DNA from: Terriglobia bacterium
GTDB taxonomy: Bacteria; Acidobacteriota; Terriglobia; Terriglobales; Acidobacteriaceae
Reading direction: 5' to 3'
DNA: 64,000 bases
Assembly (NCBI GenBank): GCA_020073665.1
Contig: JAIQEU010000001.1
Location: 186,001-250,000, forward strand
The translations under genes and the position numbers were made by a program. Positions 1 to 64,000 of the stretch are shown one piece after another. How positions within the stretch are numbered: position 1 is the first letter of the stretch; the number at the start of each line of letters is the position of its first letter. The notes beneath the pieces were generated by a model. That model saw only the letters and a program-made list of their open reading frames with translations. It had not been told where the DNA came from and did no database searches.

Positions 1-234
1 GAAGCCTTCGCCGCGCAATCTCTGGCGGTAATCAAAGAAGCGGCGCTCGATCCCGAGAAAGTCAATCCCAACGGAGGCGCCATCGCGCTTGGCCATCCTC
101 TGGGCTGCACCGGGGCCAAGCTGACCGCTACCGTAATTCGCGAAATGAAGCGCCAAAATGCGCGTTATGGGATGGTGACCATGTGCGTCGGTGGGGGCAT
201 GGGCGCGGCGGGGATATTCGAAAATCTTAGTTGA
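1..234 (+). CDS. Acetyl-CoA acetyltransferase (thiolase), C-terminal part
   Basis: The gene runs in from the left edge, so only the last 77 residues are present. They contain the thiolase C-terminal signatures [19 protein letters not shown] and the terminal [14 protein letters not shown] block, which carry the active-site His (GHP) and the second active-site Cys (CVGGG). Thiolases condense two acyl-CoA units or cleave 3-ketoacyl-CoA in beta-oxidation. The acyl-CoA dehydrogenase downstream on the same strand supports a fatty-acid role. Whether it is biosynthetic or degradative cannot be told from this fragment. Confidence 0.93.
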
Positions 235-268
235 CCGCCGAGCACGCCGAGATCGCCAAGGAGAAACG

Positions 269-475
269 GTGAGTCAAATGAGTTCGATCGAGATCGCATG
301 GGTAGAGCGCAAGCTTCGGCAGATGCGGGAAGATGAACCGCATTTCTTGCAACGCATAGCGGATCTGGAGCCGGACCAACAAACCTTGGCGAAAGATCAG
401 TTTGCCAAGGCAATAGCTGGGCGGGAATCGGAATTGCGCACACTCACTACCAAGAACCCGCAGCCCTCGGCCTGA
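269..475 (+). CDS. Small helical hypothetical protein
   Basis: A 68-residue protein, mostly charged and predicted helical, with no family I recognise. The GTG start is chosen because AAGGAG (258-263) lies 5 nt before it; an ATG three codons later would be spaced less well. It sits 34 bp after the thiolase stop and 96 bp before the acyl-CoA dehydrogenase, all on one strand, so co-transcription is plausible. Function unknown. Confidence 0.55.
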   Translation: MSQMSSIEIAWVERKLRQMREDEPHFLQRIADLEPDQQTLAKDQFAKAIAGRESELRTLTTKNPQPSA

Positions 476-571
476 CCGCTGCGGTGACCTTTCATCCCCA
501 GTCCTGTCCCATTTACAATTGATTAGTTCTCTCGACATGCTCTGCGATCTCGCCGGTTGAAAGAAGGTTCC

Positions 572-2368
572 ATGGCCACAGCGACAGTTCCGAAGTCCAA
601 AATTTCCGGCGGTAGCTTTCTTCTCGAAGCCCGCACTCCGCACGAGGTCTTCACCCCCGAGGATTTCACCGAGCAGCACCAACTCATTGGCCAGACCACG
701 GAAGAGTTTGCCACCAACGAAATTCTTCCCAACGTCGAGAAGATTGAACACAAAGATTTCTCGGTCACCCGCGACCTGCTGAAGAAAGCCGGTGAGCTCG
801 GCTTGAGCTCCGTCGAGATTCCAGAAGCCTACGGCGGTCTGGAAATGGACAAGGTCACGGCCGCGGTGATTGCCGACCACATCGCCAAATACGCCGGCTT
901 CGCCACCACCTGGGGCGGACACACCGGCATTGGAACGCTACCCATTGTGTACTTCGGTACCGAGGAACAGAAAAAGAAATACTTGCCCCGCCTGGCCGCC
1001 GGAGAAATCGTCGGCGCCTACGCGCTTTCAGAAGCCTCGTCCGGGTCCGACGCCCTCAACTGCCGCGCCCGCGCCGAGCTTTCCAGCGACCAGAAACACT
1101 ACATCCTGAACGGCGAAAAAATGTGGATCACCAACGCCGGTTTCGCCGACTTGTTCACGGTTTTCGCCAAAATCGACGGCGAGAAGTTCACTACGTTTCT
1201 GGTCGAAAAAACTTTCCCCGGCTTTTCCATCGGCGCCGAAGAACACAAGATGGGCATTCGCGGGTCATCCACCTGCCCCATCATTCTTAACGATTGCAAA
1301 GTCCCGGTAGAAAACCTGCTGGGCGAGATCGGCAAGGGCCACGTCATCGCCTTCAACATCCTGAACGTAGGCCGTTTCAAGCTGGGCGCCATGTGCGTCG
1401 GCGGCGGCCGGGTCTCGCTCGAAAACGCCATTGGCTATGCCAAGCAACGCAAGGCGTTCGGCAAGGTCATCGCTGACTTCGGCCTGGTGCGCGAAAAAAT
1501 CGCCAACATGGCGACACTGATCTACGTGGGCGAATCGCTCGTTTACCGCACTGTGGGCCTGATGGACGTCGCACTGGGCGAAGTGGACAAGTCGGCCGCC
1601 GATGCCGCCAAGCAGACGCTCAAGGCGATTGAAGAATATGCCGTCGAGTGCTCCATCATCAAAGTCTGGGGCTCGGAGATGATCGACTACGTGGTCGATG
1701 AGACGGTGCAGATCTACGGCGGCTACGGCTTCGTCGAAGAATACCCCGCCGAGCGCGCCTACCGAGACGCCCGCATCAACCGCATCTTCGAAGGGACCAA
1801 CGAAATCAACCGCCTGATCATCACCGGCTTCTTGCTGAAACGCGCCATGACTGGCCAGTTGCCGCTGATGCCTGCCATCAAGAAGTTGATGGACGAAGTG
1901 CTCTCCGGCCCCAGCCAGAGCGAAGAACTCGAAGGCCCGCTCGCCGAAGAGCGCAAGCTGGTGGCGCAAGCCAAGAAGCTCGGCCTGTTCGTCGCGGGCT
2001 CAGCCACTCAAAAATATATGCAGGCCATTCAGGACCAGCAGGAAGTAATGGGCGCCATCGCCGACATGGTCATTGAAACCTACGCGATGGAGTCAGCGGT
2101 CCTGCGCGCGCAGAAAATCGCCGAGCAGAAAGGCGAGGCCGCCGCGTCCCTGCCGATAGCAATGACGCGTGTCTACCTGTCGCAAGCCATGGAGAAGATC
2201 GAAGCGGCCGCTAAGAAGGTAATTGCCGCCGTGGCCGAAGGCGACATGCTGCGAACGCAGTTGGCAATTCTCCGCCGGCTGGCGAAGCATGAGCCATTCA
2301 ACACAATCGAATTGCGCCAGCAGATCGCTGGCAAGGTGATTGAGCGCGGCAAGTATACGCTGGCCTAG
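572..2368 (+). CDS. Acyl-CoA dehydrogenase, long FadE-type
   Basis: FAD-dependent oxidation of acyl-CoA to trans-2-enoyl-CoA, the first step of beta-oxidation. The 598-residue product is longer than the ~380-residue MCAD type and matches the ~590-residue FadE class with an extra C-terminal helical domain (about residues 400-598). Both family signatures are visible: ALSEASSGSD in the middle domain and the QIYGGYGF block in the C-terminal domain. The latter is followed by IFEGTNEINR, whose Glu matches the catalytic base of medium-chain enzymes. The ATG at 572 is preferred over an in-frame TTG at 557 because AGAAGG (562-567) precedes it. The thiolase upstream supports a fatty-acid role; substrate chain length is not predictable. 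Confidence 0.93.
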   Translation: MATATVPKSKISGGSFLLEARTPHEVFTPEDFTEQHQLIGQTTEEFATNEILPNVEKIEHKDFSVTRDLLKKAGELGLSSVEIPEAYGGLEMDKVTAAVIADHIAKYAGFATTWGGHTGIGTLPIVYFGTEEQKKKYLPRLAAGEIVGAYALSEASSGSDALNCRARAELSSDQKHYILNGEKMWITNAGFADLFTVFAKIDGEKFTTFLVEKTFPGFSIGAEEHKMGIRGSSTCPIILNDCKVPVENLLGEIGKGHVIAFNILNVGRFKLGAMCVGGGRVSLENAIGYAKQRKAFGKVIADFGLVREKIANMATLIYVGESLVYRTVGLMDVALGEVDKSAADAAKQTLKAIEEYAVECSIIKVWGSEMIDYVVDETVQIYGGYGFVEEYPAERAYRDARINRIFEGTNEINRLIITGFLLKRAMTGQLPLMPAIKKLMDEVLSGPSQSEELEGPLAEERKLVAQAKKLGLFVAGSATQKYMQAIQDQQEVMGAIADMVIETYAMESAVLRAQKIAEQKGEAAASLPIAMTRVYLSQAMEKIEAAAKKVIAAVAEGDMLRTQLAILRRLAKHEPFNTIELRQQIAGKVIERGKYTLA

Positions 2369-2400
2369 GCCGTACTAAGCTCAGGCATCGAATTGGGAAA

Positions 2401-2422
2401 GGCACGACTTCAAGTCGTGTCC
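2401..2422. repeat. Palindromic intergenic repeat, copy 1
   Basis: CACGACTT (2403-2410), one central base, then AAGTCGTG form a near-perfect palindrome 33 bp after the acyl-CoA dehydrogenase stop. About 30 bp further on comes CCTCTGAGGTC. The same two-part arrangement recurs at 12772-12830, so this is a dispersed repeat rather than a unique terminator, although it could act as one. Confidence 0.6.
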
Positions 2423-2489
2423 GCCTTCAATAATTTAAGCTTTTGCCTCTGAGGTCGCTTTCACTCCTCAATCGCCCCGCCCCGACGCC

Positions 2490-2744
2490 TCAAGCCGCCT
2501 TCCCCAGTTCCGCCATCACACTTTGAATGAGCTCTTTCGCGTCGGTGAGCTGCTTCATCACGATCTGGATGTCCATCACCGGCTTGCCCGCCCAGCGCTG
2601 GCTCTGGCAATAGACGCCGTGCTGCCCCACCAGCGCCATGGCGTCGGTGATCACGTCCATGGTGACCGCAAGCCGTCCTCGCGGCACCCCCATCATGGTT
2701 TCGTAGCGTTCCAATTCTTCCTGCTTTTCGTCAAATACCGGCAT
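2490..2744 (-). CDS. Small hypothetical protein
   Basis: An 84-residue product if translated from the internal ATG at 2744; a longer reading to 2807 adds an N-terminus of unlike composition. Largely helical with regular hydrophobic spacing and no signal peptide or membrane segment. It contains MDVITDAMALVGQHGVYCQ and a C-terminal amphipathic helix. I do not recognise the family. Flanking genes are divergent or convergent, so it is probably monocistronic. Confidence 0.5.
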   Translation of the reverse strand: MPVFDEKQEELERYETMMGVPRGRLAVTMDVITDAMALVGQHGVYCQSQRWAGKPVMDIQIVMKQLTDAKELIQSVMAELGKAA

Positions 2745-2925
2745 GAGGGGATTGTACCGTGGGGAAGCATGCCCAAAAATCTTCCCGCCCCATTTGCTAT
2801 CCGGCACATCTACTGGGTAGTCTAAGCACCTGCCCTCAGTATGTTGACCAAGCTACAGTCTGAAGCCAAGCCATTGCTGGCCGAATGCTGAGTGCTGAAT
2901 GCTGATTGCTCTCAAGGAGAATCTC

Positions 2926-3459
2926 ATGCAGAAACGCTTTACCCTCATCACCCTGCTCATCCTTACCCTGGCCGGGTTCACCTATGCTCAGGACAAAGCT
3001 CCGCGCCTCAGCCCCGCGGCCCAAGCCAAGTGCAACTTTACGGACGGCAAGTCCATCACCGTGGACTACTCCAGCCCGCGCGCCAAGGGTCGCAAGATCT
3101 ATGGCGGACTCGTCCCCTACGGCGAAGTCTGGCGCACAGGGGCCAATGAAGCCACCGCGTTCGTCACCACCGCCAACCTGACCATCGGCGGCAAAGATGT
3201 TCCCGCCGGCAGCTACACCATTTTCACCGTCCCCAACGCGGACAAGTGGACACTGATCATCAACAAGAAAACCGGCGAATGGGGCATCCCCTATAAGTAC
3301 GAAGGTGACGAACTGGCACGCGTGGACATGCAAGTCTCAAAGACCTCCGGCCCAGTCGAGAACTTCACCATTTCGTTTCACGAGATGGGAACCGGCTGCC
3401 ACATGTACCTGGACTGGGAAAACACTCGGGCCACAATCGAATTGACCGAGAAGAAATAG
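2926..3459 (+). CDS. Secreted DUF2911-family protein
   Basis: A 177-residue protein with an N-terminal signal peptide (MQKRFTLITLLILTLAG, cleaved near YAQ). The body matches the DUF2911 pattern as I know it: VDYSSPRAKGRKIYGGLVPY, EVWRTGANEATAF, PAGSYTIFTVP and a terminal TIELTEKK beta-strand. Function is unknown; the family is common in Acidobacteriota and Bacteroidota and is extracytoplasmic. AAGGAG at 2914-2919 fixes the ATG at 2926. It converges on the TPR protein gene, with an inverted repeat in the gap. Confidence 0.8.
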   Translation: MQKRFTLITLLILTLAGFTYAQDKAPRLSPAAQAKCNFTDGKSITVDYSSPRAKGRKIYGGLVPYGEVWRTGANEATAFVTTANLTIGGKDVPAGSYTIFTVPNADKWTLIINKKTGEWGIPYKYEGDELARVDMQVSKTSGPVENFTISFHEMGTGCHMYLDWENTRATIELTEKK

Positions 3460-3467
3460 AACCGGCA

Positions 3468-3544
3468 AACCACGAAGGGCAGGAAGCGGCACGAAGGAGA
3501 GCAGGGGCATTCCTTCGTGACCTTAGTGTCCTTCGTGGTTAATG
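3468..3544. repeat. CACGAAGG-type repeat between convergent genes
   Basis: Imperfect tandem CACGAAGG units on the left face TCCTTCGTG units on the right, giving inverted arms AACCACGAAGG and CCTTCGTGGTT. The element fills the gap between two convergent genes and overlaps the last codons of the TPR gene. It could serve as a bidirectional terminator. It belongs to the same repeat family as 5421, 17681, 45213, 49268, 49884, 52313 and 59111. Confidence 0.6.
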
Positions 3545-5413
3545 GTTCTTGGTGAGCGCCTCCACCGCCGCCTGCGCCTCTCGGGCATCCGGATTGATTT
3601 TCAGCGCTTCCTGGTAAGCCGCCAGCGCCTCTTGCGTGCGGCCCGCAGCCTGCAGAGCGTGTGCCATGCGCAAGTATCCCTGGTCGGTAGGAACCAGCTC
3701 GATCGAACGCTGGTAGCTGGCGATTGCGTCTTCCAGTTTGCCCTGCTTCTCCAGCAGAACACCTCGCCCCAGGTACGCGTTGAACTGCCCGGGATTCAAC
3801 TGCAGCGCCTGGCTGTAGCTCTCCTCGGCTTTCACATAGTCTCCGAGCGTGCGGTAGGCCGTCCCCAGGTTGGCGTAGGTCGAAGCCAGCAGCGGCCGAT
3901 CGGTCGTCAGACGAATGGTGGTTTCATACTGTTCCACTGCCTCGTGCAAGCGGTTGTGTTCCTGCAGGTAGGCCCCTACATTGAAGTGGCTCATGGGGTC
4001 GTGGGGATTGATTTCCGCCGCCGCCTGGAAGTGCGGGTAGGCGTCGTCCACTTTCCCTTCGAGCACCAGCGCGCCACCCAAGTTGTCTTCGGCGATGAAA
4101 TTCCTCTGCGTGACCGCCAGCGTGTGCGACCACAAATCATAGCTGCTCGCCCAATAACCCAGCTGCTGGTGCGTAGCCACACCCAGCCCAGCCACTGCCA
4201 GCACGGCCGCCGTCGCCAGCACCATCACCCGATTTCTTTGCGTACCAGCGAACTCGGCCGCACCCCACGCGATCATCACAAAAATCCCGATCAGTGGGAT
4301 GTACGCATATCGGTCGGCCATCGCCTGGTCTCCGACCTGGATCAACCCAATGACCGGGACCATCGTACCCAGGAACCATAGCCAGCCCACCACCAGGTAT
4401 CGTCGCGCGCGCAACTTGATTACCAGCCCGGTGACGGCCAGCAAAGTGAGCGTGGACAGCGCAATTTGCCATCCCGCCAGCGAATCGCCGGGATGCGGAT
4501 AAAGCGGCGCCAGGTGTACCGGCCAAATCATCTTCCACAAGTAGGTCGCATAGGCAACGAGCCCATTTTCAATGCGCACCCCAAGTGAGAACTGCTGCGT
4601 CGAGCGCATCGCCCCGCCCGCCCGCTGCACCAGCATGGTGATCACCGCACTGGCCCCCGAGAGTGCCAGCAGTGGAATCTTCTCCACCAGCAACTTGGAC
4701 TGTGGCATCTGCGGCGCTCGCATCGCTGAGGACGCGCTGCCCTGCACACGTCCCAGCGGCCAGTAATCCACCAGCACCAGCACACAGGGCAACGTGATGA
4801 CCATCGGCTTCGACATCAGCCCCATGGCAAAGCATCCGGCCACCGCAAGGTATCGTTGCCAGTTCGGCCGCAGCGCGTGCCAGCCATACGCTCCCAGCGC
4901 AGCCAGGAAGAAGAACGTGCTGAGCACATTCTTCCGTTCGGCAACCCAAGCGACCGATTCCACGTTGATGGGATGAAGCGCGAACACCGCCGCAACGAAC
5001 ATGCTCGGCCACACTTCGCCGGTTGATTTGGCCAGCAACAGGAATAGCAGTGCAGCATTCAGCGCATGGAAAAGTAGGCTGGTAAAGTGATGTCCCGCCG
5101 GGTTGGTGTGAAAGAGTTGGTAGTCCAGAGCGTGCGACAGCCAGGTCAGCGGATGCCAGTTGGCCTGCTCTGATGTGCCGAAAGCCCAGCGCACCGTGTC
5201 CCAGTTGAGACCGGCGTGCACGTGGGCGTTGTCGACTACGTAACGATCATCGTCGTAATTGACGAAGGGATGCTGGTTGACCGGGTTGTAGAACGCCAGC
5301 GTCGCCGCCACCAGCACCAGACAGAGAACGACATTGCGCTTCTGCGGAGAAGCGAATAAGCCATCTGGCTTCCGTGGCGGTGCTGGAGGCTTCCTACTTG
5401 CGGACGGCAACAC
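3539..5413 (-). CDS. GT-C-like polytopic membrane protein with C-terminal TPR repeats
   Basis: A 624-residue protein with a first membrane helix near residue 27 and a NYDDDRYVVDN motif just after it. That resembles the acidic loop-1 motif of GT-C glycosyltransferases and of TMTC-type O-mannosyltransferases. About ten further membrane segments run to roughly residue 415, then 4-5 TPR units (about 440-615, for example YANLGTAYRTLGDYVKAEESYSQALQLNP in two blocks). The layout suggests transfer of a lipid-linked sugar to a protein; this is inferred from fold and motif only. The start is a GTG; no strong Shine-Dalgarno is seen. It lies 97 bp downstream of gcvPB on the same strand but is functionally unrelated. 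Confidence 0.75.
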   Translation of the reverse strand: MLPSASRKPPAPPRKPDGLFASPQKRNVVLCLVLVAATLAFYNPVNQHPFVNYDDDRYVVDNAHVHAGLNWDTVRWAFGTSEQANWHPLTWLSHALDYQLFHTNPAGHHFTSLLFHALNAALLFLLLAKSTGEVWPSMFVAAVFALHPINVESVAWVAERKNVLSTFFFLAALGAYGWHALRPNWQRYLAVAGCFAMGLMSKPMVITLPCVLVLVDYWPLGRVQGSASSAMRAPQMPQSKLLVEKIPLLALSGASAVITMLVQRAGGAMRSTQQFSLGVRIENGLVAYATYLWKMIWPVHLAPLYPHPGDSLAGWQIALSTLTLLAVTGLVIKLRARRYLVVGWLWFLGTMVPVIGLIQVGDQAMADRYAYIPLIGIFVMIAWGAAEFAGTQRNRVMVLATAAVLAVAGLGVATHQQLGYWASSYDLWSHTLAVTQRNFIAEDNLGGALVLEGKVDDAYPHFQAAAEINPHDPMSHFNVGAYLQEHNRLHEAVEQYETTIRLTTDRPLLASTYANLGTAYRTLGDYVKAEESYSQALQLNPGQFNAYLGRGVLLEKQGKLEDAIASYQRSIELVPTDQGYLRMAHALQAAGRTQEALAAYQEALKINPDAREAQAAVEALTKNH

Positions 5414-5420
5414 AAGAATT

Positions 5421-5450
5421 TAACCACAGAGGACACAGAGGGCACAGAGG
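5421..5450. repeat. CACAGAGG-type repeat
   Basis: Three imperfect units of about 9 bp (CACAGAGGA, CACAGAGGG, CACAGAGG) preceded by TTAACCA. It lies in the gap upstream of the GTG start of the TPR protein. Same family as 3468, 17681 and 59111. Confidence 0.6.
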
Positions 5451-5510
5451 CTTGCGGGGCAGGGCATCTTCTTGGTCACTTGAAAATGGTTGCGGGGCTC
5501 GCGGCGGAGG

Positions 5511-7004
5511 CTAATCCGGGTTGGGTTTCCACCGCAATACCGGCTTCCTTGCCGCTGCGGTCTCGTCCAGTCGCGACACCCGGGTGGTATGCGGCGCGTC
5601 CAACACCATCTGCGGGTCTTCTTCCACTTCCTTGGCGATCGCCTTCATGGCCTCAATGAACAGATCCATCTCCTCGGTCGATTCGCTTTCGGTCGGCTCA
5701 ATCATCATCGCCCCGGGCACAATCAGCGGAAAGGCCGTCGTATAAGGATGGAAGCCGTAGTCGATCAGCCGCTTGGCCAGGTCCATGGTCTTCACGCCCT
5801 TCTTGGCCTGCAGCTTGTCGCTGAACACCACCTCGTGCATGGTGGGCGTGGAGTAAGGCAAATCGTAAACTCCGTCCAGCCCTTTGCGGATGTAATTCGC
5901 GTTCAGCACCGCGTCTTCCGTGGTCTGCCGCAAGCCGTCGGGCCCATTGGCCAGGATGTAGGCCAGAGCGCGCACGAACATTCCAAAGTTCCCGTAAAAC
6001 GAGCGCACCCGGCCCACCGACATCGGCCGCACGTACTCGAAGGCCAGCGTGCCATCGGGCTTTGTGATAACCACCGGCTTGGGCAGGAACGGCTCCAGCA
6101 TCTGCTTCACCGCCACTGGGCCCGATCCCGGTCCGCCACCGCCATGCGGCGTGGAAAACGTCTTGTGCAGATTCAGGTGCATCACGTCTACGCCAAAATC
6201 TCCCGGCCGCACCTTGCCTACCAGCGCGTTCATGTTGGCGCCATCCATGTAAAGCAAGCCACCTTTGGCGTGCATGATTTCCGCGATCTTGTGGATCTCC
6301 TGCTCGAATACGCCCAAGGTATTGGGGTTGGTCAGCATCAGCACGGCGACGTCTTCGTTCATCTGGGCCGCCAGAGCGGCCACATCGACCATGCCACGCT
6401 CGTTCGACTTCAGGTTCTCGACCGAATACCCGACCGTCGCTGCCGTGGCTGGATTGGTCCCGTGGGCAGAGTCAGGGATCAGAACTTTCTTCCGCGGATT
6501 GCCCTTGGCCAGGTGGTAGGCCCTCACCATCAGCAGGCCTGTAAGTTCGCCGTGCGCGCCGGCAGCAGGCTGTAGCGTAATCGCATCCATGCCCGTGATT
6601 TCCATCAGGCAGTCACTCAGGGTCTTGATAATGCGCAGCGCACCCTGCGAGATTTTCTCCGGTTGGTACGGATGCCCATTGGCCAGTCCATCGAGCCGCA
6701 CCACTACTTCGTTCACCCGTGGGTTGTACTTCATGGTGCACGAGCCCAGCGGATACATGCCCAGGTCAATGGCGTAGTTCCAGGTCGAGAGCCGGGTGAA
6801 GTGGCGGATAATCTCGATCTCGCTCACTTCCGGCATGTTGCCCAGGTCCTTTCGCTCGACCTTACCGAGCAGCTTAGCCGTGTCTACATCGGGAACATCG
6901 AGCGGCGGCAGCTTCCACGCCGCCTTCCCCGGTGACGACTTTTCGAAGATAAGGCCTTCATTCTGGTTGACGTGACGGGTCGCTTTGCGAGTTCTCGACT
7001 TCAT
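5511..7004 (-). CDS. gcvPB: Glycine dehydrogenase (decarboxylating) subunit 2
   Basis: PLP-containing beta half of the two-subunit glycine decarboxylase (P-protein), which with gcvPA decarboxylates glycine and passes aminomethyl to the H-protein lipoyl arm. The 497-residue product has the PLP-lysine motif [17 protein letters not shown], plus [14 protein letters not shown] near residue 85 and the [15 protein letters not shown] block. Its ATG overlaps the gcvPA stop in an ATGA (7001-7004), indicating translational coupling. It is the last gene of the gcv operon. The N-terminal ~20 residues are basic and variable. Confidence 0.96.
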
Positions 7005-8383
7005 CGCGTCACCTCGTGGACATCCACTTCTTCTTTGCCTGCTTTCACCGAGCGCTCGCTGTCGGCCACGAAGCCCACCGCTGTATCAATCGCGGTACGC
7101 GTAGTCATCTCGGTGCAGCACCACAGCGCAGCGTTGCCGAGTTCGGGATAGAACTTGCGCAGCGGCAATCCACCTACGATCTTGTGGCCCAGGATGCGGC
7201 TGTTGATAGCGTAGGGATCTTCGCTGGTTTCGACCACGAATTCGTTGAAGCGCGGCGCGCCCGGGAACAGGATCTTGGCATGTTTCCCGAACTGCTGCGC
7301 CGCATACGTGGCCTTGGCCAGGTTCTGCTGGGCCAGTTGCCGCAACCCGACCTTGCCGTAAATGGTCATAAAGATGTTGACCATCAGCGCCACCAGCGCC
7401 TGGTTGGTGCAGATGTTGGAGGTCGCTTTCTCCCGCCGGATATGCTGCTCGCGTGTCGCCAGCGTCAGCACGAATCCGCGCTTGCCACTGCGGTCGGTGG
7501 TCTGACCCACAAGGCGGCCGGGCATTTGCCGCACATTCTTCTCGCGCGTGGCAATCACCCCGCAGTAGGGTCCGCCGAAACCGAGGGGCACACCGAATGA
7601 CTGGGCTTCCATCGCGATGATGTCTGCCTGCCGCGGCGGCTCGACGATCCCCAGCGAAACCGCTTCCGCAATCGCCACCACCAGCATCGCTCCATGCTTG
7701 TGGGCGATCTCGGCGATGGCTTCCACGTCTTCAACAATTCCAAAGAAGTTCGGCGACTGGATCAGCACGCAGGCTGTATCCGCATTGATGGTCTCGTCCA
7801 GCGCCTTCAGATCAACCCTGCCGGTGCCGCCGAACCCTGCGGCGCTCAGCGGCATCCCCTGGTGCCAGGCATAGGTGGCCAGCACTTCGCGATATTCCGG
7901 ATGCAGGCTACGCGCGATCACCACCGAACGCCGCCCGGTCAGGCGTACCGCCATCATGGCGGCTTCGGCCGCCGCGGTGGAGCCGTCGTACATGGAAGCA
8001 TTAGCCACTTCCATGCCGGTCAGTTCGCAGATCATGGTCTGGAATTCGAAAATCGATTGCAGCGTACCCTGCGAAATCTCTGCCTGGTATGGAGTGTAGG
8101 CGGTGAGGAACTCGCCGCGGGAAATCAGCGAATCGATGATCACTGGCCGGTAGTGGTTATAGGCTCCCGCGCCCAGGAAGGTGGCGTAGCCGTCGCCGTT
8201 TTCGCGGGAGCGTTCCCGGAACCAATCCACAATTTCCGATTCGGCCATCTGTCGCGGGACCTTCAATTCGCGCTGCAGACGATACTCCGCCGGGATGGGC
8301 GCGAACAGGTCGTCAATCGACCGGGCGCCAATGGCTTTCAGCAGGGCTTCACGGTCAGCAGGAGACTTCGGTAGATAGCGCAT
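7001..8383 (-). CDS. gcvPA: Glycine dehydrogenase (decarboxylating) subunit 1
   Basis: Alpha half of the split P-protein, 460 residues, normal for the family. It starts [20 protein letters not shown], typical of GcvPA, and contains [28 protein letters not shown] and the [14 protein letters not shown] helix. It pairs with gcvPB, whose start overlaps this stop. Spacing to gcvH upstream is 26 bp. No aminotransferase lysine is expected here because PLP is carried by GcvPB. Confidence 0.96.
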
Positions 8384-8409
8384 AGTGACTTTAGCTTAGA
8401 TGTAAATTC

Positions 8410-8799
8410 CTAGTGTCCCGCTTCTTCGGCCACGAACTTCTCGTAGTCCGCCGCCGCGAGCAACGCATTGAGTTCACCCGGGTCCTTCAGGGCCACTTTG
8501 ATCAACCACGCGCTGTGCGCATCCTGGTTGATCTTTTCCGGCGCGGTGGCCAGTTCCCCGTTGACTTCAGTCACCGTGCCCGAGGCCGGCGCGAACAGGT
8601 CCGACACCGCCTTCACCGACTCTACCGTACCGAACGTCTTGCCGGCCGTGATCTCCGAGCCAACTTTGGGCAGCTCCACAAAAACAATGTCGCCCAGCGA
8701 CTCCTGCGCATACACGGTGATGCCGATGGTGGCGTTCTTGCCGTCGGCTTTAATCCATTCGTGTTCTTTGGTGTACTTGTAATCGGTTGGATAAGACAT
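8410..8799 (-). CDS. gcvH: Glycine cleavage system H protein
   Basis: Lipoyl carrier that shuttles aminomethyl and reducing equivalents between P, T and L proteins. 129 residues; lipoylation site in GTVESVKAVSDLFAPASG (Lys of SVKA). The start MSYPTDYKYTKEHEWIK is the usual GcvH N-terminus. It lies between gcvT (66 bp upstream) and gcvPA. The L protein (lipoamide dehydrogenase) is not in this window and must be shared from elsewhere. Confidence 0.97.
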   Translation of the reverse strand: MSYPTDYKYTKEHEWIKADGKNATIGITVYAQESLGDIVFVELPKVGSEITAGKTFGTVESVKAVSDLFAPASGTVTEVNGELATAPEKINQDAHSAWLIKVALKDPGELNALLAAADYEKFVAEEAGH

Positions 8800-8800
8800 G

Positions 8801-8876
8801 ATAGCTTCTAGCTCCTAAGCTCTTAGCTCAAAAAACCTCAGCGTCTCCCGCGTCCCCTGCGGTTTTCATTGTTTCT
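8801..8876. repeat. AGCT-rich and CCTCTGCG-type repeats between gcvT and gcvH
   Basis: 8801-8830 holds imperfect AGCT-containing units next to the gcvH start. 8836-8876 holds a CTCAGCGTC/CCCTGCGGTTTTCATT unit that covers the end of gcvT. The second part is almost the same as the one at 49884-49920. Both belong to families dispersed through this window. Confidence 0.5.
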
Positions 8877-10062
8877 TAGGCCGCTTATAAAACGGTGTCG
8901 GCACCACCTGTGCCTTCACACCCTGGCCACGAATCTCAATTTTTATTTCCGTCCCCAGATTCGCAAACTCGATCGGCACATACGCCAGGGCGATATTCTT
9001 CTTCAAGAACGGAGCATACGATCCGCTGGTGACATATCCAATCTCGCGTCCCCCGTTGTCGAGCACGCGATAGCCGTCGCGGGCGATGCCGCGTTCCATC
9101 ATCTCAACTCCCACCAGCAGCCGCTTCACGCCGCTGACTTTCGCTTTCTCCAGCGCGTCCCGTCCCACAAACTCCGGCTTCTCCATTTTGCAGAAACGGT
9201 CCAACCCGGCCTCCCAGACGTTGATGGCGTCGGAAATCTCGTGCCCATAAAGCGGAAGCTTGCCCTCCAGGCGCAAAGTATTGCGCGCTCCGAGCCCACA
9301 GGGCACAACGCCAAACTCCTTGCCTGCCTCCAGCACGTTATTCCACACCATCGCGCTAGTGGCTTCGTCGGCGGGAACGTAGATTTCAAAACCATCTTCG
9401 GCAGTGTATCCGGTGCGCGCGATCAGGATGTTTTTCAAACCGCAAACCGTTCCCCGCGTCACCCAATAAAACTTCACCGCCGAGAGAGTTGCATCCGTGA
9501 GCTTCTGCAGCAGGTTCACGCCCTTCGGCCCCTGGATCGCGATCTGGGTAAAGTCGTCGGAAAGGTTCTCCACCCGGCAGTCAAAATCGTGGGTATTGTC
9601 GCGCACCCAGTTGAAATCCTTCTCCCGCGTCCCCGCGTTGATGACCAGCAGGTACTCGTTCTCCCCCAGCCGGTGCACGATCACGTCATCCACGAACGTC
9701 CCCTGAGGATAAAGCAGCGCCGAATATTGCGCCTGCCCGATCGCCAGCCGCGAAGCGTCGTTCATGGAGATATGCTGCACCGCCGCCAGTGCTCCCGGCC
9801 CCGCCAGGCGAATGTCGCCCATGTGGCTGACGTCGAAAATGCCCACCCCGTTGCGCACCGCGTTGTGTTCCGCAATGATGCCGCCGGCCGAGGGGTATTC
9901 CACCGGCATGTCCCAGCCGTTGAATTCGACCATCTTCGCGCCCATCTGGCGATGAACAGGGTTTAGCGCGGTCTTGCGGACGGTCGGCGTAGGCGCCTCA
10001 ACAGCAGGCAAGTTTTCCTCGATCAGAAGCAGTGGCTGGGCTGCCGGGATAATGAAACTCAT
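8866..10062 (-). CDS. gcvT: Glycine cleavage system T protein (aminomethyltransferase)
   Basis: Transfers the methylene group from aminomethyl-lipoyl H protein to tetrahydrofolate, releasing ammonia. 398 residues, with a ~30-residue N-terminal extension before the usual start region (LNPVHRQMGAKMVEFNGWDMPVEY in two blocks). Folate-site features include IFDVSHMGDI, the catalytic-Asp strand FVDDVIVHR and the C-terminal GYVTSGSYAPFLKKNIALAYV. It is first in the operon gcvT-gcvH-gcvPA-gcvPB. A glycine riboswitch would be expected upstream in many bacteria, but I could not recognise one in 10063-10215. Confidence 0.95.
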   Translation of the reverse strand: MSFIIPAAQPLLLIEENLPAVEAPTPTVRKTALNPVHRQMGAKMVEFNGWDMPVEYPSAGGIIAEHNAVRNGVGIFDVSHMGDIRLAGPGALAAVQHISMNDASRLAIGQAQYSALLYPQGTFVDDVIVHRLGENEYLLVINAGTREKDFNWVRDNTHDFDCRVENLSDDFTQIAIQGPKGVNLLQKLTDATLSAVKFYWVTRGTVCGLKNILIARTGYTAEDGFEIYVPADEATSAMVWNNVLEAGKEFGVVPCGLGARNTLRLEGKLPLYGHEISDAINVWEAGLDRFCKMEKPEFVGRDALEKAKVSGVKRLLVGVEMMERGIARDGYRVLDNGGREIGYVTSGSYAPFLKKNIALAYVPIEFANLGTEIKIEIRGQGVKAQVVPTPFYKRPKKQ

Positions 10063-10215
10063 AACCCTAACACGCGTGCGGTAAGGGCATCAACCGTAGT
10101 TAGGGCGCAGGTGCCAGGTTCCGGGCCGCTACCACCCGCGACCTGCCATCTGCAACCCGCTCCCGGTTACCAACGGCACTTTCCCCCGCCCCCCAACCCG
10201 CGCTACAGTTCGCCC

Positions 10216-10401
10216 ATGAGCACCACTACCAAGAACCGCTACCGCTGCGCCCAGTGCGAGATGGCAGAAGAAAAGTGCGACTGCGAGAAGTACTGCTGCC
10301 TCTGCCAGGGGCAAGTGGACGTCCGCTTGTGCCAGGACGGGCTCTTCTATTGTCCCGCTTGCCGCGAAGCCTGCGACTTTAAGCCTCAAGATCGGCTCTA
10401 G
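10216..10401 (+). CDS. Cys-rich mini-protein, probable zinc-binding
   Basis: A 61-residue protein with 11 cysteines, at residues 11, 14, 21, 23, 27, 28, 30, 39, 46, 49 and 53. It includes two CxxC knuckles (CAQC and CPAC) and a CDCEKYCCLC cluster. This could hold two to three zinc ions or an Fe-S cluster. There is no signal peptide. The ATG at 10216 is the only good start, and the longer upstream reading is not coding-like. I do not recognise the family. It is divergent from gcvT and upstream of an AraC regulator. Confidence 0.65.
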   Translation: MSTTTKNRYRCAQCEMAEEKCDCEKYCCLCQGQVDVRLCQDGLFYCPACREACDFKPQDRL

Positions 10402-10548
10402 AAACCGAGGCTCTCCGGCGCGGCCTCCAATCCCGGCTCGTGGGGCCATAAGCTTCGTCTTTTCCACCCTGATTTTCCTGAGCCTATTCCCATCCCTCAT
10501 CGTCTAACCTGTATGCAGTTGCAGGCTCCGGAGCCGGTGAACTAACCC

Positions 10549-11361
10549 GTGAATCGCTACCTCTCCCTGATCGAGACTCCACAGGCCGCGATCGGCCGCT
10601 TCGACCACCCCGCCGAGGACTGTCACCACGACCTGCCCGAAGAAGTCTCTGCCGAGCACTCCATCGGCTTGGTCGAACGGGGCAGGTTCTCCATTCAAAT
10701 CGGCCACCGGACTTGGAACTTGCGTCCCGGCGATCTGTTCCTCACCTATCCAGGTCTGGCTTACAAGGCACACCACGATGAGGAGGTGCCAACCGACGTC
10801 TGTGTCTCCGTCACCTATCTTGAACAGTGCGACGAAGTCGCGAACTTGGCTCTCGCAGCCCGGAAGCACCCAGTTATTCCGGCGACCAATCGCGTGACCT
10901 ATCTGTTCCGTACATTCTCTACGAATCCGTCTGGGACGACCGCCGCGCTTGCCGCCGAAGATGCCGCCGTCAGCGTGCTCTCCGAAGTCTGCGCCCAGCA
11001 AGATCCGGGCAAGAAGCGCTTCTCTCATCACCAGCTAGCCTGGTACGCCGAGCGCGTGGACGCAACTCGCGCCCGCCTCGAAAGCCACCTCACCTCGGCC
11101 AACAGTCTTACCTCCCTGGCCCGCTCGGTCGGCATGAGCCCATTTCACTTTGCCCGAGTATTTCGCGAGCTGGCGGGCGTTCCTCCACACCGTTACCTGC
11201 TGCAAGTGAGATTGAAGGCAGCCGCTCGCCAGCTACGCCAGGGCGCCTCGGTCACCGAGGCTTGCTTCAACACCGGGTTCAGCAACCTGAGCCACTTCAT
11301 TCGCTCGTTTCGACGCGCCTACGGCGTCTCGCCCGCCCGCTACGCCCGCCAGAATATCTAG
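10549..11361 (+). CDS. AraC-family transcriptional regulator
   Basis: 270 residues: an N-terminal cupin-like sensing region (about 1-130, with IQIGHRTWNLRPGDLFLTYP) and a C-terminal double helix-turn-helix. The second HTH has the AraC signature (VTEACFNTGFSNLSHFIRSF, then RRAYGVSPARYA). The start is a GTG. Target and inducer are unknown. The DUF1624 membrane protein follows 108 bp downstream on the same strand and is the obvious candidate target. Confidence 0.88.
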   Translation: MNRYLSLIETPQAAIGRFDHPAEDCHHDLPEEVSAEHSIGLVERGRFSIQIGHRTWNLRPGDLFLTYPGLAYKAHHDEEVPTDVCVSVTYLEQCDEVANLALAARKHPVIPATNRVTYLFRTFSTNPSGTTAALAAEDAAVSVLSEVCAQQDPGKKRFSHHQLAWYAERVDATRARLESHLTSANSLTSLARSVGMSPFHFARVFRELAGVPPHRYLLQVRLKAAARQLRQGASVTEACFNTGFSNLSHFIRSFRRAYGVSPARYARQNI

Positions 11362-11469
11362 AAAGCCTATTGACCGGCACTTAAACAAATAGCAAGAAAG
11401 TGCAAGTCTGATGGGACTCAGCCGCTTCATATTTTCATAAGGAGTTCGCGCTAACTCCCGTCGAGCGCC

Positions 11470-12726
11470 ATGTCATCCACCTTCTCTTCCAGAACCCAAG
11501 CCGTTGCTACTATGCCCAGCGCAGGCTCCGCCAACGGCGCCTCCGCGTCGCGCATCGTCTCCCTCGACATCCTTCGTGGGCTAATCATGGTCGTCATGGC
11601 GATCGACCACTCTCGCGACTTCTTTACCAACCTGCGATTCGAACCTGAAACCCTTTCGCAAACTTACTACGCTCTATTCTTCACCCGCTGGATTACGCAT
11701 TTCTGCGCGCCGTTGTTTTTCTTCCTGGCCGGAACCGGCGCCTATTTCTACGGACGCCGCAGAACTCCGCAAGCCCTCAGCCGCTTTCTGTGGACACGCG
11801 GACTATGGCTCATCGTCCTGGAATTCACCGTGGTCGGGGCCGCCTGGAGTTTTCAGGTTCCCTTCGGATTTCTGGGTGTGATCTGGGCCCTGGGTGCGTC
11901 GATGATCATCATGGCGGCGGTCGTCCGCCTGCCCATGCCATGGATCATCGGCCTGTCCACCGGGATGATCGTCACCCACAATCTGCTGGACCGTGTCCGC
12001 CCGGAGCAATTCGGCAGTCTCGCCTGGCTGTGGACAATCCTCCACGTTCGCGGAGACGTGCTGCTGCCATTTCACATCCCAGAGTTCGTGCTGTTCCCCC
12101 TGGTCCCGCTGGTTGCAGTGATGGCCGCCGGCTACGCCTTTGGCACGCTGTATTTCATGGAAGCCGACCGTCGCAGAAAGTGGCTGCTCCGTCTGGGCCT
12201 TGGCTTGACCCTAGCTTTCATATTTCTGCGCGTTACCAACCTGTATGGCAACCCACCGGTGGGTTTGGGCGGCGTTTCACAGGGCGATTGGAGCCTGCAG
12301 CCATCGCTGGAAAAAACCATCATCCTTTTCCTGGATGTCGAAAAATATCCCCCATCGTTGCAGTTCTTGCTGATGACGTTGGGCCCGGCATTCCTGCTGC
12401 TGGCCTGGCTGGACCAGAAAAACGGCAAGCCGCATGGTCCGCTAACCGCTGCGCTGCTGACCTTCGGTCGCGTGCCCATGTTTTTCTACATCCTGCATCT
12501 CTACCTGATTCACTGGCTCGCCGTGCTGGTTGCAGCCCTGAGCCATCAGCCCGTGAGCTGGCTGTTCCACGGAGCCATCTTCGGAGAGACTCCCGACGGA
12601 TACGGGCACGGCCTTCCGGTCGTCTACCTGATGTGGCTGACCGCGGTGGTCATTCTCTATTTCCCCTGCCGCTGGTTTGCCGCCCTAAAACAGCGCCGCA
12701 AGGATTGGTGGTTGAGCTATGTGTGA
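11470..12726 (+). CDS. DUF1624 / heparan-alpha-glucosaminide acetyltransferase-like membrane protein
   Basis: 418 residues with about ten membrane segments. The N-terminus has SLDILRGLIMVVMAIDHSRD, the diagnostic start of DUF1624/HGSNAT_cat proteins, including the SxDxxRG and DH elements. FCAPLFFFLAGTGAYFYGRR follows. Relatives transfer acyl groups across membranes onto sugars; the substrate here is unknown. The first ~30 residues are a polar Ser/Ala-rich tail, so the start could be the in-frame ATG at 11512. Confidence 0.82.
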   Translation: MSSTFSSRTQAVATMPSAGSANGASASRIVSLDILRGLIMVVMAIDHSRDFFTNLRFEPETLSQTYYALFFTRWITHFCAPLFFFLAGTGAYFYGRRRTPQALSRFLWTRGLWLIVLEFTVVGAAWSFQVPFGFLGVIWALGASMIIMAAVVRLPMPWIIGLSTGMIVTHNLLDRVRPEQFGSLAWLWTILHVRGDVLLPFHIPEFVLFPLVPLVAVMAAGYAFGTLYFMEADRRRKWLLRLGLGLTLAFIFLRVTNLYGNPPVGLGGVSQGDWSLQPSLEKTIILFLDVEKYPPSLQFLLMTLGPAFLLLAWLDQKNGKPHGPLTAALLTFGRVPMFFYILHLYLIHWLAVLVAALSHQPVSWLFHGAIFGETPDGYGHGLPVVYLMWLTAVVILYFPCRWFAALKQRRKDWWLSYV

Positions 12727-12771
12727 TCAGCGAAGCCTAGAGCAGCCGTTTGCAAGTAAGATTCGGAAAGC

Positions 12772-12821
12772 CACGGCTTCAGCCGTGCCGCTCGGATTCG
12801 AAGTGATGTGGGCTTTAGCCC
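12772..12821. repeat. Paired-hairpin intergenic repeat, copy 2
   Basis: Two short palindromes: CACGGCT-tc-AGCCGTG (12772-12787) and GGGCT-tt-AGCCC (12810-12821), followed by CCTGAGGTC. The same order, with a CCTCTGAGGTC tail, occurs at 2401-2460. It lies directly in front of the Shine-Dalgarno of the next gene, so it would form part of that mRNA leader. Confidence 0.6.
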
Positions 12822-12835
12822 CTGAGGTCACCCAA

Positions 12836-13144
12836 ATGATTGCCCGTCTCTGGCATGGTTGGACAACTCGCGAAAATGCCGACGCCTACGAAGCCCTGCT
12901 GCGCACCAAGATCCTCCCCGGAATCCATCGTGTTGCCGGCCACGAAGGCGCCTACCTGATGCGGCGGGACGCCGGCACCGAGGTCGAGTTTGTCACCCTG
13001 ACGTTCTTCGCGTCCATGGACGCCGTTCGTGCCTTCGCCGGCCCCGACCACGAAGTTGCCGTCGTGCCCCCAGAAGCACGGAAACTGCTGTCGCGCTTCG
13101 ACCAGCGCGCCGTGCACTACGAATCCATCGTCAGGCCGGGATAA
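12836..13144 (+). CDS. Antibiotic-biosynthesis-monooxygenase (ABM) fold protein
   Basis: 102 residues, ferredoxin-like dimeric alpha-beta barrel type. It starts MIARLWHGWTTRENADAYE and continues with a central GAYLMRRDAG...VEFVTLTFFASMDAVRAFAG pattern typical of ABM/YgiN-like small proteins. The ATG at 12836 is chosen because GAGG (12824-12827) is 8 nt upstream and the longer reading starts inside a repeat. Cytoplasmic; catalytic function is uncertain, as many members have no known substrate. Confidence 0.7.
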   Translation: MIARLWHGWTTRENADAYEALLRTKILPGIHRVAGHEGAYLMRRDAGTEVEFVTLTFFASMDAVRAFAGPDHEVAVVPPEARKLLSRFDQRAVHYESIVRPG

Positions 13145-13170
13145 TTAAAGTTGCGCTATCCTTGCGCTGC

Positions 13171-13749
13171 GTGAAAACCAAACTCAAGCTGGAACCATCG
13201 CTGACGTTCCGCCCTCTCACCGATGCGAACTGGTCGGATCTCGAAACCCTGTTCGGCCCACGCGGCGCATCCGGAGGCTGCTGGTGCATGTGGTGGCGGC
13301 TGCGGCGCTCGGAGTACGAAAAGAAAAAAGGCGAGGGCAACAAGCGCGCCTTCCACAAAATCGTCGCCTCCGGCGCGCCAACCGGCGTCCTGGCCTACGC
13401 CGCCGGTAAGCCTGCGGCCTGGTGCGCGGTCGCCCCGCGCGAAGACTATCCCGTGCTCGGCCGCTCGCGCATACTCCAGCCCGTGGACGCTCAACCAGTC
13501 TGGTCGGTGACATGTTTCTACATCCCACGCGAGTTCCGCCGCACCGGCCTGACGGCAAAGCTACTCGAAGCCGCAGTCAAGTACGCCCGAAAACAAGGCG
13601 CAAGGATCGTCGAAGGCTACCCGCAAGACCCGCAGTCGGGCGAGATGGTGGACGCCTTCGCTTGGACCGGTTTCGCCTCGGCATTCAAGAAAGCTGGGTT
13701 CAAGGAAGTGGCTAGAGGGTCGGTCGGGAGACCCATTATGAGGAGGTAG
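13171..13749 (+). CDS. GNAT-family N-acetyltransferase
   Basis: 192 residues from a GTG start. The core motif A strand-loop-helix is visible as VTCFYIPREFRRTGLTAKLLEAAVKYA, with the R/Q-x-x-G-x-A/G-type pyrophosphate loop in the form RRTGLTAKLL. N-terminal GGCWCMWWRL is a feature of a GNAT subgroup that acts on small molecules. The substrate is unknown. The gene is 26 bp after the ABM-fold gene on the same strand and probably co-transcribed. Confidence 0.78.
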   Translation: MKTKLKLEPSLTFRPLTDANWSDLETLFGPRGASGGCWCMWWRLRRSEYEKKKGEGNKRAFHKIVASGAPTGVLAYAAGKPAAWCAVAPREDYPVLGRSRILQPVDAQPVWSVTCFYIPREFRRTGLTAKLLEAAVKYARKQGARIVEGYPQDPQSGEMVDAFAWTGFASAFKKAGFKEVARGSVGRPIMRR

Positions 13750-13879
13750 TTGAGGTAGTTAGTGATTAGGAGCCACTCTTTCGATCATTAAACAGGAGGC
13801 GTCCGAAACTAAGCGGCGTAATTTCCTGATTGCATCAACTATTTCCAAATTGGTCTCGAACGGTGTCTAATCTTACGAG

Positions 13880-14644
13880 ATGGCTATTCGCTCACTAGTC
13901 GCGGCTTGTTTGATGTGCTGCTCCGTGATTGGAGTAGGACAGACCTCCGGACGGTTTTATCTGGAGAAGCCAGTCTATGCACGAGGCGAACCCATTTTCG
14001 TTTATTTTCAGGTAGTCAACGATGGCTCGAAAGCTGAAACCTTTGATTCTGTCGATCCTTACTCTCCCTGCTCGGGTTACCAGTTTAGTGTTTCGAGCGA
14101 CCGGCCACACCCTTCATGCGGGCCTAGCGGCCCTCGTGGCATTAGTATTAGCTGCGGGGTTTCCTCAGTAGTACTACTGCCGGGTGAGAAGCGCATCGAA
14201 CGCGTATTGCTGAATTTTGGCCACAAGGTAGATACACCCGGGCAGTACACAGTGCAAGCTGCACGTGGTGGTCTGTTTCCACGCGAATTTAAAGATACGC
14301 TTGAAGTACACTCAGCGCTCCATTTCCAAGTTAGTGAGAATGCAGCCAAAGCAAAGGTATTCCAACGTTGGGTCGATCAACTCCGATCGACCGATGGGAC
14401 TAAACGTCTGGAAGCGGCGCGAACTTTGGCCAGTCTCGCCCCACCGTCTTTGGAAGATACACTTCTTACATTTGCGGGCGACCCATGGATCCAGCAATTT
14501 GCCCCGCTCGCTCTCCATCGCCTGAACACTCCGCGGAGCATGGCGGCCTTGGCGGAGTTTCTAGCAAAAACGGAGCCCGGCACTTGGGAACACCAGAAGG
14601 CTGCTGACTATCTTGCCCGCGATCAATGCGGGGATGAGTTTTAG
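13880..14644 (+). CDS. Secreted hypothetical protein with helical-repeat C-terminus
   Basis: 254 residues with an N-terminal signal sequence (SLVAACLMCCSVIGVGQ), possibly a lipoprotein given the CC pair. Residues ~25-150 look like an immunoglobulin-like beta domain (YLEKPVYARGEPIFVYFQV and LLPGEKRIERVLLNF). Residues ~155-250 resemble HEAT-like helices (RLEAARTLASLAPPSLEDTL, then PLALHRLNTPRSMAALAEFL). The gene is visibly less GC-rich than its neighbours, hinting at recent acquisition. No function assigned. Confidence 0.6.
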   Translation: MAIRSLVAACLMCCSVIGVGQTSGRFYLEKPVYARGEPIFVYFQVVNDGSKAETFDSVDPYSPCSGYQFSVSSDRPHPSCGPSGPRGISISCGVSSVVLLPGEKRIERVLLNFGHKVDTPGQYTVQAARGGLFPREFKDTLEVHSALHFQVSENAAKAKVFQRWVDQLRSTDGTKRLEAARTLASLAPPSLEDTLLTFAGDPWIQQFAPLALHRLNTPRSMAALAEFLAKTEPGTWEHQKAADYLARDQCGDEF

Positions 14645-14832
14645 CTCCCGGCATACCACAGATGGCAACGCAGGGCTGTTGAGATAACCCAGCCGCAAAC
14701 CGGAGATAAATCTCGTTTTCACTAAGCGGTTCTACATACCCTTTTTATGAGATGGTCGGTGTGGTGGCCAATCTCGTCCCGGGGAGTCAGTGCCCGGCCG
14801 CTCTGGTTTGGCGAACCGACCAAGGCCAGTTT

Positions 14833-14970
14833 TCAAATCACCACCGCCTCCTTATACTCCCCAAACACCTTCCGCAAGGTGTCCGAAATCTCCCCCACCG
14901 TCGCATAAGCATCCACCGCCGCCCACGATATGCGGCATCAGGTTCGCGCCGAGGCAGTGCGTCTTCAATT
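14833..14970 (-). pseudogene. Diverged second copy of the methylmalonyl-CoA mutase 3' end
   Basis: This stretch aligns with 15999-16137, the last ~138 bp of the full mutase gene. Similarity begins exactly at the shared stop codon (TCA on the plus strand). About 100 bp match well with scattered mostly third-position changes. One extra C (in GCCGCCCACG) breaks the frame, and the far end is more diverged. The copy stops about 5 bp before the HEPN stop codon. It cannot encode a product. Confidence 0.85.
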
Positions 14971-14975
14971 TATTG

Positions 14976-15395
14976 TCACGGTCTTCGTGCCTCGATGTCA
15001 GTTCGGAGCACACCCAAGTAGCGCTTCGCAGATTCGAGTGCCTGTTCGGCATCACGCCGAGAAACAAACCCCGAATCATCATAAAGTGCCATATTTCGTT
15101 TGCGGCGTAGGCGGTCAAGAACGATCAAAAGACCGGCATGCTTTTTGCCGATTCTTGCATTCACAAACTCAATAATCGCGATGTGGTGCCCCGGCTGACT
15201 TCTAGCCCGAGATCCATGGCTGAACATGAAAGCCAGGGAAGCTTTTAGCATTGCCTCGTAAGCTTGCTGAAGACAAGTTTCCTCGTCAATATCCAGAATC
15301 TTGTGGGCCAGGACGAGTTTCTTGTCCGCGCTGGCGAGAAAGCGTTCGATCTGCGCCCAGTCAACGGTGTGTGGTTTCAGCTTCTTCACTCGCAC
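14976..15395 (-). CDS. HEPN-domain protein, partner of nucleotidyltransferase
   Basis: 139 residues, all-helical. It has the HEPN layout: helix with QQAYEAMLKASLAFMFSHG, then GHHIAIIEFVN, then LRRKRNMALYDD. The RNMALY motif sits where HEPN proteins have the R-x4-6-H element, but Tyr replaces His, as in the variants paired with minimal nucleotidyltransferases. It overlaps the 3' end of the nucleotidyltransferase gene by 35 bp. By comparison with HEPN/MNT toxin-antitoxin pairs it would be the toxin or RNase-like partner, or an AMPylation target. This is inference. Confidence 0.75.
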   Translation of the reverse strand: MRVKKLKPHTVDWAQIERFLASADKKLVLAHKILDIDEETCLQQAYEAMLKASLAFMFSHGSRARSQPGHHIAIIEFVNARIGKKHAGLLIVLDRLRRKRNMALYDDSGFVSRRDAEQALESAKRYLGVLRTDIEARRP

Positions 15396-15939
15396 CTACC
15401 AAAAGGACCCGCTTATGGCGCCAGATATCTTCCAGGAATGCGTCCTTCTTTGAGCGACGGACCTTGAATTCCTTGGGGGAAAGGACCGTATAGTTGATGT
15501 CCCGTCCTAGTTGCCGTTCGAGTTTTTGAGTGGCCCGCGCGAGAACTTCCTCCCGTGGGTTCCCCACCACCAGCACATCGATATCGCTGGCAGCATCCTG
15601 CTGGTCACGCGCAAACGACCCGTAGAGATAAGCCTCGTCTAGTCCCGGGATGGTCTTGAGCGATTGCGCGATCAGGCGTGGAGCACCAATCGTTTTAGCA
15701 ACGATGCTGCGGACCTCCGAAAAAAGCGGATAGGCGCGGTTCAGTTGAAAGTATTTCTGCCTGCCGCTCAATTCTGAACGGAACAGCCCCTCCTGCTCCA
15801 GTCGTCTCAACTCTTTAGACAAGTTCGAAGGGTCGGTACCCAAGCGTTCCGCCAAGTCCCGCAGGTGATGACGCGCGGACGGGTTGGTGAAGTAATAGGC
15901 AAGCAACAGCTGCCGCGCTTTGGAGCGGAAGTCAAGCAT
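15361..15939 (-). CDS. Winged-helix / minimal nucleotidyltransferase (MNT) fusion
   Basis: 192 residues. The N-terminus (about 1-70) is a winged helix-turn-helix (HHLRDLAERLGTDPSNLSKE, then LEQEGLFRSELSGRQKYF). The C-terminal part is a Pol-beta-like nucleotidyltransferase with YLYGSFARDQQDAASDIDVL, i.e. GSxxR then the DxD metal pair. The fusion suggests one protein does both autorepression and neutralisation of the HEPN partner. A perfect 20-bp palindrome directly abuts its ATG. No Shine-Dalgarno is visible and a TATCAT box lies 8 nt before the ATG, so the transcript may be leaderless. Confidence 0.82.
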   Translation of the reverse strand: MLDFRSKARQLLLAYYFTNPSARHHLRDLAERLGTDPSNLSKELRRLEQEGLFRSELSGRQKYFQLNRAYPLFSEVRSIVAKTIGAPRLIAQSLKTIPGLDEAYLYGSFARDQQDAASDIDVLVVGNPREEVLARATQKLERQLGRDINYTVLSPKEFKVRRSKKDAFLEDIWRHKRVLLVGASEEAETTHR

Positions 15940-15976
15940 GTGGTATCATGATACCACAAATGTGGTAGATAACCAC
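15939..15976 (-). promoter_or_regulatory. Two palindromic operators over the MNT/HEPN promoter
   Basis: Perfect 20-bp palindrome TGTGGTATCATGATACCACA (15939-15958), then GTGGT-agata-ACCAC (15962-15976). Both share the TGTGGT half-site. On the minus strand TATCAT (15953-15948) lies inside the first palindrome and ends 8 nt before the ATG. Binding there by the winged-helix domain would block the -10 region, so autorepression is the simplest reading. Confidence 0.65.
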
Positions 15977-15998
15977 TACATCACACCACGGCCCCACC

Positions 15999-17654
15999 TC
16001 AAATCACCACCGCCTCCTTATACTCCCCAAACACTTTCCGCAACGTATCCGAAATCTCTCCCACCGTGGCATAGGCATCCACCGCCGCCACGATGTGCGG
16101 CATCAGGTTCGCTCCCGTCCGCGCCGTGTCTTCAATTCGCGTGAGCGAATCTTTCCACGGCCCGGCATCGCGCCGCGCCCGCAGTGCCCGCAGACGCTCC
16201 ACCTGCTTCGGTTCCAGCGCCGGATCAATACGCTGAATCGGGATCGGCTTCTCTTCTCCCACCGTGAACTGGTTCACCCCGACCACTACAGCTTCGAGCC
16301 GGTCCACTTGCTGCTGGTATTCGTAGGCGGCGTTCTGGATTTCCTGCTGCACGTAGCCGCGCTCGATGGCCTTGAGCATTCCGCCCAGCGTCTTAATCTT
16401 CTCCAGGTATTCGGTCGCCCGCTTCTCGATTTCGTTGGTCAGAGATTCGATGTAGTACGACCCCGCCAGCGGATCGATAGTCTGCGGCACGCCCGATTCG
16501 TACGCAATAATCTGCTGGGTGCGCAGCGCAATGCGCGCCGCCTGCTCGGTGGGCAGCGCCAGGGCTTCATCGTAGGAATTGGTGTGCAGCGACTGCGTGC
16601 CTCCCAGCACGGCCGCCATGGCCTGGATCGCAGTCCGCACAATGTTGTTCTCGGGTTGCTGCGCGGTGAGCGTCGAGCCCGCCGTCTGAGTGTGGAAGCG
16701 CAGCATCCACGACTTCGGGTTTCTGGCCTTGAACTCTTCCCGCATGATCCGCGCCCACATCCGCCGCGCGGCGCGGAACTTGGCCACTTCTTCCAGAAAA
16801 TTGCTGTGCGCGTTGAAGAAGAACGACAGCCGCGGCGCAAACTTGTCTACATCTAACCCCGCATCGATCGCCGCCTGCACGTACGCGATGCCGTTGCCCA
16901 GGGTAAATGCCACTTCCTGCACCGCCGTCGACCCGGCTTCCCGCATGTGATAGCCGGAAATCGAAATCGTGTTCCACTCCGGCACCTGCTGGTTGGCCCA
17001 GGCAAACACGTCCGTAATAATCCGCATTGCCTGGTGTGGCGGATAAATGTACGTTCCCCGCGCGATGTATTCCTTGAGCACATCGTTCTGTACCGTGCCA
17101 GAAAGTTTGCGAATGTCCGCACCCTGCCGCTTGGCGACCGCAACGTAAAGCGCCAGCAGGATCGAGGCCGTCGCATTGATGGTCATCGAGGTCGAGATCT
17201 TAGTCAGTTGAATGCCATCGAACAGCCGCTGCATGTCCTCGATCGAATCGATGGCCACGCCCACTTTGCCGACTTCGCCCACCGCCAGCGGGTTGTCGGA
17301 ATCGAGACCAATCTGCGTGGGCAAATCAAACGCCACCGAGAGTCCGGTGGTGCCGTTGGCCAGCAGGTACTTGTAGCGCTTGTTGGATTCCTCGGCGTCG
17401 CCCATGCCCGCGTACTGCCGCATGGTCCACAGGCGCCCGCGGTACATGGTGGCTTGCACCCCGCGGGTATAGGGATACTGCCCGGGATAACCTACCTGCC
17501 GGTCGTAGTCCCAACCCTGCAGGTCAGCTGGCGTGTAGAGCGGGCGCACAGTAATGTGAGAAGAAGTTTCCTGGGCATCTTTGCCCGTCGGGACGGGGTC
17601 GGGGCGAGCAGCAGATCGGCTGGGTTCTTCCTTGAGGTCTAGTCTGTCTGCCAT
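15999..17654 (-). CDS. Methylmalonyl-CoA mutase, large (catalytic) subunit without B12 domain
   Basis: 551 residues of the MM_CoA_mutase catalytic barrel. Motifs include [57 protein letters not shown] and [20 protein letters not shown]. The C-terminal cobalamin-binding domain is missing, so a separate small subunit is needed, as in acidobacterial and archaeal two-part mutases; it is not in the window. It interconverts succinyl-CoA and methylmalonyl-CoA (or acts on a related acyl-CoA such as isobutyryl-CoA). Its last ~138 bp are duplicated at 14833-14970. Confidence 0.92.
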
Positions 17655-17680
17655 GTAGAACCCTCCTCCGCCGACCGATT

Positions 17681-17708
17681 TTCCTCTGCGTCCTCTGTGG
17701 TGAAAAGC
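17681..17708. repeat. CCTCTGCGTCCTCTGTGG repeat
   Basis: A single element with TTTCCTCTGCGTCCTCTGTG followed by GTGAAAAG, between the mutase start and the next minus-strand gene. Nearly the same sequence occurs at 59111-59139. Confidence 0.6.
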
Positions 17709-17711
17709 TTT

Positions 17712-18044
17712 TCAGCCTTTTTTCCGCACCCGCCAGAACGAGCTTAGCCCGAACCACCCAAACAGTACGGTAAAGCATACTGCGATCGCCACCCGGCTGC
17801 CGTCGGCCTTACCCGCGTGGTACTTGATGTACTCGCGAACCAGGGCCGTGGCACCAATCGCCGCTAACGCCAGGAAAACAAAGCCCGTCACCTCCAGCCA
17901 AAGCTGGCTCAGCACACGTCCGAAATGCGCCGCCGTCGCCCGGACCGCGTTCATCGCCGAGCGGAAGAACCGGGTGCGTCCGGCCTGCTGGTAGGCGACC
18001 CGCGCTGCGATGCCGAGTTTGCGGGTGGCCGAGAGCTTTGCCAT
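17712..18044 (-). CDS. Small two-helix membrane protein
   Basis: 110 residues from the ATG at 18044 (a longer reading to 18062 is possible). A basic N-terminal half (~45 residues) is followed by membrane helices near LWLEVTGFVFLALAAIGATA and VAIAVCFTVLFGWFGLSSFW, ending in RVRKKG. No family recognised. It is 57 bp upstream of the mutase on the same strand. Confidence 0.6.
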   Translation of the reverse strand: MAKLSATRKLGIAARVAYQQAGRTRFFRSAMNAVRATAAHFGRVLSQLWLEVTGFVFLALAAIGATALVREYIKYHAGKADGSRVAIAVCFTVLFGWFGLSSFWRVRKKG

Positions 18045-18192
18045 AGGCGTCGATTTTATCAATGTTCGGGGTTACAATAACTCGGCGCGAGGAGCAGCGT
18101 CACGAAACATTGTGACGCCCGAACGCATCTAATGATGCAGGAAGACCGGCAGGATTACCCGTCCTGCCCGCGGGCCAACCCTGGGGGAGCAT

Positions 18193-18480
18193 GTGGACCA
18201 GCAACTGAAACAGCTGATGAAGGAACTGGGCGAGGCAATCAACGAGTCGCTGGCCGACTCTGAGCAGATTGCCGAGGTCGTTTCCCGGATTAAAGAAGGC
18301 GGATACGACATCTTCCTGGTGCTGGAAGCCACGATCGGCGTCAGCAAGCCGGGCGAAAAACCGGGCGACAAGACTTCCATGGTCACCACCCTCACCTCCA
18401 CCAATCCCGAGTTCAAGATTAATGAGCAGGATTTGAAGTTCCTGAAGTCTCTCCGCATCAAGATCGAGGACAAGACCTAG
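18193..18480 (+). CDS. Small conserved-type hypothetical protein
   Basis: 95 residues, acidic, helix then beta-hairpin. It starts from GTG with GGGGGAG (18183-18189) just upstream. It contains LGEAINESLADSEQIAEVVS and a DIFLVLEATIG strand, ending LKFLKSLRIKIEDKT. There is no signal peptide or membrane segment. I recognise no function. Confidence 0.6.
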   Translation: MDQQLKQLMKELGEAINESLADSEQIAEVVSRIKEGGYDIFLVLEATIGVSKPGEKPGDKTSMVTTLTSTNPEFKINEQDLKFLKSLRIKIEDKT

Positions 18481-18586
18481 CCACCCGATTCGCCCGCAAC
18501 CGCCGTTCATCCCCGCCCCTTCCGAATAGGTTTCCACCAATTCAGTTGCAAAAGACCGTGGATGCAGAGAGAATCACCTGCCTCTC

Positions 18587-18796
18587 ATGCCAACCTCGAC
18601 GCTGCTGGAACGCAAGCCACTTACGGGCAGGCTGTTGGCAGTTCTCGTCCTGCAACTCACGGGACACTTCTATTGGGCCTTCGCCATTCTGACCGCTGTC
18701 GCCCTGGCCGGCACAACGTCCTGGGTTTTCCTCGTCGGACGGGTAGAGCAGGTGGTCTGGCACAAGAAGCTCCCTGCCACAACAGTCCCCGCATAG
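18587..18796 (+). pseudogene. Relic of a major-facilitator transporter C-terminus
   Basis: The 69-residue reading contains FYWAFAILTAVALAGTTSWV followed by FLVGRVEQVVW, which matches the last membrane helix and tail of MFS permeases (typically ...FLVGPVEPVxW). The rest of the ~430-residue transporter is absent upstream. It is therefore best read as a decayed 3' end, although translation as a short membrane peptide cannot be excluded. Confidence 0.5.
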
Positions 18797-18868
18797 CTGC
18801 CCGCGTGACCTATTATTAATTTCTCGGTCCCGCTATCCTTCAAGCGCAGCCTTCGTCACATCAACCGT

Positions 18869-19336
18869 ATGCCAGTCTTCAAACTCATACTCAACGGCAA
18901 ACCCCATCAGGTGGACGCCGATCCCCAGATGGCGCTGCTCTGGGTGCTGCGTGACCTGCTGCAGCTCACCGGCACTAAGTACGGCTGCGGCCTGGGCGTG
19001 TGCGGAGCCTGCACCGTGCATGAAGATGGCATCCCCGTGCACTCCTGCCAGATTCCGCTCTCCGCCACTTCCGCCAAAAGCTACGTCACCATCGAAGGCC
19101 TCTCCGCCCACGGCGACCATCCCTGCCAGAAGGCTTGGCTGGAGGAAGACGTCTCCCAATGCGGATATTGCCAGGCTGGCATGATTATGCAGGCCGCCGC
19201 GCTGCTTAAGACGCACCCCAATCCCACTGACCAAGACATCGACAACGAAATGTCAGACCACGTTTGTCGGTGCGGCACCTACCAGCGTATGCGTCGGGCC
19301 ATCCACCGCGCCGCCCGCGAGGTGAGCAAAGCATGA
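18869..19336 (+). CDS. 2Fe-2S subunit of a molybdenum hydroxylase (IorA-like)
   Basis: 155 residues carrying two [2Fe-2S] clusters: the plant-ferredoxin-type cluster [14 protein letters not shown] with a fourth Cys at HSCQIP, and the helical-domain cluster QCGYCQAGM with CRCGTY. This is the electron-transfer subunit of xanthine oxidase-family enzymes. Its stop overlaps the large-subunit start in an ATGA (19333-19336), so the two are co-translated. No FAD subunit is present, as in isoquinoline 1-oxidoreductase or membrane-linked aldehyde dehydrogenase types, which pass electrons to cytochromes. Confidence 0.93.
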
Positions 19337-21531
19337 AAGCCACCCGCCGCAAGTTTCTGAAAACCACCGCGTTGGCCGGCACGGGGCTCGCCATCTGGCT
19401 GGAGATCCCGAAGAATGCCGCCGGCGAAACGGCCACCGTCTTTGAGCCCAACGCCTACATCAGCATCACTCCCGACAACGTAGTTCGCCTGTGGATGACC
19501 CGCTCCGAGATGGGTCAGGGCATCCGCACTACGCTGCCCATGATGCTGCTCGAAGAACTGGAAGCGTCCTGGTCACAAGTCCGCCTGGAACAGGCCATGC
19601 CCGGCGGCCGCTTCAAGGGAATCCGCCTGCGCACTAGCGGCAGCGGCAGCACCGTCGAAACGTACGGCGCCATGCGCAAAGCCGGAGCCACCGCCCGGGA
19701 AATGCTGATCGCGGCCGCGGCGGAAAAGTGGAAGGTGGCACCCGCCTCCTGCCACGCCAGGGAAGGCACAGTCATCCATGATCCCAGCGGCCGAAAGCTC
19801 ACCTACGGTGAACTCGCAACCGTCGCGGCACGGCAGAACGTTCCCGACAAGCCGCCGCTCAAGCCTGCCAAAGATTTTCGTCTGATCGGAACCCGAGTCA
19901 AGCGACGCGATGGCGCAGCCATCGTCACCGGCGCCGCCCGCTACGGTCTCGACGTCCGCGTCCCCGGCATGCTCTATGCGGTGATGGAACGCTGCCCTGT
20001 CCTCGGCGGCAAACTCACACGCTTCGACGCTGAGAAAGCTCTTGCCGTTCCCGGAGTCCGCCACGTTGCCCCCATCCACAGCGGAATCGCCACCGGCGTT
20101 GCCGTAGTCGCCGACCACACCTGGGCCGCAATAAAAGGCCGCGAGGCTCTGCACGTTGAATGGGATCCCGGCCCCAACGCCGACTTTGACTCCGACCGCT
20201 TCCTCGCGCAGATGGAAAGCGCGGTCACGCAGACCGGCTTTCCCATCCGCAACGACGGAGATGCTCCCAAAGCGATGGCCGCAGCGGCCAAGACTCTGGA
20301 AGCCACCTATGAGTTCCCTTTCCAGGCCCACGCTCCGCTCGAGACCATGAACTGCACTGCCGACGTGCGGCCCGATTCCTGTGAGATCTGGGTTCCCACC
20401 CAGGCCCCCGAGGTCGCGCTTTCCGACACCGCAAAAATGCTGGGCTTGCCGGAAGACTCCGTCAAGGTCCACATCACCCTCCTCGGTGGAGGCTTTGGCC
20501 GCCGCCTCTTCGCCGACTACGTTCCCGAAGCCGTCGAACTCTCCCGCGCCATCGGCAAGCCTGTGCAACTAGTCTGGACGCGCAGCGACGACATGCGCCA
20601 CGGATTTTTCCATCCCAGCGACATCGAGCACATCGCCGGCGGCCTGGACGCCGGTAATAATCCAGTCGCGTGGGTACAGAAGTCGGTCGGCTCCGATCTC
20701 TCGATGTTTGGGTTGCCCAGCGAGCAGGACAAAACCGACCCCAAGTTCTATTTCAACGACGGTAGCCCTTGGGGCCTGTTCGACATCCCGTACAATTTCC
20801 CCCACCTCAAGGCCGACTACATCCCGCTCAACTCGCCTGTCCCCACCGGCCCGTGGCGTGCCGTCATGTATCCCCCAACGGTGTTCGCCCGCGAGTCCTT
20901 CCTCGACGAAATGGCGCACGCCGCTGGACAAGATCCTCTGGAATTCCGCCTGAAACTGCTTCAGCCCGGCGATGTGCACATGGTCGGGGGTGCGATGATC
21001 GACCGCGGCCGCTTGGCCGGAGTGCTTCGGCTCGCCGCAGAAAAATCCAACTGGAAACAGCCGCTCACCGGCGCCAAAGACCGCTGGTGGGGACGCGGCA
21101 TCGCCTGCAACGTCTACGACTCGGACACGTACGTCGCTCAAGTGGCAGAGGTCTCGGTCGGGCGCGAGGCTCACGACATTCGCGTGCACCGCGTTGTCTG
21201 CGCCGTCGATTGCGGACTAGTGGTCAATCCCGCCGGGCTCGAAGGCCAGGCCGAAAGCGCCATCATCTGGGGACTCTCCGCCACCCTGCATGGCCGAATC
21301 GATTTCAAGAACGGCGGCGCAGTGCAGGAAAACTTCACCGACTTCGACGTCGTCCGCATGCACGAGTCTCCGCAAGTCGAAACCTACACTGTCTCATCCG
21401 ACCACCCGCCAGCCGGCTTCGGTGAGACGGCTGTCCCTCCGATCGCACCAGCCGTGGCCAATGCCATCTTCGCCGCCACCGGCAAGCGCCTGAGACGCCT
21501 TCCCATCACCGCGGAGAAACTCAAAGCGTAG
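19333..21531 (+). CDS. Molybdopterin-binding subunit of a xanthine oxidase-family hydroxylase (IorB-like)
   Basis: 732 residues beginning [20 protein letters not shown], a twin-arginine (Tat) signal, so the enzyme is exported folded. Molybdopterin-binding motifs include [38 protein letters not shown] and [17 protein letters not shown]. The C-terminal [18 protein letters not shown] holds the catalytic Glu position of the family. The ATG at 19333 overlaps the 2Fe-2S gene stop. The substrate is not predictable (N-heterocycle or aldehyde). Confidence 0.92.
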
Positions 21532-21695
21532 TCGGCGCGATTGAGCGGGTGTCCTGCTCTTGACGTTCTTTTGTCTTGGTCAAGCGTAGGATTCCATTAA
21601 GCTGTCCGTCTGGGAATCTTCATTTGTGGTCCATGACCTCGAGGCTTGGACAGGGTCTCGCACCGTTTCGCGCGATGCTCTTCGCATTCCACCCC

Positions 21696-21827
21696 TCGTT
21701 ACTGTCAAGTCATCCCATTGAGTCGTTTGACCCCTTGACCTATGTCATCGCGGTTGGTTTACTTGCTGCCGGGTTCATCCCTAAGGGGCGCAGCGGTTTA
21801 CGCAACGCTCCAATCGAGAGGCTGCCG
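21696..21827 (+). pseudogene. Possible relic of an ABC permease (FtsX/ADOP) C-terminus
   Basis: An in-frame stretch reads LSSHPIESFDPLTYVIAVGL then LAAGFIPKGRSGLRNAPIER. This resembles the end of acidobacterial duplicated orphan permeases, which end with a DPxTY...LLA...IPARRA...P..AL pattern. Spacing is shortened and no upstream permease is present. It fills most of the gap before the HAF-repeat gene. Recognition is by eye only. Confidence 0.4.
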
Positions 21828-22871
21828 ATGAAAAATACATTGCCGCGATTGATTGCCTTCTGGGTCTTAGTTCTCGCAATTGTTTTGCCGGCCTCAGCCC
21901 AGACAACCCACGCGTTCCTCTGGAGTGCGGGCACCTGCATGCAAGACCTCGGTACGCTGCCTGGAGATGCTCGCAGCGAAGCTTGGGCGATCAACGCTTC
22001 TGGAATGGTGGCCGGAGAATCGTCCGACTTGTTGGCCAAACATCCGCACGCGTTTCGCTGGACTTCCGCCGGCGGGATGCAGGATCTCGGCACCTTACCC
22101 AACGGCTCCTATAGTTACGCGTATGGCATCAATACCGCGGGGTCGGTCGTAGGCAAGTCAGCCATTTCCAACGTCGGCTCCTTCCCTCCCACACACGCCT
22201 TTCTTTGGACGCAGACCGGCGGCATGCAGGATTTGGGCACTTTGCCTGGCACGAAGGGCAGTGTGGCGCTGGCCATCAATGACAGCGATCAGGTCGTCGG
22301 AGTTGCGTGCAGCTTATGTGACACACGCTTCCCCACCTACCATGGCTTCCTCTGGACAGCCGCTACCGGAATGCAAGACATCGGTACCCTGGGAGGCCGC
22401 TCCGCTACCCCCGTTGCCATCAACAACGCCGGACAGGTGGTTGGCTATTCCAATCCTGACAGCTCAAACCTCGTTCATGCTTTTCTTTGGACCGCAGCGG
22501 GTGGTATGCAGGACTTGGGACCGACCGGCACTCAAGTATTTAGCTTCGCCACCGGCATCAACGCCTCCGGTAACCTTTCCGCGATCCTGAACTCTGGCCC
22601 CGAACGCGGCGCCAGTTGGACTCCCAAGAACGGCTTCCATAACATACCGCCATTGGGCGGCGTCGGTTCAAACTGGGTTGCCAACGGAATCAATGATCTG
22701 AATCACGTCGTGGGAAGCTCATGGACCAAGGGCCCGGGACCATGGCATGCCTACTTGTGGACAAAAGCTGGCGGATCGCAAGACTTGGGCGCATCGCTGG
22801 GAGGCATGAACAGCTATGGCAACGCCATCAACGCCTCCGACCAAGTCGTCGGATCGGCGGATATCAACTAG
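21828..22871 (+). CDS. Secreted HAF-repeat protein, probable seven-bladed propeller
   Basis: 347 residues with a signal peptide (LIAFWVLVLAIVLPASAQ) and seven repeats of ~45 residues. Each has the pattern HAFLW..GGMQDLGTLPG...A..IN..GQVVG, the HAF repeat of extracellular proteins. The start at 21828 is set by GAGAGG (21816-21821) and by the signal peptide; a longer reading upstream runs into the permease relic. Function unknown; likely extracellular binding or structure. Confidence 0.85.
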   Translation: MKNTLPRLIAFWVLVLAIVLPASAQTTHAFLWSAGTCMQDLGTLPGDARSEAWAINASGMVAGESSDLLAKHPHAFRWTSAGGMQDLGTLPNGSYSYAYGINTAGSVVGKSAISNVGSFPPTHAFLWTQTGGMQDLGTLPGTKGSVALAINDSDQVVGVACSLCDTRFPTYHGFLWTAATGMQDIGTLGGRSATPVAINNAGQVVGYSNPDSSNLVHAFLWTAAGGMQDLGPTGTQVFSFATGINASGNLSAILNSGPERGASWTPKNGFHNIPPLGGVGSNWVANGINDLNHVVGSSWTKGPGPWHAYLWTKAGGSQDLGASLGGMNSYGNAINASDQVVGSADIN

Positions 22872-22955
22872 TTGTGCGGTGTCCCGCCCGCGGTGTTCTT
22901 GGTTAAGGGTAGGATTGGCAGGATGGGGCACGCGGGATTCTCTTCCCGCCGTGTT

Positions 22956-23750
22956 CTACGCGACCGCCCCCAGTTTCCCATCCCGATAAGCCCGCAGATA
23001 ACTCTTGCAATGCCCATCCCGCCCCAGCAGCGCTTCCGCGGCTGCGACGTTCATCATCAGTTGCGCGTCGCAGGGATCGACAATGGCTGCATCCAGGCCG
23101 TGCGCCATCAGCAGCAGCAGGAAAGTCTCATTCACCAGCTTGCGCACCGGCAGGCCAAAGGAAATGTTGCTCACGCCCGCGCTGATGTGTATTCCGGGAT
23201 ACCTCGCCACAATCTGGCTGACGGCTGCCAGCAGGTCCCGGCTCTGCGGACTGGTGGCGATCGGCATCACGCAAGGATCCACGTAGATGTCATCCAACGC
23301 GAATCCCTCTGCCGTCAGACGATCAACCAGCCGGCTGGCGGTAGCCACTCGATCCTCCACTCCGCGTGGCATTCCTGCCTCCGACAGGCATAGCGCAATC
23401 ACCTTGGGACGATGTTCCTTCAGCACCGGCAGCATCGCCCATCGCGCGGGCTCGTCGGTGATGGAGTTCACCATCGGCCGCTGCTTGCAGCGAGGCAGCG
23501 CTTTCATCAGGGCTTGCGGATCGGCGCTGTCCAGGCAGAGCGGAATCTCCACCGCGCCTTGCACCAGGTCCACCAGCCAGCTCAACAGTTCCACTTCTTG
23601 CTCGGGCAGACCTCCGTTCACGTCCAGCATGTGCGCCCCGGCGGCGGCTTGCTTGCGCGCCAGCTCGCAGAAGAACTCGGCGTCTCGTTTTTGCGCCGCC
23701 TCGCCGACCTTCTTCCGCGTGCAGTTGATGAGTTCTCCGATAATCAGCAT
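22956..23750 (-). CDS. Pterin-dependent methyltransferase (AcsE/DHPS-like TIM barrel)
   Basis: 264 residues: MLIIGELINCTRKKVGEA, then GAHMLDVNGGLP, IPLCLDSADPQALMKAL, VNSITDE and ISAGVSNISFGLP. These are the signatures of the pterin-binding family of methyl-THF:corrinoid protein methyltransferases. Relatives move methyl between methyl-THF and a cobalamin protein. It follows the MTHFR-type gene by 12 bp on the same strand, so the two should work together. No corrinoid protein or CO dehydrogenase lies in the window. Confidence 0.82.
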   Translation of the reverse strand: MLIIGELINCTRKKVGEAAQKRDAEFFCELARKQAAAGAHMLDVNGGLPEQEVELLSWLVDLVQGAVEIPLCLDSADPQALMKALPRCKQRPMVNSITDEPARWAMLPVLKEHRPKVIALCLSEAGMPRGVEDRVATASRLVDRLTAEGFALDDIYVDPCVMPIATSPQSRDLLAAVSQIVARYPGIHISAGVSNISFGLPVRKLVNETFLLLLMAHGLDAAIVDPCDAQLMMNVAAAEALLGRDGHCKSYLRAYRDGKLGAVA

Positions 23751-23762
23751 GGCTCAGTCGTC

Positions 23763-25349
23763 CTATTCTTTTTCTTTGTCAGCTTTAACGGTGCGTAGAT
23801 CGAGCCTCTTCCCAAGGTTATCCAGCCCTGCGAAACGGTTGGCGAGAGCATTGGTGCCGTCCAGACTCCAGTCGCGCGGCGGCACCATCACGTGGGCAAA
23901 CTTACCGGGATCATCGCCCATCGCCAGCGTGCCCTGGTAGATCAGGTTCCAGATGCAAGGCAGGTCAGCATGGGCCTCGCAGGTTCCGTCCACCCGCGAG
24001 CCTCCGCAGGGGCCGTTGCGCAACTCCTTGTAGCACCCGTGCATGGAACATCCCGCATAGTTCAGATGATCCTGAATGCAGTCGCCGCATCCGGCGCAAC
24101 CGAGCGTTGCCTTGCGGTAAAGCGTCGAAGGCCCCAGCAGCCCGTACCAGAAGCCATGCCGCCAGGAACCGTTCTTGGCTGGCTGGTCGCTATGCAGGTG
24201 CTGACCGAAAAACCGCGCTCCGAAGCTACCGTCTCTTATGAAATGCCGGTGCACGCTTTGGGAGACGCGCTGCACCCATGACGGGTGCGGCTTAACCGGA
24301 CTTACCTGGTAATCGGCGGCGCCGTCGCTGAGGCCGTCTCCTCCTTGGGGCAGAAGATAGAACTCGTTTGGATACGCAAACACCAGTTCGTCCATCCGCC
24401 CGCGCCAATCTTTACCGACCGCGGCCGCGTGCTGGACGATGGTCATGAAATCTCTGTGGGTAAGCCCAAACCCGCCGATATGAGCGCCGGCAAAACCTAG
24501 ATCCTTGGCCGCAGCCACCATCAAAGCGGCGCGCTCCAACCGCTGCGGCTTCTTTTCCTGCTCCAGGCGCCGAATGAACTCATCCGTGATCACGCAGCCC
24601 GCCACCTCGCCCGCCTGCATCAACTGCGCGACCTTCGCCGTCGGCACATAGACATTCGCCAGCACCGGGATATGGCCAATTCCCTCCCGCACCATGTACT
24701 GCTTCACTTCATAAAGCTTGCGCAGGTTGTATCCCAGCTGGGTGATGATGTATTGCGCACCGGCCGCAACTTTCAGCCGCAGCTTGTAGAACTGCATCAG
24801 CAGGTCCGGCTCGCGCACCTTGAAAGGATTCACCACCGCGCCCGCAAAGAAGTCAAAAGGCGTGGTGCGCATCGTTCTCGGCCCCAGGTTGTACTCCAAG
24901 CCGCCCCGCATGGCGCGAAGCAGCCACAGAATAAGTACCGAATCCAGGTCGTAAACCGGCTTGGCTTTGCCCGCGAACCCTTCTTTTTGCGCGTCCCCGG
25001 TCAGGGCCAGGACGTTCTCCACCCCCAAGCGGGCCAGCGCGTGCAACCGTCCCTCCAGGAACGAGCGGTTCCCGTCCTTGCCCGCCAGGTGCGCGATCGG
25101 GGTGAGGCCGTTCTCGCGGACGCAGGCCACGAACGCGTCCGGCGGCAGCGCCGGATTTCCTCCCGGCAGGTCGGTGAGGCTGATCACCTTGATCCCATCC
25201 GCCTGCTGCGACGCTTCGCGAACGAAGATTTCCGCTTCCACCGCGCTATGATCGCGCCCCAGCACCAGTTCAGCCGTATACACGAACTCGCCCTCCGCGA
25301 GGGCCGCCCGGAACCGGTTCGAGTTTGGATTGCTGCCGCTCAGATTCAT
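23763..25349 (-). CDS. Methylenetetrahydrofolate reductase fused to a MetV-like Cys-rich domain
   Basis: 528 residues. The N-terminal ~310 residues are the MetF TIM barrel (LALTGDAQ, AGAQYIITQLGYN, HIPVLANVYVP). The C-terminal part has a cysteine-rich block, CAGCGDCIQDHLNYAGC, GCYKELRNGPCGG and GTCEAH...CIW. This matches the MTHFR_C/MetV domain found in acetogen-type enzymes and usually encoded separately. It reduces 5,10-methylene-THF to 5-methyl-THF; the Cys-rich part may bind zinc or Fe-S for electron input. Translationally close to the methyltransferase downstream. Confidence 0.87.
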   Translation of the reverse strand: MNLSGSNPNSNRFRAALAEGEFVYTAELVLGRDHSAVEAEIFVREASQQADGIKVISLTDLPGGNPALPPDAFVACVRENGLTPIAHLAGKDGNRSFLEGRLHALARLGVENVLALTGDAQKEGFAGKAKPVYDLDSVLILWLLRAMRGGLEYNLGPRTMRTTPFDFFAGAVVNPFKVREPDLLMQFYKLRLKVAAGAQYIITQLGYNLRKLYEVKQYMVREGIGHIPVLANVYVPTAKVAQLMQAGEVAGCVITDEFIRRLEQEKKPQRLERAALMVAAAKDLGFAGAHIGGFGLTHRDFMTIVQHAAAVGKDWRGRMDELVFAYPNEFYLLPQGGDGLSDGAADYQVSPVKPHPSWVQRVSQSVHRHFIRDGSFGARFFGQHLHSDQPAKNGSWRHGFWYGLLGPSTLYRKATLGCAGCGDCIQDHLNYAGCSMHGCYKELRNGPCGGSRVDGTCEAHADLPCIWNLIYQGTLAMGDDPGKFAHVMVPPRDWSLDGTNALANRFAGLDNLGKRLDLRTVKADKEKE

Positions 25350-25631
25350 GCCGCTATGAACCCCTGCCTAGGTCGCAACTCCGCATCTGATCATGCCCTG
25401 CCCGGGTCACAACCCGCTATGGCATACGTCACGGGTGGATGTGACCGGTGCCATGCCCTCGGGTCAAACCGGGGGAGCAGTCGTTGGTCCCGTCAAAGGC
25501 ACCGTCCCCATCTCATCCCGCGTTTTGCCCTGTGCTAGTATCTTTTTCTGCTCAGTTGCACTCGCGCCGCGAACTGGGCACGGCACGCGGGCGGCGCTAC
25601 CCGGGCTTCGCAACCATCACCAGGAACCAGC

Positions 25632-26882
25632 ATGAAAGACACTCTCGCAGTCCTATTAGCAGGGGGAGCCGGCGAACGGCTGTATCCCCTGACCCGCGAC
25701 CGGGCTAAGCCCGCCGTCACCTTCGGCGGCATCTACCGCATCATCGACATCACCCTCTCCAACTGCATCAACTCCGATCTTCGCCGGGTATACATTCTCA
25801 CCCAGTACAAGGCGCTGTCGCTGAACCGGCATGTGCGCGAGGGCTGGAACATCCTGGGCCGCGAAATCGGAGAGTTCATCGAAGTGCTGCCGCCCATGAA
25901 GCGGGTCAGCGAGCAGTGGTACCAGGGCACCGCCGACGCGGTATACCAGAACATCTACTCCATCGGCTCCGAGCAGCCCAAACACGTGCTGATCCTCGCG
26001 GGCGACCATATTTACAAGATGAACTACCGCCGCATGCTCCACCAGCACGAAGAGTCTGGCGCCGATGTCACCCTGGCCACCATCCAGATCGATCCAGCAG
26101 AGACTCACCGCTTTGGGGTGGTGGACGTGGACCGTGACAAACGCGTGGTCGGCTTCCTGGAGAAGCCGGCCCAGACCGATTTGCGGGCGCTTCACAACCC
26201 CGACAAGGTTTCTGCTTCGATGGGGATTTATCTGTTCAACACCGACGTGCTCATCCCGGTGCTGTTGAAAGATGCCGAAGACGAAGACTCCAGCCACGAC
26301 TTCGGTAAAGACATCTTGCCCAAGATGGTGGACGACTACCGCGTCTACGCCTTCGACTTCGTCGACGAAAACAAGAAAGAGGCGCTGTACTGGCGCGATG
26401 TGGGCACACTCGAGGCCTACTATGAGGCCAACATGGACATCGTCTCGGTGTCGCCGGTGTTCAACCTGTACGACGCCGACTGGCCGATCCGCACCCACCA
26501 GCGCCAGTATCCTCCGGCCAAGTTCGTGTTTGCCGAACCCGAACGCACCGGTCAGGCGCTCGATTCCATCGTTTCCGCCGGGTGCATCGTTTCCGGAAGC
26601 AGTGTGCGCAATAGCATCCTCTCTCCCGACGTGCGGGTGAACTCCTACACCGAGGTCGACGCCAGCATCCTGTTCTCGCACGTGAACATCGGACGCCATT
26701 GCAAGATCCGCAAGGCCATCATCGATCGCGACGTCCACATTCCCGAAGGCACCACCATCGGCTACGACACCGAAGCCGACCGCCAGCGCTATTTCGTCAC
26801 TGAGACCGGCATCACCGTCGTCACCCGCGACTATTCGCTGTTCGAGAATCCGGTGACGGTGGATTACTTCACCAGCGAGTAA
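25632..26882 (+). CDS. glgC: Glucose-1-phosphate adenylyltransferase (ADP-glucose pyrophosphorylase)
   Basis: Makes ADP-glucose for glycogen synthesis. 416 residues with the N-terminal nucleotidyltransferase loop LLAGGAGERLYPLTRDRAKP, the GTADAVYQN motif, ILAGDHIYKMNY and the glucose-1-P region VVGFLEKP. A C-terminal left-handed beta-helix follows (CIVSGSSVRNSILSP, ILFSHVNIGRHC). AGGAA lies 6 nt before the ATG. It is divergent from the methyl-THF genes across a 282-bp gap in which I see only a weak dyad near 25396-25434 and no clear promoter. Confidence 0.95.
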   Translation: MKDTLAVLLAGGAGERLYPLTRDRAKPAVTFGGIYRIIDITLSNCINSDLRRVYILTQYKALSLNRHVREGWNILGREIGEFIEVLPPMKRVSEQWYQGTADAVYQNIYSIGSEQPKHVLILAGDHIYKMNYRRMLHQHEESGADVTLATIQIDPAETHRFGVVDVDRDKRVVGFLEKPAQTDLRALHNPDKVSASMGIYLFNTDVLIPVLLKDAEDEDSSHDFGKDILPKMVDDYRVYAFDFVDENKKEALYWRDVGTLEAYYEANMDIVSVSPVFNLYDADWPIRTHQRQYPPAKFVFAEPERTGQALDSIVSAGCIVSGSSVRNSILSPDVRVNSYTEVDASILFSHVNIGRHCKIRKAIIDRDVHIPEGTTIGYDTEADRQRYFVTETGITVVTRDYSLFENPVTVDYFTSE

Positions 26883-26896
26883 CATCCGCGATTCCT

Positions 26897-26925
26897 TTGC
26901 CGGCAGCAACAACCGCAGCTATAAT
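26897..26925 (+). promoter_or_regulatory. Sigma-70-type promoter for the Met/Gly-rich protein
   Basis: TTGCCG (26897-26902) and a perfect TATAAT (26920-26925) are separated by 17 bp. The start codon lies 41 bp downstream. This is among the best-matching promoters in the window and separates this gene from glgC. Confidence 0.6.
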
Positions 26926-26966
26926 CTGCCTCCAAGGCCCACTGAACCGCACCCCATGCCCAGGGT

Positions 26967-28274
26967 ATGACCATGCGAAAGAACTTGCTGTTGGCTTTGA
27001 CCTGCGTACTGCTCTTCACCGCTGGCTTAGCCGCGCAGACAGAAAAGAAGGAAAAGAAAGTTCTCAAGAACGCCGACATCGTCCTGATGACGCAGAATCA
27101 CTTTGACGATGAAACTCTGACCAAAATCATCGAAGTCTCCGACACCGATTTCGACATCTCTGGCGATGCGTTAATCGACTTGAACAACAAAGGCGTAAGC
27201 CCCGCAGTCCTTCGCGCCATGCTGCAGGCCACGCAGAACAAGAAACAAGCTGCGCAGCCGGTGACTCCTACTGCGGCGCCTGCCCCTTCGGCAGCGTCGA
27301 GCACGTCTTCTGCCACCCCGCAGGCTACGAGCCAGCCAGCATCGGAACCGGCGCTGGCCACCCGAGAAGCAGAAAGCGCCACACCTCCAGTAACTGCTGC
27401 AACTCCGGCAGCCCCCGCTGGCTTTGGCGCCATGCGAGGGACGGGCGGAATGATGGGCATGAACCCGCAGCAACTCGCCGCCATGCAGTCTCAGCTGGCC
27501 TCGATGGGCATGGGCGGCATGATGGGCGGGATGTTTTCCACGACAAGCTATTCGCCCGAGCAGATGCCCCACGTCTTCCTGATGAATGGACCCAACCAGG
27601 GCAAGCAGGAAATTTCCCCATCCACCGCGCAGATCGGGCAAACCAAATACAAGGGTGGGGTCAGTTCCGGCGGAATGATGTTGCGCAGCCTGGCCACCGA
27701 AGGTTTGAGCTTCGCCGCCATGGGCGCCGGCCCCGGCGGCATGATGGCGATGTCGGCATTTTCCATGGCCTCAGGTTTTATGCCGGGAATGCGCCCCGGT
27801 GCGCCCAGCATGACCTACGTGTGGGGACTTCCCGGGCGAAAATCCTCGCGCGAATTTCCTGATCCGAACCCGGTGTTTGAGCTCAGTTACGGCGACATTC
27901 CCGGGGTTGATCCCGACGGCTACGAACCCGCCGTCCTGCAGCTGGTCCAGACCAAGGACAACTATCGTCTCGTTGGCGCCACCCAAACCAAAATGGACTC
28001 CAAGCACATGATGTCCGGCGGTGGCGGCCCCGAAGGCGGCAAGTGGCTGTCAGAGGAACGTTGGCCCTGTCGCGTCGACAAAGAAGAGCGCGGCTTCTAC
28101 ATCGTGCATGTCGAAAAACCGCTCGATCCCGGCGAATACGCAGTCGTCCTGCGCCCGGTTAAACACTACAAGGCCGCCTCGTCGGGGTTCGGCGGTGGCG
28201 CCCAGGTTTTCTACTCAGTGTGGGATTTCAGCGTGCCCGGAACGCCGGTGGATACGGGGAAGAAGAAGAAATAA
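26967..28274 (+). CDS. Secreted Met/Gly-rich hypothetical protein
   Basis: 435 residues. Signal peptide (NLLLALTCVLLFTAGLAAQ), then a short helical domain (about 30-90, KNADIVLMTQNHFDDETLTK), an Ala/Pro/Thr linker, and a Met/Gly-rich stretch (about 150-195, with GGMMGMN and GMGGMMGGMF). A beta-rich C-terminal domain (about 200-430) ends in KKKK. Similar Met clusters bind Cu(I) in other proteins, but that is only an analogy here. Family not recognised. Confidence 0.65.
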   Translation: MTMRKNLLLALTCVLLFTAGLAAQTEKKEKKVLKNADIVLMTQNHFDDETLTKIIEVSDTDFDISGDALIDLNNKGVSPAVLRAMLQATQNKKQAAQPVTPTAAPAPSAASSTSSATPQATSQPASEPALATREAESATPPVTAATPAAPAGFGAMRGTGGMMGMNPQQLAAMQSQLASMGMGGMMGGMFSTTSYSPEQMPHVFLMNGPNQGKQEISPSTAQIGQTKYKGGVSSGGMMLRSLATEGLSFAAMGAGPGGMMAMSAFSMASGFMPGMRPGAPSMTYVWGLPGRKSSREFPDPNPVFELSYGDIPGVDPDGYEPAVLQLVQTKDNYRLVGATQTKMDSKHMMSGGGGPEGGKWLSEERWPCRVDKEERGFYIVHVEKPLDPGEYAVVLRPVKHYKAASSGFGGGAQVFYSVWDFSVPGTPVDTGKKKK

Positions 28275-28279
28275 TGTAG

Positions 28280-28350
28280 GAAGCTGTTAGCCTTCAGCTA
28301 TCGGCTCTCAGCTACATTGCACAAACTGACAGCTGAGAGCTGACAGCTTA
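28280..28350. repeat. AGCT/CTGA-type degenerate repeat
   Basis: Run of imperfect 8-10 bp units containing AGCTGTTAG, CAGCTATCGG, CTCAGCTAC, ACAGCTGAGAGCTGACAGCT. It fills the gap between convergent genes at 28274 and 28348. Related strings occur at 8801, 57973 and 58126. Confidence 0.55.
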
Positions 28351-29457
28351 CCGCGCCTTCACGATCTCGGCGTGCACGATGGTCTTTATCCCGGGGACTG
28401 CTACCGAAGGCGCCCAAAGCACCGACTCTCCCACCCGGCCCTCGAGGTCTTTTTCGAGTTCCCCATACTGCCCACCGGACATCGGAACCGTGCGGCTGAG
28501 CGCGGGGCAATGGGCCGATGCCGCTCCCTTCATCGGCGAACCATTCTCCATCTTGAGTTGCATGTGATTCTTCTGGAATTGTTCCGTCGCTTGTCCCGAT
28601 ACCCTGAGCACCATGGCGCTGACGGAATCGCCCGTGCACACGTAAGCTATGCCGCTTCCGTTGAAGAAAACGGTTTGTTCACCCTCAAAAGACCCATCGT
28701 CGCGGAACGTAATCGGAATATCGACTGGCCCCATCTTCTTGGTGAAGTGCGTCATCGGCATAGTGATGTCCTGGTCGTAGGTAACCCGCACCGCGTAGTG
28801 CGATGGCTCGCATCCGCAGTCGATATCTCCCTTGAACTCCCCGCCCATGGCGTTGATCCAATCCATTCCGAGATTGATCAGCCCGCCGTGTGTGATGAAC
28901 TTCGGGGGCTCGTCCTGATAGTTGTCAACCAGGTCGCGCCCGCGCTTGTTCAGCCCGCGCGTACCCAAGAACGCCGTTTCCGTGAACTTGCTGTTGCCGT
29001 TGTCGTCAATCAGGTGCCCGATAAAATCGGCGCCCACCGGAAACGCGTCGCGCATCTGCTTGCAAAGCGTCTTTGCATCTTTGCCCTTAAAGAAATGTTC
29101 CTGATTTGCCAGCCTCCACTTGGAAGGCTGGCCACCGCGCTTAGGAGGCATCTCGCTATGGCAGTCGTTGCAATCCGACCCCAGTTCCTGCGTGTCTCCG
29201 CCATGATTGGTGGGCTTGGCAAACGGGTCGACTCCGCCATGACAATTCACGCAGCGCGGCTCCTGCGTAAACGTGGGCACCAGCTTGGCAAACGCATCCA
29301 TCGATTTCTGCGTCTGCGCATCCGACAGCGGACACACCGCACCCTGGCTGGTGGATTGGTTGGGATTGACCTGCGCCGATGCCGATAGGCAGAGAATCGC
29401 GACGGTAAGGACCGTTCCGAAGAATGGGAAAGTTGCCGTATTCAAATTTGCACTCAA
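28348..29457 (-). CDS. Secreted protein with two CxxCH heme-binding motifs
   Basis: 369 residues with an N-terminal signal peptide (VLTVAILCLSASAQ). Two c-type heme motifs, CVNCH and CNDCH, lie between residues ~65 and 100, inside a small cytochrome-like domain. The C-terminal ~200 residues are beta-rich and hold a CGC pair. Covalent heme attachment would need a Ccm system. It is the gene downstream of the kinase array (76-bp gap), same strand. The redox partner is unknown; the di-heme protein at 62569 is a different family. Confidence 0.78.
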   Translation of the reverse strand: MSANLNTATFPFFGTVLTVAILCLSASAQVNPNQSTSQGAVCPLSDAQTQKSMDAFAKLVPTFTQEPRCVNCHGGVDPFAKPTNHGGDTQELGSDCNDCHSEMPPKRGGQPSKWRLANQEHFFKGKDAKTLCKQMRDAFPVGADFIGHLIDDNGNSKFTETAFLGTRGLNKRGRDLVDNYQDEPPKFITHGGLINLGMDWINAMGGEFKGDIDCGCEPSHYAVRVTYDQDITMPMTHFTKKMGPVDIPITFRDDGSFEGEQTVFFNGSGIAYVCTGDSVSAMVLRVSGQATEQFQKNHMQLKMENGSPMKGAASAHCPALSRTVPMSGGQYGELEKDLEGRVGESVLWAPSVAVPGIKTIVHAEIVKAR

Positions 29458-29533
29458 AGCCGTAGCGCCGGCGTCCCGCCGGCCACCAAAAATGTATGGG
29501 GTAGCAGGATCTGCCGCCTGCGACCTGAAAATC

Positions 29534-32206
29534 CTACTTCTTCACCCGCACCGCCCAATTCGTGACGAGTGTAAGCGGCTGCTCCCCGGTCGAAGGTGCG
29601 GTGATCACGATGAACCGCTGTCCATCGGGAGTCACGTCATACGTAGGCGAACCAAAAGGAGACACCGGCATCACCGCTTTAAACAAAGGGGTGAGCTTGC
29701 GCACTTGCAACTCCCCATCTTTCGTCTCTACTTCGGCTTCCATCAGCGTATGGTCGGCGGCCCAGTAAAAAATCGCTTTCCCATCCCGCCGCCAGCGCGG
29801 ATACAATCCGCCGTTGCTGGAAATCTGCCATTTACCCCGAGGCCCGGGAAACTGGGTCACGAATACTTCAGTCCGCCCTGATTCCTGCGAAAAGTACGCT
29901 ACCCACTTCCCGTCCGGAGAAAACTGGCCATCGTCGGTGTTCAATCGTTGCGGCAGGAATGGCTCCAGTTTCGTCCCTGCCGTAGCATCGAGCAGCGACA
30001 CTCCGAACCCCAGCGCGCTCTCCGTAACCAGCAGGTGCTTCCCGTCGGGCGACCAGTCGGTGGGACGCTTCAGGTTTGGGGAAGAAAAGAGTACTTTCTC
30101 TGACCCGGCACTGTTGGCCGAGACCACGTACAGGTCGCTACCGCTACTGGTCAGGCTGCGCGAGAACAGGATCCGCGAGCCATCCGGAGACCACGTCGGA
30201 CTGCGGTCTGAAGTGCCGCCAAACGTGTATCGCGTGCGCACGCCGCGATCCAAGTCATACACCCACAGGTTCGAACTCGGGTCGCCAAGGGTGGCTGCAA
30301 GTTTGTGGCCGTCAGGCGAAAGACGCACGTCCAGGTAGCTTTCCATCTCGCCCAGCTTGCCCAGAATTCGTCCGTCCCGTCCGTACCACAACAACTGCGA
30401 GCCCTGAGCTCCGGCGGCGCCCTGATACAACAACGTGCCGTCCTGTGAGCAATCGAACACCCCGTGCCAGTTGCCGTCCTCGAAATGGACATTCTGCGCG
30501 ACCGCGACCGGGTCACCCTTCAGTGTGGCGGAAGACACATCAAAAGGCTGCGCCATCAGCGCCGTGCCTTGCAGAAACAACAGGTACCCCGGCACCGCCA
30601 CCGCATTCGAGGTCACATTGGCAAGCCGGCGGTTCTCTTTGCCATCCACAGAAGCGACGTAAATCTCATCCAGATCAGCATGTGGTTTGGTGTGGCTTGC
30701 GGCCAAATACAGAAAGTGCTTTCCATCAGGCAGAAAGTAAGGCCAGCGGTGGGTGGTGTGCCGTGTCCTGTCTAAGCTGGTCACCTGCTTGGGCGTGCCG
30801 CCCGACGCCGGCACGCTGAAGATCGCCGTCTGCGTGGCCGGTGTAAATATGATTATGTCGTCCGCGCCCCAACTTCCTCCACGCGGATTCTCACCATCGG
30901 CAACGTCGACCGGCGCTCCGCCCGCCACCAGGATTCGCCTCACCTTCCCGCCGGCGAAGTAGCCCAATGACTTTCCATCCGGCGACCAGAACGGTAGCGA
31001 GGCCGAGTCCGTTCCCACCAGGCTGCGAGCCGAACCGTCGGAAAGGCTTCGCACCCACAGCAACCGCGCCCCCTTATCATCGGCCGCCACAAAAGCCACA
31101 CGGTCGCCTTGCGGGGAAATCACCGGGAACCCGGCGCTGTCGCCGTTGAAGAAGTAGCTGGTATTGTCCGGCGGCGGCAGGTAAGCCTGGATCGAACTCG
31201 GCGCCGTGCTGGCAATGCGCAGATAGAGAATCATCGCGACCAGAGCCAGCGCTGCAAACGCTGCCGTCGCTGCCCACGGCAACCACGATGGCTTCTTCGC
31301 CGGCACCGTCACAGTAACCGGCGCAGCCACGCTCGCCTGCGAACCGCCCTCGGCAATCCATTTCAACTCGGCCGCCAGATCGCCCGCGTTCTGCCAGCGT
31401 TCATCCGGATCCTTCGCCAGGCAACGCTTCACCACCCGGTCCAGCGCTGGAGGCGTCATCGGCTGCACCGTCGAAATCGCAGGCGGCTCCGCCGCAAGAA
31501 TCGCCGCAATCAGGCTCGCCCGGCTCTTCCCCGCAAACGCAGCCCTGCCCGTCGCCATCTCGTAAATCACTGCGCCCAGGGCAAAGATGTCGCTGCGTGC
31601 GTCCGCTTCCTTCGCTTCCAATTGCTCCGGAGCCATGTACTGGAACGTCCCCACCAGCATGCCCTTGGCCGTCAGCTTCTCGTCCGCCACCGTGACCTCG
31701 GTGAGCGCCGACGAAAGCGCCGCAGAATCCACTTGTAGCTTAGCCAACCCGAAATCTAGCAACTTCGCGCCCGACTTGGTCAGCATGATGTTGCCCGGCT
31801 TCAGATCGCGATGCACAATGCCCTGGCGGTGCGCCTTGTCGAGCGCTCCGGCAATCTCTCCGGAATACCGCAGCACCTGCTCCACCGGCAGCGGCCCGCG
31901 GCTCAGGCGAGCTTCCAGCGTCTCCCCTTCTACGAACTCCAGCACCAGGTAGTCCATGCCGTCTTGCTGACCAATGTCGTGAAGAGTGCAGATATGTGGA
32001 TGCTGCAGCGCCGAAATCGCCCTCGCTTCGCGCTCGAAACGCTGCCGCGAATCCGGATCGGCACAGATCTTTGCAGGAAGGACTTTGATAGCTACAGTGC
32101 GGTTCAGCCGCGTATCGCGCGCCCGGTACACTTCGCCCATACCGCCTGCGCCGATAGGCGAGACGATCTCATAGGGTCCGAGTCTTGTGCCCGAGGTCAG
32201 GCTCAC
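29534..32206 (-). CDS. Transmembrane Ser/Thr kinase with PD40 propeller sensor, array member 5
   Basis: 890 residues. Cytoplasmic PknB-like kinase (1-~285): GAGGMGEVYRARD loop, catalytic Lys41, HRDLKPGN, DFGLAK, APEQ. A membrane helix (WLPWAATAAFAALALVAMIL) precedes an extracytoplasmic TolB/PD40-type propeller with SPDGKSLGYFAGG and SPDGKWVAYFSQESGRTEVF blocks. The GTG at 32206 is chosen over an upstream start at 32227 because it forms a GTGA overlap with the previous stop and aligns exactly with the N-termini of the other four kinases. Last of five in the array; activation loop ~44 residues. Confidence 0.9.
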   Translation of the reverse strand: MSLTSGTRLGPYEIVSPIGAGGMGEVYRARDTRLNRTVAIKVLPAKICADPDSRQRFEREARAISALQHPHICTLHDIGQQDGMDYLVLEFVEGETLEARLSRGPLPVEQVLRYSGEIAGALDKAHRQGIVHRDLKPGNIMLTKSGAKLLDFGLAKLQVDSAALSSALTEVTVADEKLTAKGMLVGTFQYMAPEQLEAKEADARSDIFALGAVIYEMATGRAAFAGKSRASLIAAILAAEPPAISTVQPMTPPALDRVVKRCLAKDPDERWQNAGDLAAELKWIAEGGSQASVAAPVTVTVPAKKPSWLPWAATAAFAALALVAMILYLRIASTAPSSIQAYLPPPDNTSYFFNGDSAGFPVISPQGDRVAFVAADDKGARLLWVRSLSDGSARSLVGTDSASLPFWSPDGKSLGYFAGGKVRRILVAGGAPVDVADGENPRGGSWGADDIIIFTPATQTAIFSVPASGGTPKQVTSLDRTRHTTHRWPYFLPDGKHFLYLAASHTKPHADLDEIYVASVDGKENRRLANVTSNAVAVPGYLLFLQGTALMAQPFDVSSATLKGDPVAVAQNVHFEDGNWHGVFDCSQDGTLLYQGAAGAQGSQLLWYGRDGRILGKLGEMESYLDVRLSPDGHKLAATLGDPSSNLWVYDLDRGVRTRYTFGGTSDRSPTWSPDGSRILFSRSLTSSGSDLYVVSANSAGSEKVLFSSPNLKRPTDWSPDGKHLLVTESALGFGVSLLDATAGTKLEPFLPQRLNTDDGQFSPDGKWVAYFSQESGRTEVFVTQFPGPRGKWQISSNGGLYPRWRRDGKAIFYWAADHTLMEAEVETKDGELQVRKLTPLFKAVMPVSPFGSPTYDVTPDGQRFIVITAPSTGEQPLTLVTNWAVRVKK

Positions 32207-34914
32207 TTCTTCAACTCCGTATCCCAATTTGTAACCAGAACGACGGGTGCGGTGCTTTCAAGCACCGAATTCACCACCAGGAATCTTTCGTCGCGGGTGA
32301 TATCGTAGGCTTCGTTGAAGATGGAACTTCGTACTCCGGTCTGGAACATCGTTTTCGGTACGCCGATCTGCACCGCATCGTTTGCGGTTTGAACCTCGAC
32401 GGACGTCAACTTCTGGGTAGCATCGAGGTAGAACAGCTTCTTCCCATCTTTGCTCCACACCGGCTGCCAGGCGCCCGTCTGCGAAACCTGGTACTTGGCC
32501 CCGGGATGAGGAAACCGCGTGAGATAAACTTCCGCGCGTCCCGAAACGTTCGACTGATAGGCCAGCCAATCGTTCGAGCCAGGTTTCAACCGCGCGTTAC
32601 TCACCCGCGACACCGAATCGAGCACGGTAAACGGTTCCAATCCGCCGTTCAATGGAAATGCCTTCAGCGTGGCGGTCTGAGGCGCATCACTCCGAGCTTC
32701 TTCGTACAGAAGCCATTTTCCATCGCTTGTGCAATCCGTAGGATTCACATCCATCGCGCCCTTGATGAGGGTGCGTTCCGGTTCGGAGCCGTCTGCCGGT
32801 ACCTGCCGAACCTCCTGTCGACGGCCGAGTTGATCCGAGCCCCCGAAATAGAGCGTCCGGCCGTCGGGAGACCAGACCGGCATATCTGTGGCCCCGCCTG
32901 TGCTGGAGAGGCGCGCGTGCGTTCCGCCAGCCAAGTCCCACATCCAGATGTCTTGATCTCCCCCTTGGCTCAGCATCGGGGTTGCGAATCTGGACCCGTC
33001 GGGCGAGAGGCGGGTGCTGCCGTACACTCCGGGTTCGGAAACCTGGGCCAATTGTTTTCCGGTTGCGTCCAGCATCACATGACGATCTCCCGTTGCCCCC
33101 GTCCCCTGCTGATACAGAAGAATGCCTTGGCCGGACACCGAAAATGCGGCCGCAGCCGTGATATCGTCTGACGCGATCTTATCTACGACCTGCACTGAAT
33201 CGTCCGATATCTTGCCGCTCGACGGATCGAACTTCCACGCCAGTAATGATCCACTTCGGTCCGCCAGTAGCCAACCCGACGCGTATTGCACCGTGTAGTA
33301 CCGCCCTTTCAGCAGGTTTCTGTCTTCTTTCCCATCGAGTGAGGCAAAATGAATTTCGTTACGCTCTTCCGCGTCGCCAGTGGGAGTGTGGTTGTAAAGG
33401 AAATGCTTGCCATCGGGCAGAGCGAACGCCCAACGGTCGGATGTGCCCTGGTTGCTGTACACCGTCTTCGTGATCGGTTCAGCAACGCCTCCAGTCGACG
33501 GAACTTGAGCGATAGGCCCCCAGGTCGTCGGCGCAAAGATGATCACGTTCCCGCGTGCCCACGAACCGCCACGCGGCTCAGGAGCATCGCAGATGGCTAT
33601 CGGAGATCCGCCGCTGGTGTCGATACGCCATAACTTGCCGTGCATGAAAAATGCGAGCGCGTTTCCATCCGGAGACCAGAACGGAAAAAACGCATCTTCG
33701 GTGCCCGGAAGATTGGTAGCCTCCAGTTTGTCGAGAGCTCGCACCCAAAGAGAATTCCTGCCGTCTTTCCTGGCCACGAACGCAACCCGCGTTCCATCGG
33801 GCGACAGAACCAGTGATCCATTGCGATACATGGTCTCGAACTGAGTACCCTCGGGCGGCAAGATGTTGGAACGCATCACGCGCTGCGGCCTTTGGGAAAG
33901 CCACGCTGTCGCGAGAGCGACAAGGGCCAGGGCCGCCACACCCGCCAGCGCAAACCAAAGCGTCTTCGTGCGGCGCTGGCCAGTTGCGACCACCTTCGCT
34001 CCCACCTGCGAGTCGCTTTTCGCCATCCATGCCAACTGCAGCTTCACATCGTGCGCCGTCTGAAACCGGTCCTCAGGATTTTTCTCCAGACAATTGTGAA
34101 TCGTCTCATCCAGTGCAGCCGGAGTCGTGGGCTGCACCGCGCTGATCCGCTCGGGTTCTTTCTCCAGGATCGCCGTCAACACACTCAACTGTGATTTTCC
34201 GTCAAAGGCCCGCCGCCCCGTCACCATCTCGTACAGCACACACCCCAGGCTGAACACATCGCTGCGCGCGTCCGCATCCTGCCCGTGTAGCACCTCCGGA
34301 GCCATGTACTGGAAAGTCCCAACGATCGTTCCCTGCTGAGTCAAAGCCTTGGGCGCGCTCAACATCGACAGGTTCATCGTCGGCGTCGAAGGCGTCAGCG
34401 GCCCCGCATCACCCTTGCCTTGCGTTCCGAACACGCCCGCACCGGGTTTCGCCAACCCAAAGTCCAGCAGCTTCGCCCCGCCCGGCGTTAGCATCACATT
34501 CCCCGGCTTTAAATCGCGATGCAGAATCCCCGCCCGATGTGCCTTCTCCAGCGCCTCGCAAATCTGCACCCCATACCCGAGTGCCTGCTTCAGCGGCAAC
34601 GGCCCTTTTTGCAGGCGCCGGTCCAGCGTCTCGCCTTCCAGATACTCCATCACCAGGAAGTCCGACCCGTCCTGATGCCCAACGTCATGCAGTGTGCAAA
34701 TGTTCGGATGATTCAGCGACGAAATCGCCCGCGCCTCGCGCTCGAAGCGCTGCTTCGCTTCCGGGTTTGACGAAAGATGCGTCGGCAGAATCTTGATCGC
34801 AACCGTCCGGTCCAGCCGCGTATCCCGCGCCCGATACACTTCGCCCATGCCACCCGCCCCGAGTGGCAATTGAATCTCGTACGGCCCGAGCTTGGTGCCG
34901 GTGGCCAGTGTCAT
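32203..34914 (-). CDS. Transmembrane Ser/Thr kinase with PD40 propeller sensor, array member 4
   Basis: 903 residues, same plan as its neighbours: Lys41, HRDLKPGN, DFGLAK, then a membrane helix (LWFALAGVAALALVALATAW) and a periplasmic propeller (FWSPDGNALAFFMHGKL, SPDGRTLYFGGSD). It differs in a longer activation segment (~57 residues, Pro/Ser/Thr-rich) and in MAPEVLHG instead of MAPEQLEG. Its ATG overlaps the stop of member 3 as ATGA (34911-34914). Substrates unknown. Confidence 0.9.
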   Translation of the reverse strand: MTLATGTKLGPYEIQLPLGAGGMGEVYRARDTRLDRTVAIKILPTHLSSNPEAKQRFEREARAISSLNHPNICTLHDVGHQDGSDFLVMEYLEGETLDRRLQKGPLPLKQALGYGVQICEALEKAHRAGILHRDLKPGNVMLTPGGAKLLDFGLAKPGAGVFGTQGKGDAGPLTPSTPTMNLSMLSAPKALTQQGTIVGTFQYMAPEVLHGQDADARSDVFSLGCVLYEMVTGRRAFDGKSQLSVLTAILEKEPERISAVQPTTPAALDETIHNCLEKNPEDRFQTAHDVKLQLAWMAKSDSQVGAKVVATGQRRTKTLWFALAGVAALALVALATAWLSQRPQRVMRSNILPPEGTQFETMYRNGSLVLSPDGTRVAFVARKDGRNSLWVRALDKLEATNLPGTEDAFFPFWSPDGNALAFFMHGKLWRIDTSGGSPIAICDAPEPRGGSWARGNVIIFAPTTWGPIAQVPSTGGVAEPITKTVYSNQGTSDRWAFALPDGKHFLYNHTPTGDAEERNEIHFASLDGKEDRNLLKGRYYTVQYASGWLLADRSGSLLAWKFDPSSGKISDDSVQVVDKIASDDITAAAAFSVSGQGILLYQQGTGATGDRHVMLDATGKQLAQVSEPGVYGSTRLSPDGSRFATPMLSQGGDQDIWMWDLAGGTHARLSSTGGATDMPVWSPDGRTLYFGGSDQLGRRQEVRQVPADGSEPERTLIKGAMDVNPTDCTSDGKWLLYEEARSDAPQTATLKAFPLNGGLEPFTVLDSVSRVSNARLKPGSNDWLAYQSNVSGRAEVYLTRFPHPGAKYQVSQTGAWQPVWSKDGKKLFYLDATQKLTSVEVQTANDAVQIGVPKTMFQTGVRSSIFNEAYDITRDERFLVVNSVLESTAPVVLVTNWDTELKK

Positions 34915-37583
34915 TTCTGCCTTAGCTCCGCTGTCCAGTTCGTCACTAAAGTGACCGGTTTTGACACCTGCTGGGGAGTTTCGATCACGATGAAGCGCTG
35001 GCCGTCCCCGGTCACATCGTAAGGACTGATGAGTCCGACATTCCCTAGCGGATTCCGCAGACGAAACATGGAGTGCGACGCGCCTACTTCCACTCCGTCG
35101 TTCTTCAGCTGGACGGGAGCTGAGACCAACGTGTTGTCCAAAGACCAGTAAAAAAGCTCTTTCCCGTCATGCCGCCACACCGGCAAGACTCCGCCTGCAC
35201 CAGATACCTGCCATTTGCCCGCTCCGCCGCCAAACTGCATCACGTACACTTCCGGCCTGCCGGATTCGGTCGAGTTGTATGCGACCCAGTGGCCGTCCGG
35301 AGAAAACCTGGCATTGGCTGCGACAAAGTTACCCTGCACCAACGCCACGGGCTTGCGGTCTCCCTCTAAAGGAAGCATCCAGATCTGGCCGGACGAAGCA
35401 AAATCTCCAACCCCAAACAACAGCGATTTGCCATCGGGCGACCAGTCCGAAGGCACGCGGTTCCGGCCATCACCCTCCAGCAGCAATTCTTCCTCGCCCA
35501 TCCCGTTCGAGGCCTTGCGATAGAGATTGTTCTTGCCGCGAGTGCCGCCGTAGGCGATCCAGTGCCCGTCGGGCGACCACACCGGTGTTGAACTTGCCCC
35601 CGCGCCAAACGTCAGCCGGGCATTCACCTGACGATTGAGTTCGTTAATCCATATCTCGCTGTTAACATCACCCGCCTCCGTCGCCAGCCGGGTGCCATCC
35701 GGTGAGAGCCTTATACTATTCAGGTTGAAGACTTTCTCTCCCGCCGTGCCCAGTTCTTTCCCCGAGCGGTCATACCACGCTGCCTGGTTAGGCATCAGGC
35801 CGCCGGCAGTGTACGCCAGAAGCCCAGCGCCAGAAACATCGAAGCCCGCTCTCCAGGTGGTCCCGTCCACCAGCACATCTTCCGCCACCCGCTCGGCTTG
35901 CCCACGCAATTCACCGGTCGCAGGGTCCATGGATTGCGCCATCAATTCACTCTCACGCATGAACAGCAGCCGTCCCGCCGCATACGTTGCGTTGGTGTAG
36001 GCAGTGATCACCAGCCGGTTCTCTTTGCCGTCAAGAGATGCGATGTAGATCCCGTCGTTCGGATCACGCGGCCGGTTATGGGTAAGCGCCAGATACAGAA
36101 AGTGCTTGCCGTCAGGAAGAAAATGCGGCCAGCGATGGCTGTCATGCTTTGAGGTATCCAGCACAGTCACCGGCTTGGGAACCCCTCCAGAGGCGGGCAC
36201 CTGCGCCAGACTGCTTTGGAATGCCGGGGCAAAAACTATCGTGCCCTGCGCGTTCCACGTTCCTCCGCGCCCCCCCGGGGCGTCGCACACCTCCGACGGC
36301 GTCCCTCCATCTATGGATACCGTCTTAAGTTTGCCGCCTGCGAAGAAACCCAGCGAATGACTATCCGCGGACCAGAATGGAAAGATCGCGCCGTCGGTTC
36401 CGGCCACAACGTGCGCATGAGCAGCGTTCAACATTCTGACCCACAGCACCGGCGCGCCCTGCTCGCGGGCCGAGACATAGGCCAGGGCACTGCCATCCGG
36501 CGCCAGCACTGCCGGGCCGGCAAAGTCGCCGGTCCACACCGGGGATGTGCCTTCCTCCGGTGGAATGGCCGACCGGATCACGCCCGCTGGCGTGCTGGGC
36601 CGAACGTACAGCGTTGCCACCACCGCGGCCGCGCACAGCACCAAAGTAGCCACGACCCACACGACCCTGTCGCGATGGCTCCGCTGGGAAGTAATAAGAG
36701 GAGCGGCGATCCCCGTCTGCGAGCCGCTTTCCAGAATCCAGTTCAATGCGCTGGTCAAGTCCGCGGCACTCTGCCAGCGCTCGTCCGGATCTTTCGCCAG
36801 ACATTTCTTCACCACACGCTCCAGCGCAGTTGGTGTCAGCGGTTGCAGTTGTGCCATCGATGGCGGTTCGCTCGACATGATCGCGACGATCAGGCTGGCC
36901 CGGCTGCTCCCGCTGAATGCCGCTTTCCCCGTCGCCATCTCATACAACACTTCGCCCAGCGCAAAAATGTCGGTCCGGGCATCAGCTTCTTTGCCTTCGA
37001 GCTGCTCTGGAGCCATGTACTGGAAAGTACCGACGATGGTGCCCTCGCCCGTCAGCTTCGAGTGCTCCATGGTCAAGTCCGTCAGAGCAGCTGCAAGTGG
37101 TGCTGCTCCGGATTGTTTTGCCAATCCGAAGTCCAGCAACTTGGCCCCGCTCTTGGTGAGCATGATGTTGGCGGGCTTCAAATCGCGATGCGTAACCCCA
37201 AGCTTGTGCGCCTTGGCCAGCGCACCGCTAATCTGCACCGCATAACGGATTACCTGTTCCGCCGGCAGCGGCCCCCTTATCAACCGATGCTCCAGCGTTT
37301 CGCCTTCCAACAACGCCATCACCAGAAAATCCACGCCATCCTGCTGACCGATGTCGTGCAACGTGCAAATGTGCGGATGCGACAGTTTGGAAACAGCTTT
37401 GGCTTCCCGCTCCAGACGCTGCTTCAGATTGGCGTCGGCGGTCAGACTCGCGGGCAGTACCTTGATTGCCACATCGCGTTCCAGCCGCGTGTCCCGCGCC
37501 CGGTACACTTCGCCCATGCCGCCAGCACCCAGCGGCGCAACGATTTCATACGGCCCGAGTTTGGTGCCCGCTGCCAGCGTCAT
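34911..37583 (-). CDS. Transmembrane Ser/Thr kinase with PD40 propeller sensor, array member 3
   Basis: 890 residues. Kinase motifs complete (GAGGMGEVYRARD, Lys41, HRDLKPAN, DFGLAK, MAPEQLEGKEADART). The activation segment resembles member 5 (an ALTDLTMEHSKLTGEGT string versus ALTEVTVADEKLTAKGM), placing these two in one subgroup. Membrane helix VVWVVATLVLCAAAVVATLY, then a propeller with FWSADSHSLGFFAGGKL and FSPDGHWVAYNSTESGRPEV. ATGA overlap with member 2 (37580-37583). Confidence 0.9.
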   Translation of the reverse strand: MTLAAGTKLGPYEIVAPLGAGGMGEVYRARDTRLERDVAIKVLPASLTADANLKQRLEREAKAVSKLSHPHICTLHDIGQQDGVDFLVMALLEGETLEHRLIRGPLPAEQVIRYAVQISGALAKAHKLGVTHRDLKPANIMLTKSGAKLLDFGLAKQSGAAPLAAALTDLTMEHSKLTGEGTIVGTFQYMAPEQLEGKEADARTDIFALGEVLYEMATGKAAFSGSSRASLIVAIMSSEPPSMAQLQPLTPTALERVVKKCLAKDPDERWQSAADLTSALNWILESGSQTGIAAPLITSQRSHRDRVVWVVATLVLCAAAVVATLYVRPSTPAGVIRSAIPPEEGTSPVWTGDFAGPAVLAPDGSALAYVSAREQGAPVLWVRMLNAAHAHVVAGTDGAIFPFWSADSHSLGFFAGGKLKTVSIDGGTPSEVCDAPGGRGGTWNAQGTIVFAPAFQSSLAQVPASGGVPKPVTVLDTSKHDSHRWPHFLPDGKHFLYLALTHNRPRDPNDGIYIASLDGKENRLVITAYTNATYAAGRLLFMRESELMAQSMDPATGELRGQAERVAEDVLVDGTTWRAGFDVSGAGLLAYTAGGLMPNQAAWYDRSGKELGTAGEKVFNLNSIRLSPDGTRLATEAGDVNSEIWINELNRQVNARLTFGAGASSTPVWSPDGHWIAYGGTRGKNNLYRKASNGMGEEELLLEGDGRNRVPSDWSPDGKSLLFGVGDFASSGQIWMLPLEGDRKPVALVQGNFVAANARFSPDGHWVAYNSTESGRPEVYVMQFGGGAGKWQVSGAGGVLPVWRHDGKELFYWSLDNTLVSAPVQLKNDGVEVGASHSMFRLRNPLGNVGLISPYDVTGDGQRFIVIETPQQVSKPVTLVTNWTAELRQK

Positions 37584-40291
37584 TTCTTCAGCTCCGCATC
37601 CCAGTTCAGGATCAGGTTGATGGGCTCGACCGTCGGCGCCTGGTCCATGGAATTCACCAGAAAGCGTTTCCCGTCGGGCGCCACGTCAAAAGCGCTTCCC
37701 TCCAGGTTGGCGGACTGGGCTGCGAGGCGCACGGTAAACAAGGCCTTGGGGGTGCCGATGCGAGGCACTGGGCCGCTCATATCAACGTCTGCCGCCATCA
37801 CGGTTGTGTTGTCGTGCGCCAGAAAAAACAGTTCTTTTCCGTCGCCCCGCCAGCGCGCGGAGCGGCCTCCATCAACCGAGACTTGCCACTTTCCCGTCTT
37901 GCCGGGAAACGGCGTAATGTAAACCTCTCGTCTGCCCGTCACGTATTCCGTGTACGCCAACCACTTTCCATCCGGAGAAAACCTGGCTTCTCCGGGGTAG
38001 GTTCCCGCCTCGCCGCCGATGAAGACGCGGGGTTTGCGATCGCCAGACGTGGGCAACAGCCACAGCGACCCCACTGAGAGATTCGGCTCGTAAATGATGA
38101 ATTGCCCGTCCGGAGACCAGTCATCGGGGCGGTCCTGGGTGTGCGAATCCAGCAGCATCTCGTCGCTACCTTCTCCGTTCGAAGCCTTCTCGTACAACTG
38201 CGGAAATTGGTTCCTGCGCGAGGACCAGTAGACAATATGGCCGCCATCCGGTGACCACACCGGCTGGCTATTGATCGAAGCATCGAAGGTCAGCCGCGTC
38301 TTGCCTCCGTGTACCAGATCGTAGATCCAGATATCCGAGGTTGCCCGCGACGGGTCTATGAGCGCCACAGCCAGCTTCCTTCCGCCGGGCGAAAGGTGGG
38401 GAGTTGAGTACCCGCCGGGATCGCCCACCAGACCCAATTGTTTTCCGGCCCGATCCAGCCAGCGCAATCGCGAAACCTGCACCGCGTCTCCGGTCCCCGC
38501 ATAAGCCAGCACCCCATTCTTGGAAACGGAAACAATCGCCCGGCTGTAAGGCAGGTTCGCAAGCACACCGTCTGCCAGGGGGGACGCGTCCCCATGGAGG
38601 CTCAGGTCCCTTGCATCAAACGGCTGCGCCATTAACGTGGTCTCACGCACAAAAAGCAAATACCCGGGTGGCGCGTAAACCAGGTTCGAGCGGTTGCGCA
38701 ACAACTGTTTTCGCTCTTTGCGGTCGGTCGAGCCTACATACGTGCTGGCGACCTCCGCTGCCACGTTCCTGGCAAAGTAAAGGAAGTGGCGCCCGTCGGG
38801 CAAAAACTCCGGCCAGCGATGACTGGTCTCTCCCGCCGGATCGAGTTCTGTCACCTGCATCGGCGTGCCACCCTGGGCAGAAACTCGATACAGGGGGCCG
38901 GCGTAGGTGGGGGCGAAGACTATGGTGTCCTGGTGGTTCCAGGTTCCCCCGCGGCCATCCACCGCGTCGCACAGCGCCTGTGCCGGACCGCCGCGGGCTT
39001 CAATCTTCTTGAGCTTGCCTTCGGCAAAGAAACCGATGTAGCGACTGTCCGCCGACCAGAACGGATAAGTTGCCCCATCGGTGCCGTCCAGCGGCTGGCT
39101 GGCAGCCGCCTGCAGGGGTCGTATCCAAAGCATCTGCTTCCCGTCTGCGTCGCGCGCCGCGAAGACCAAGCGCGTGCCATCCGGAGAAATCACCAACGGC
39201 CCTGTCAGGTCGCCCGCAAAAGCAAAGGTCGACTTCTCCGGTGCCGGAATGTAGACGTGAATTGCTTGCCGTTCTGTCTTCGTCTGTCCAAAGTGGATCA
39301 CCAGCAGCCACACACACGCTGCCAACAGCAGTGCCGAGGCTGCCCACAGGATCCGCTCGCGGTTTTTCCGGTGTGCCGCTACCGGCACCGATACGCCCGC
39401 TTGGGTTGCAGAAGACTCCCCGCCTTCCGCGATCCACCGCAGTTGTAGCTTCACATCGTGAACGGTCTCGAACCGTTCATCCGGATCCTTCGCCAGACAC
39501 GTTTTCACCACCCGGTCCAGAGCCGGCGGAGACATGGGTCGGACGACGGAAATCGGTTGTGGCTCGGAAGCCAGAATCGCTGCTACCACGCTTGCCGCCG
39601 TCTTCCCGGCGAACGCTCGCTTGCCCGTCGCCATCTCGTACAGCACCGCTCCCAACGCAAAAATATCGGAGCGCGGGTCAGCGTCTTTCCCTTCCACCTG
39701 CTCCGGCGACATGTATTGAAATGTCCCCACCACCGTGCCTCGGGCGGTCAGGGGCTGGCTGCCTCCCGGGGGCATCAGCGTCGCAGTCAGCCCCGAAGAC
39801 GGCGGAGTCGCCGGAGTTGCCGCCTTCGCCAGCCCGAAGTCCATCAACTTCGCCCCCGACTTGGTCAGCATCACGTTCCCCGGCTTCAGGTCGCGATGCA
39901 CCACCCCGCTCTTGTGCGCCCGCTCCAGCCCTTCACAAATCTCGATCCCGTACCTCAAGACCTGCTCCACCGGCAGCGGCCCCTTCATCAACCGGTCAGC
40001 CAGGGTCTCGCCTTCCAGCAACTCCATCACCAGGTAGTCGATGCCGGCCTGGTGCCCCACATCGTGCAGGGTGCAAATGTTGGGATGGTTCAGCGATGAG
40101 ATTGCCCGCGCTTCCCGGTCAAATCGCTGCTTGGCCTCGGGATCGGAAGAAAGATGGGTCGGCAAAACCTTGATCGCGACACTGCGATCCAGCCGCGTGT
40201 CCCGCGCCCGATACACTTCCCCCATGCCACCCGCCCCCAGCGGGGCGACGATCTCATACGGCCCGAGTTTGGTGCCCGCAGCCAGCGTCAT
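37580..40291 (-). CDS. Transmembrane Ser/Thr kinase with PD40 propeller sensor, array member 2
   Basis: 903 residues. An open frame extends 123 codons further upstream, but the start at 40291 is supported by an ATGA overlap with member 1 and by alignment of MTLAAGTKLGPYEIVAPLGA with the other members. Kinase motifs are intact (Lys41, HRDLKPGN with Asp134, DFGLAK with Asp151, MSPEQVEGKDAD). Membrane helix ILWAASALLLAACVWLLVI, then a propeller (FWSADSRYIGFFAEGKL, FSPDGKWLAYTEYVTGRREV). Closest to member 1: the kinase halves are almost the same in DNA. Confidence 0.9.
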   Translation of the reverse strand: MTLAAGTKLGPYEIVAPLGAGGMGEVYRARDTRLDRSVAIKVLPTHLSSDPEAKQRFDREARAISSLNHPNICTLHDVGHQAGIDYLVMELLEGETLADRLMKGPLPVEQVLRYGIEICEGLERAHKSGVVHRDLKPGNVMLTKSGAKLMDFGLAKAATPATPPSSGLTATLMPPGGSQPLTARGTVVGTFQYMSPEQVEGKDADPRSDIFALGAVLYEMATGKRAFAGKTAASVVAAILASEPQPISVVRPMSPPALDRVVKTCLAKDPDERFETVHDVKLQLRWIAEGGESSATQAGVSVPVAAHRKNRERILWAASALLLAACVWLLVIHFGQTKTERQAIHVYIPAPEKSTFAFAGDLTGPLVISPDGTRLVFAARDADGKQMLWIRPLQAAASQPLDGTDGATYPFWSADSRYIGFFAEGKLKKIEARGGPAQALCDAVDGRGGTWNHQDTIVFAPTYAGPLYRVSAQGGTPMQVTELDPAGETSHRWPEFLPDGRHFLYFARNVAAEVASTYVGSTDRKERKQLLRNRSNLVYAPPGYLLFVRETTLMAQPFDARDLSLHGDASPLADGVLANLPYSRAIVSVSKNGVLAYAGTGDAVQVSRLRWLDRAGKQLGLVGDPGGYSTPHLSPGGRKLAVALIDPSRATSDIWIYDLVHGGKTRLTFDASINSQPVWSPDGGHIVYWSSRRNQFPQLYEKASNGEGSDEMLLDSHTQDRPDDWSPDGQFIIYEPNLSVGSLWLLPTSGDRKPRVFIGGEAGTYPGEARFSPDGKWLAYTEYVTGRREVYITPFPGKTGKWQVSVDGGRSARWRGDGKELFFLAHDNTTVMAADVDMSGPVPRIGTPKALFTVRLAAQSANLEGSAFDVAPDGKRFLVNSMDQAPTVEPINLILNWDAELKK

Positions 40292-42981
40292 TTCTTCAGC
40301 TCCGCATCCCAGTTCACTACCAGCGTTACCGGTTCGTTGGTTACCTGGATGTTCTCTCCGTTCACCAGAAAGCGCTGTCCGTCTGCGGTGACGTCGAACG
40401 GTCCCAGTCCCTGCGACACGGCGTGCGTAGCAAATAGGGTGTGTGCGGTCCCCAGTTCCAATCCGTTGCCTCTTTGAGCAACGCTGACGGAATTTAAGTT
40501 TCGGTCCTGAGGCGAGATGAAGAACAGTTCTTTGCCATCGCCCCTCCAGCGCGGATTCACCCCGCCCGAAGTGGAAACCTGGTATTTCCCCGTCGCATCC
40601 GGAAAGTGCGTAATGTACACCTCCAACTGCCCGTCGTCGTCCGAGGTATACGCCACCCACTTGCAGTCCGGCGAGAACACGGGATCAAGGTCGTCGAACT
40701 CCGATTGCACCAGCGGGAAGGGCTTGTGGTCACCCCCAAGGGGTAACGCCCAGACGTCGTACCTGGTCTTGCTGGTGCCGGCCCTGCGTTCATAGAGGAG
40801 ATAACGTCCGTCATGGCAAACCGAGCGCGGCAGTTCAACCGTGTCGGGGGTTTCCAGCACCGTTTCGGTCGTGCCCGTTCCATCAACGGATTTTCGGTAC
40901 ATGTGGGGCAGGTTGTTTTGATCGGAAGCAAAGATCACGGATTGTCCATCCGGCATCCACACCGCATATGTCTCCCGGCCGGGCTCAAAAGTCAGGCGGG
41001 TCCTGGTCCCGCGCGCCAGATCGTAGACCCACACGTCCGGCGTGCCAAAGTGGATGTCAGTTACTCCCACCGCCACCTTGGTCGCGTCCGGCGACAGGCT
41101 AGGCCACAGGAACAGGTTCGTCCCGATATCGCTGACTTTTTTTCCGCTGCGGTCATACATCACCAGGTTCCAGCCGACCGCCGTATTCTGTCCGGGCTGG
41201 TACGCCAGCACCCCATTCTGCGAAACCGAGAACATGGCTCCTGAAGTCGCCCCATTTTCCGCCACGTGCTCGGCAATCGGTACCGGGTCGCCCGTCAAAG
41301 CCAGCTTGTCAGCATCGAAAGGCTGCTCCACCAGAGACTGCTCACGTATCGACAACAGGTGTCCGGGTTCGGCGTAAGCCGCCCCAAACGCCGTGCGCAA
41401 CAGCAAGTGGTGCTCTTTCGAGTCCAGCGCGCCCACATAGATTCCCGCGACATCAGTACCTTGGGAGCTGCGCACGAAGAACAAGTAATGTTTGCCATCC
41501 GGCAGGAAATTCGGCCAGCGGTGGCTGTTCTCTCCCCGGCTGGCATCGAACTGCGTTGCCTTCACCGCACTGCCGCCAGCAGCGGCGACGCGGTAGAGAA
41601 CATCGGTGGTACTTGGGGTGAACAGAATCACCCCATCCTTGCTCCAGCTCCCGCCTCGGCCAAGGCCCGCCTCACAAATCGTCTGCACCGAACCGGACGC
41701 TACATCCACTTTCTGAAGTTTGTTTCTGGCAAAAAAACCAATCGAGCGGCTGTCAGGCGACCAGAACGGGTGCCCCGCATTCTCCGTGCCCGACAATGGC
41801 CGCGCGGTCATGGAGTCGATGGATCGCAGCCAGAGCAGTATGCTCCCTTGTTTGTCGCGCGCCACGAACGCCAGTTGCTTGCCGTCCGGCGATATCGCCG
41901 GCGCTCCACCTTCAATGTCGAGCGAGAGGAACTCGCTGCCCTCCGGAGCCAGAATCGAAGCTCGAATCACCCGCCGTGGCTGTCCCGCTTGCGAAAAATA
42001 CACCGCCGCCAGCATTGCACCGGCAATCAGCGCGATGGCCGCAACCGCGCCCATCACCAGAGAAGATTTGCGCCGTGCCGCAACCGGGGCAGTCACCCCC
42101 GCCTGCGATCCCCCTTCTGCAATCCACTTCAACTGCAGCTTCAAATCGTGCACCGTCTGGAACCGTTCCTCAGGATCTTTCGCCAGACAAGTCTTCACGA
42201 CGCGCTCCAGCGCCACCGGCGCCATCGGCTGCACCGCCGATATCGGCTGCGGCTCCGACGCCAGGATCGCCGCCACTATGCTCGCCTGGCTCTTCCCCGT
42301 GAACGCCCGCTTCCCCGTCGCCATCTCGTACAGCACCGCTCCCAACGCAAATATGTCCGAGCGCGCGTCCGCGTCTTTCCCTTCTACTTGCTCCGGCGAC
42401 ATGTATTGAAACGTCCCCAGCACCGTCCCCTGCGCCGTCAGCGGATGACTGCCTCCCGGCGACATCAGCGTCGCAGTCAGTCCCGACGCCGGCGCATTCC
42501 CCGCCGTCACCGACTTCGCCAGCCCGAAGTCCATCAACTTCGCCCCAGCCTTAGTCAGCATTACGTTCCCCGGCTTCAGATCGCGATGCACCACGCCGTT
42601 CTTGTGGGCTCGCTCCAGGCCCTCGCAAATCTCAATCCCATACTTCAACACCTGCTCCGCCGGCAGCGGCCCTTTCATCAACCGGTCTGCCAGGGTCTCG
42701 CCTTCCAGCAGTTCCATCACCAGGTAGTCGACGCCGCCCTGGTGCCCCACATCGTGCAACGTACATATGTTGGGATGGTTCAGCGAGGAAATCGCCCGCG
42801 CTTCCCGGTCAAATCGCTGCTTGGCCTCGGGATCGGAAGAAAGATGGGTCGGCAAAACCTTAATCGCGACGCTGCGGTCCAGCCGCGTATCCCGCGCGCG
42901 ATATACCTCGCCCATGCCGCCCGCACCCAGGGGGGAGACGATTTCATATGGACCGAGTTTGCTGCCCGGGGCCAGAGGCAT
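40288..42981 (-). CDS. Transmembrane Ser/Thr kinase with PD40 propeller sensor, array member 1
   Basis: 897 residues and first in the array. Kinase 1-~285: GAGGMGEVYRARD, Lys41, HRDLKPGN (Asp134), DFGLAK (Asp151), MSPEQVEGKDADARSDIFAL. Membrane helix near 307-329 (LVMGAVAAIALIAGAMLAAV). The extracytoplasmic part (about 335-890) has PD40/TolB-like repeats (FWSPDSRSIGFFARNKL, FSPDCKWVAYTSDDDGQLEV, WRGDGKELFF). A TATAAT box lies 10 nt before its ATG. The lipase-like gene upstream ends 48 bp away on the same strand. Confidence 0.92.
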   Translation of the reverse strand: MPLAPGSKLGPYEIVSPLGAGGMGEVYRARDTRLDRSVAIKVLPTHLSSDPEAKQRFDREARAISSLNHPNICTLHDVGHQGGVDYLVMELLEGETLADRLMKGPLPAEQVLKYGIEICEGLERAHKNGVVHRDLKPGNVMLTKAGAKLMDFGLAKSVTAGNAPASGLTATLMSPGGSHPLTAQGTVLGTFQYMSPEQVEGKDADARSDIFALGAVLYEMATGKRAFTGKSQASIVAAILASEPQPISAVQPMAPVALERVVKTCLAKDPEERFQTVHDLKLQLKWIAEGGSQAGVTAPVAARRKSSLVMGAVAAIALIAGAMLAAVYFSQAGQPRRVIRASILAPEGSEFLSLDIEGGAPAISPDGKQLAFVARDKQGSILLWLRSIDSMTARPLSGTENAGHPFWSPDSRSIGFFARNKLQKVDVASGSVQTICEAGLGRGGSWSKDGVILFTPSTTDVLYRVAAAGGSAVKATQFDASRGENSHRWPNFLPDGKHYLFFVRSSQGTDVAGIYVGALDSKEHHLLLRTAFGAAYAEPGHLLSIREQSLVEQPFDADKLALTGDPVPIAEHVAENGATSGAMFSVSQNGVLAYQPGQNTAVGWNLVMYDRSGKKVSDIGTNLFLWPSLSPDATKVAVGVTDIHFGTPDVWVYDLARGTRTRLTFEPGRETYAVWMPDGQSVIFASDQNNLPHMYRKSVDGTGTTETVLETPDTVELPRSVCHDGRYLLYERRAGTSKTRYDVWALPLGGDHKPFPLVQSEFDDLDPVFSPDCKWVAYTSDDDGQLEVYITHFPDATGKYQVSTSGGVNPRWRGDGKELFFISPQDRNLNSVSVAQRGNGLELGTAHTLFATHAVSQGLGPFDVTADGQRFLVNGENIQVTNEPVTLVVNWDAELKK

Positions 42982-42991
42982 AGGTCGGGGA

Positions 42992-42997
42992 ATTATA
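42992..42997 (-). promoter_or_regulatory. -10 box for the kinase array
   Basis: A perfect TATAAT on the minus strand ends 10 nt before the ATG of kinase 1. Transcription would start within about 3-5 nt of the ATG, so the message would be leaderless or nearly so; no Shine-Dalgarno is seen in the 10-nt gap. No convincing -35 box at 17 bp, which suggests activator dependence or an alternative -35. Confidence 0.5.
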
Positions 42998-43029
42998 GAC
43001 CGTTGCTTTCCGGATAGGTTGACTGTTCC

Positions 43030-44226
43030 TTAGTGGCAATTGCCGGGAGCCGTCCGCCCCGCAAACCGCGCTTCGATCCACGCAATCTGGTCCTGCACCG
43101 AGTCTCCCACCACCTGCCCGGGGTCGCTACCTGGGAAGGTGTAGAACTGCACCCGGTCGCCTTGCCTGCACATGCGTGCCACCACCTGGGCAGCCGCCGC
43201 TGCCGGAGCCGCCGGATCGCCGGCGCTGCTGATCACCAGCAGCGGCCCAAACGCTCGCCTCAGCCCGGCCGTGTTCCTACTGAAGAACTGCTGCACAAAT
43301 CGGTTCTGTTCCCAGTCCAGCTTCACCATTTCATCGCGCCGAATCTCAGGACCCGCCTCTGGGCCTGCACAAGTCTTTTCTATCTGGTCGTACAACGTCA
43401 GCCCCTTCGCCGCGATCATGTCGCTCACCTGAAACTGCGGATAGACCGTCTTGACGCCATACGCCAGCCACGCTACCCGCCGATAGGAAGGCCCCAAGGC
43501 CAGACGCTCGTACATGTTTTTGACGTCATCGACTCCAGAAATAGCCACACTACCGAGATAGTTGGGATCGCGAATCTCCCCTTCCAACTCCGCCACTGCG
43601 ACCGCCGCCAGGCTTCCCTCGGCCGTTCCCATGGCAATCCACCTGGGGCCCAAGGCTGGCGCGGCCGCCCGCGCCGCCGGAATCACGTTGATTACATCGG
43701 TCGCATTTGAATCCATGTCAATCGCGGCGTTACGGAAATTCGTTCCCAGCCCAGCGTAATCCGTAGCCACCACCGCGTAGCCCAAGTTGACGTACATGGA
43801 GAGGAACGGTCCGTGCTCCAAATTTTGCCGCAGGGATGGCGCACAGCTGCGAGCGGCGCCGCTAAAGCCGTGCGCCCAGGCAATCACCGGCCAGCCACCG
43901 GCAGGCGGCCTGCGGTCCGGAACCAGAACCACTCCCGACACCGCCACATCCTCTCCCGTCGCCGAGCGCGTGTGATAAAGGATGCGTATCGCCGATACTT
44001 CGTCCGGCAAGTCGTAATCGTCGAACCGCTCCGAGCGGATCAGTTCTCCCGGTTTCCCCGCAGGCAGTGGAGCTGGAGTGTCATAGAACTTCGACAGTGG
44101 CAGTGTGCCGCGTACGCCCCATGGCTTCAGCCGCACCGCCGGCGCCCCTTGAGCCAGAGCCTCCCCGAGCAGCGTCGCTAGTCCAATGCACCCAATTGCC
44201 GTGGCCGCGCACAACCTACGTCTCAA
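43030..44226 (-). CDS. Secretory-lipase-fold alpha/beta hydrolase lacking catalytic Ser and His
   Basis: 398 residues from a TTG start that forms a TTGA overlap with the DUF1579 stop and has GGAAGG 7 nt upstream; an alternative GTG lies at 44271. Basic signal peptide (LRRRLCAATAIGCIGLATLL). The body follows the bacterial/fungal secretory lipase family (VIAWAHGFSGAARSCAPSL, NLGYAVVATDYAGLG, NYLGSVAISGVDD). The nucleophile motif, normally GHSQGG, reads GTAEGS here, and the DHGG-type His site reads SDPGQV. A catalytically dead or repurposed protein is likely. It precedes the kinase array. Confidence 0.78.
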   Translation of the reverse strand: MRRRLCAATAIGCIGLATLLGEALAQGAPAVRLKPWGVRGTLPLSKFYDTPAPLPAGKPGELIRSERFDDYDLPDEVSAIRILYHTRSATGEDVAVSGVVLVPDRRPPAGGWPVIAWAHGFSGAARSCAPSLRQNLEHGPFLSMYVNLGYAVVATDYAGLGTNFRNAAIDMDSNATDVINVIPAARAAAPALGPRWIAMGTAEGSLAAVAVAELEGEIRDPNYLGSVAISGVDDVKNMYERLALGPSYRRVAWLAYGVKTVYPQFQVSDMIAAKGLTLYDQIEKTCAGPEAGPEIRRDEMVKLDWEQNRFVQQFFSRNTAGLRRAFGPLLVISSAGDPAAPAAAAAQVVARMCRQGDRVQFYTFPGSDPGQVVGDSVQDQIAWIEARFAGRTAPGNCH

Positions 44227-44729
44227 CCGGCAGCCTTCCGGGTGAAGTCGATCACCCAGTGTTTGGACCACGTTTTGCCTCCGTCGAGCGAACGATGACT
44301 CTCCCAGTGCGCCCTTCGCTCCGTAATTGCACTCCAGGTCAGCCGCGAGCGTACACGCTGACCTCGATCATCATCCCACTCGCCGAACAGATCAATCACT
44401 CCGTCTTTGAACCGTCCCCGCCAGACCAGAAATCCACCCGGCGAGCCTGTATCTGTCCAGGTATGCTCCCAGTACTGGGTCTGCGGATTGAAGGCGCGCA
44501 GCGACAGCCCCTGGATGGTCTCCCCCAGGTAAGGCCCCTCGAAGAACTCCAAGAACACGCAGCCATCCAGAACTTTGGTCGCCCGAAGCGTCCCCGGCCC
44601 TTCTCCCCAGCTTCCATCCGGCCGCGGAAAACGGCACACGGCCTCCCACTCCCCTTCGAGAAAGTCGAATTGGCTGGCTTCCGGCGGCCGAGTTCGTGGA
44701 CCGGATCTTAACTCTCCTGCATTCTCCAT
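44223..44729 (-). CDS. DUF1579-like protein
   Basis: 168 residues, beta-barrel type. FDFLEGEWEAVCRFPRPDG and GLSLRAFNPQTQYWEHTWTD fit the DUF1579 pattern (a lipocalin-like small-molecule or RNA-neutral barrel of unknown role). No signal peptide. GGGAGTGAG lies just before the ATG. Its stop overlaps the TTG start of the lipase-fold gene, so the two are coupled. Confidence 0.7.
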   Translation of the reverse strand: MENAGELRSGPRTRPPEASQFDFLEGEWEAVCRFPRPDGSWGEGPGTLRATKVLDGCVFLEFFEGPYLGETIQGLSLRAFNPQTQYWEHTWTDTGSPGGFLVWRGRFKDGVIDLFGEWDDDRGQRVRSRLTWSAITERRAHWESHRSLDGGKTWSKHWVIDFTRKAAG

Positions 44730-44854
44730 CTCTCACTCCCATTCCGCAGATCTGCTTTATATTCGCCTTTCCTTCGCCAATGTCAAGGCTCTTCGTTTGC
44801 TCCCCCGGTTTTTCGTTCTCCTCTTGGCCCGTCGTGCTAGAGTGTGCAGCCAAA

Positions 44855-45163
44855 ATGAACCGCATAACTCTGGGTATCCTCTGCGGCCTTGCCTTCGGAT
44901 TGCTGGATGCAGCCTTGATGCTGCCCATGTCCTTTCCCAACAAGCGTGTGGCCATTACCGGCGCGTTCCTTGACCGCTTTGCCATCGGGTTCTTGATTTG
45001 CGTGGTCGATCTGCCCCTACCCGGGTGGGCTTCCGGCCTGCTGGTGGCCTTGCTGGTCAGCCTTCCCAGCGCAGTGGTCACCAAGTCTTATGGCCCGATC
45101 CTGGGAATGGGCGCCATCGGGGGAATCATCATCGGCGTCCTCCGCGCCCGGTTCGGACACTGA
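44855..45163 (+). CDS. Small membrane protein
   Basis: 102 residues with three predicted membrane helices: ITLGILCGLAFGLLDAALML, then RFAIGFLICVVDLPLPGWAS and GPILGMGAIGGIIIGVL. The ATG at 44855 is chosen because the longer reading upstream overlaps divergent promoter space and is not protein-like. Function unknown. Confidence 0.65.
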   Translation: MNRITLGILCGLAFGLLDAALMLPMSFPNKRVAITGAFLDRFAIGFLICVVDLPLPGWASGLLVALLVSLPSAVVTKSYGPILGMGAIGGIIIGVLRARFGH

Positions 45164-45212
45164 TTTTCAACAAAGAACCCGGCCGGAGCCAAAGAGAACT
45201 GCAGGGCACAGA

Positions 45213-45245
45213 ACCTTCGTGAAACTTCGTGTCCTTGGTGGTTGA
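45213..45245. repeat. CTTCGTG-type repeat
   Basis: ACCTTCGTGAAACTTCGTGT followed by CCTTGGTGGTT in the 215-bp gap before the sigma factor. Same family as 3468. The rest of this gap shows a TAGAAT box at 45319-45324 and nothing else clear. Confidence 0.55.
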
Positions 45246-45378
45246 TCGCCTTCTTTCGGACACCGCCCGCGCCGCGTCCCTTTTTCGACCTTTCTTCGCC
45301 CCCTCTTTACACCCCTGCTAGAATGCCTTGTCTCTTCCTTTTCAAGAACTTTTGACCCCACAAAAACGTATCTGTAAT

Positions 45379-46059
45379 GTGGTGTCGAGCTTGGCGATTA
45401 GTATCGAATTGCACGGCCAGTTCCAAGCTGCAAAACCCAGGATTTCCGGGGAGTTTCGGTTGGAAGACGCCCAGGTCGTTGCCCTCTTGGTCCGTCGCTG
45501 CATTGCCGGCGACGCCGTGGCTTGGGAAGAAATCGTTCAGAAGTATCACCGGCGCATTTACAACATCTGCTATCGCTTTGCGGGCTCGGGCGATGATGCC
45601 CAGGATCTGACCCAGGAAGTCTTCATCAAAATGTACCGGACACTGAATACTTACGATGTCGAGCGTGGCGCTTTCATGACCTGGGTGACCACGGTCACCC
45701 GCAACCTGCTGGTGGACCATTTCCGCAAGACCAAGCAGGACCGCGTGACCGACTCGCTCGATGCCGCCCCTTCCGAGCACCAAGACGCCATGCCCCTCAG
45801 CGAACAGATCCACGACAAATCGCAGCCGCCAGATGCCCGCGTCCAGAGCCGGGAAACCAGCGAAACCGTGCATAAGGCGTTGCAAAAACTCTCTCCCGAA
45901 CTGCGGGAAGCCGTCATCCTGCGGGACCTCCAGGACCTGGACTACAGGGAAATTGCTGCAGTTCTAAGAGTTCCTGAGGGTACCGTAAAATCCAGAATAA
46001 ACCGCGGGCGTGCGGAACTTGCGCGCCTGCTTACACGTACATATAGGCAGGTGATGTGA
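45379..46059 (+). CDS. ECF-type RNA polymerase sigma factor
   Basis: 226 residues from GTG 45379; the true start is uncertain (TTG 45328 is possible; conserved sequence begins ~25 residues in). Region 2: DLTQEVFIKMYRTLNTYD and FMTWVTTVTRNLLVDHFRK. Region 4: LSPELREAVILRDLQDLDYR then EIAAVLRVPEGTVKSRINRG. It directs RNA polymerase to a specific regulon. The next gene encodes its likely anti-sigma factor and overlaps its stop (TGATG). Confidence 0.92.
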   Translation: MVSSLAISIELHGQFQAAKPRISGEFRLEDAQVVALLVRRCIAGDAVAWEEIVQKYHRRIYNICYRFAGSGDDAQDLTQEVFIKMYRTLNTYDVERGAFMTWVTTVTRNLLVDHFRKTKQDRVTDSLDAAPSEHQDAMPLSEQIHDKSQPPDARVQSRETSETVHKALQKLSPELREAVILRDLQDLDYREIAAVLRVPEGTVKSRINRGRAELARLLTRTYRQVM

Positions 46060-46790
46060 TGCCAGGCGAAAGCAAAAACGGTATGCAGTGCGCGGAGTTT
46101 GACGCTCTTCTGAATGACGCCCTCGACCACACTCTGAGCGCGTCCAAAATGGAGAGCTTCCAGGCTCACGCCCGGGTGTGCCCGGTCTGCAGTCTGCTCA
46201 AGGCGGAAGCCGAGGAAGGCCAGCGCTGGATGAAGTCGCTGGCCGAAGTCGAGCCCCCCGCCAACCTGGTACACAACATTCTGGCCGCCACCACCGGACG
46301 CGAAAGCGCCCAGGTCAAACTCGCCACCCCGAAACCTTCGTGGATTGACTCGCTAACCGCGTGGTTGCGCCCTACCTTCACGGTGGCACGCCAGCCCCGC
46401 TTCGTCATGTCGTTTGGCATGGTCTTCTTCTCCCTCTCGGCCGTACTCAGCCTGTCGGGAGTCAAGGCCAGCGATGTCAGCCACGTTGACCTGCGCCCCG
46501 CTGCGGTGCGGCGCTCCTACTACGAGACTTCCGGCAAGGTCATCAAGTATTACGAAAACATTCGCTTCGTGTATGAAATCGAATCGCGGGTGCGTGACTT
46601 CAAACGCGCCACCACCCCCGCCGAACCCGCTCCCGAAGAGCAGAACAAAGAACGCAAGAACGATACCAGTGGACAGCCTGAACAACGCCAGGAACGCAAC
46701 TACAGCCAGGGAGAAAATCAACCTGTGTTAGCTTCTCTACCCGACGATCCACCTGTAGTGACGATGACCACTTACAGGAGGTTTGTATGA
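46059..46790 (+). CDS. Zinc-finger anti-sigma factor, single membrane pass
   Basis: 243 residues. The N-terminal anti-sigma zinc finger has Cys11, then HARVCPVC, i.e. H-x3-C-x2-C. One membrane segment is near residues 115-135 (FVMSFGMVFFSLSAVLSLSG). The remaining ~100 residues are extracytoplasmic, charged and Glu/Gln-rich. ATG 46059 overlaps the sigma stop; a GTG at 46056 is the alternative. By position and domain it holds the sigma factor inactive until a signal at the envelope. Confidence 0.85.
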   Translation: MPGESKNGMQCAEFDALLNDALDHTLSASKMESFQAHARVCPVCSLLKAEAEEGQRWMKSLAEVEPPANLVHNILAATTGRESAQVKLATPKPSWIDSLTAWLRPTFTVARQPRFVMSFGMVFFSLSAVLSLSGVKASDVSHVDLRPAAVRRSYYETSGKVIKYYENIRFVYEIESRVRDFKRATTPAEPAPEEQNKERKNDTSGQPEQRQERNYSQGENQPVLASLPDDPPVVTMTTYRRFV

Positions 46791-47743
46791 ACTGCGCCAA
46801 TCATCCCGAAACTGTTTCCGCGGCCTTCTGCCGCACCTGCGGAAAACCGCTGTGCGCAACCTGCACCCGTGACGTCCGCGGCGTGATCTACTGCGAAAGC
46901 TGCCTGGCAGCCCGCATGGAAGGAACTACTCCGCCACCAACCGTGTACCAGCCGGTCATGGATCAAGGCATGGGCTTGAAGGTCCCACCCATTCCCGGCC
47001 CGGGACCTAGCCCCGGCCTAGCCGGTGTCCTCTCGATATTTCCGGGTGTCGGAGCAGTCTATGCAGGACAGTACGTCAAGGGCGTTGTGCACATGGGAAT
47101 TGCCATCGCCATCATTTGGGCGCTTTCTAGCGGGGCGGAAAGCGGGGCCGCTGTTGTCCTGGGCTTGAGCCTGGGATTTTTTTGGATTTATCAGATGATC
47201 GACGCTGTCCGTTCCGCCAAGGCCATCCAGATGGGTCAGCCTGCACCTGATCCGTTCGGCCTCGCCAACACGTTCGGAGCCGGCGAGAAAGTAGACACCA
47301 CAAAGATTCCGGTCGGCGCACTGGTCCTCATCGGTCTGGGCGCGCTCTTCCTGCTGCACAACATGGGCGTGTGGTTTTTCAGCTTCAATCGCTTTTGGCC
47401 GCTGATTCTGATTGGCATTGGTGGCTGGCTGTTTGCCCGCCGCTGGGGCCTCATCGGAAACGATATCGCCTACGACTGCGACCGCTGCCGTGCCCGCGGC
47501 ATGGTTGGCCCTGCGGTCCTTGTGACTCTGGGCCTGTTGTTCCTGCTGGAGCAGACCGACGTCATTTCCTTCGGTCGCACCTGGCCAATGCTGCTGGTCG
47601 TGATCGGCCTGGTGAAAGTCCTGCAAGGCAATGCTTCCACCGTCGGCCATAACGAAGGACTGCCGCCCGCCCCCGGGCCTGGTCCAACGGCTACGGTCAC
47701 TCCCGAAGTTCAGCCGCCATCCAGTGAGGTGCCCCATGGCTAG
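46787..47743 (+). CDS. B-box zinc-finger membrane protein with LiaF-like segments
   Basis: 318 residues. The N-terminus MNCANHPETVSAAFCRTCGK continues as PLCATC and VIYCESC, a B-box-type zinc finger. It is followed by a TM2-like pair of helices (VLSIFPGVGAVYAGQYVKGV) and two DUF5668-like helix pairs (VLIGLGALFLLHNMGVWFFS; VTLGLLFLLEQTDVISFGRT). The ATGA at 46787-46790 couples it to the anti-sigma gene. Likely a membrane partner of the sigma pathway. Confidence 0.8.
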   Translation: MNCANHPETVSAAFCRTCGKPLCATCTRDVRGVIYCESCLAARMEGTTPPPTVYQPVMDQGMGLKVPPIPGPGPSPGLAGVLSIFPGVGAVYAGQYVKGVVHMGIAIAIIWALSSGAESGAAVVLGLSLGFFWIYQMIDAVRSAKAIQMGQPAPDPFGLANTFGAGEKVDTTKIPVGALVLIGLGALFLLHNMGVWFFSFNRFWPLILIGIGGWLFARRWGLIGNDIAYDCDRCRARGMVGPAVLVTLGLLFLLEQTDVISFGRTWPMLLVVIGLVKVLQGNASTVGHNEGLPPAPGPGPTATVTPEVQPPSSEVPHG

Positions 47744-49205
47744 CCCGGTGCAAGTTCCTCCGCCTCGGCAGCGCCGTTCGTTTGCCGGACCGCTGGTCCT
47801 GATTGTTGTCGGCACATGCCTGCTGCTCGCCAACATGGGCGTACTGCAGTGGCACCACCTGGGCCTATGGTTCGCGCGCTTCTGGCCGCTGCTCATCATT
47901 CTCTGGGGCATAGTGAAGCTGATCGAATACCAGCAGGCGCAAAAAGAAGGTGTGCGCCCGCGCGGCATTGGCGCCGGCGGCGTTTTTCTCCTAATCGTGC
48001 TGATCGTGTTCGGCATGGCCGCCAGCCAGGCTGCCCGCTTCAACTGGAAGGCCCTTCAGGACGAGGCCGGCATTGACGATAACAATTTCGTCTGGTTCGG
48101 GGAGAACTACAACTACGACGACCAGCTGCAGCAAGCCTTCCCTGCCAACTCGAATCTGCATATCGTCACTGAGCGCGGCGCAGTCAACCTCAATGCCTCG
48201 ACCGACGACCAGATCCATGTCAGCGTCCACAAACGCATCACCGCCGAAAACCAGTCCGACGCCGACAAATGGAACGCCGGCACCAAGCCCCAGATCAGCG
48301 TCAGCGGCCAGACCATAACCCTCAACGCCAATACCCAGGGAGCGGGCGATCACCGCGTCACCACCGACATGGACGTTGCCATTCCGCGCAAAGCCTCAGT
48401 CGTCATCTCCTCGCGTCATGGCGATGTGAGCGTGATGGGCCGCGATGGCGACCTGGAAATTTCGCACCAGCACGGCAGCGTTTCTACCACCGACATCAAC
48501 GGCAAAGTCGCACTGTCGCTGCACAGCAGTTCAGCCCGGGTCTCCCAGGTCAGCGGCGATGTGTCCGTCGACGGCGGCGGCGATGACATTTCTCTCGAGG
48601 ACATCAAGGGCGCGGCCCACGTGAACGGCGAATTTGACAGCCTCAAGTTTGCCCGCGTAGCCAGCACGGTCGGCTTCAAGTCAGCGCGTACCGATATGGA
48701 GTTCGCGAAACTCAACGGCGATCTCGACATGGACTCCGGCGATTTGCGGGCCAGCGACGTCGTTGGGCCGTTCCGCCTGCGCACCCGCTCCAAGGATGTC
48801 CGCCTGAACGGCATCAGCGGTGACGTGCGGCTGCAGGATGAAAACAGCTCCATCGAACTGCGGGTCAGCAAGCTGGGCAGCATGCAGGTGGAGAATCGGA
48901 AGGGTGATATCCAGATTTACCTGCCGGAAAAAGCCGCCTTCCAGCTGGACGCTCGGACCCAGCGCGGCGAGATCCAGTCCGATTTCGCCCAACTGAAAAT
49001 CAACAACGACAACGAGAACGGAACCGCCAGCGGCAGCGTCGGCGAAAACGGTCCCCACCTGGTGGTGACCAACGATCGCGGCACCATCGAACTGCGCAAA
49101 GGCTCGGTCATGGTGGAAGCGCCGGCCCCCCCCACGCCGCCCAATGCCCCCAAGGCGCCACACCTGCCCGCCCCCAAGGCCCCAGTACAGCCAACAGAAA
49201 ACTAA
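47736..49205 (+). CDS. DUF4097-type beta-helix protein with N-terminal LiaF-like membrane segment
   Basis: 489 residues. Two N-terminal membrane helices (FAGPLVLIVVGTCLLLANMG and the second near residues 70-90) of the DUF5668 type, then an exported right-handed beta-helix or repeat sheet. That part has many short strands ending in D/G turns (VVISSRHGDVSVMGRDGDLE, SGDVRLQDENSSIELRVSKL), typical of DUF4097 putative adhesins. The C-terminus is Pro/Ala-rich. ATG 47736 overlaps the previous gene by 8 bp and has GAGGT upstream. Last gene of the sigma operon. Confidence 0.83.
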   Translation: MASPVQVPPPRQRRSFAGPLVLIVVGTCLLLANMGVLQWHHLGLWFARFWPLLIILWGIVKLIEYQQAQKEGVRPRGIGAGGVFLLIVLIVFGMAASQAARFNWKALQDEAGIDDNNFVWFGENYNYDDQLQQAFPANSNLHIVTERGAVNLNASTDDQIHVSVHKRITAENQSDADKWNAGTKPQISVSGQTITLNANTQGAGDHRVTTDMDVAIPRKASVVISSRHGDVSVMGRDGDLEISHQHGSVSTTDINGKVALSLHSSSARVSQVSGDVSVDGGGDDISLEDIKGAAHVNGEFDSLKFARVASTVGFKSARTDMEFAKLNGDLDMDSGDLRASDVVGPFRLRTRSKDVRLNGISGDVRLQDENSSIELRVSKLGSMQVENRKGDIQIYLPEKAAFQLDARTQRGEIQSDFAQLKINNDNENGTASGSVGENGPHLVVTNDRGTIELRKGSVMVEAPAPPTPPNAPKAPHLPAPKAPVQPTEN

Positions 49206-49395
49206 GAACAGTAGTCAGCGGGAATTGGGTTGTTCGCTGACTACTGACTACTCGCTACTGACTGCCGTTTTCCTCTGTGTCCTCCGCGTCCTCTGTGGTT
49301 CAAGGTTCGCTCCTCTGCGTCCCTTGCGGTCTTCACTTCGAGCTTCGCCCAGGGCGAGGTATCTTGCTGACTACCGACTGCTGACTACTGCCTTT
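49206..49395. repeat. GACTACTG units and CCTCTGTG-type repeats
   Basis: The 228-bp gap holds CTGACTACTGACTACTCGCT and a second GACTACCGACTGCTGACTAC copy near 49371-49390, flanking CCTCTGTGTCCTCCGCGTCC units (49268-49336). No ORF of coding quality. Same families as elsewhere in the window. Confidence 0.5.
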
Positions 49396-49433
49396 GATTA
49401 GTGCTAGTTTGTACGCAGGAGGAGATCCCGACC

Positions 49434-49883
49434 ATGCTGCGAATCATCTTCATCGGTACCCTGGTGCTGGGAATGCTTTTGCTGGTCGCGGCGCAACACA
49501 GGCCCCAGGCCGGGGCCGACGAAACCCTGATCCTGGCTCTGGAGAGCGCCTGGAACCAGGCCGAGCTGCACCACGATGCCAAGGCCGCCGCCGACATCAT
49601 GGCCGATACCTTCATCAGCGTCGATCACCACGGCAAGCTCCTGAACAAGGCCCAGTACCTGGCCGATCTCAAGGACGAGACTTTCCGCCCCGAGCAGATC
49701 TCCAACGAAAACCCCAAAGTCTACATGTACGGCAACACCGCCATCGTCACCAGCGCCTACCGCACCAAGGGCACCGACTCCGGCCAGCCCTTCGTCCATC
49801 ACGGCCGTTTCACCGATACCTGGGTGAAGCTGGATGGCAAATGGATCTGCGTGGCCGACCAGGAAACCCTGATCGGCAAGTAG
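49434..49883 (+). CDS. DUF4440 / NTF2-like secreted protein
   Basis: 149 residues with a signal peptide (IIFIGTLVLGMLLLVAAQ). The NTF2-like fold is seen as ILALESAWNQAELHHDAKAA, then FISVDHHGKLLNKAQYLADL, and a final strand KWICVADQETLIGK. AGGAGGAG near 49418-49424 supports ATG 49434. Ligand or reaction unknown. A second DUF4440 protein of the same length lies at 51837. Confidence 0.82.
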   Translation: MLRIIFIGTLVLGMLLLVAAQHRPQAGADETLILALESAWNQAELHHDAKAAADIMADTFISVDHHGKLLNKAQYLADLKDETFRPEQISNENPKVYMYGNTAIVTSAYRTKGTDSGQPFVHHGRFTDTWVKLDGKWICVADQETLIGK

Positions 49884-49920
49884 TTCCTCTGCGTCCTCAG
49901 CGTCCCCTGCGGTTTTCATT
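49884..49920. repeat. CCTCTGCGTCCTCAGCGTC repeat
   Basis: TTCCTCTGCGTCCTCAGCGT continuing to CCCCTGCGGTTTTCATT, placed right after the DUF4440 stop. Nearly the same as the unit at the end of gcvT (8836-8870). Confidence 0.55.
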
Positions 49921-49959
49921 TAGGCCCACACCCATGTTATGTTCAATTTTCTCTAACTC

Positions 49960-50472
49960 ATGATCCGTTCCTACAAAGGCATCTCCCCCACCATCCCGGA
50001 GTCCTGCTACGTCGACGCCTCGGCCCAGATCATCGGCGATGTCGTGCTCGGCGAGCATGCCAGCGTCTGGATGAACGCCGTCCTGCGCGGCGACGTCCAT
50101 TCCATCCGCATCGGCGCGCACTCCAATATCCAGGACTGCAGTATCCTGCACGGGATGAAGCAGCAGTACGGCGTTTTCGTCGGCGAATACGTCACCGTCG
50201 GGCACTCGGTAACGTTACACGGCTGCACCATCGAGGACCGCTGCCTGATCGGCATGGGATCGATTATCCTGAACGGTGCCCGCATCGGCGCCGGCTCAAT
50301 CATCGCGGCGGGCACGCTGATTCCCGAAAACACCGTCGTCGAACCAATGTCCCTCTGGCTCGGCTCTCCCGGCAAGCTCCACCGCAAGCTGGGCGAGCGC
50401 GACCAGGAGATAATCCTGCGCTATGCCAGGAACTATTTGGAGTACAAAGAAGCGTATTTGAATGAAGAGTAA
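49960..50472 (+). CDS. Gamma-carbonic anhydrase family protein (left-handed beta-helix)
   Basis: 170 residues of hexapeptide repeats (IIGDVVLGEHASVWMNAVLR, GDVHSIRIGAHSNIQDCSIL). Metal-ligand-type His residues occur in GAHSNIQD, ILHG and VGHSVTLHGC, the three positions used by gamma carbonic anhydrases. Many YrdA/PaaY-type members have weak or thioesterase-linked activity. 27 bp upstream of hisS on the same strand. Confidence 0.88.
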   Translation: MIRSYKGISPTIPESCYVDASAQIIGDVVLGEHASVWMNAVLRGDVHSIRIGAHSNIQDCSILHGMKQQYGVFVGEYVTVGHSVTLHGCTIEDRCLIGMGSIILNGARIGAGSIIAAGTLIPENTVVEPMSLWLGSPGKLHRKLGERDQEIILRYARNYLEYKEAYLNEE

Positions 50473-50499
50473 TAGGTGAAGACGGACGACTGACGACTG

Positions 50500-51780
50500 A
50501 TGATCAAAGCCATCCGCGGAACTCGCGACCTGCTCCCGCCTGACACGGCGCTGTGGAATTTTGTCGAAGCCGCCGCCCGCGACGTGTTCCGCGCCTACAA
50601 TTTTCACGAGATCCGCACTCCCATCTTCGAGGAAACCCAGCTCTTCTCGCGCTCGGTTGGCGAAGATACCGACATCGTTTCGAAAGAGATGTACACCTGG
50701 GAAGATCGCGGTCGCGCCCAATCCGAAAAAGGCCAGTCGATCACCCTGCGCCCGGAGAATACCGCCGGCGTGGTCCGCGCCTACATCGAGCACAAGCTCT
50801 GGGAGCGCGGCCTCAACAAGCTCTACTACATCGGCCCGCAGTTCCGCCGCGAGCGCCCGCAGAAAGGACGCTACCGCCAGTTCTTCCAGATCGGCGCGGA
50901 AGCCATCGGCCCACCCACCGCCGGCAGCGAATCCCCGGCTCGCGACGCCGAAGTCCTCGAGATGCTGGCCACGTTGCTCGACCGCCTCGGCATCACCGAC
51001 TGGACGCTCGAGTTGAACTCCGTAGGCTGCCCCAACGATCGCGCCACCTATAACGAGGCCTTGAAGAACGCCCTGAAACCCGTCGCCGCTAAAATGTGCG
51101 CCGACTGCCAGCGCCGCGCCGTCACCAACCCGTTGCGGGTGTTCGACTGCAAGGTTCCCGAAGACCAGCCCATCATCGAAACGCTGCCGCGCATCAGCCA
51201 GTATCTCGACGAGCCCTGCCGCCGGCACTTTGACGCAGTACAGGGCATTCTCACCGCCGTTGGCGTGCCTTTCACCCTGAACGACCGCCTGGTCCGCGGC
51301 CTCGACTACTACACTCGCACCGCGTTTGAGTTCACTCACGGAGCGCTGGGAGCGCAGAACGCCATCCTCGGCGGAGGCCGCTATGACGGCCTTTCCGAGT
51401 CCTTGGGCGGCCCGCACGCCCCCGGCATCGGTTTCGCCATCGGCGAAGACCGCCTGGTGATGTCGCTGAAAGAATCCGCCGACGCGGTCGCGCGCAAGCC
51501 GGATGTCTACATCGCCCCGCTCGGCCCGGGAATGGATCGCGAATCCGCCCGCCTGGCCCGCGAGCTACGCCGTCATGACGTGGTCGTCGAACTGGGCGAC
51601 GAAACCTTCCGCCTGAAGAAGTCGTTCGAAAACGCCAGCAAGATGGGCGCGCGCTTCGCCCTGATCGTCGGCGAAAATGAAGTCAAAGCCGGAGCCTTCG
51701 CCCTCAAGAACCTTGAGAGCGGAGAGCAGATTTCCGTGCCCCGGGCCGAACTGGCGGCAAAGATTCAGTCTGCAAGTTAG
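50500..51780 (+). CDS. hisS: Histidyl-tRNA synthetase
   Basis: Class II synthetase, 426 residues. It starts IKAIRGTRDLLPPDTALW. Motif 2 is in LYYIGPQFRRERPQKGRYRQ, the HisA motif in LVRGLDYYTRTAFEF, and motif 3 in GIGFAIGEDRLVM. The C-terminal anticodon-binding domain (about 330-426) is complete (DVYIAPLGPGMDRESARLAR). A GACGACTGACGACTG repeat lies immediately before the ATG. Confidence 0.97.
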   Translation: MIKAIRGTRDLLPPDTALWNFVEAAARDVFRAYNFHEIRTPIFEETQLFSRSVGEDTDIVSKEMYTWEDRGRAQSEKGQSITLRPENTAGVVRAYIEHKLWERGLNKLYYIGPQFRRERPQKGRYRQFFQIGAEAIGPPTAGSESPARDAEVLEMLATLLDRLGITDWTLELNSVGCPNDRATYNEALKNALKPVAAKMCADCQRRAVTNPLRVFDCKVPEDQPIIETLPRISQYLDEPCRRHFDAVQGILTAVGVPFTLNDRLVRGLDYYTRTAFEFTHGALGAQNAILGGGRYDGLSESLGGPHAPGIGFAIGEDRLVMSLKESADAVARKPDVYIAPLGPGMDRESARLARELRRHDVVVELGDETFRLKKSFENASKMGARFALIVGENEVKAGAFALKNLESGEQISVPRAELAAKIQSAS

Positions 51781-51836
51781 CAACTGAGAACCGGGAACTG
51801 GCAACTGACAAACTCTTTTCTATTGGTGGAGCACCC

Positions 51837-52286
51837 ATGAAACCGACAGCCATCCTGATCTGCCTCCTTACTCTCTTCGCCTTCGCTCAGAACCCGGGCG
51901 CCGTTACGCCCAAGCCGCTCACGCCTTTCGAGCAAATGCTCATCGAGCAGGACAAAGCCGTCGCCCGTGCCCAGATGAAGAAAGACGTAGATTTCTTCAA
52001 GCGCACCGTGGCCGACGACTTCATGGGTATCGGCACCGACGGCAAAACTTTCGACAAGGCTGACCTGCTCGGAAACGCCCGCGAATACGATCTGCAGGAG
52101 TACACCCCCTACGACATTCGCGTGCTCCAACTTAACGACAGCGAAGCTATCGTCTCCTACGACTGCGTGGTGCGCGAGACCCAATTCGACGAAACCGCTC
52201 CCCGCTACCAGCACATCTCCAACCTCTGGGTGAAACAGGGTAACCAGTGGCGCCTCAAGTTCCAGCAAGCCACGGTGGCTCAGTAG
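51837..52286 (+). CDS. DUF4440 / NTF2-like secreted protein, second copy
   Basis: 149 residues, signal peptide MKPTAILICLLTLFAFAQ. Fold motifs: MLIEQDKAVARAQMKKDVDF, FMGIGTDGKTFDKADLL and a terminal QWRLKFQQATVAQ. Same length and fold as the gene at 49434 but little sequence identity. Preceded by an AACTGAGAACCGGGAACTGG-type degenerate repeat (51781-51812). Function unknown. Confidence 0.8.
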   Translation: MKPTAILICLLTLFAFAQNPGAVTPKPLTPFEQMLIEQDKAVARAQMKKDVDFFKRTVADDFMGIGTDGKTFDKADLLGNAREYDLQEYTPYDIRVLQLNDSEAIVSYDCVVRETQFDETAPRYQHISNLWVKQGNQWRLKFQQATVAQ

Positions 52287-52312
52287 CCGAAGCCTGCTAA
52301 GGCCTTGTTCTT

Positions 52313-52350
52313 TCGTTCCTTTGGTTTCTCTGTGTCTCTGTGGCGAAATC
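52313..52350. repeat. TCTCTGTGTCTCTGTGG repeat
   Basis: TTTCTCTGTGTCTCTGTGGC within the 154-bp gap before aspS. A TATAAT follows at 52391-52396, about 45 bp before the aspS start, without a good -35. Confidence 0.5.
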
Positions 52351-52440
52351 GGTTTTGAAGCCGGTTCAAGCGCCAACTCCCCACTCCATTTATAATTTCC
52401 AGTTCAGCTCCAAGCTAAATTTTCCACTGAAGGGCCACAC

Positions 52441-54249
52441 TTGCTCGATTTCTTAGGCGATCTCCGACGGACCCACACCTGCGGCGCTCTGCGCGCCTCT
52501 GACGCTGGCCAGACCGCTGTCCTCATGGGATGGGTCAACCGCCGCCGCGACTTCGGCAACCTCGTCTTCATCGACGTGCGTGACCGTACCGGCATCACCC
52601 AGATCGTCTGCGACAAGGAAAGCAACCCCGCGCTGCACGCCAAGGCCGGCGAGCTGCGCAACGAATACGTCATCGCCACCGTCGGCAAGGTCAAGTTGCG
52701 CGAACCGAACACCATCAACAAGAACATCCCCACCGGAGAAGTGGAACTGATCGCCGAAGAGCTGCGCATTCTCAATGAAGCCAAGCAGCCGCCGTTCTTG
52801 CCCTCTGACACCGTTCTGCCCAACGAAGAACTGCGCCTGCAGTACCGCTACATCGATCTCCGCCGCGATGCCATGCAGCGCAACATCGAATTGCGCCACA
52901 AGGTCGCCATCGCCATCCGCGACTATCTTTCCGCCCAGGGCTTCTTCGAAATCGAAACTCCGTTCATGACCCGCTCCACCCCCGAAGGCGCCCGCGACTA
53001 CCTCGTCCCCAGCCGCGTGCAGCCCGGCAGTTTCTACGCCCTGCCGCAATCGCCGCAGCTGTTCAAGCAGATTTTGATGATCTCCGGTTTCGACCGCTAC
53101 TTCCAGATCGTGCGCTGCTTCCGCGACGAAGACCTGCGCGCCGATCGCCAGCCGGAGTTTACCCAGATCGATCTTGAGATGTCTTACCCCCAGCCCGAAC
53201 GCGTCTGGGAAGTGGTCGAAGGCTTCCTCACCGCCGGCTTCAAGGCCGGCGGCTACGAGATCAAGCCGCCCTTTCCCCGCATGGACTACGACGAGGCCAT
53301 CCGCCTCTACGGCATCGACAAGCCTGACCTCCGCTTGCCCGCCTTCACCCCGGTGCGCGACTGCTTCGCCCCTGAAAATCTCGAGACCCTCGGCGTCCAC
53401 CCCGGCCTGCCGGTCATCGCCATCCGCACTCCCAAAGTAGGCGAACTCTCGCGCAAGGAGCGTGACGAAATCAAGACCATGTTCCACACCAAGGGCGGCG
53501 CGAAACTGTTTGAAGATTTCAAACGCCTGGAAAAGAGTTTCCCCGACGCCACTGCGAAAGTTCGCGAAAAAGCCGGCGCCGCCGCCGCCGACCTGATCGT
53601 GCTGGTCACCGGCTCGACCCAGTCCGGAGAACTGAAGAGCCCCGGCGTCCGCAAAGTCTCACCGCAGGAACTCGCCATCTACGCCTCCGCCGGTCTGTTG
53701 CGCGTGGCCCTGGCTCAGAAATATTCCGGCCGTCATGGCTGCTTCCAGCCTGGAGACTTCCGTTTCCTCTGGGTCACCAACTTCCCCATGTTCGAATACG
53801 ACGAGACCGAACAGCGCTGGAACGCCGCCCACCACCCCTTCACTTCGCCGCACGAGCAAGACATGGACAAGCTCGAGTCCGACCCCGCTGCCGTCCGCGC
53901 CCTCGCCTACGACGTGGTACTGAACGGAACCGAACTGGGCTCCGGCTCCATCCGTATTCATCGCCAGGACATCCAGCGAAAAATCTTCCACGCCCTCGGC
54001 CTGACCGAAGCCGAAGCTAAGTCGCGCTTCGGATTTTTCCTCGAAGCCCTGGAATACGGCACCCCTCCCCACGGGGGAATCGCCCTCGGCCTCGACCGCA
54101 TCGTCATGATTCTGGCCGGCGCCGACAGCCTGCGCGAAGTCATCCCCTTCCCCAAAACCGCCCGCGCCGTGGACCTGATGGTGGACGCTCCCACCCCGGT
54201 CAGCGAGGCCCAGCTAAAGGAGTTAGGCATCCAAGTCAGCAAGAATTGA
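52441..54249 (+). CDS. aspS: Aspartyl-tRNA synthetase
   Basis: 602 residues, bacterial type with a GAD insertion (about 290-400). N-terminal OB fold: MGWVNRRRDFGNLVFIDVRD. Motif 2: FQIVRCFRDEDLRADRQPEF; motif 3: GGIALGLDRIVMILAGADSL. TTG start supported by GAAGGG (52429-52434) 6 nt upstream. Whether it is discriminating or also charges tRNA-Asn cannot be decided here. Confidence 0.97.
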   Translation: MLDFLGDLRRTHTCGALRASDAGQTAVLMGWVNRRRDFGNLVFIDVRDRTGITQIVCDKESNPALHAKAGELRNEYVIATVGKVKLREPNTINKNIPTGEVELIAEELRILNEAKQPPFLPSDTVLPNEELRLQYRYIDLRRDAMQRNIELRHKVAIAIRDYLSAQGFFEIETPFMTRSTPEGARDYLVPSRVQPGSFYALPQSPQLFKQILMISGFDRYFQIVRCFRDEDLRADRQPEFTQIDLEMSYPQPERVWEVVEGFLTAGFKAGGYEIKPPFPRMDYDEAIRLYGIDKPDLRLPAFTPVRDCFAPENLETLGVHPGLPVIAIRTPKVGELSRKERDEIKTMFHTKGGAKLFEDFKRLEKSFPDATAKVREKAGAAAADLIVLVTGSTQSGELKSPGVRKVSPQELAIYASAGLLRVALAQKYSGRHGCFQPGDFRFLWVTNFPMFEYDETEQRWNAAHHPFTSPHEQDMDKLESDPAAVRALAYDVVLNGTELGSGSIRIHRQDIQRKIFHALGLTEAEAKSRFGFFLEALEYGTPPHGGIALGLDRIVMILAGADSLREVIPFPKTARAVDLMVDAPTPVSEAQLKELGIQVSKN

Positions 54250-54364
54250 CCTTTCCTGCGTTCACGTCCCGGCCGGGATTTCCGCCCTTTCGCGCCCCGG
54301 TCGCGGCCTCACCACACCGAAGTAATGTTGACGATTCCCTGTTTGGTTGTAATGCTCCTTACTA

Positions 54365-54844
54365 ATGCCGCCAAAGGGGAAACAGTTCGGCAAGCGTAAC
54401 CGCCCGCCGCGCATCCGTGTCCCCAATCAGGAACGGGCATTATTCACCGTCGATGCCAGCCGCTTCATCGGAATCATTCAGCGGCTTTCACTTACCGGGG
54501 GTTCGGCCATCCTTGCCAAGGGCCCGATTCCTCCAGGAACAACGGGAGAAATGAGCTTGAGTACGGTGTTTGGGAAGGTCACGGCCCACATCGAATTTCT
54601 ACACGCCGGGGCCGATGGCGTACCTCTGGCCCAGGCCTTCCGTTTCGTCGCAATGGACGACACCAGCACCCAGCGCTTCGAGGCCGCCGCCAAGCAAATG
54701 GAAAATGCCGGCTTCAGCGATGTGGAAGAAAAAGAAGACTCTCTCGGCGACCTGGCCGCCAGCAGTTTGAGCAAACTCCGCGACAGCATTCGCCGCCTTT
54801 CGGGCGCGCTCTCCACCGGCCGAAGCGCTGGCGCCAAGCACTGA
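54365..54844 (+). CDS. PilZ-like domain protein
   Basis: 159 residues. After a basic N-terminus (GKQFGKRNRPPRIRVP) comes DASRFIGIIQRLSLTGGSAI, the D/NxSxxG-type strand-turn of PilZ. Later VTAHIEFLHAGADG and FRFVAMDDTSTQRFEAAA follow. The RxxxR half of the c-di-GMP motif may be provided by RNRPPRIR but is not canonical, so nucleotide binding is uncertain. No signal peptide. Conservatively a PilZ-fold protein. Confidence 0.62.
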   Translation: MPPKGKQFGKRNRPPRIRVPNQERALFTVDASRFIGIIQRLSLTGGSAILAKGPIPPGTTGEMSLSTVFGKVTAHIEFLHAGADGVPLAQAFRFVAMDDTSTQRFEAAAKQMENAGFSDVEEKEDSLGDLAASSLSKLRDSIRRLSGALSTGRSAGAKH

Positions 54845-54947
54845 ACCGTCACCCGAAATTCACCCCACATCACAGCCAACCCCCCGTCCCTTCCGGTATT
54901 ATTTCCCTCCGTTCGCGGGTATCTTTAAGATAAGAGGAACTCAACCC

Positions 54948-55448
54948 ATGCGCAGATTGCTCATCACCGCACTCATTCTTGCGGTCGCAACCATATCTCT
55001 GGCCCAGCATGTTCCCGACGAGCAGATCACCAAGGGACAACCGGAAACCGTGCTCTCCGGCATCGACGTCTACCGCTCCACGCTGAAGCAGGTCATCGCC
55101 ATGTACGGCAAGCCGGCCTCCCAGGAAAAAGACGCGCAGGGACTGCCCATCTACATCTGGCAGAAGTCCGGAATCAAGATGCAGATCGGCACCGACTACG
55201 ACAACCCCGAAAAGGTCTATGCCGTCCACGTCTGGGGCGCCAAGCCCGCGGGCAAACTTGGCCTCACGGGCAAGGGCCTGGCCCTCGGTTGCGATAAGGA
55301 TTGCGTGAAGAAGATCTACGGCGACCGGCTGATTGAGCACCATCCCGACGAGGCCATGGTGGTGTTTGTAGAAGGCACAGAGCTCACCATCGGCTTCGAC
55401 GACCACGGCCACATCAACCACCTGGCCCTGGTCGGCGAAGTGGAATAA
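54948..55448 (+). CDS. Secreted hypothetical protein
   Basis: 166 residues with signal peptide MRRLLITALILAVATISLAQ. Mixed alpha/beta body: VYRSTLKQVIAMYGKPASQE, GIKMQIGTDYDNPEKVYAVH, and a CDKDC pair that could form a disulfide. GAGGAA precedes the ATG. Family not recognised. Confidence 0.6.
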   Translation: MRRLLITALILAVATISLAQHVPDEQITKGQPETVLSGIDVYRSTLKQVIAMYGKPASQEKDAQGLPIYIWQKSGIKMQIGTDYDNPEKVYAVHVWGAKPAGKLGLTGKGLALGCDKDCVKKIYGDRLIEHHPDEAMVVFVEGTELTIGFDDHGHINHLALVGEVE

Positions 55449-55464
55449 CCCGCAGCCGCGCACA

Positions 55465-55899
55465 TCAGTTCTTCCGTTGGCGGGCTGCGTAGGCTGCCAC
55501 CTTCAACCGGTTCCCGCATAGCTGCATGCTGCACCAGCGTCGCGTTCCCTTCTTGCTGGTGTCGTGGAAGTGCAGCACGCACTGATCGCACTTGCGGACT
55601 CGCTTGCGGTCCACGGTTGCGAACAGCATGGCCGCTGCGCGCGCCAGCGGAGCCAGCAGATCCTCTGGCTGTTTAGATTCGAACCATAGCTCCATCGCGG
55701 GCGCGCTACTCGTCGTCTTCAGCCGGGTACGCATCGGATGTTTCGCCATCAGCTGATTCAGTTCATTGCTTGTATCGCGATGCACTGCAGCCCCACGTTC
55801 CCAAGCCAGGACCTCCTTTCGTAGCAGTTCTCGCAGTTTCCACGCGACTTCCAGAGCCCGCCGCGCCCGTGTCGTGATCCGCCTCGGCTCTTGCGCCTC
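55465..55899 (-). pseudogene. 5'-truncated CGNR zinc-finger (ABATE) regulator
   Basis: The open frame contains the full CGNR zinc finger: VRKCDQCVLHF, RRWCSMQLCGNRLKVAAY. Upstream of the first usable start (GTG 55785) the frame still encodes family-like helix sequence (TRARRALEVAWKLRELLRKE). It then hits a stop at 55900-55902, and no ABATE N-terminus follows in frame before mutL begins on the other strand. About 60 residues are missing, so it is likely a decayed gene; initiation at GTG 55785 would give a 106-residue zinc-finger stub. Confidence 0.65.
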
Positions 55900-55976
55900 T
55901 CAACCACCTCCCCGACCGCCGCTTGTACAATAGGTTTTCGTCTTGAAACCCGAGACGGGAATCTCGAAACCGCCCC

Positions 55977-57965
55977 ATGGGTAAAATCCACGTCCTCCCC
56001 GAGCACGTCGCCAACAAGATCGCCGCCGGCGAGGTGGTGGAGCGTCCCGCCTCCGTGGTCAAGGAACTGCTCGAGAACTCGCTCGACGCCGGCTCCACCC
56101 GCATTCGCATCCAAGTCGAGGCCGGAGGCAAGAAGCTCATTCAGGTCACCGACAACGGCTGCGGCATGGTCCGCGACGATGCCCTGCTCGCCTTCGAGCG
56201 ACACGCCACCTCCAAGATCAAAGACGCCGAAGACCTGCTCAGCGTGGCCACCCTCGGCTTCCGCGGCGAAGCCCTGCCTTCCATCGGTTCAGTCTCCCGC
56301 CTCCGCCTCGAAACCCGCGCCCCCGATGAGCCCTCCGGCACTATCGTCGAAATCAACGGCGGCAAGATTTTCAAAGTGGAAGAGGCCGGGCTGCCCGCTG
56401 GAACCTCCATCACCATCCGCGACCTGTTCTTCAACATCCCCGCGCGCAAGAAGTTTCTCAAGGCCGAGTCCACCGAACTGTCGCACATCGCTTCGCTGGT
56501 CACGCACTATGCCCTGGCTCATCCCGACAAGCACTTCGAGCTGCACTCCGCCACCAACGCCATGCTGGTGGCCCCGCCGGTGGCCGGCTACAGCGAACGC
56601 GTCTACCAGGTTTTCGGCAAAGAGACGCTCGACCAGATGATCCCGGTCGCCGCCGTGCAGCCGCTAGAACGTATCGGCCTGCCGCAACCGCCCCCGTGGA
56701 GAAGAAGCGACCCATCTGGTGGGAATCAACAGGAACCCGGTGAAGTCCTGGACCCCGCCCCCTTCGGCGAAATGCGCGTCCACGGCTTCGTCTCTAAACC
56801 CGAAATCCAGAAACTCAACCGCAACTCCATCTACGTCTTCGTCAACGGACGCCTCATCCGCGACCGCCTTGTCCAGCACGCCCTCACCGAGGCTTACCGC
56901 AACATCCTGCCGCCCACGGTTTATCCGGTCGTGCTGCTGTTTCTGGAATTGCCCAGCGGCGAGGTTGACGTCAACGTGCACCCCTCGAAAACCGAAGTCC
57001 GCTTCCGCCAGGGGACGGTAATGCACGATTTCGTGCGCGATTCCGTTCGCGCCGCGTTGATGAAAGCCCGCCCGGTGCCGCAATTCGCCGTCGAAATCAA
57101 TGCCCGCCCCACCGCCACCCCATCGCTCACTCCCGGTGCTCGCGCTGGCAATGTAGCAGCCTCCGCTGCCTGGCGAGATTTGTATGCCCCGGCCGAAGCG
57201 ACGGGCTTCTCCCTGCAAGCCCCGGTTCCACCGCCGGTCAACGAAAACTTTCAGTTTGGTGAAGCCTTCCGTGTAGAAGGCAATGCCGCCCTCTCGCTGG
57301 CCCGCGCCCCGCAACTTATTCCCACTGACGGCTGCACACCGCCAGTCCCCGATGAGCCCGAGGCTCCCAGCGATCTTGCGCCCTCGCTGGCCTCGCTAAA
57401 ACCGTTGGGACAGATCCGCGAGTCGTTCATCCTGGCTGTCAATCACGAGGGCCTCTGGATCGTGGATCAGCACGTCGCCCACGAGCGCGTCCTGTTTGAA
57501 AAAATCCTGAAGCAGCGCGCCGCCCTCAAAGTCGAAAGCCAGCGCCTGCTGATGCCGCTGCTTGTGGAACTCACGCCCGCTCAGCAAGCGGTGTTTTCCG
57601 AAATCTCCGACGAGCTTGCCCAGAACGGATTTGAGGCCGAGCCCTTCGGCTCCCGCAGCATCGCGGTAAAGATCGCTCCGGCTGGCGTGGACGCTACTCA
57701 AGTCGAACACATGCTGCACGAACTGCTCGACCAACTCTCCCGCGAAGAGCAGTCCATCAACTTGGAAAAAGTTCGCGCCCGCATCGCCGCCAGCATCGCC
57801 TGCCACGCCGCCATCAAAGTCAACATGCCGCTGGAACAAAATAAAATGGAATGGCTCCTCGCCGAACTCGCCAAAACCGACTGCCCCATGTCCTGCCCTC
57901 ACGGCAGGCCGGTAGTCCTGCGCTACTCGTTGAAAGATATTCAGAAAGCGTTCAAGCGAATCTAG
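55977..57965 (+). CDS. mutL: DNA mismatch repair protein MutL
   Basis: 662 residues. GHKL ATPase motifs: ELLENSLDAGSTRI, VTDNGCGM, ATLGFRGEALPSI. The C-terminal endonuclease-type domain is present: VDQHVAHERVLFE (DQHAx2Ex4E with Ala replaced by Val), IACHAAIK and SCPHGRPV. It therefore resembles the nicking MutL of MutH-less bacteria. A Pro/Ala-rich linker spans about 370-455. Confidence 0.96.
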   Translation: MGKIHVLPEHVANKIAAGEVVERPASVVKELLENSLDAGSTRIRIQVEAGGKKLIQVTDNGCGMVRDDALLAFERHATSKIKDAEDLLSVATLGFRGEALPSIGSVSRLRLETRAPDEPSGTIVEINGGKIFKVEEAGLPAGTSITIRDLFFNIPARKKFLKAESTELSHIASLVTHYALAHPDKHFELHSATNAMLVAPPVAGYSERVYQVFGKETLDQMIPVAAVQPLERIGLPQPPPWRRSDPSGGNQQEPGEVLDPAPFGEMRVHGFVSKPEIQKLNRNSIYVFVNGRLIRDRLVQHALTEAYRNILPPTVYPVVLLFLELPSGEVDVNVHPSKTEVRFRQGTVMHDFVRDSVRAALMKARPVPQFAVEINARPTATPSLTPGARAGNVAASAAWRDLYAPAEATGFSLQAPVPPPVNENFQFGEAFRVEGNAALSLARAPQLIPTDGCTPPVPDEPEAPSDLAPSLASLKPLGQIRESFILAVNHEGLWIVDQHVAHERVLFEKILKQRAALKVESQRLLMPLLVELTPAQQAVFSEISDELAQNGFEAEPFGSRSIAVKIAPAGVDATQVEHMLHELLDQLSREEQSINLEKVRARIAASIACHAAIKVNMPLEQNKMEWLLAELAKTDCPMSCPHGRPVVLRYSLKDIQKAFKRI

Positions 57966-57972
57966 GCAAGAC

Positions 57973-58201
57973 GTCAGCTTCTAGCCCTTAGCTTAGCCGC
58001 GTAGCGGCGACAGAATGCAGCCCACGGCGCAAGCCGTGGCTAAAGTACAAATCTTGCAAGCCCCAAAGGGACGAAAGAAATAAATCTATGCCGCACCGAA
58101 GATGCACATTCGATCTGACCGCACCGGCTGAAAGCTGACAGCTGATGGCTGACGGCTGTGTTTTAATGGCTAAGAGCTAATAGCTAGCAGCTAGAAGCTG
58201 T
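57973..58201. repeat. Cluster of hairpins and AGCT/CTGA repeats
   Basis: The gap holds an AGCTTCTAG unit, GCCGC-gta-GCGGC (57996-58008), CCACGGC-gcaa-GCCGTGG (58022-58039, GNRA-type loop) and a long AGCTGACAGCTGATGGCTGA run (58126-58201). The run ends 5 bp before the next start codon. No ORF. The CACGGC hairpin matches the cores at 2401 and 12772. Confidence 0.6.
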
Positions 58202-58206
58202 CTTCC

Positions 58207-59106
58207 ATGACCGACCACGACCTCATCCAGCTTCGCCGCGAAAAATGGCGCCTCAACGGCCAGACCGTGCGCACCCTCGAAGACGCCCGCGCCTTCATCG
58301 AGTCGGTCGGATTTTGCCTGATGTATCCCATGTCTCCGCCCGTGCTCGTCCCCACGTTCCTCGGCGCCTGGACAGGCTCAAACGAAAAGCTCCCCACCTG
58401 GCAGCATGCCTACGCCGATCCCCGCGCCCAGGAAGCTACCGACCTGATGGTCCGCCTGCTGCGCGAGCACGCCGCCTACGAAGCCAACCTGTTCGACGAC
58501 AACAACGCCTTCCTGGTGGCCGCTTCAGTCTTTCCTTATTTCTATGCCCTGGTCGGCGAACGCAATCCCAAGCAGCCTCCCAAGCCCGGCCCGCGCGGCG
58601 AGCCCTCGCAACTGGTGTGTGATGTCTTCGAGGCAGTCCGCCGCGACGGTCCCGTCACCAAGCAGCAACTCCGCGAGACCTTGGGCGGAGGCATTTCCCT
58701 CGTCGCCCTCGATCACGCCTTGGGCGAGCTCTGGTCGAAACTGCGCATCACCCGGGTGGACTACAAACCCGGCGAGGGCGGGTTCTGGGACGTCCTCTAC
58801 CGCTGGTCACCCGACGCCGTCCGCGAAGGCATAGGCCTCTCCGTCGGAGAAGCGCTCTCCGCCCTGATCTCCAAGTATCTGACCTGCGTGATCGCTGCCG
58901 ACGAGTCGGAACTCGAAGTCTTCTTTGGCAACTTCGTTCCGCGCTCGCGCGTGAAGGAAACCGTAAACGCCTTGGTCAACGCCCGCGAACTGAGTTTTCT
59001 GCGCGTAGGCAACCGCTCCCTTATCCAGATCACCCCCAGCCCCGAACCAGTCAAGCGCGACAAAACCCACGCCCCTCGCCGAACTCCAGCCCCGCGCCGG
59101 GCCTGA
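58207..59106 (+). CDS. Winged-helix protein related to YcaQ/AlkZ-type glycosylases
   Basis: 299 residues. The N-terminal TLEDARAFIESVGFCLMYPM and the SVFPYFYALVGERN segment fit proteins annotated as AlkZ-related or winged-helix, as I remember that family. A winged-helix segment follows (about 140-215, VFEAVRRDGPVTKQQLRETL). The C-terminal SALISKYLTCVIAADESELE and the FVPRSRVKETVNALVNAREL helices are also consistent. The catalytic QxD of YcaQ is not evident. A role in DNA repair near mutL is attractive but unproven. Confidence 0.5.
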   Translation: MTDHDLIQLRREKWRLNGQTVRTLEDARAFIESVGFCLMYPMSPPVLVPTFLGAWTGSNEKLPTWQHAYADPRAQEATDLMVRLLREHAAYEANLFDDNNAFLVAASVFPYFYALVGERNPKQPPKPGPRGEPSQLVCDVFEAVRRDGPVTKQQLRETLGGGISLVALDHALGELWSKLRITRVDYKPGEGGFWDVLYRWSPDAVREGIGLSVGEALSALISKYLTCVIAADESELEVFFGNFVPRSRVKETVNALVNARELSFLRVGNRSLIQITPSPEPVKRDKTHAPRRTPAPRRA

Positions 59107-59110
59107 ATCG

Positions 59111-59139
59111 CTTTCCTCTGCGTCCTCTGTGGTTAAAGA
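59111..59139. repeat. CCTCTGCGTCCTCTGTGGTTAA repeat
   Basis: CTTTCCTCTGCGTCCTCTGT followed by GGTTAAAG between the AlkZ-like gene and cmk. Almost the same as the unit at 17681-17708. Confidence 0.6.
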
Positions 59140-59174
59140 TTCTTCTTGTCCCCGTGTACAATCTTGAGTTCCTA

Positions 59175-59864
59175 ATGCCCGAGTCCCCGCAGCGCAAACT
59201 CATCATCGCCATCGACGGCCCCGCCGGCGCCGGCAAGAGCACCATCGCATCCCGCCTCGCCCGCAAGCTGGGATACATTAACCTCGAAAGCGGCGCCATG
59301 TATCGCGCTCTGGCCCTCAAAGCCATCGAGTGGGACGTCTCCTTCGACGACGAAGCTGCTCTGCTCCGGTTGGCCCTCAATTCCCGCATCCAGCTCGAAC
59401 CCAGCGTGGGCGGCAACCGCGTCCTGCTCGACGGCCGCGACGTCACCCCCCGCGTTCGTGAGCAGGACGTCAGCGAAGCCGCCTCCCGCGTCTCCGTTCA
59501 TCCCAAGGTTCGTGAGTGGATGGTTGCCCGCCAGCAGGAAATGGGCGACACGGGCGGCATCGTGATGGAAGGCCGGGACATCGGCACCGTGGTCTTTCCC
59601 CACGCCGACGTAAAAATCTTCCTCGATGCCGATCCCGTGATCCGCGAACAGCGCCGCCTGCAGCAGCAGCACCTGATGGGCAAAGCCGCCGAAGCCACCG
59701 CCGCCGAGTTGCGCGAACGCGACCGCCGCGACCGCACCCGCGCCGCTTCCCCGCTGGTCCCCGCCGCCGATGCACTCGTCCTCGACTCCACCGGCATGTC
59801 AGAAGATGAAGTACTGCAGAGAGTAGAAGAACTGGTCGAACGAAAGCGGATCGCCGCCGGCTAG
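59175..59864 (+). CDS. cmk: Cytidylate kinase
   Basis: 229 residues, P-loop kinase converting (d)CMP to (d)CDP. The P-loop is IAIDGPAGAGKSTIASRLA. LESGAMYRALAL and GIVMEGRDIGTVVFP are Cmk signatures, and the lid is RERDRRDRTRAASPL. ATG 59175 gives the standard N-terminus; a GTG at 59154 would add seven residues. Confidence 0.95.
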   Translation: MPESPQRKLIIAIDGPAGAGKSTIASRLARKLGYINLESGAMYRALALKAIEWDVSFDDEAALLRLALNSRIQLEPSVGGNRVLLDGRDVTPRVREQDVSEAASRVSVHPKVREWMVARQQEMGDTGGIVMEGRDIGTVVFPHADVKIFLDADPVIREQRRLQQQHLMGKAAEATAAELRERDRRDRTRAASPLVPAADALVLDSTGMSEDEVLQRVEELVERKRIAAG

Positions 59865-60050
59865 CGGTGCCAGTGCGATTCGAATCGGGCACGCCTTCTA
59901 CAAGCTGCGGAAAAGCGCCAATCCGGATAGGCCACGGAAGGGGACGACTTCAGTCTTCCCGTAAGGCGCTGGCCCAAGAACCCGGAGTGCCCCCGCAACT
60001 TCCAGAATAGAAGCAGAACGAGCAAGGTGACTTGGGTCTGGTTGTCCCGG

Positions 60051-60077
60051 TTGGTGTAGTCGCGATTTTTCGCCAAC
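60051..60077. repeat. REP-like repeat R1 (half unit)
   Basis: TTGGTGTAGTCGCGATTTTT followed by CGCCAAC. It matches the right arm of R2 (61022-61047) closely. Only one arm is present. It lies in the 348-bp gap between cmk and the PEP-CTERM gene; the rest of that gap shows no other feature. Confidence 0.65.
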
Positions 60078-60212
60078 TATTGTCCCCCGTACCCGCCAGT
60101 TGACTAGCGGCCTGGGTGGGAGCACAATCCTGCTTATCTTTTCGTTCGGCAGTTACGTTTGATGCTGAGCGACGCGCCCCTTTTCGAATCTTGTCCCTTC
60201 GGGAGGCACTCC

Positions 60213-60884
60213 ATGAAAAGGATTCCAATTCTCCTCAGCGTGTTGCTAGCCTTGGCTGCTTTTTCCAGCGCCGACACTATCAATCTAACTTCTGGATCCG
60301 GGAAGCTATATCCCTTTGAGGTAGCTCCCGGATTTACTTTTCATTTCTATGGTGGTGGTTATGGCATCGCCATCCCCGCAGCCCTGGACGACCCCGCGGG
60401 CAGCCTGTGGGATTGCCACCCATGCGATCCTACGCATTTTGACTCTCCACTCTTCTTCGCTGCGGGCGATTTCACGCTCGACAAGCAGTTTGTATCAGGG
60501 ATGATCGGCTTCAATGCTGTCTCGTTTGTCTCGAGTCTTGCCCCCAATGGCGTTCTGACCATTAAGTTCACAGCGACTCCTGACCTTTACCTGCTTCTGG
60601 GCATTTCTCACCAAACCGGTCCCTTCGTCTGGGGAAACCCAAACCAGCACTGGTACATCACGGCGCAGTTCACGCCTTTCAGCGGAAGCGGGTTGTCTGG
60701 CTTCTATACGTTCGCGGGAGCGACGTTTAGCAGCTCCAGTTCGCCCATCCCTGAGCCTGCGACGATAGTGCTCTTCGGAACCGGAGTGTTGCCCATACTG
60801 TTCGGGGTTCGAAGAAGGTTTTCCCGAACCAATCCCAGAATCAAAGGTTCGATGGACGGATCTCTTCCCAACCCAGACGCCTAG
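60213..60884 (+). CDS. PEP-CTERM sorting-signal protein
   Basis: 223 residues: signal peptide (PILLSVLLALAAFSSAD), a beta-rich secreted body, and near the C-terminus SPIPEPATIVLFGTGVLPIL followed by FGVRRRF. That is a PEP motif, membrane helix and Arg cluster, the PEP-CTERM signal processed by exosortase. Unusually, ~20 residues follow the Arg cluster. GGGAGG precedes ATG 60213. No exosortase or EPS genes are in the window. Less GC-rich than the flanking housekeeping genes. Confidence 0.85.
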   Translation: MKRIPILLSVLLALAAFSSADTINLTSGSGKLYPFEVAPGFTFHFYGGGYGIAIPAALDDPAGSLWDCHPCDPTHFDSPLFFAAGDFTLDKQFVSGMIGFNAVSFVSSLAPNGVLTIKFTATPDLYLLLGISHQTGPFVWGNPNQHWYITAQFTPFSGSGLSGFYTFAGATFSSSSSPIPEPATIVLFGTGVLPILFGVRRRFSRTNPRIKGSMDGSLPNPDA

Positions 60885-60980
60885 TGGCGCGTCCAGCCTG
60901 ATTCGTTGCCTAAGCCGGGAGGCCCTGAAAGTGCGCGACTTCTCGCCGCGCCCCAGCGCAGGAGTCAGGCGCACCCCTCG

Positions 60981-61047
60981 TTGACGTAAATCAGCGCGAT
61001 TACACCAATAACCAGGTCAATGAGTGTAATCGCGATTTTTCGCCAAC
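60981..61047. repeat. REP-like palindromic repeat R2
   Basis: Left arm CGCGATTACACCAATAACC and right arm GGTCAATGAGTGTAATCGCG then ATTTTTCGCCAAC form an imperfect inverted repeat. It lies between the PEP-CTERM and FG-GAP genes, which converge. Full-length copies recur at 62385 and 63883. Confidence 0.7.
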
Positions 61048-61100
61048 GGGGTCTCGTCCGCAGAATGCCCTCGGTTCGGAGTAGTCTTTTCAGCGGGTCA

Positions 61101-62240
61101 CTAGGGGCAGTGACCTGTGTTCAGTTCGACAGCAACACCTAGGGAGATGTCCGCAAGAGCCAAGTCAGGACGACCGTCGAGATTGAAATCTCCAACCGCA
61201 AAGTGCAACGCGTCAGGCGGGGAGTTGGAAGAGACTATTGCCGTTTGGAATGTGCCGTCTCCGTTTCCAATTAGCACGGATACCAAACCGAAGTCTTGGT
61301 TCATCGCCAGATCCAGGTGGTGATCGCCATTGAAGTCACCAATCTTGATGTCAGTAGGCACAAATCCTGCGGGATAATCGGTGAACCTCTGAAACGTTCC
61401 GTCGCCGTTGCCGAGGAAAACATCCGCACCTAATCCGGCAACAGCCAAGTCAATCTTCCCGTCCTCATTGAAGTCGCCAGCTACAGCTCCGAAGCCCCCG
61501 CCGGAGCTAGTTGCATAGGCACCGTTGAAACTGAAAGTGCCGTCGCCGTTGCCCAGGTAAATCGAGACGCCCTTGCCAACGCCTTGGGCGTTGACGGTAA
61601 CAATATCCAGTTTCCCGTCGCCATTGAGGTCAGCGGCAAGCAAGGCCGAAGGCCTATAGCTGCCGGGCGAGATCAGGAAAGGGCCGCGCATAGTGCCATC
61701 GCCATTTCCGAACAAAGCAGAAATATGGTTGGCGAACCATGGAGCCAGAACGGCATCGAGGTTTCCGTCTCCATTGAAATCACCTACTACCACTGTACTA
61801 AGTTGCTGCACCTGGCCCGCACCTCGCGAACCATGACGGAAAGTCCCGTCTCCATTGCCGAGAAACACATCAGCCCCCTCATCTCCACCGGCCGGAGGGT
61901 TACCGACCACAATTACATCTAGATTGCCGTCATTGTTGAAGTCACCCGCGGCCAACCCCTGGGCCCCGAAGGCTGCCTTGTAATGGACGACTGGCTGGAA
62001 TGTGCCGTCGCCATTTCCCAAGATGATGTCGAGGTTACCTTCATATTTTGGGGATTCGGTATTGGCAACCGCTACGGCGATATCGGGGAAGCCATCGTGA
62101 TTAAAGTCCGCTACTATCAGGTCCCAGGCGCTTACGAAGTTCCCGACATATTGGTAAGGCGCGAAGCATTGCCCTACTACAGTGGGCGCGAGGGCAAAGC
62201 AGGTAGCAGCAGAGAGTACTGCCGCCAAGAAGGCTTTCAT
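61101..62240 (-). CDS. Secreted FG-GAP/VCBS-repeat protein, seven-bladed propeller
   Basis: 379 residues with a signal peptide (FLAAVLSAATCFALAPTVVG). Seven repeats each hold a calcium-binding-like loop of the type GDFNxDGxxDxxV (for example ADFNHDGFPDIAVAV, GDFNNDGNLDVIVV, GDFNLDGRPDLALA), with GNGDGTF linkers. Seven units make one closed integrin-like propeller. GGAGGA lies just before the ATG. Binding partner unknown. Confidence 0.88.
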   Translation of the reverse strand: MKAFLAAVLSAATCFALAPTVVGQCFAPYQYVGNFVSAWDLIVADFNHDGFPDIAVAVANTESPKYEGNLDIILGNGDGTFQPVVHYKAAFGAQGLAAGDFNNDGNLDVIVVGNPPAGGDEGADVFLGNGDGTFRHGSRGAGQVQQLSTVVVGDFNGDGNLDAVLAPWFANHISALFGNGDGTMRGPFLISPGSYRPSALLAADLNGDGKLDIVTVNAQGVGKGVSIYLGNGDGTFSFNGAYATSSGGGFGAVAGDFNEDGKIDLAVAGLGADVFLGNGDGTFQRFTDYPAGFVPTDIKIGDFNGDHHLDLAMNQDFGLVSVLIGNGDGTFQTAIVSSNSPPDALHFAVGDFNLDGRPDLALADISLGVAVELNTGHCP

Positions 62241-62384
62241 CCCGTCCTCCTACACAAAGATCCTTGCGCCGAACTTGATCCTGCATCGGCTAAGCTATAG
62301 TGTCGGGTTTCCCATTCAGAACGCAGGAAGTCTGCTCTGTCCAAGGCGCCCTGTCAAGGTGCAACGCGGCAACTAAAAGGAATA

Positions 62385-62455
62385 GTTGGCGATAACAGGC
62401 GATTACACTTAAAACCCAAGGTCAATGAGTGTAATGGCGATGTTACGCCCGTTGA
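62385..62455. repeat. REP-like palindromic repeat R3
   Basis: GTTGGCGATAACAGGCGATT...GGTCAATGAGTGTAATGGCG then ATGTTACGCC. Left and right arms are inverted copies. Lies in the 328-bp gap between the divergent FG-GAP and di-heme genes; nothing else clear in the gap. Confidence 0.7.
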
Positions 62456-62568
62456 GAGACACCTTATCGTTCGGGCGAATCAATATTGCTGCTTCAGGGC
62501 GGTTGCGCGAATCATAGGAACCGGTGTAGAGTTGGCGCCGTTTTGCGGTCGGACAGGAGGTCTCCGGT

Positions 62569-63834
62569 ATGTTCACCCAACGCCACTTCCCTGTTTTTCC
62601 AACAATCGTCGCGTTTGCTGTTCTGGCCGTGCTCTGCTGTGGCAGCGCTCAGGCGCAGCAATTAGGCGGACCGCTGCCAAACCTCGATCCGCAAGAGGCC
62701 AAGTGGTACACCGCCGGGCAGAAAATGTTTTTCAGGCTGTGGGGCGTGAAGGAGGGACTGGGGCCGGTAACCACCGATGGCGGGTGCGTCCGTTGCCACA
62801 AATCACCGGTCATTGGTGGCGGCGCGGCGCGGCTTTCGACTTACTTCGGTCTGACCAATCCTGACGGTTCTTTCGACCAGTCTTATCTGGGTGGCCCGTT
62901 CCTGCAACCCTTCGGCACCGTCGTGCCTCCGAGCTGCACGATTCCGGGAGAGATAATCCCGGCGGGGGCGACGGTGGAAAAGCGCTTGACCTCGCCGCTG
63001 TTCGGGTTCGGCCTGATCGATGCTATCGCCGACGCCGACATTCTGAATCAGGTCACATTCGAGCTCAACAACTATCAGGCCGACGGCATTCACGGCATGG
63101 CCAACATGGAACTTGACTACCATTCTCCTCCGCTGCTGCGGCCGGGCCGGTTCGGGAGAAAAGCGCAACAGCCTACACTGTTGCAGCAAGTGTCCAGTAA
63201 CTTCGCGCACGACCTGGGAATTACCAACCCCCTGGTGCCACTCCCGGACTGCTCGCAGGGAAACTGCAGCATTAATGCCAATTGCATGCTTCCGCCTGAT
63301 CCCAACAGCCGTAACACTACCAGCAACGGACCGGGGATTCTCGATCTTTCGCACTACGAACGTTTCCTGGCACCCCCGCCGCCCCCAATTCCGGGACAGC
63401 CGGGACAAGCGATCTTCACCTCGGTCGGCTGCATCGAATGTCATCTGCCGAGTTACCACACTCCCACCCAGGTGTTTTTCGACATTGATTTGAAAGGCAC
63501 CCAGTTTGGGCCCAGTCCATCGTTGAGCAACCAGCCGGTGAATCTGTATTCCGATCTGCTGCTGCACGACATGGGCAAGCTGAACGCCGGGGCGTTCCCT
63601 GCCAACACCCTGATCACTGCCCAAGCTACGCAGCAGATGTGGCGGACGACTCCGCTGTGGGGCACCTCGGTGCGCACCGTGTTCTGGCACGACGGCAAAA
63701 CGAAGGACATACCTTCGGCGATCCTGCAGCACAGCCCCGACGGCACCGGCGAAGCGGCGGCGGTGATTGGGCGGTATAAGGCCTTGTCGCCCAGCGATCA
63801 GGCCGCGCTGATTGCGTTTGTGGCGTCGCTGTAG
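62569..63834 (+). CDS. Di-heme oxidoreductase family protein (MauG/DHOR-like)
   Basis: 421 residues, signal peptide VAFAVLAVLCCGSAQAQ. Two c-type heme sites, CVRCH (about residue 70) and CIECH (about residue 290). LFGFGLIDAIADADILNQ and LLLHDMGKLNAG with the terminal LWGTSVRTVFWHDGKTKDI are typical of the DHOR family related to cytochrome c peroxidases and once called thiol oxidoreductases. Periplasmic; substrate unknown. Flanked by repeats R3 and R4. Confidence 0.87.
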   Translation: MFTQRHFPVFPTIVAFAVLAVLCCGSAQAQQLGGPLPNLDPQEAKWYTAGQKMFFRLWGVKEGLGPVTTDGGCVRCHKSPVIGGGAARLSTYFGLTNPDGSFDQSYLGGPFLQPFGTVVPPSCTIPGEIIPAGATVEKRLTSPLFGFGLIDAIADADILNQVTFELNNYQADGIHGMANMELDYHSPPLLRPGRFGRKAQQPTLLQQVSSNFAHDLGITNPLVPLPDCSQGNCSINANCMLPPDPNSRNTTSNGPGILDLSHYERFLAPPPPPIPGQPGQAIFTSVGCIECHLPSYHTPTQVFFDIDLKGTQFGPSPSLSNQPVNLYSDLLLHDMGKLNAGAFPANTLITAQATQQMWRTTPLWGTSVRTVFWHDGKTKDIPSAILQHSPDGTGEAAAVIGRYKALSPSDQAALIAFVASL

Positions 63835-63882
63835 GGTGAGGGCGCTCGTGCAATGGTAGCCTGAACGCTTAGGACGCTCAAT

Positions 63883-63958
63883 TGTTGTAAACAGGCGTTT
63901 ACACTCATTGACCCCTGGGCCGGAAGGGGGTTTGGAGTGTAATGGCGACGTTACGCCA
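63883..63958. repeat. REP-like palindromic repeat R4
   Basis: TGTTGTAAACAGGCGTTTAC, then ACTCATTGACC, a GC-rich centre, and AGTGTAATGGCGACGTTACG followed by CC. Same arms as R2 and R3 with a different centre. Sits 49 bp after the di-heme gene, near the right end of the window. Confidence 0.7.
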
Positions 63959-64000
63959 GCGCTCGGGCAGAGGGTAACGGAACCTACTATACTGCCCAGA

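Follow-up and report, generated by a model that had tools for sequence, protein, structure and literature searches.

Directly after cmk in the window analysed here, the whole 64,000-nucleotide stretch of a Terriglobia bacterium genome (contig C27:186001-250000 of genome G000; 5.42 Mb, 62 contigs), single unrelated genes alternate with short inverted repeats, and the question that this locus raises is whether the repeats are palindromes of the REPIN type or junctions within an array of gene cassettes. Our analysis makes it reasonably probable that they form the junctions between mobile, arrayed single-gene cassettes, with two heterospecific sites, A and B, that would be acted on by a trans-acting tyrosine recombinase. 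The original prediction placed four related palindromic elements, R1 to R4, in this tract. All four are present as placed (Table 1) and R3 and R4 are complete A-centre-B elements, but R1 consists of the right half only (B core), its A half not rising above background, and the A half of R2 carries a 2-nt insertion. The arms do pair as was proposed, but each element is built from two inverted core sites with unpaired spacers and not from one palindrome. The product of the first cassette gene scores 19.4 bits against the Pfam PEP-CTERM model, just below its cut-off of 20.7, and lies above the cut-off of TIGR02595. A weak Rfam match to tfoR within the same gene (window positions 60343-60444; 22 bits against a gathering score of 70) is attributed to chance.

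Table 1. Features of the cassette array and the probable dif site. Positions are those of the window unless another contig is named.
Feature	Position	Strand	Description
cmk	59154..59864	+	Chromosomal gene directly before the array, outside it
R1	60051..60077	+	Lone B core site (TTGGTGTAGT-CGCGAT-TTTTCGCCAAC); opens the array after cmk
Cassette gene 1	60213..60884	+	PEP-CTERM sorting-signal protein, 223 aa
R2	60980..61047	+	A half 60980-61008, centre, B core 61021-61047
Cassette gene 2	61101..62240	-	FG-GAP repeat protein, 379 aa
R3	62385..62452	+	A core 62385-62411, centre, B core 62426-62452
Cassette gene 3	62569..63834	+	Di-haem oxidoreductase-like protein, 421 aa; DHOR match
R4	63881..63960	+	A core 63881-63907, centre, B core 63934-63960
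Probable dif	G000 C54:156698-156722 (L126)		Equivalents in the relatives G049, G028, G032 and G017 are L127-L130

Each element comprises two 27-bp core sites, A and B, that stand back to back and face away from each other around a short centre (mostly 10-50 nt; median 24 bp in G000). From the centre outward a core consists of a 10-nt inner arm (L box), a 6-nt spacer and an 11-nt outer arm (R box). Most genomes have TGAGTGTAAT as the L box, and the relative G028 has TTGGTGTAAT, altered on both halves together; the R box reads NTT[A/T]C[G/A]NCA... With the element written in one polarity the spacer of the left half (A) is always CGCCTG and that of the right half (B) mostly [G/C]GCGAT or GGGGAT. 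The arms of A and B are thus alike and pair with each other, and the spacers (CAGGCG for A, mostly ATCGCC or ATCGCG for B) stay unpaired. When cores were assigned to A or B by their spacer, none of the 52 two-half elements of G000 was of the A-A or B-B type, and the outcome was the same across three genomes.

A search of the whole genome with the right arm, allowing up to 3 mismatches, gave 135 matches versus 3 for a reversed control pattern, so that a lack of other copies is ruled out, though within the 64 kb the elements are indeed found nowhere outside the tract, as originally stated. About 670 kb around the matches was taken for element analysis, and classification by spacer yielded 138 elements, 52 with two halves and 86 with one half scored. 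The elements are clustered, with a median gap of 1.05 kb, and neighbours at most 8 kb apart have equal polarity in 100 of 101 cases (p 8e-29). The arrangement predicted from the window, in which single elements and single genes alternate, is also the genome-wide one: 48 of the 54 gaps with a confidently scored gene contain one gene and 6 contain multiple genes, the best ORF filling a median of 77% of the gap. Arrays start with a lone B in 20 cases versus a lone A in 1, and end with a lone A in 12 versus a lone B in 7 (start-versus-end contrast, Fisher p 1e-4), from which we conclude that the repeated unit is B-gene-A; the 7 lone B sites at array ends and the lone sites within arrays are exceptions. 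Gene direction relative to element polarity divides 34:14 in confident single-gene gaps and 48:36 across all gaps, and because the latter is near even we do not use an orientation bias as evidence.

Some contigs of G000 (C8, C55, C56, C61 and C62, several of them short) end in common cassette flanks that are 98-100% identical, indicating that the assembly breaks at duplicated cassettes and that the real arrays are probably longer. In addition, a stretch of about 180-270 bp that is 90-96% identical precedes B cores that are followed by three different genes (G000 C3:27449-27718, C45:3663-3921 and C56:9135-9317), and this could possibly be an attI-like leader or a mobile left border.

As single strands R2, R3 and R4 fold better than shuffled sequences (z -2.9 to -4.2), and the inner arms are a little more complementary inside an element than across elements (0.845 vs 0.814, p=0.001). 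Covariation of the outer arms within an element was absent (pairing 0.567 within vs 0.594 between elements), which leaves whole-element folding putative, and the complementarity of the 8-nt flanks within an element is at background level. An RNA element with covarying stems, which had been raised alongside the prediction, was rejected since covariation is slight and the Rfam search gave no family above its gathering score.

Near-identical flanks within G000 are joined to different partners, and the switch falls inside the element. Its position was mapped on 480 distinct sites from G000 and relatives, using pairs that are alike on one side only. Among 43 pairs that share the centre and not the gene flank (independent by site, possibly of common ancestry) the L boxes were alike above chance (0.90 vs 0.78, p<0.001), which holds for A and B taken separately, and the spacer (p 0.61) and R box (p 0.53) were at chance. 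In the 8 pairs, subject to the same proviso, that share the gene flank and not the centre, the R box (p<0.001) and spacer (p 0.004) were shared and the L box weakly so (p 0.018). The L box thus follows the centre and the spacer and R box follow the gene flank, placing the switch at the L-box/spacer edge of both cores, so that both core sites would recombine, as expected for site-specific recombination. An early idea of breakpoints within the centre was dropped after this mapping.

Could the repeats be passive, that is, copies of an old mobile element left between genes, whose neighbours are shuffled by gene conversion or ordinary homologous recombination among the copies? Near-identical centres recur in many elements and no dedicated enzyme was found, both of which would suit such a history, but it would not predict a polarity of 100:1, the total lack of A-A and B-B, single-gene units, lone B starts and lone A ends, or one precise switch point, and we regard it as decidedly unlikely. 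The simplest account of the fixed polarity, the lack of A-A and B-B elements, the B-gene-A units and the switches at the spacer edge would be site-specific recombination.

In the mechanism that we propose, a cassette would consist of a gene flanked by a B core and, at its opposite end, an A core. The arms of A and B are similar enough that one recombinase could bind both, and the spacers would be incompatible. Strand exchange by a trans-acting tyrosine recombinase would take place where L box and spacer meet, between two A sites or between two B sites, and genes and short centres would be swapped as alternating modules, as in a natural form of recombinase-mediated cassette exchange. Polarity would stay fixed because A could not recombine with B. 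Judging from the sequences, the junctions would have arisen by site-specific recombination, the enzyme would be of the tyrosine class and the cassettes may be mobile at present. Against this mechanism, no recombinase could be tied to the arrays, and neither an excised circle nor an empty site was observed in the genomes compared.

The cassettes carry varied accessory genes: 65 of their proteins match 80 Pfam families, which include TPR proteins, protein kinases, cation efflux proteins, aldo/keto reductases and MFS transporters. One 184-aa cassette (C42) is found in three genera, in G000, G049 (85% amino-acid identity) and G028 (64%); in each of them A lies 5' and B 3' of the gene, and the neighbours and centres differ. 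Homologues of more than 50% identity nearly always keep their direction relative to A and B; below 50% it is random. Together with the single-gene gaps, the uniform polarity and the recombinant junctions inside the sites, the sharing of one cassette by three genera strongly supports the cassette arrays that the original prediction had called to mind.

An exact-match scan of 84,980 species with the B core returned 50 stretches, all from Acidobacteriota MAGs (Terriglobia, Acidobacteriaceae, Ca. Sulfotelmatobacter). The elements are present in other genera of the same Acidobacteriota family, with 0 to 84 per genome at two mismatches, counts that in relatives are lower bounds as the search pattern was tuned to G000. 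The genomes compared, among them G017, G028, G032 and G049, are of other genera than the source, nearly all drafts and mostly MAGs. Viral contigs, plasmids and phage collections gave 0 element matches. A gene-shuffling system of its own, different from integrons, is probable for this Acidobacteriota family.

The prediction had also offered REPIN-mediated gene acquisition, which did not stand up. Here REP/REPIN-like elements would be moved by a Y1 (HUH) transposase via single-stranded intermediates, with genes lying between two hairpins in IS200/IS605-like units. Like REPINs, the elements lie between genes as inverted repeats in pairs; the single cores of G028 come close to being palindromes and often have GTAG in front of them, and Y1 genes are common in the family. 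However, the L box of G000 lacks this palindromy, the five Y1_Tnp (RAYT-type) genes of that genome all lie more than 1.5 kb from the nearest element, Y1 and element counts over 45 genomes are uncorrelated (Spearman 0.24, p=0.12), and the switch points lie at the L-box/spacer edge and not outside the hairpins. In published REP families head-head, tail-tail and single arrangements occur together (PMC3733652), in contrast to the uniform polarity, asymmetric A/B spacers and single-gene cassettes found here. As the elements fail the REPIN-defining features tested, the RAYT link and symmetry, and are of uniform polarity, we rejected REPIN/RAYT, and transport by a Y1 transposase appears to us very improbable.

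Integrons are the main textbook gene-cassette system, and in their attC sites the crossover position is G^TT, in RYYYAAC ... GTTRRRY boxes. The arrays could represent a derived integron with unusual attC sites, CALIN-like clusters and an integron integrase lost or encoded elsewhere, recombining folded single strands. Like attC, the elements have an outer box, an unpaired spacer, an inner box and a variable loop, and they are oriented, potentially hairpin-forming double core sites whose consensus differs by species; they border single genes of diverse accessory types, the outcome is comparable to integron arrays (PMC9024848, PMC8618304), and Acidobacteriota are known to have integrons (PMC8352920, PMC8618304). 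On the other hand, no intI above the TIGR02249 cut-off was found in G000 or in the 61 genomes searched, 37 of them of the same family, and a standard integron integrase was rejected for this reason. The boxes do not fit RYYYAAC/GTTRRRY, and the junctions fall on the L-box side of both A and B, unlike those of attC, which recombines through its R box with L-box events being very rare (PMC4792948). In place of one platform there are dozens of small, dispersed arrays, with conserved L boxes, fixed spacers and genes in both orientations. The elements fail the integron-defining features tested (integrase, box consensus and single crossover box), and a derived integron is in our judgement unlikely.

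The tyrosine recombinases near arrays of G000, G028 and G049, of which those within the regions taken around elements were compared in sequence, are mostly unrelated to one another and do not form one family. One that lies inside an array of G049 was rejected as the enzyme of the system: it has relatives in 6 of 75 genomes, none of them G000 or G028, and does not follow the number of elements. A frameshifted tyrosine recombinase gene (L117:10827-11894, on contig C18 of G049) sits between element runs of opposite polarity, this locus being one of very few polarity switches seen. The short contig L066 (G000 C18:15600-18400) carries an IS91-like transposase gene and an adjoining tyrosine recombinase fragment, and may be foreign to the genome. 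Tandem tyrosine recombinases beside one array were also rejected as a dedicated enzyme, as they are Xer-type and most likely the housekeeping XerC and XerD.

XerC and XerD are the sole recognisable tyrosine recombinases common to the element-rich relatives examined. Their genes stand in tandem in G028 (L108:7493-9631, contig C1), where a cassette array lies within 66 bp of xerC, and in G000 (L064:11322-13177, contig C2), with an element 2.4 kb away. The probable dif of the family, TGTCCGATAA-CAGGTA-TTATGTAAA, is usually present as a single copy per genome and has weak arm similarity to the core sites; CAGG is common to dif and A. Its spacer varies between genera, and genomes with the dif spacer NNRGNN hold more cassette elements (Mann-Whitney p 0.001, uncorrected for kinship). 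Had the A spacer come from dif, A would be expected to follow dif in the genomes with CAAGTA or GAAGCA; instead A stays constant while the dif spacer changes. An origin of the A spacer from dif was accordingly rejected, and host XerC/XerD remains only a candidate for the enzyme.

If our reading of the elements as cassette junctions were correct, cassette capture would have evolved more than once: the outcome would be that of integrons, reached in each genome through dozens of arrays with paired directional sites and without an integrase that can be recognised. As a search with the A/B motif leads straight to cassettes, the accessory genes of a soil phylum that is abundant but poorly represented in culture could be surveyed systematically, and the system could supply a natural two-site cassette-exchange enzyme.

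From the point of view of known systems, recombinase-mediated cassette exchange is a laboratory technique with heterospecific lox or FRT sites, in which a gene placed between two sites with the same arms but incompatible spacers can be replaced through a double exchange without changing its direction. The A/B arrays differ from it in being natural and in holding many cassettes. The CTX phage attP likewise has two oppositely oriented cores around a short segment, which can fold together as a single site (PMC3089051), but the elements described here occur in more than 100 chromosomal copies, with no phage or viral match and no evidence of integration at dif. In the pdif (Xer) modules of Acinetobacter, C and D modules alternate, spacers must match, and modules are flanked by outer or inner arms (PMC13141974); chromosomal dif-module islands have been reported as well (PMC12907356). 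Our arrays resemble them in having genes between inversely oriented cores with 6-nt spacers and alternating modules, the outer arms flanking genes and the inner arms flanking centres, and in the exchange between like spacers that we infer from the junctions. They differ in that only two fixed spacer classes exist, short centres (median 24 bp in G000) make up every other module, polarity is uniform and the sites do not track the host dif. A literature search, with most subscription papers outside its reach, returned no description of such a system. It may thus be, with a chance that we would place a little short of even, that these arrays represent, after integrons and Xer/dif modules, a third gene-cassette system in nature, one that would be confined to a single Acidobacteriota lineage and use two heterospecific core sites with fixed, incompatible spacers for exchange in trans.
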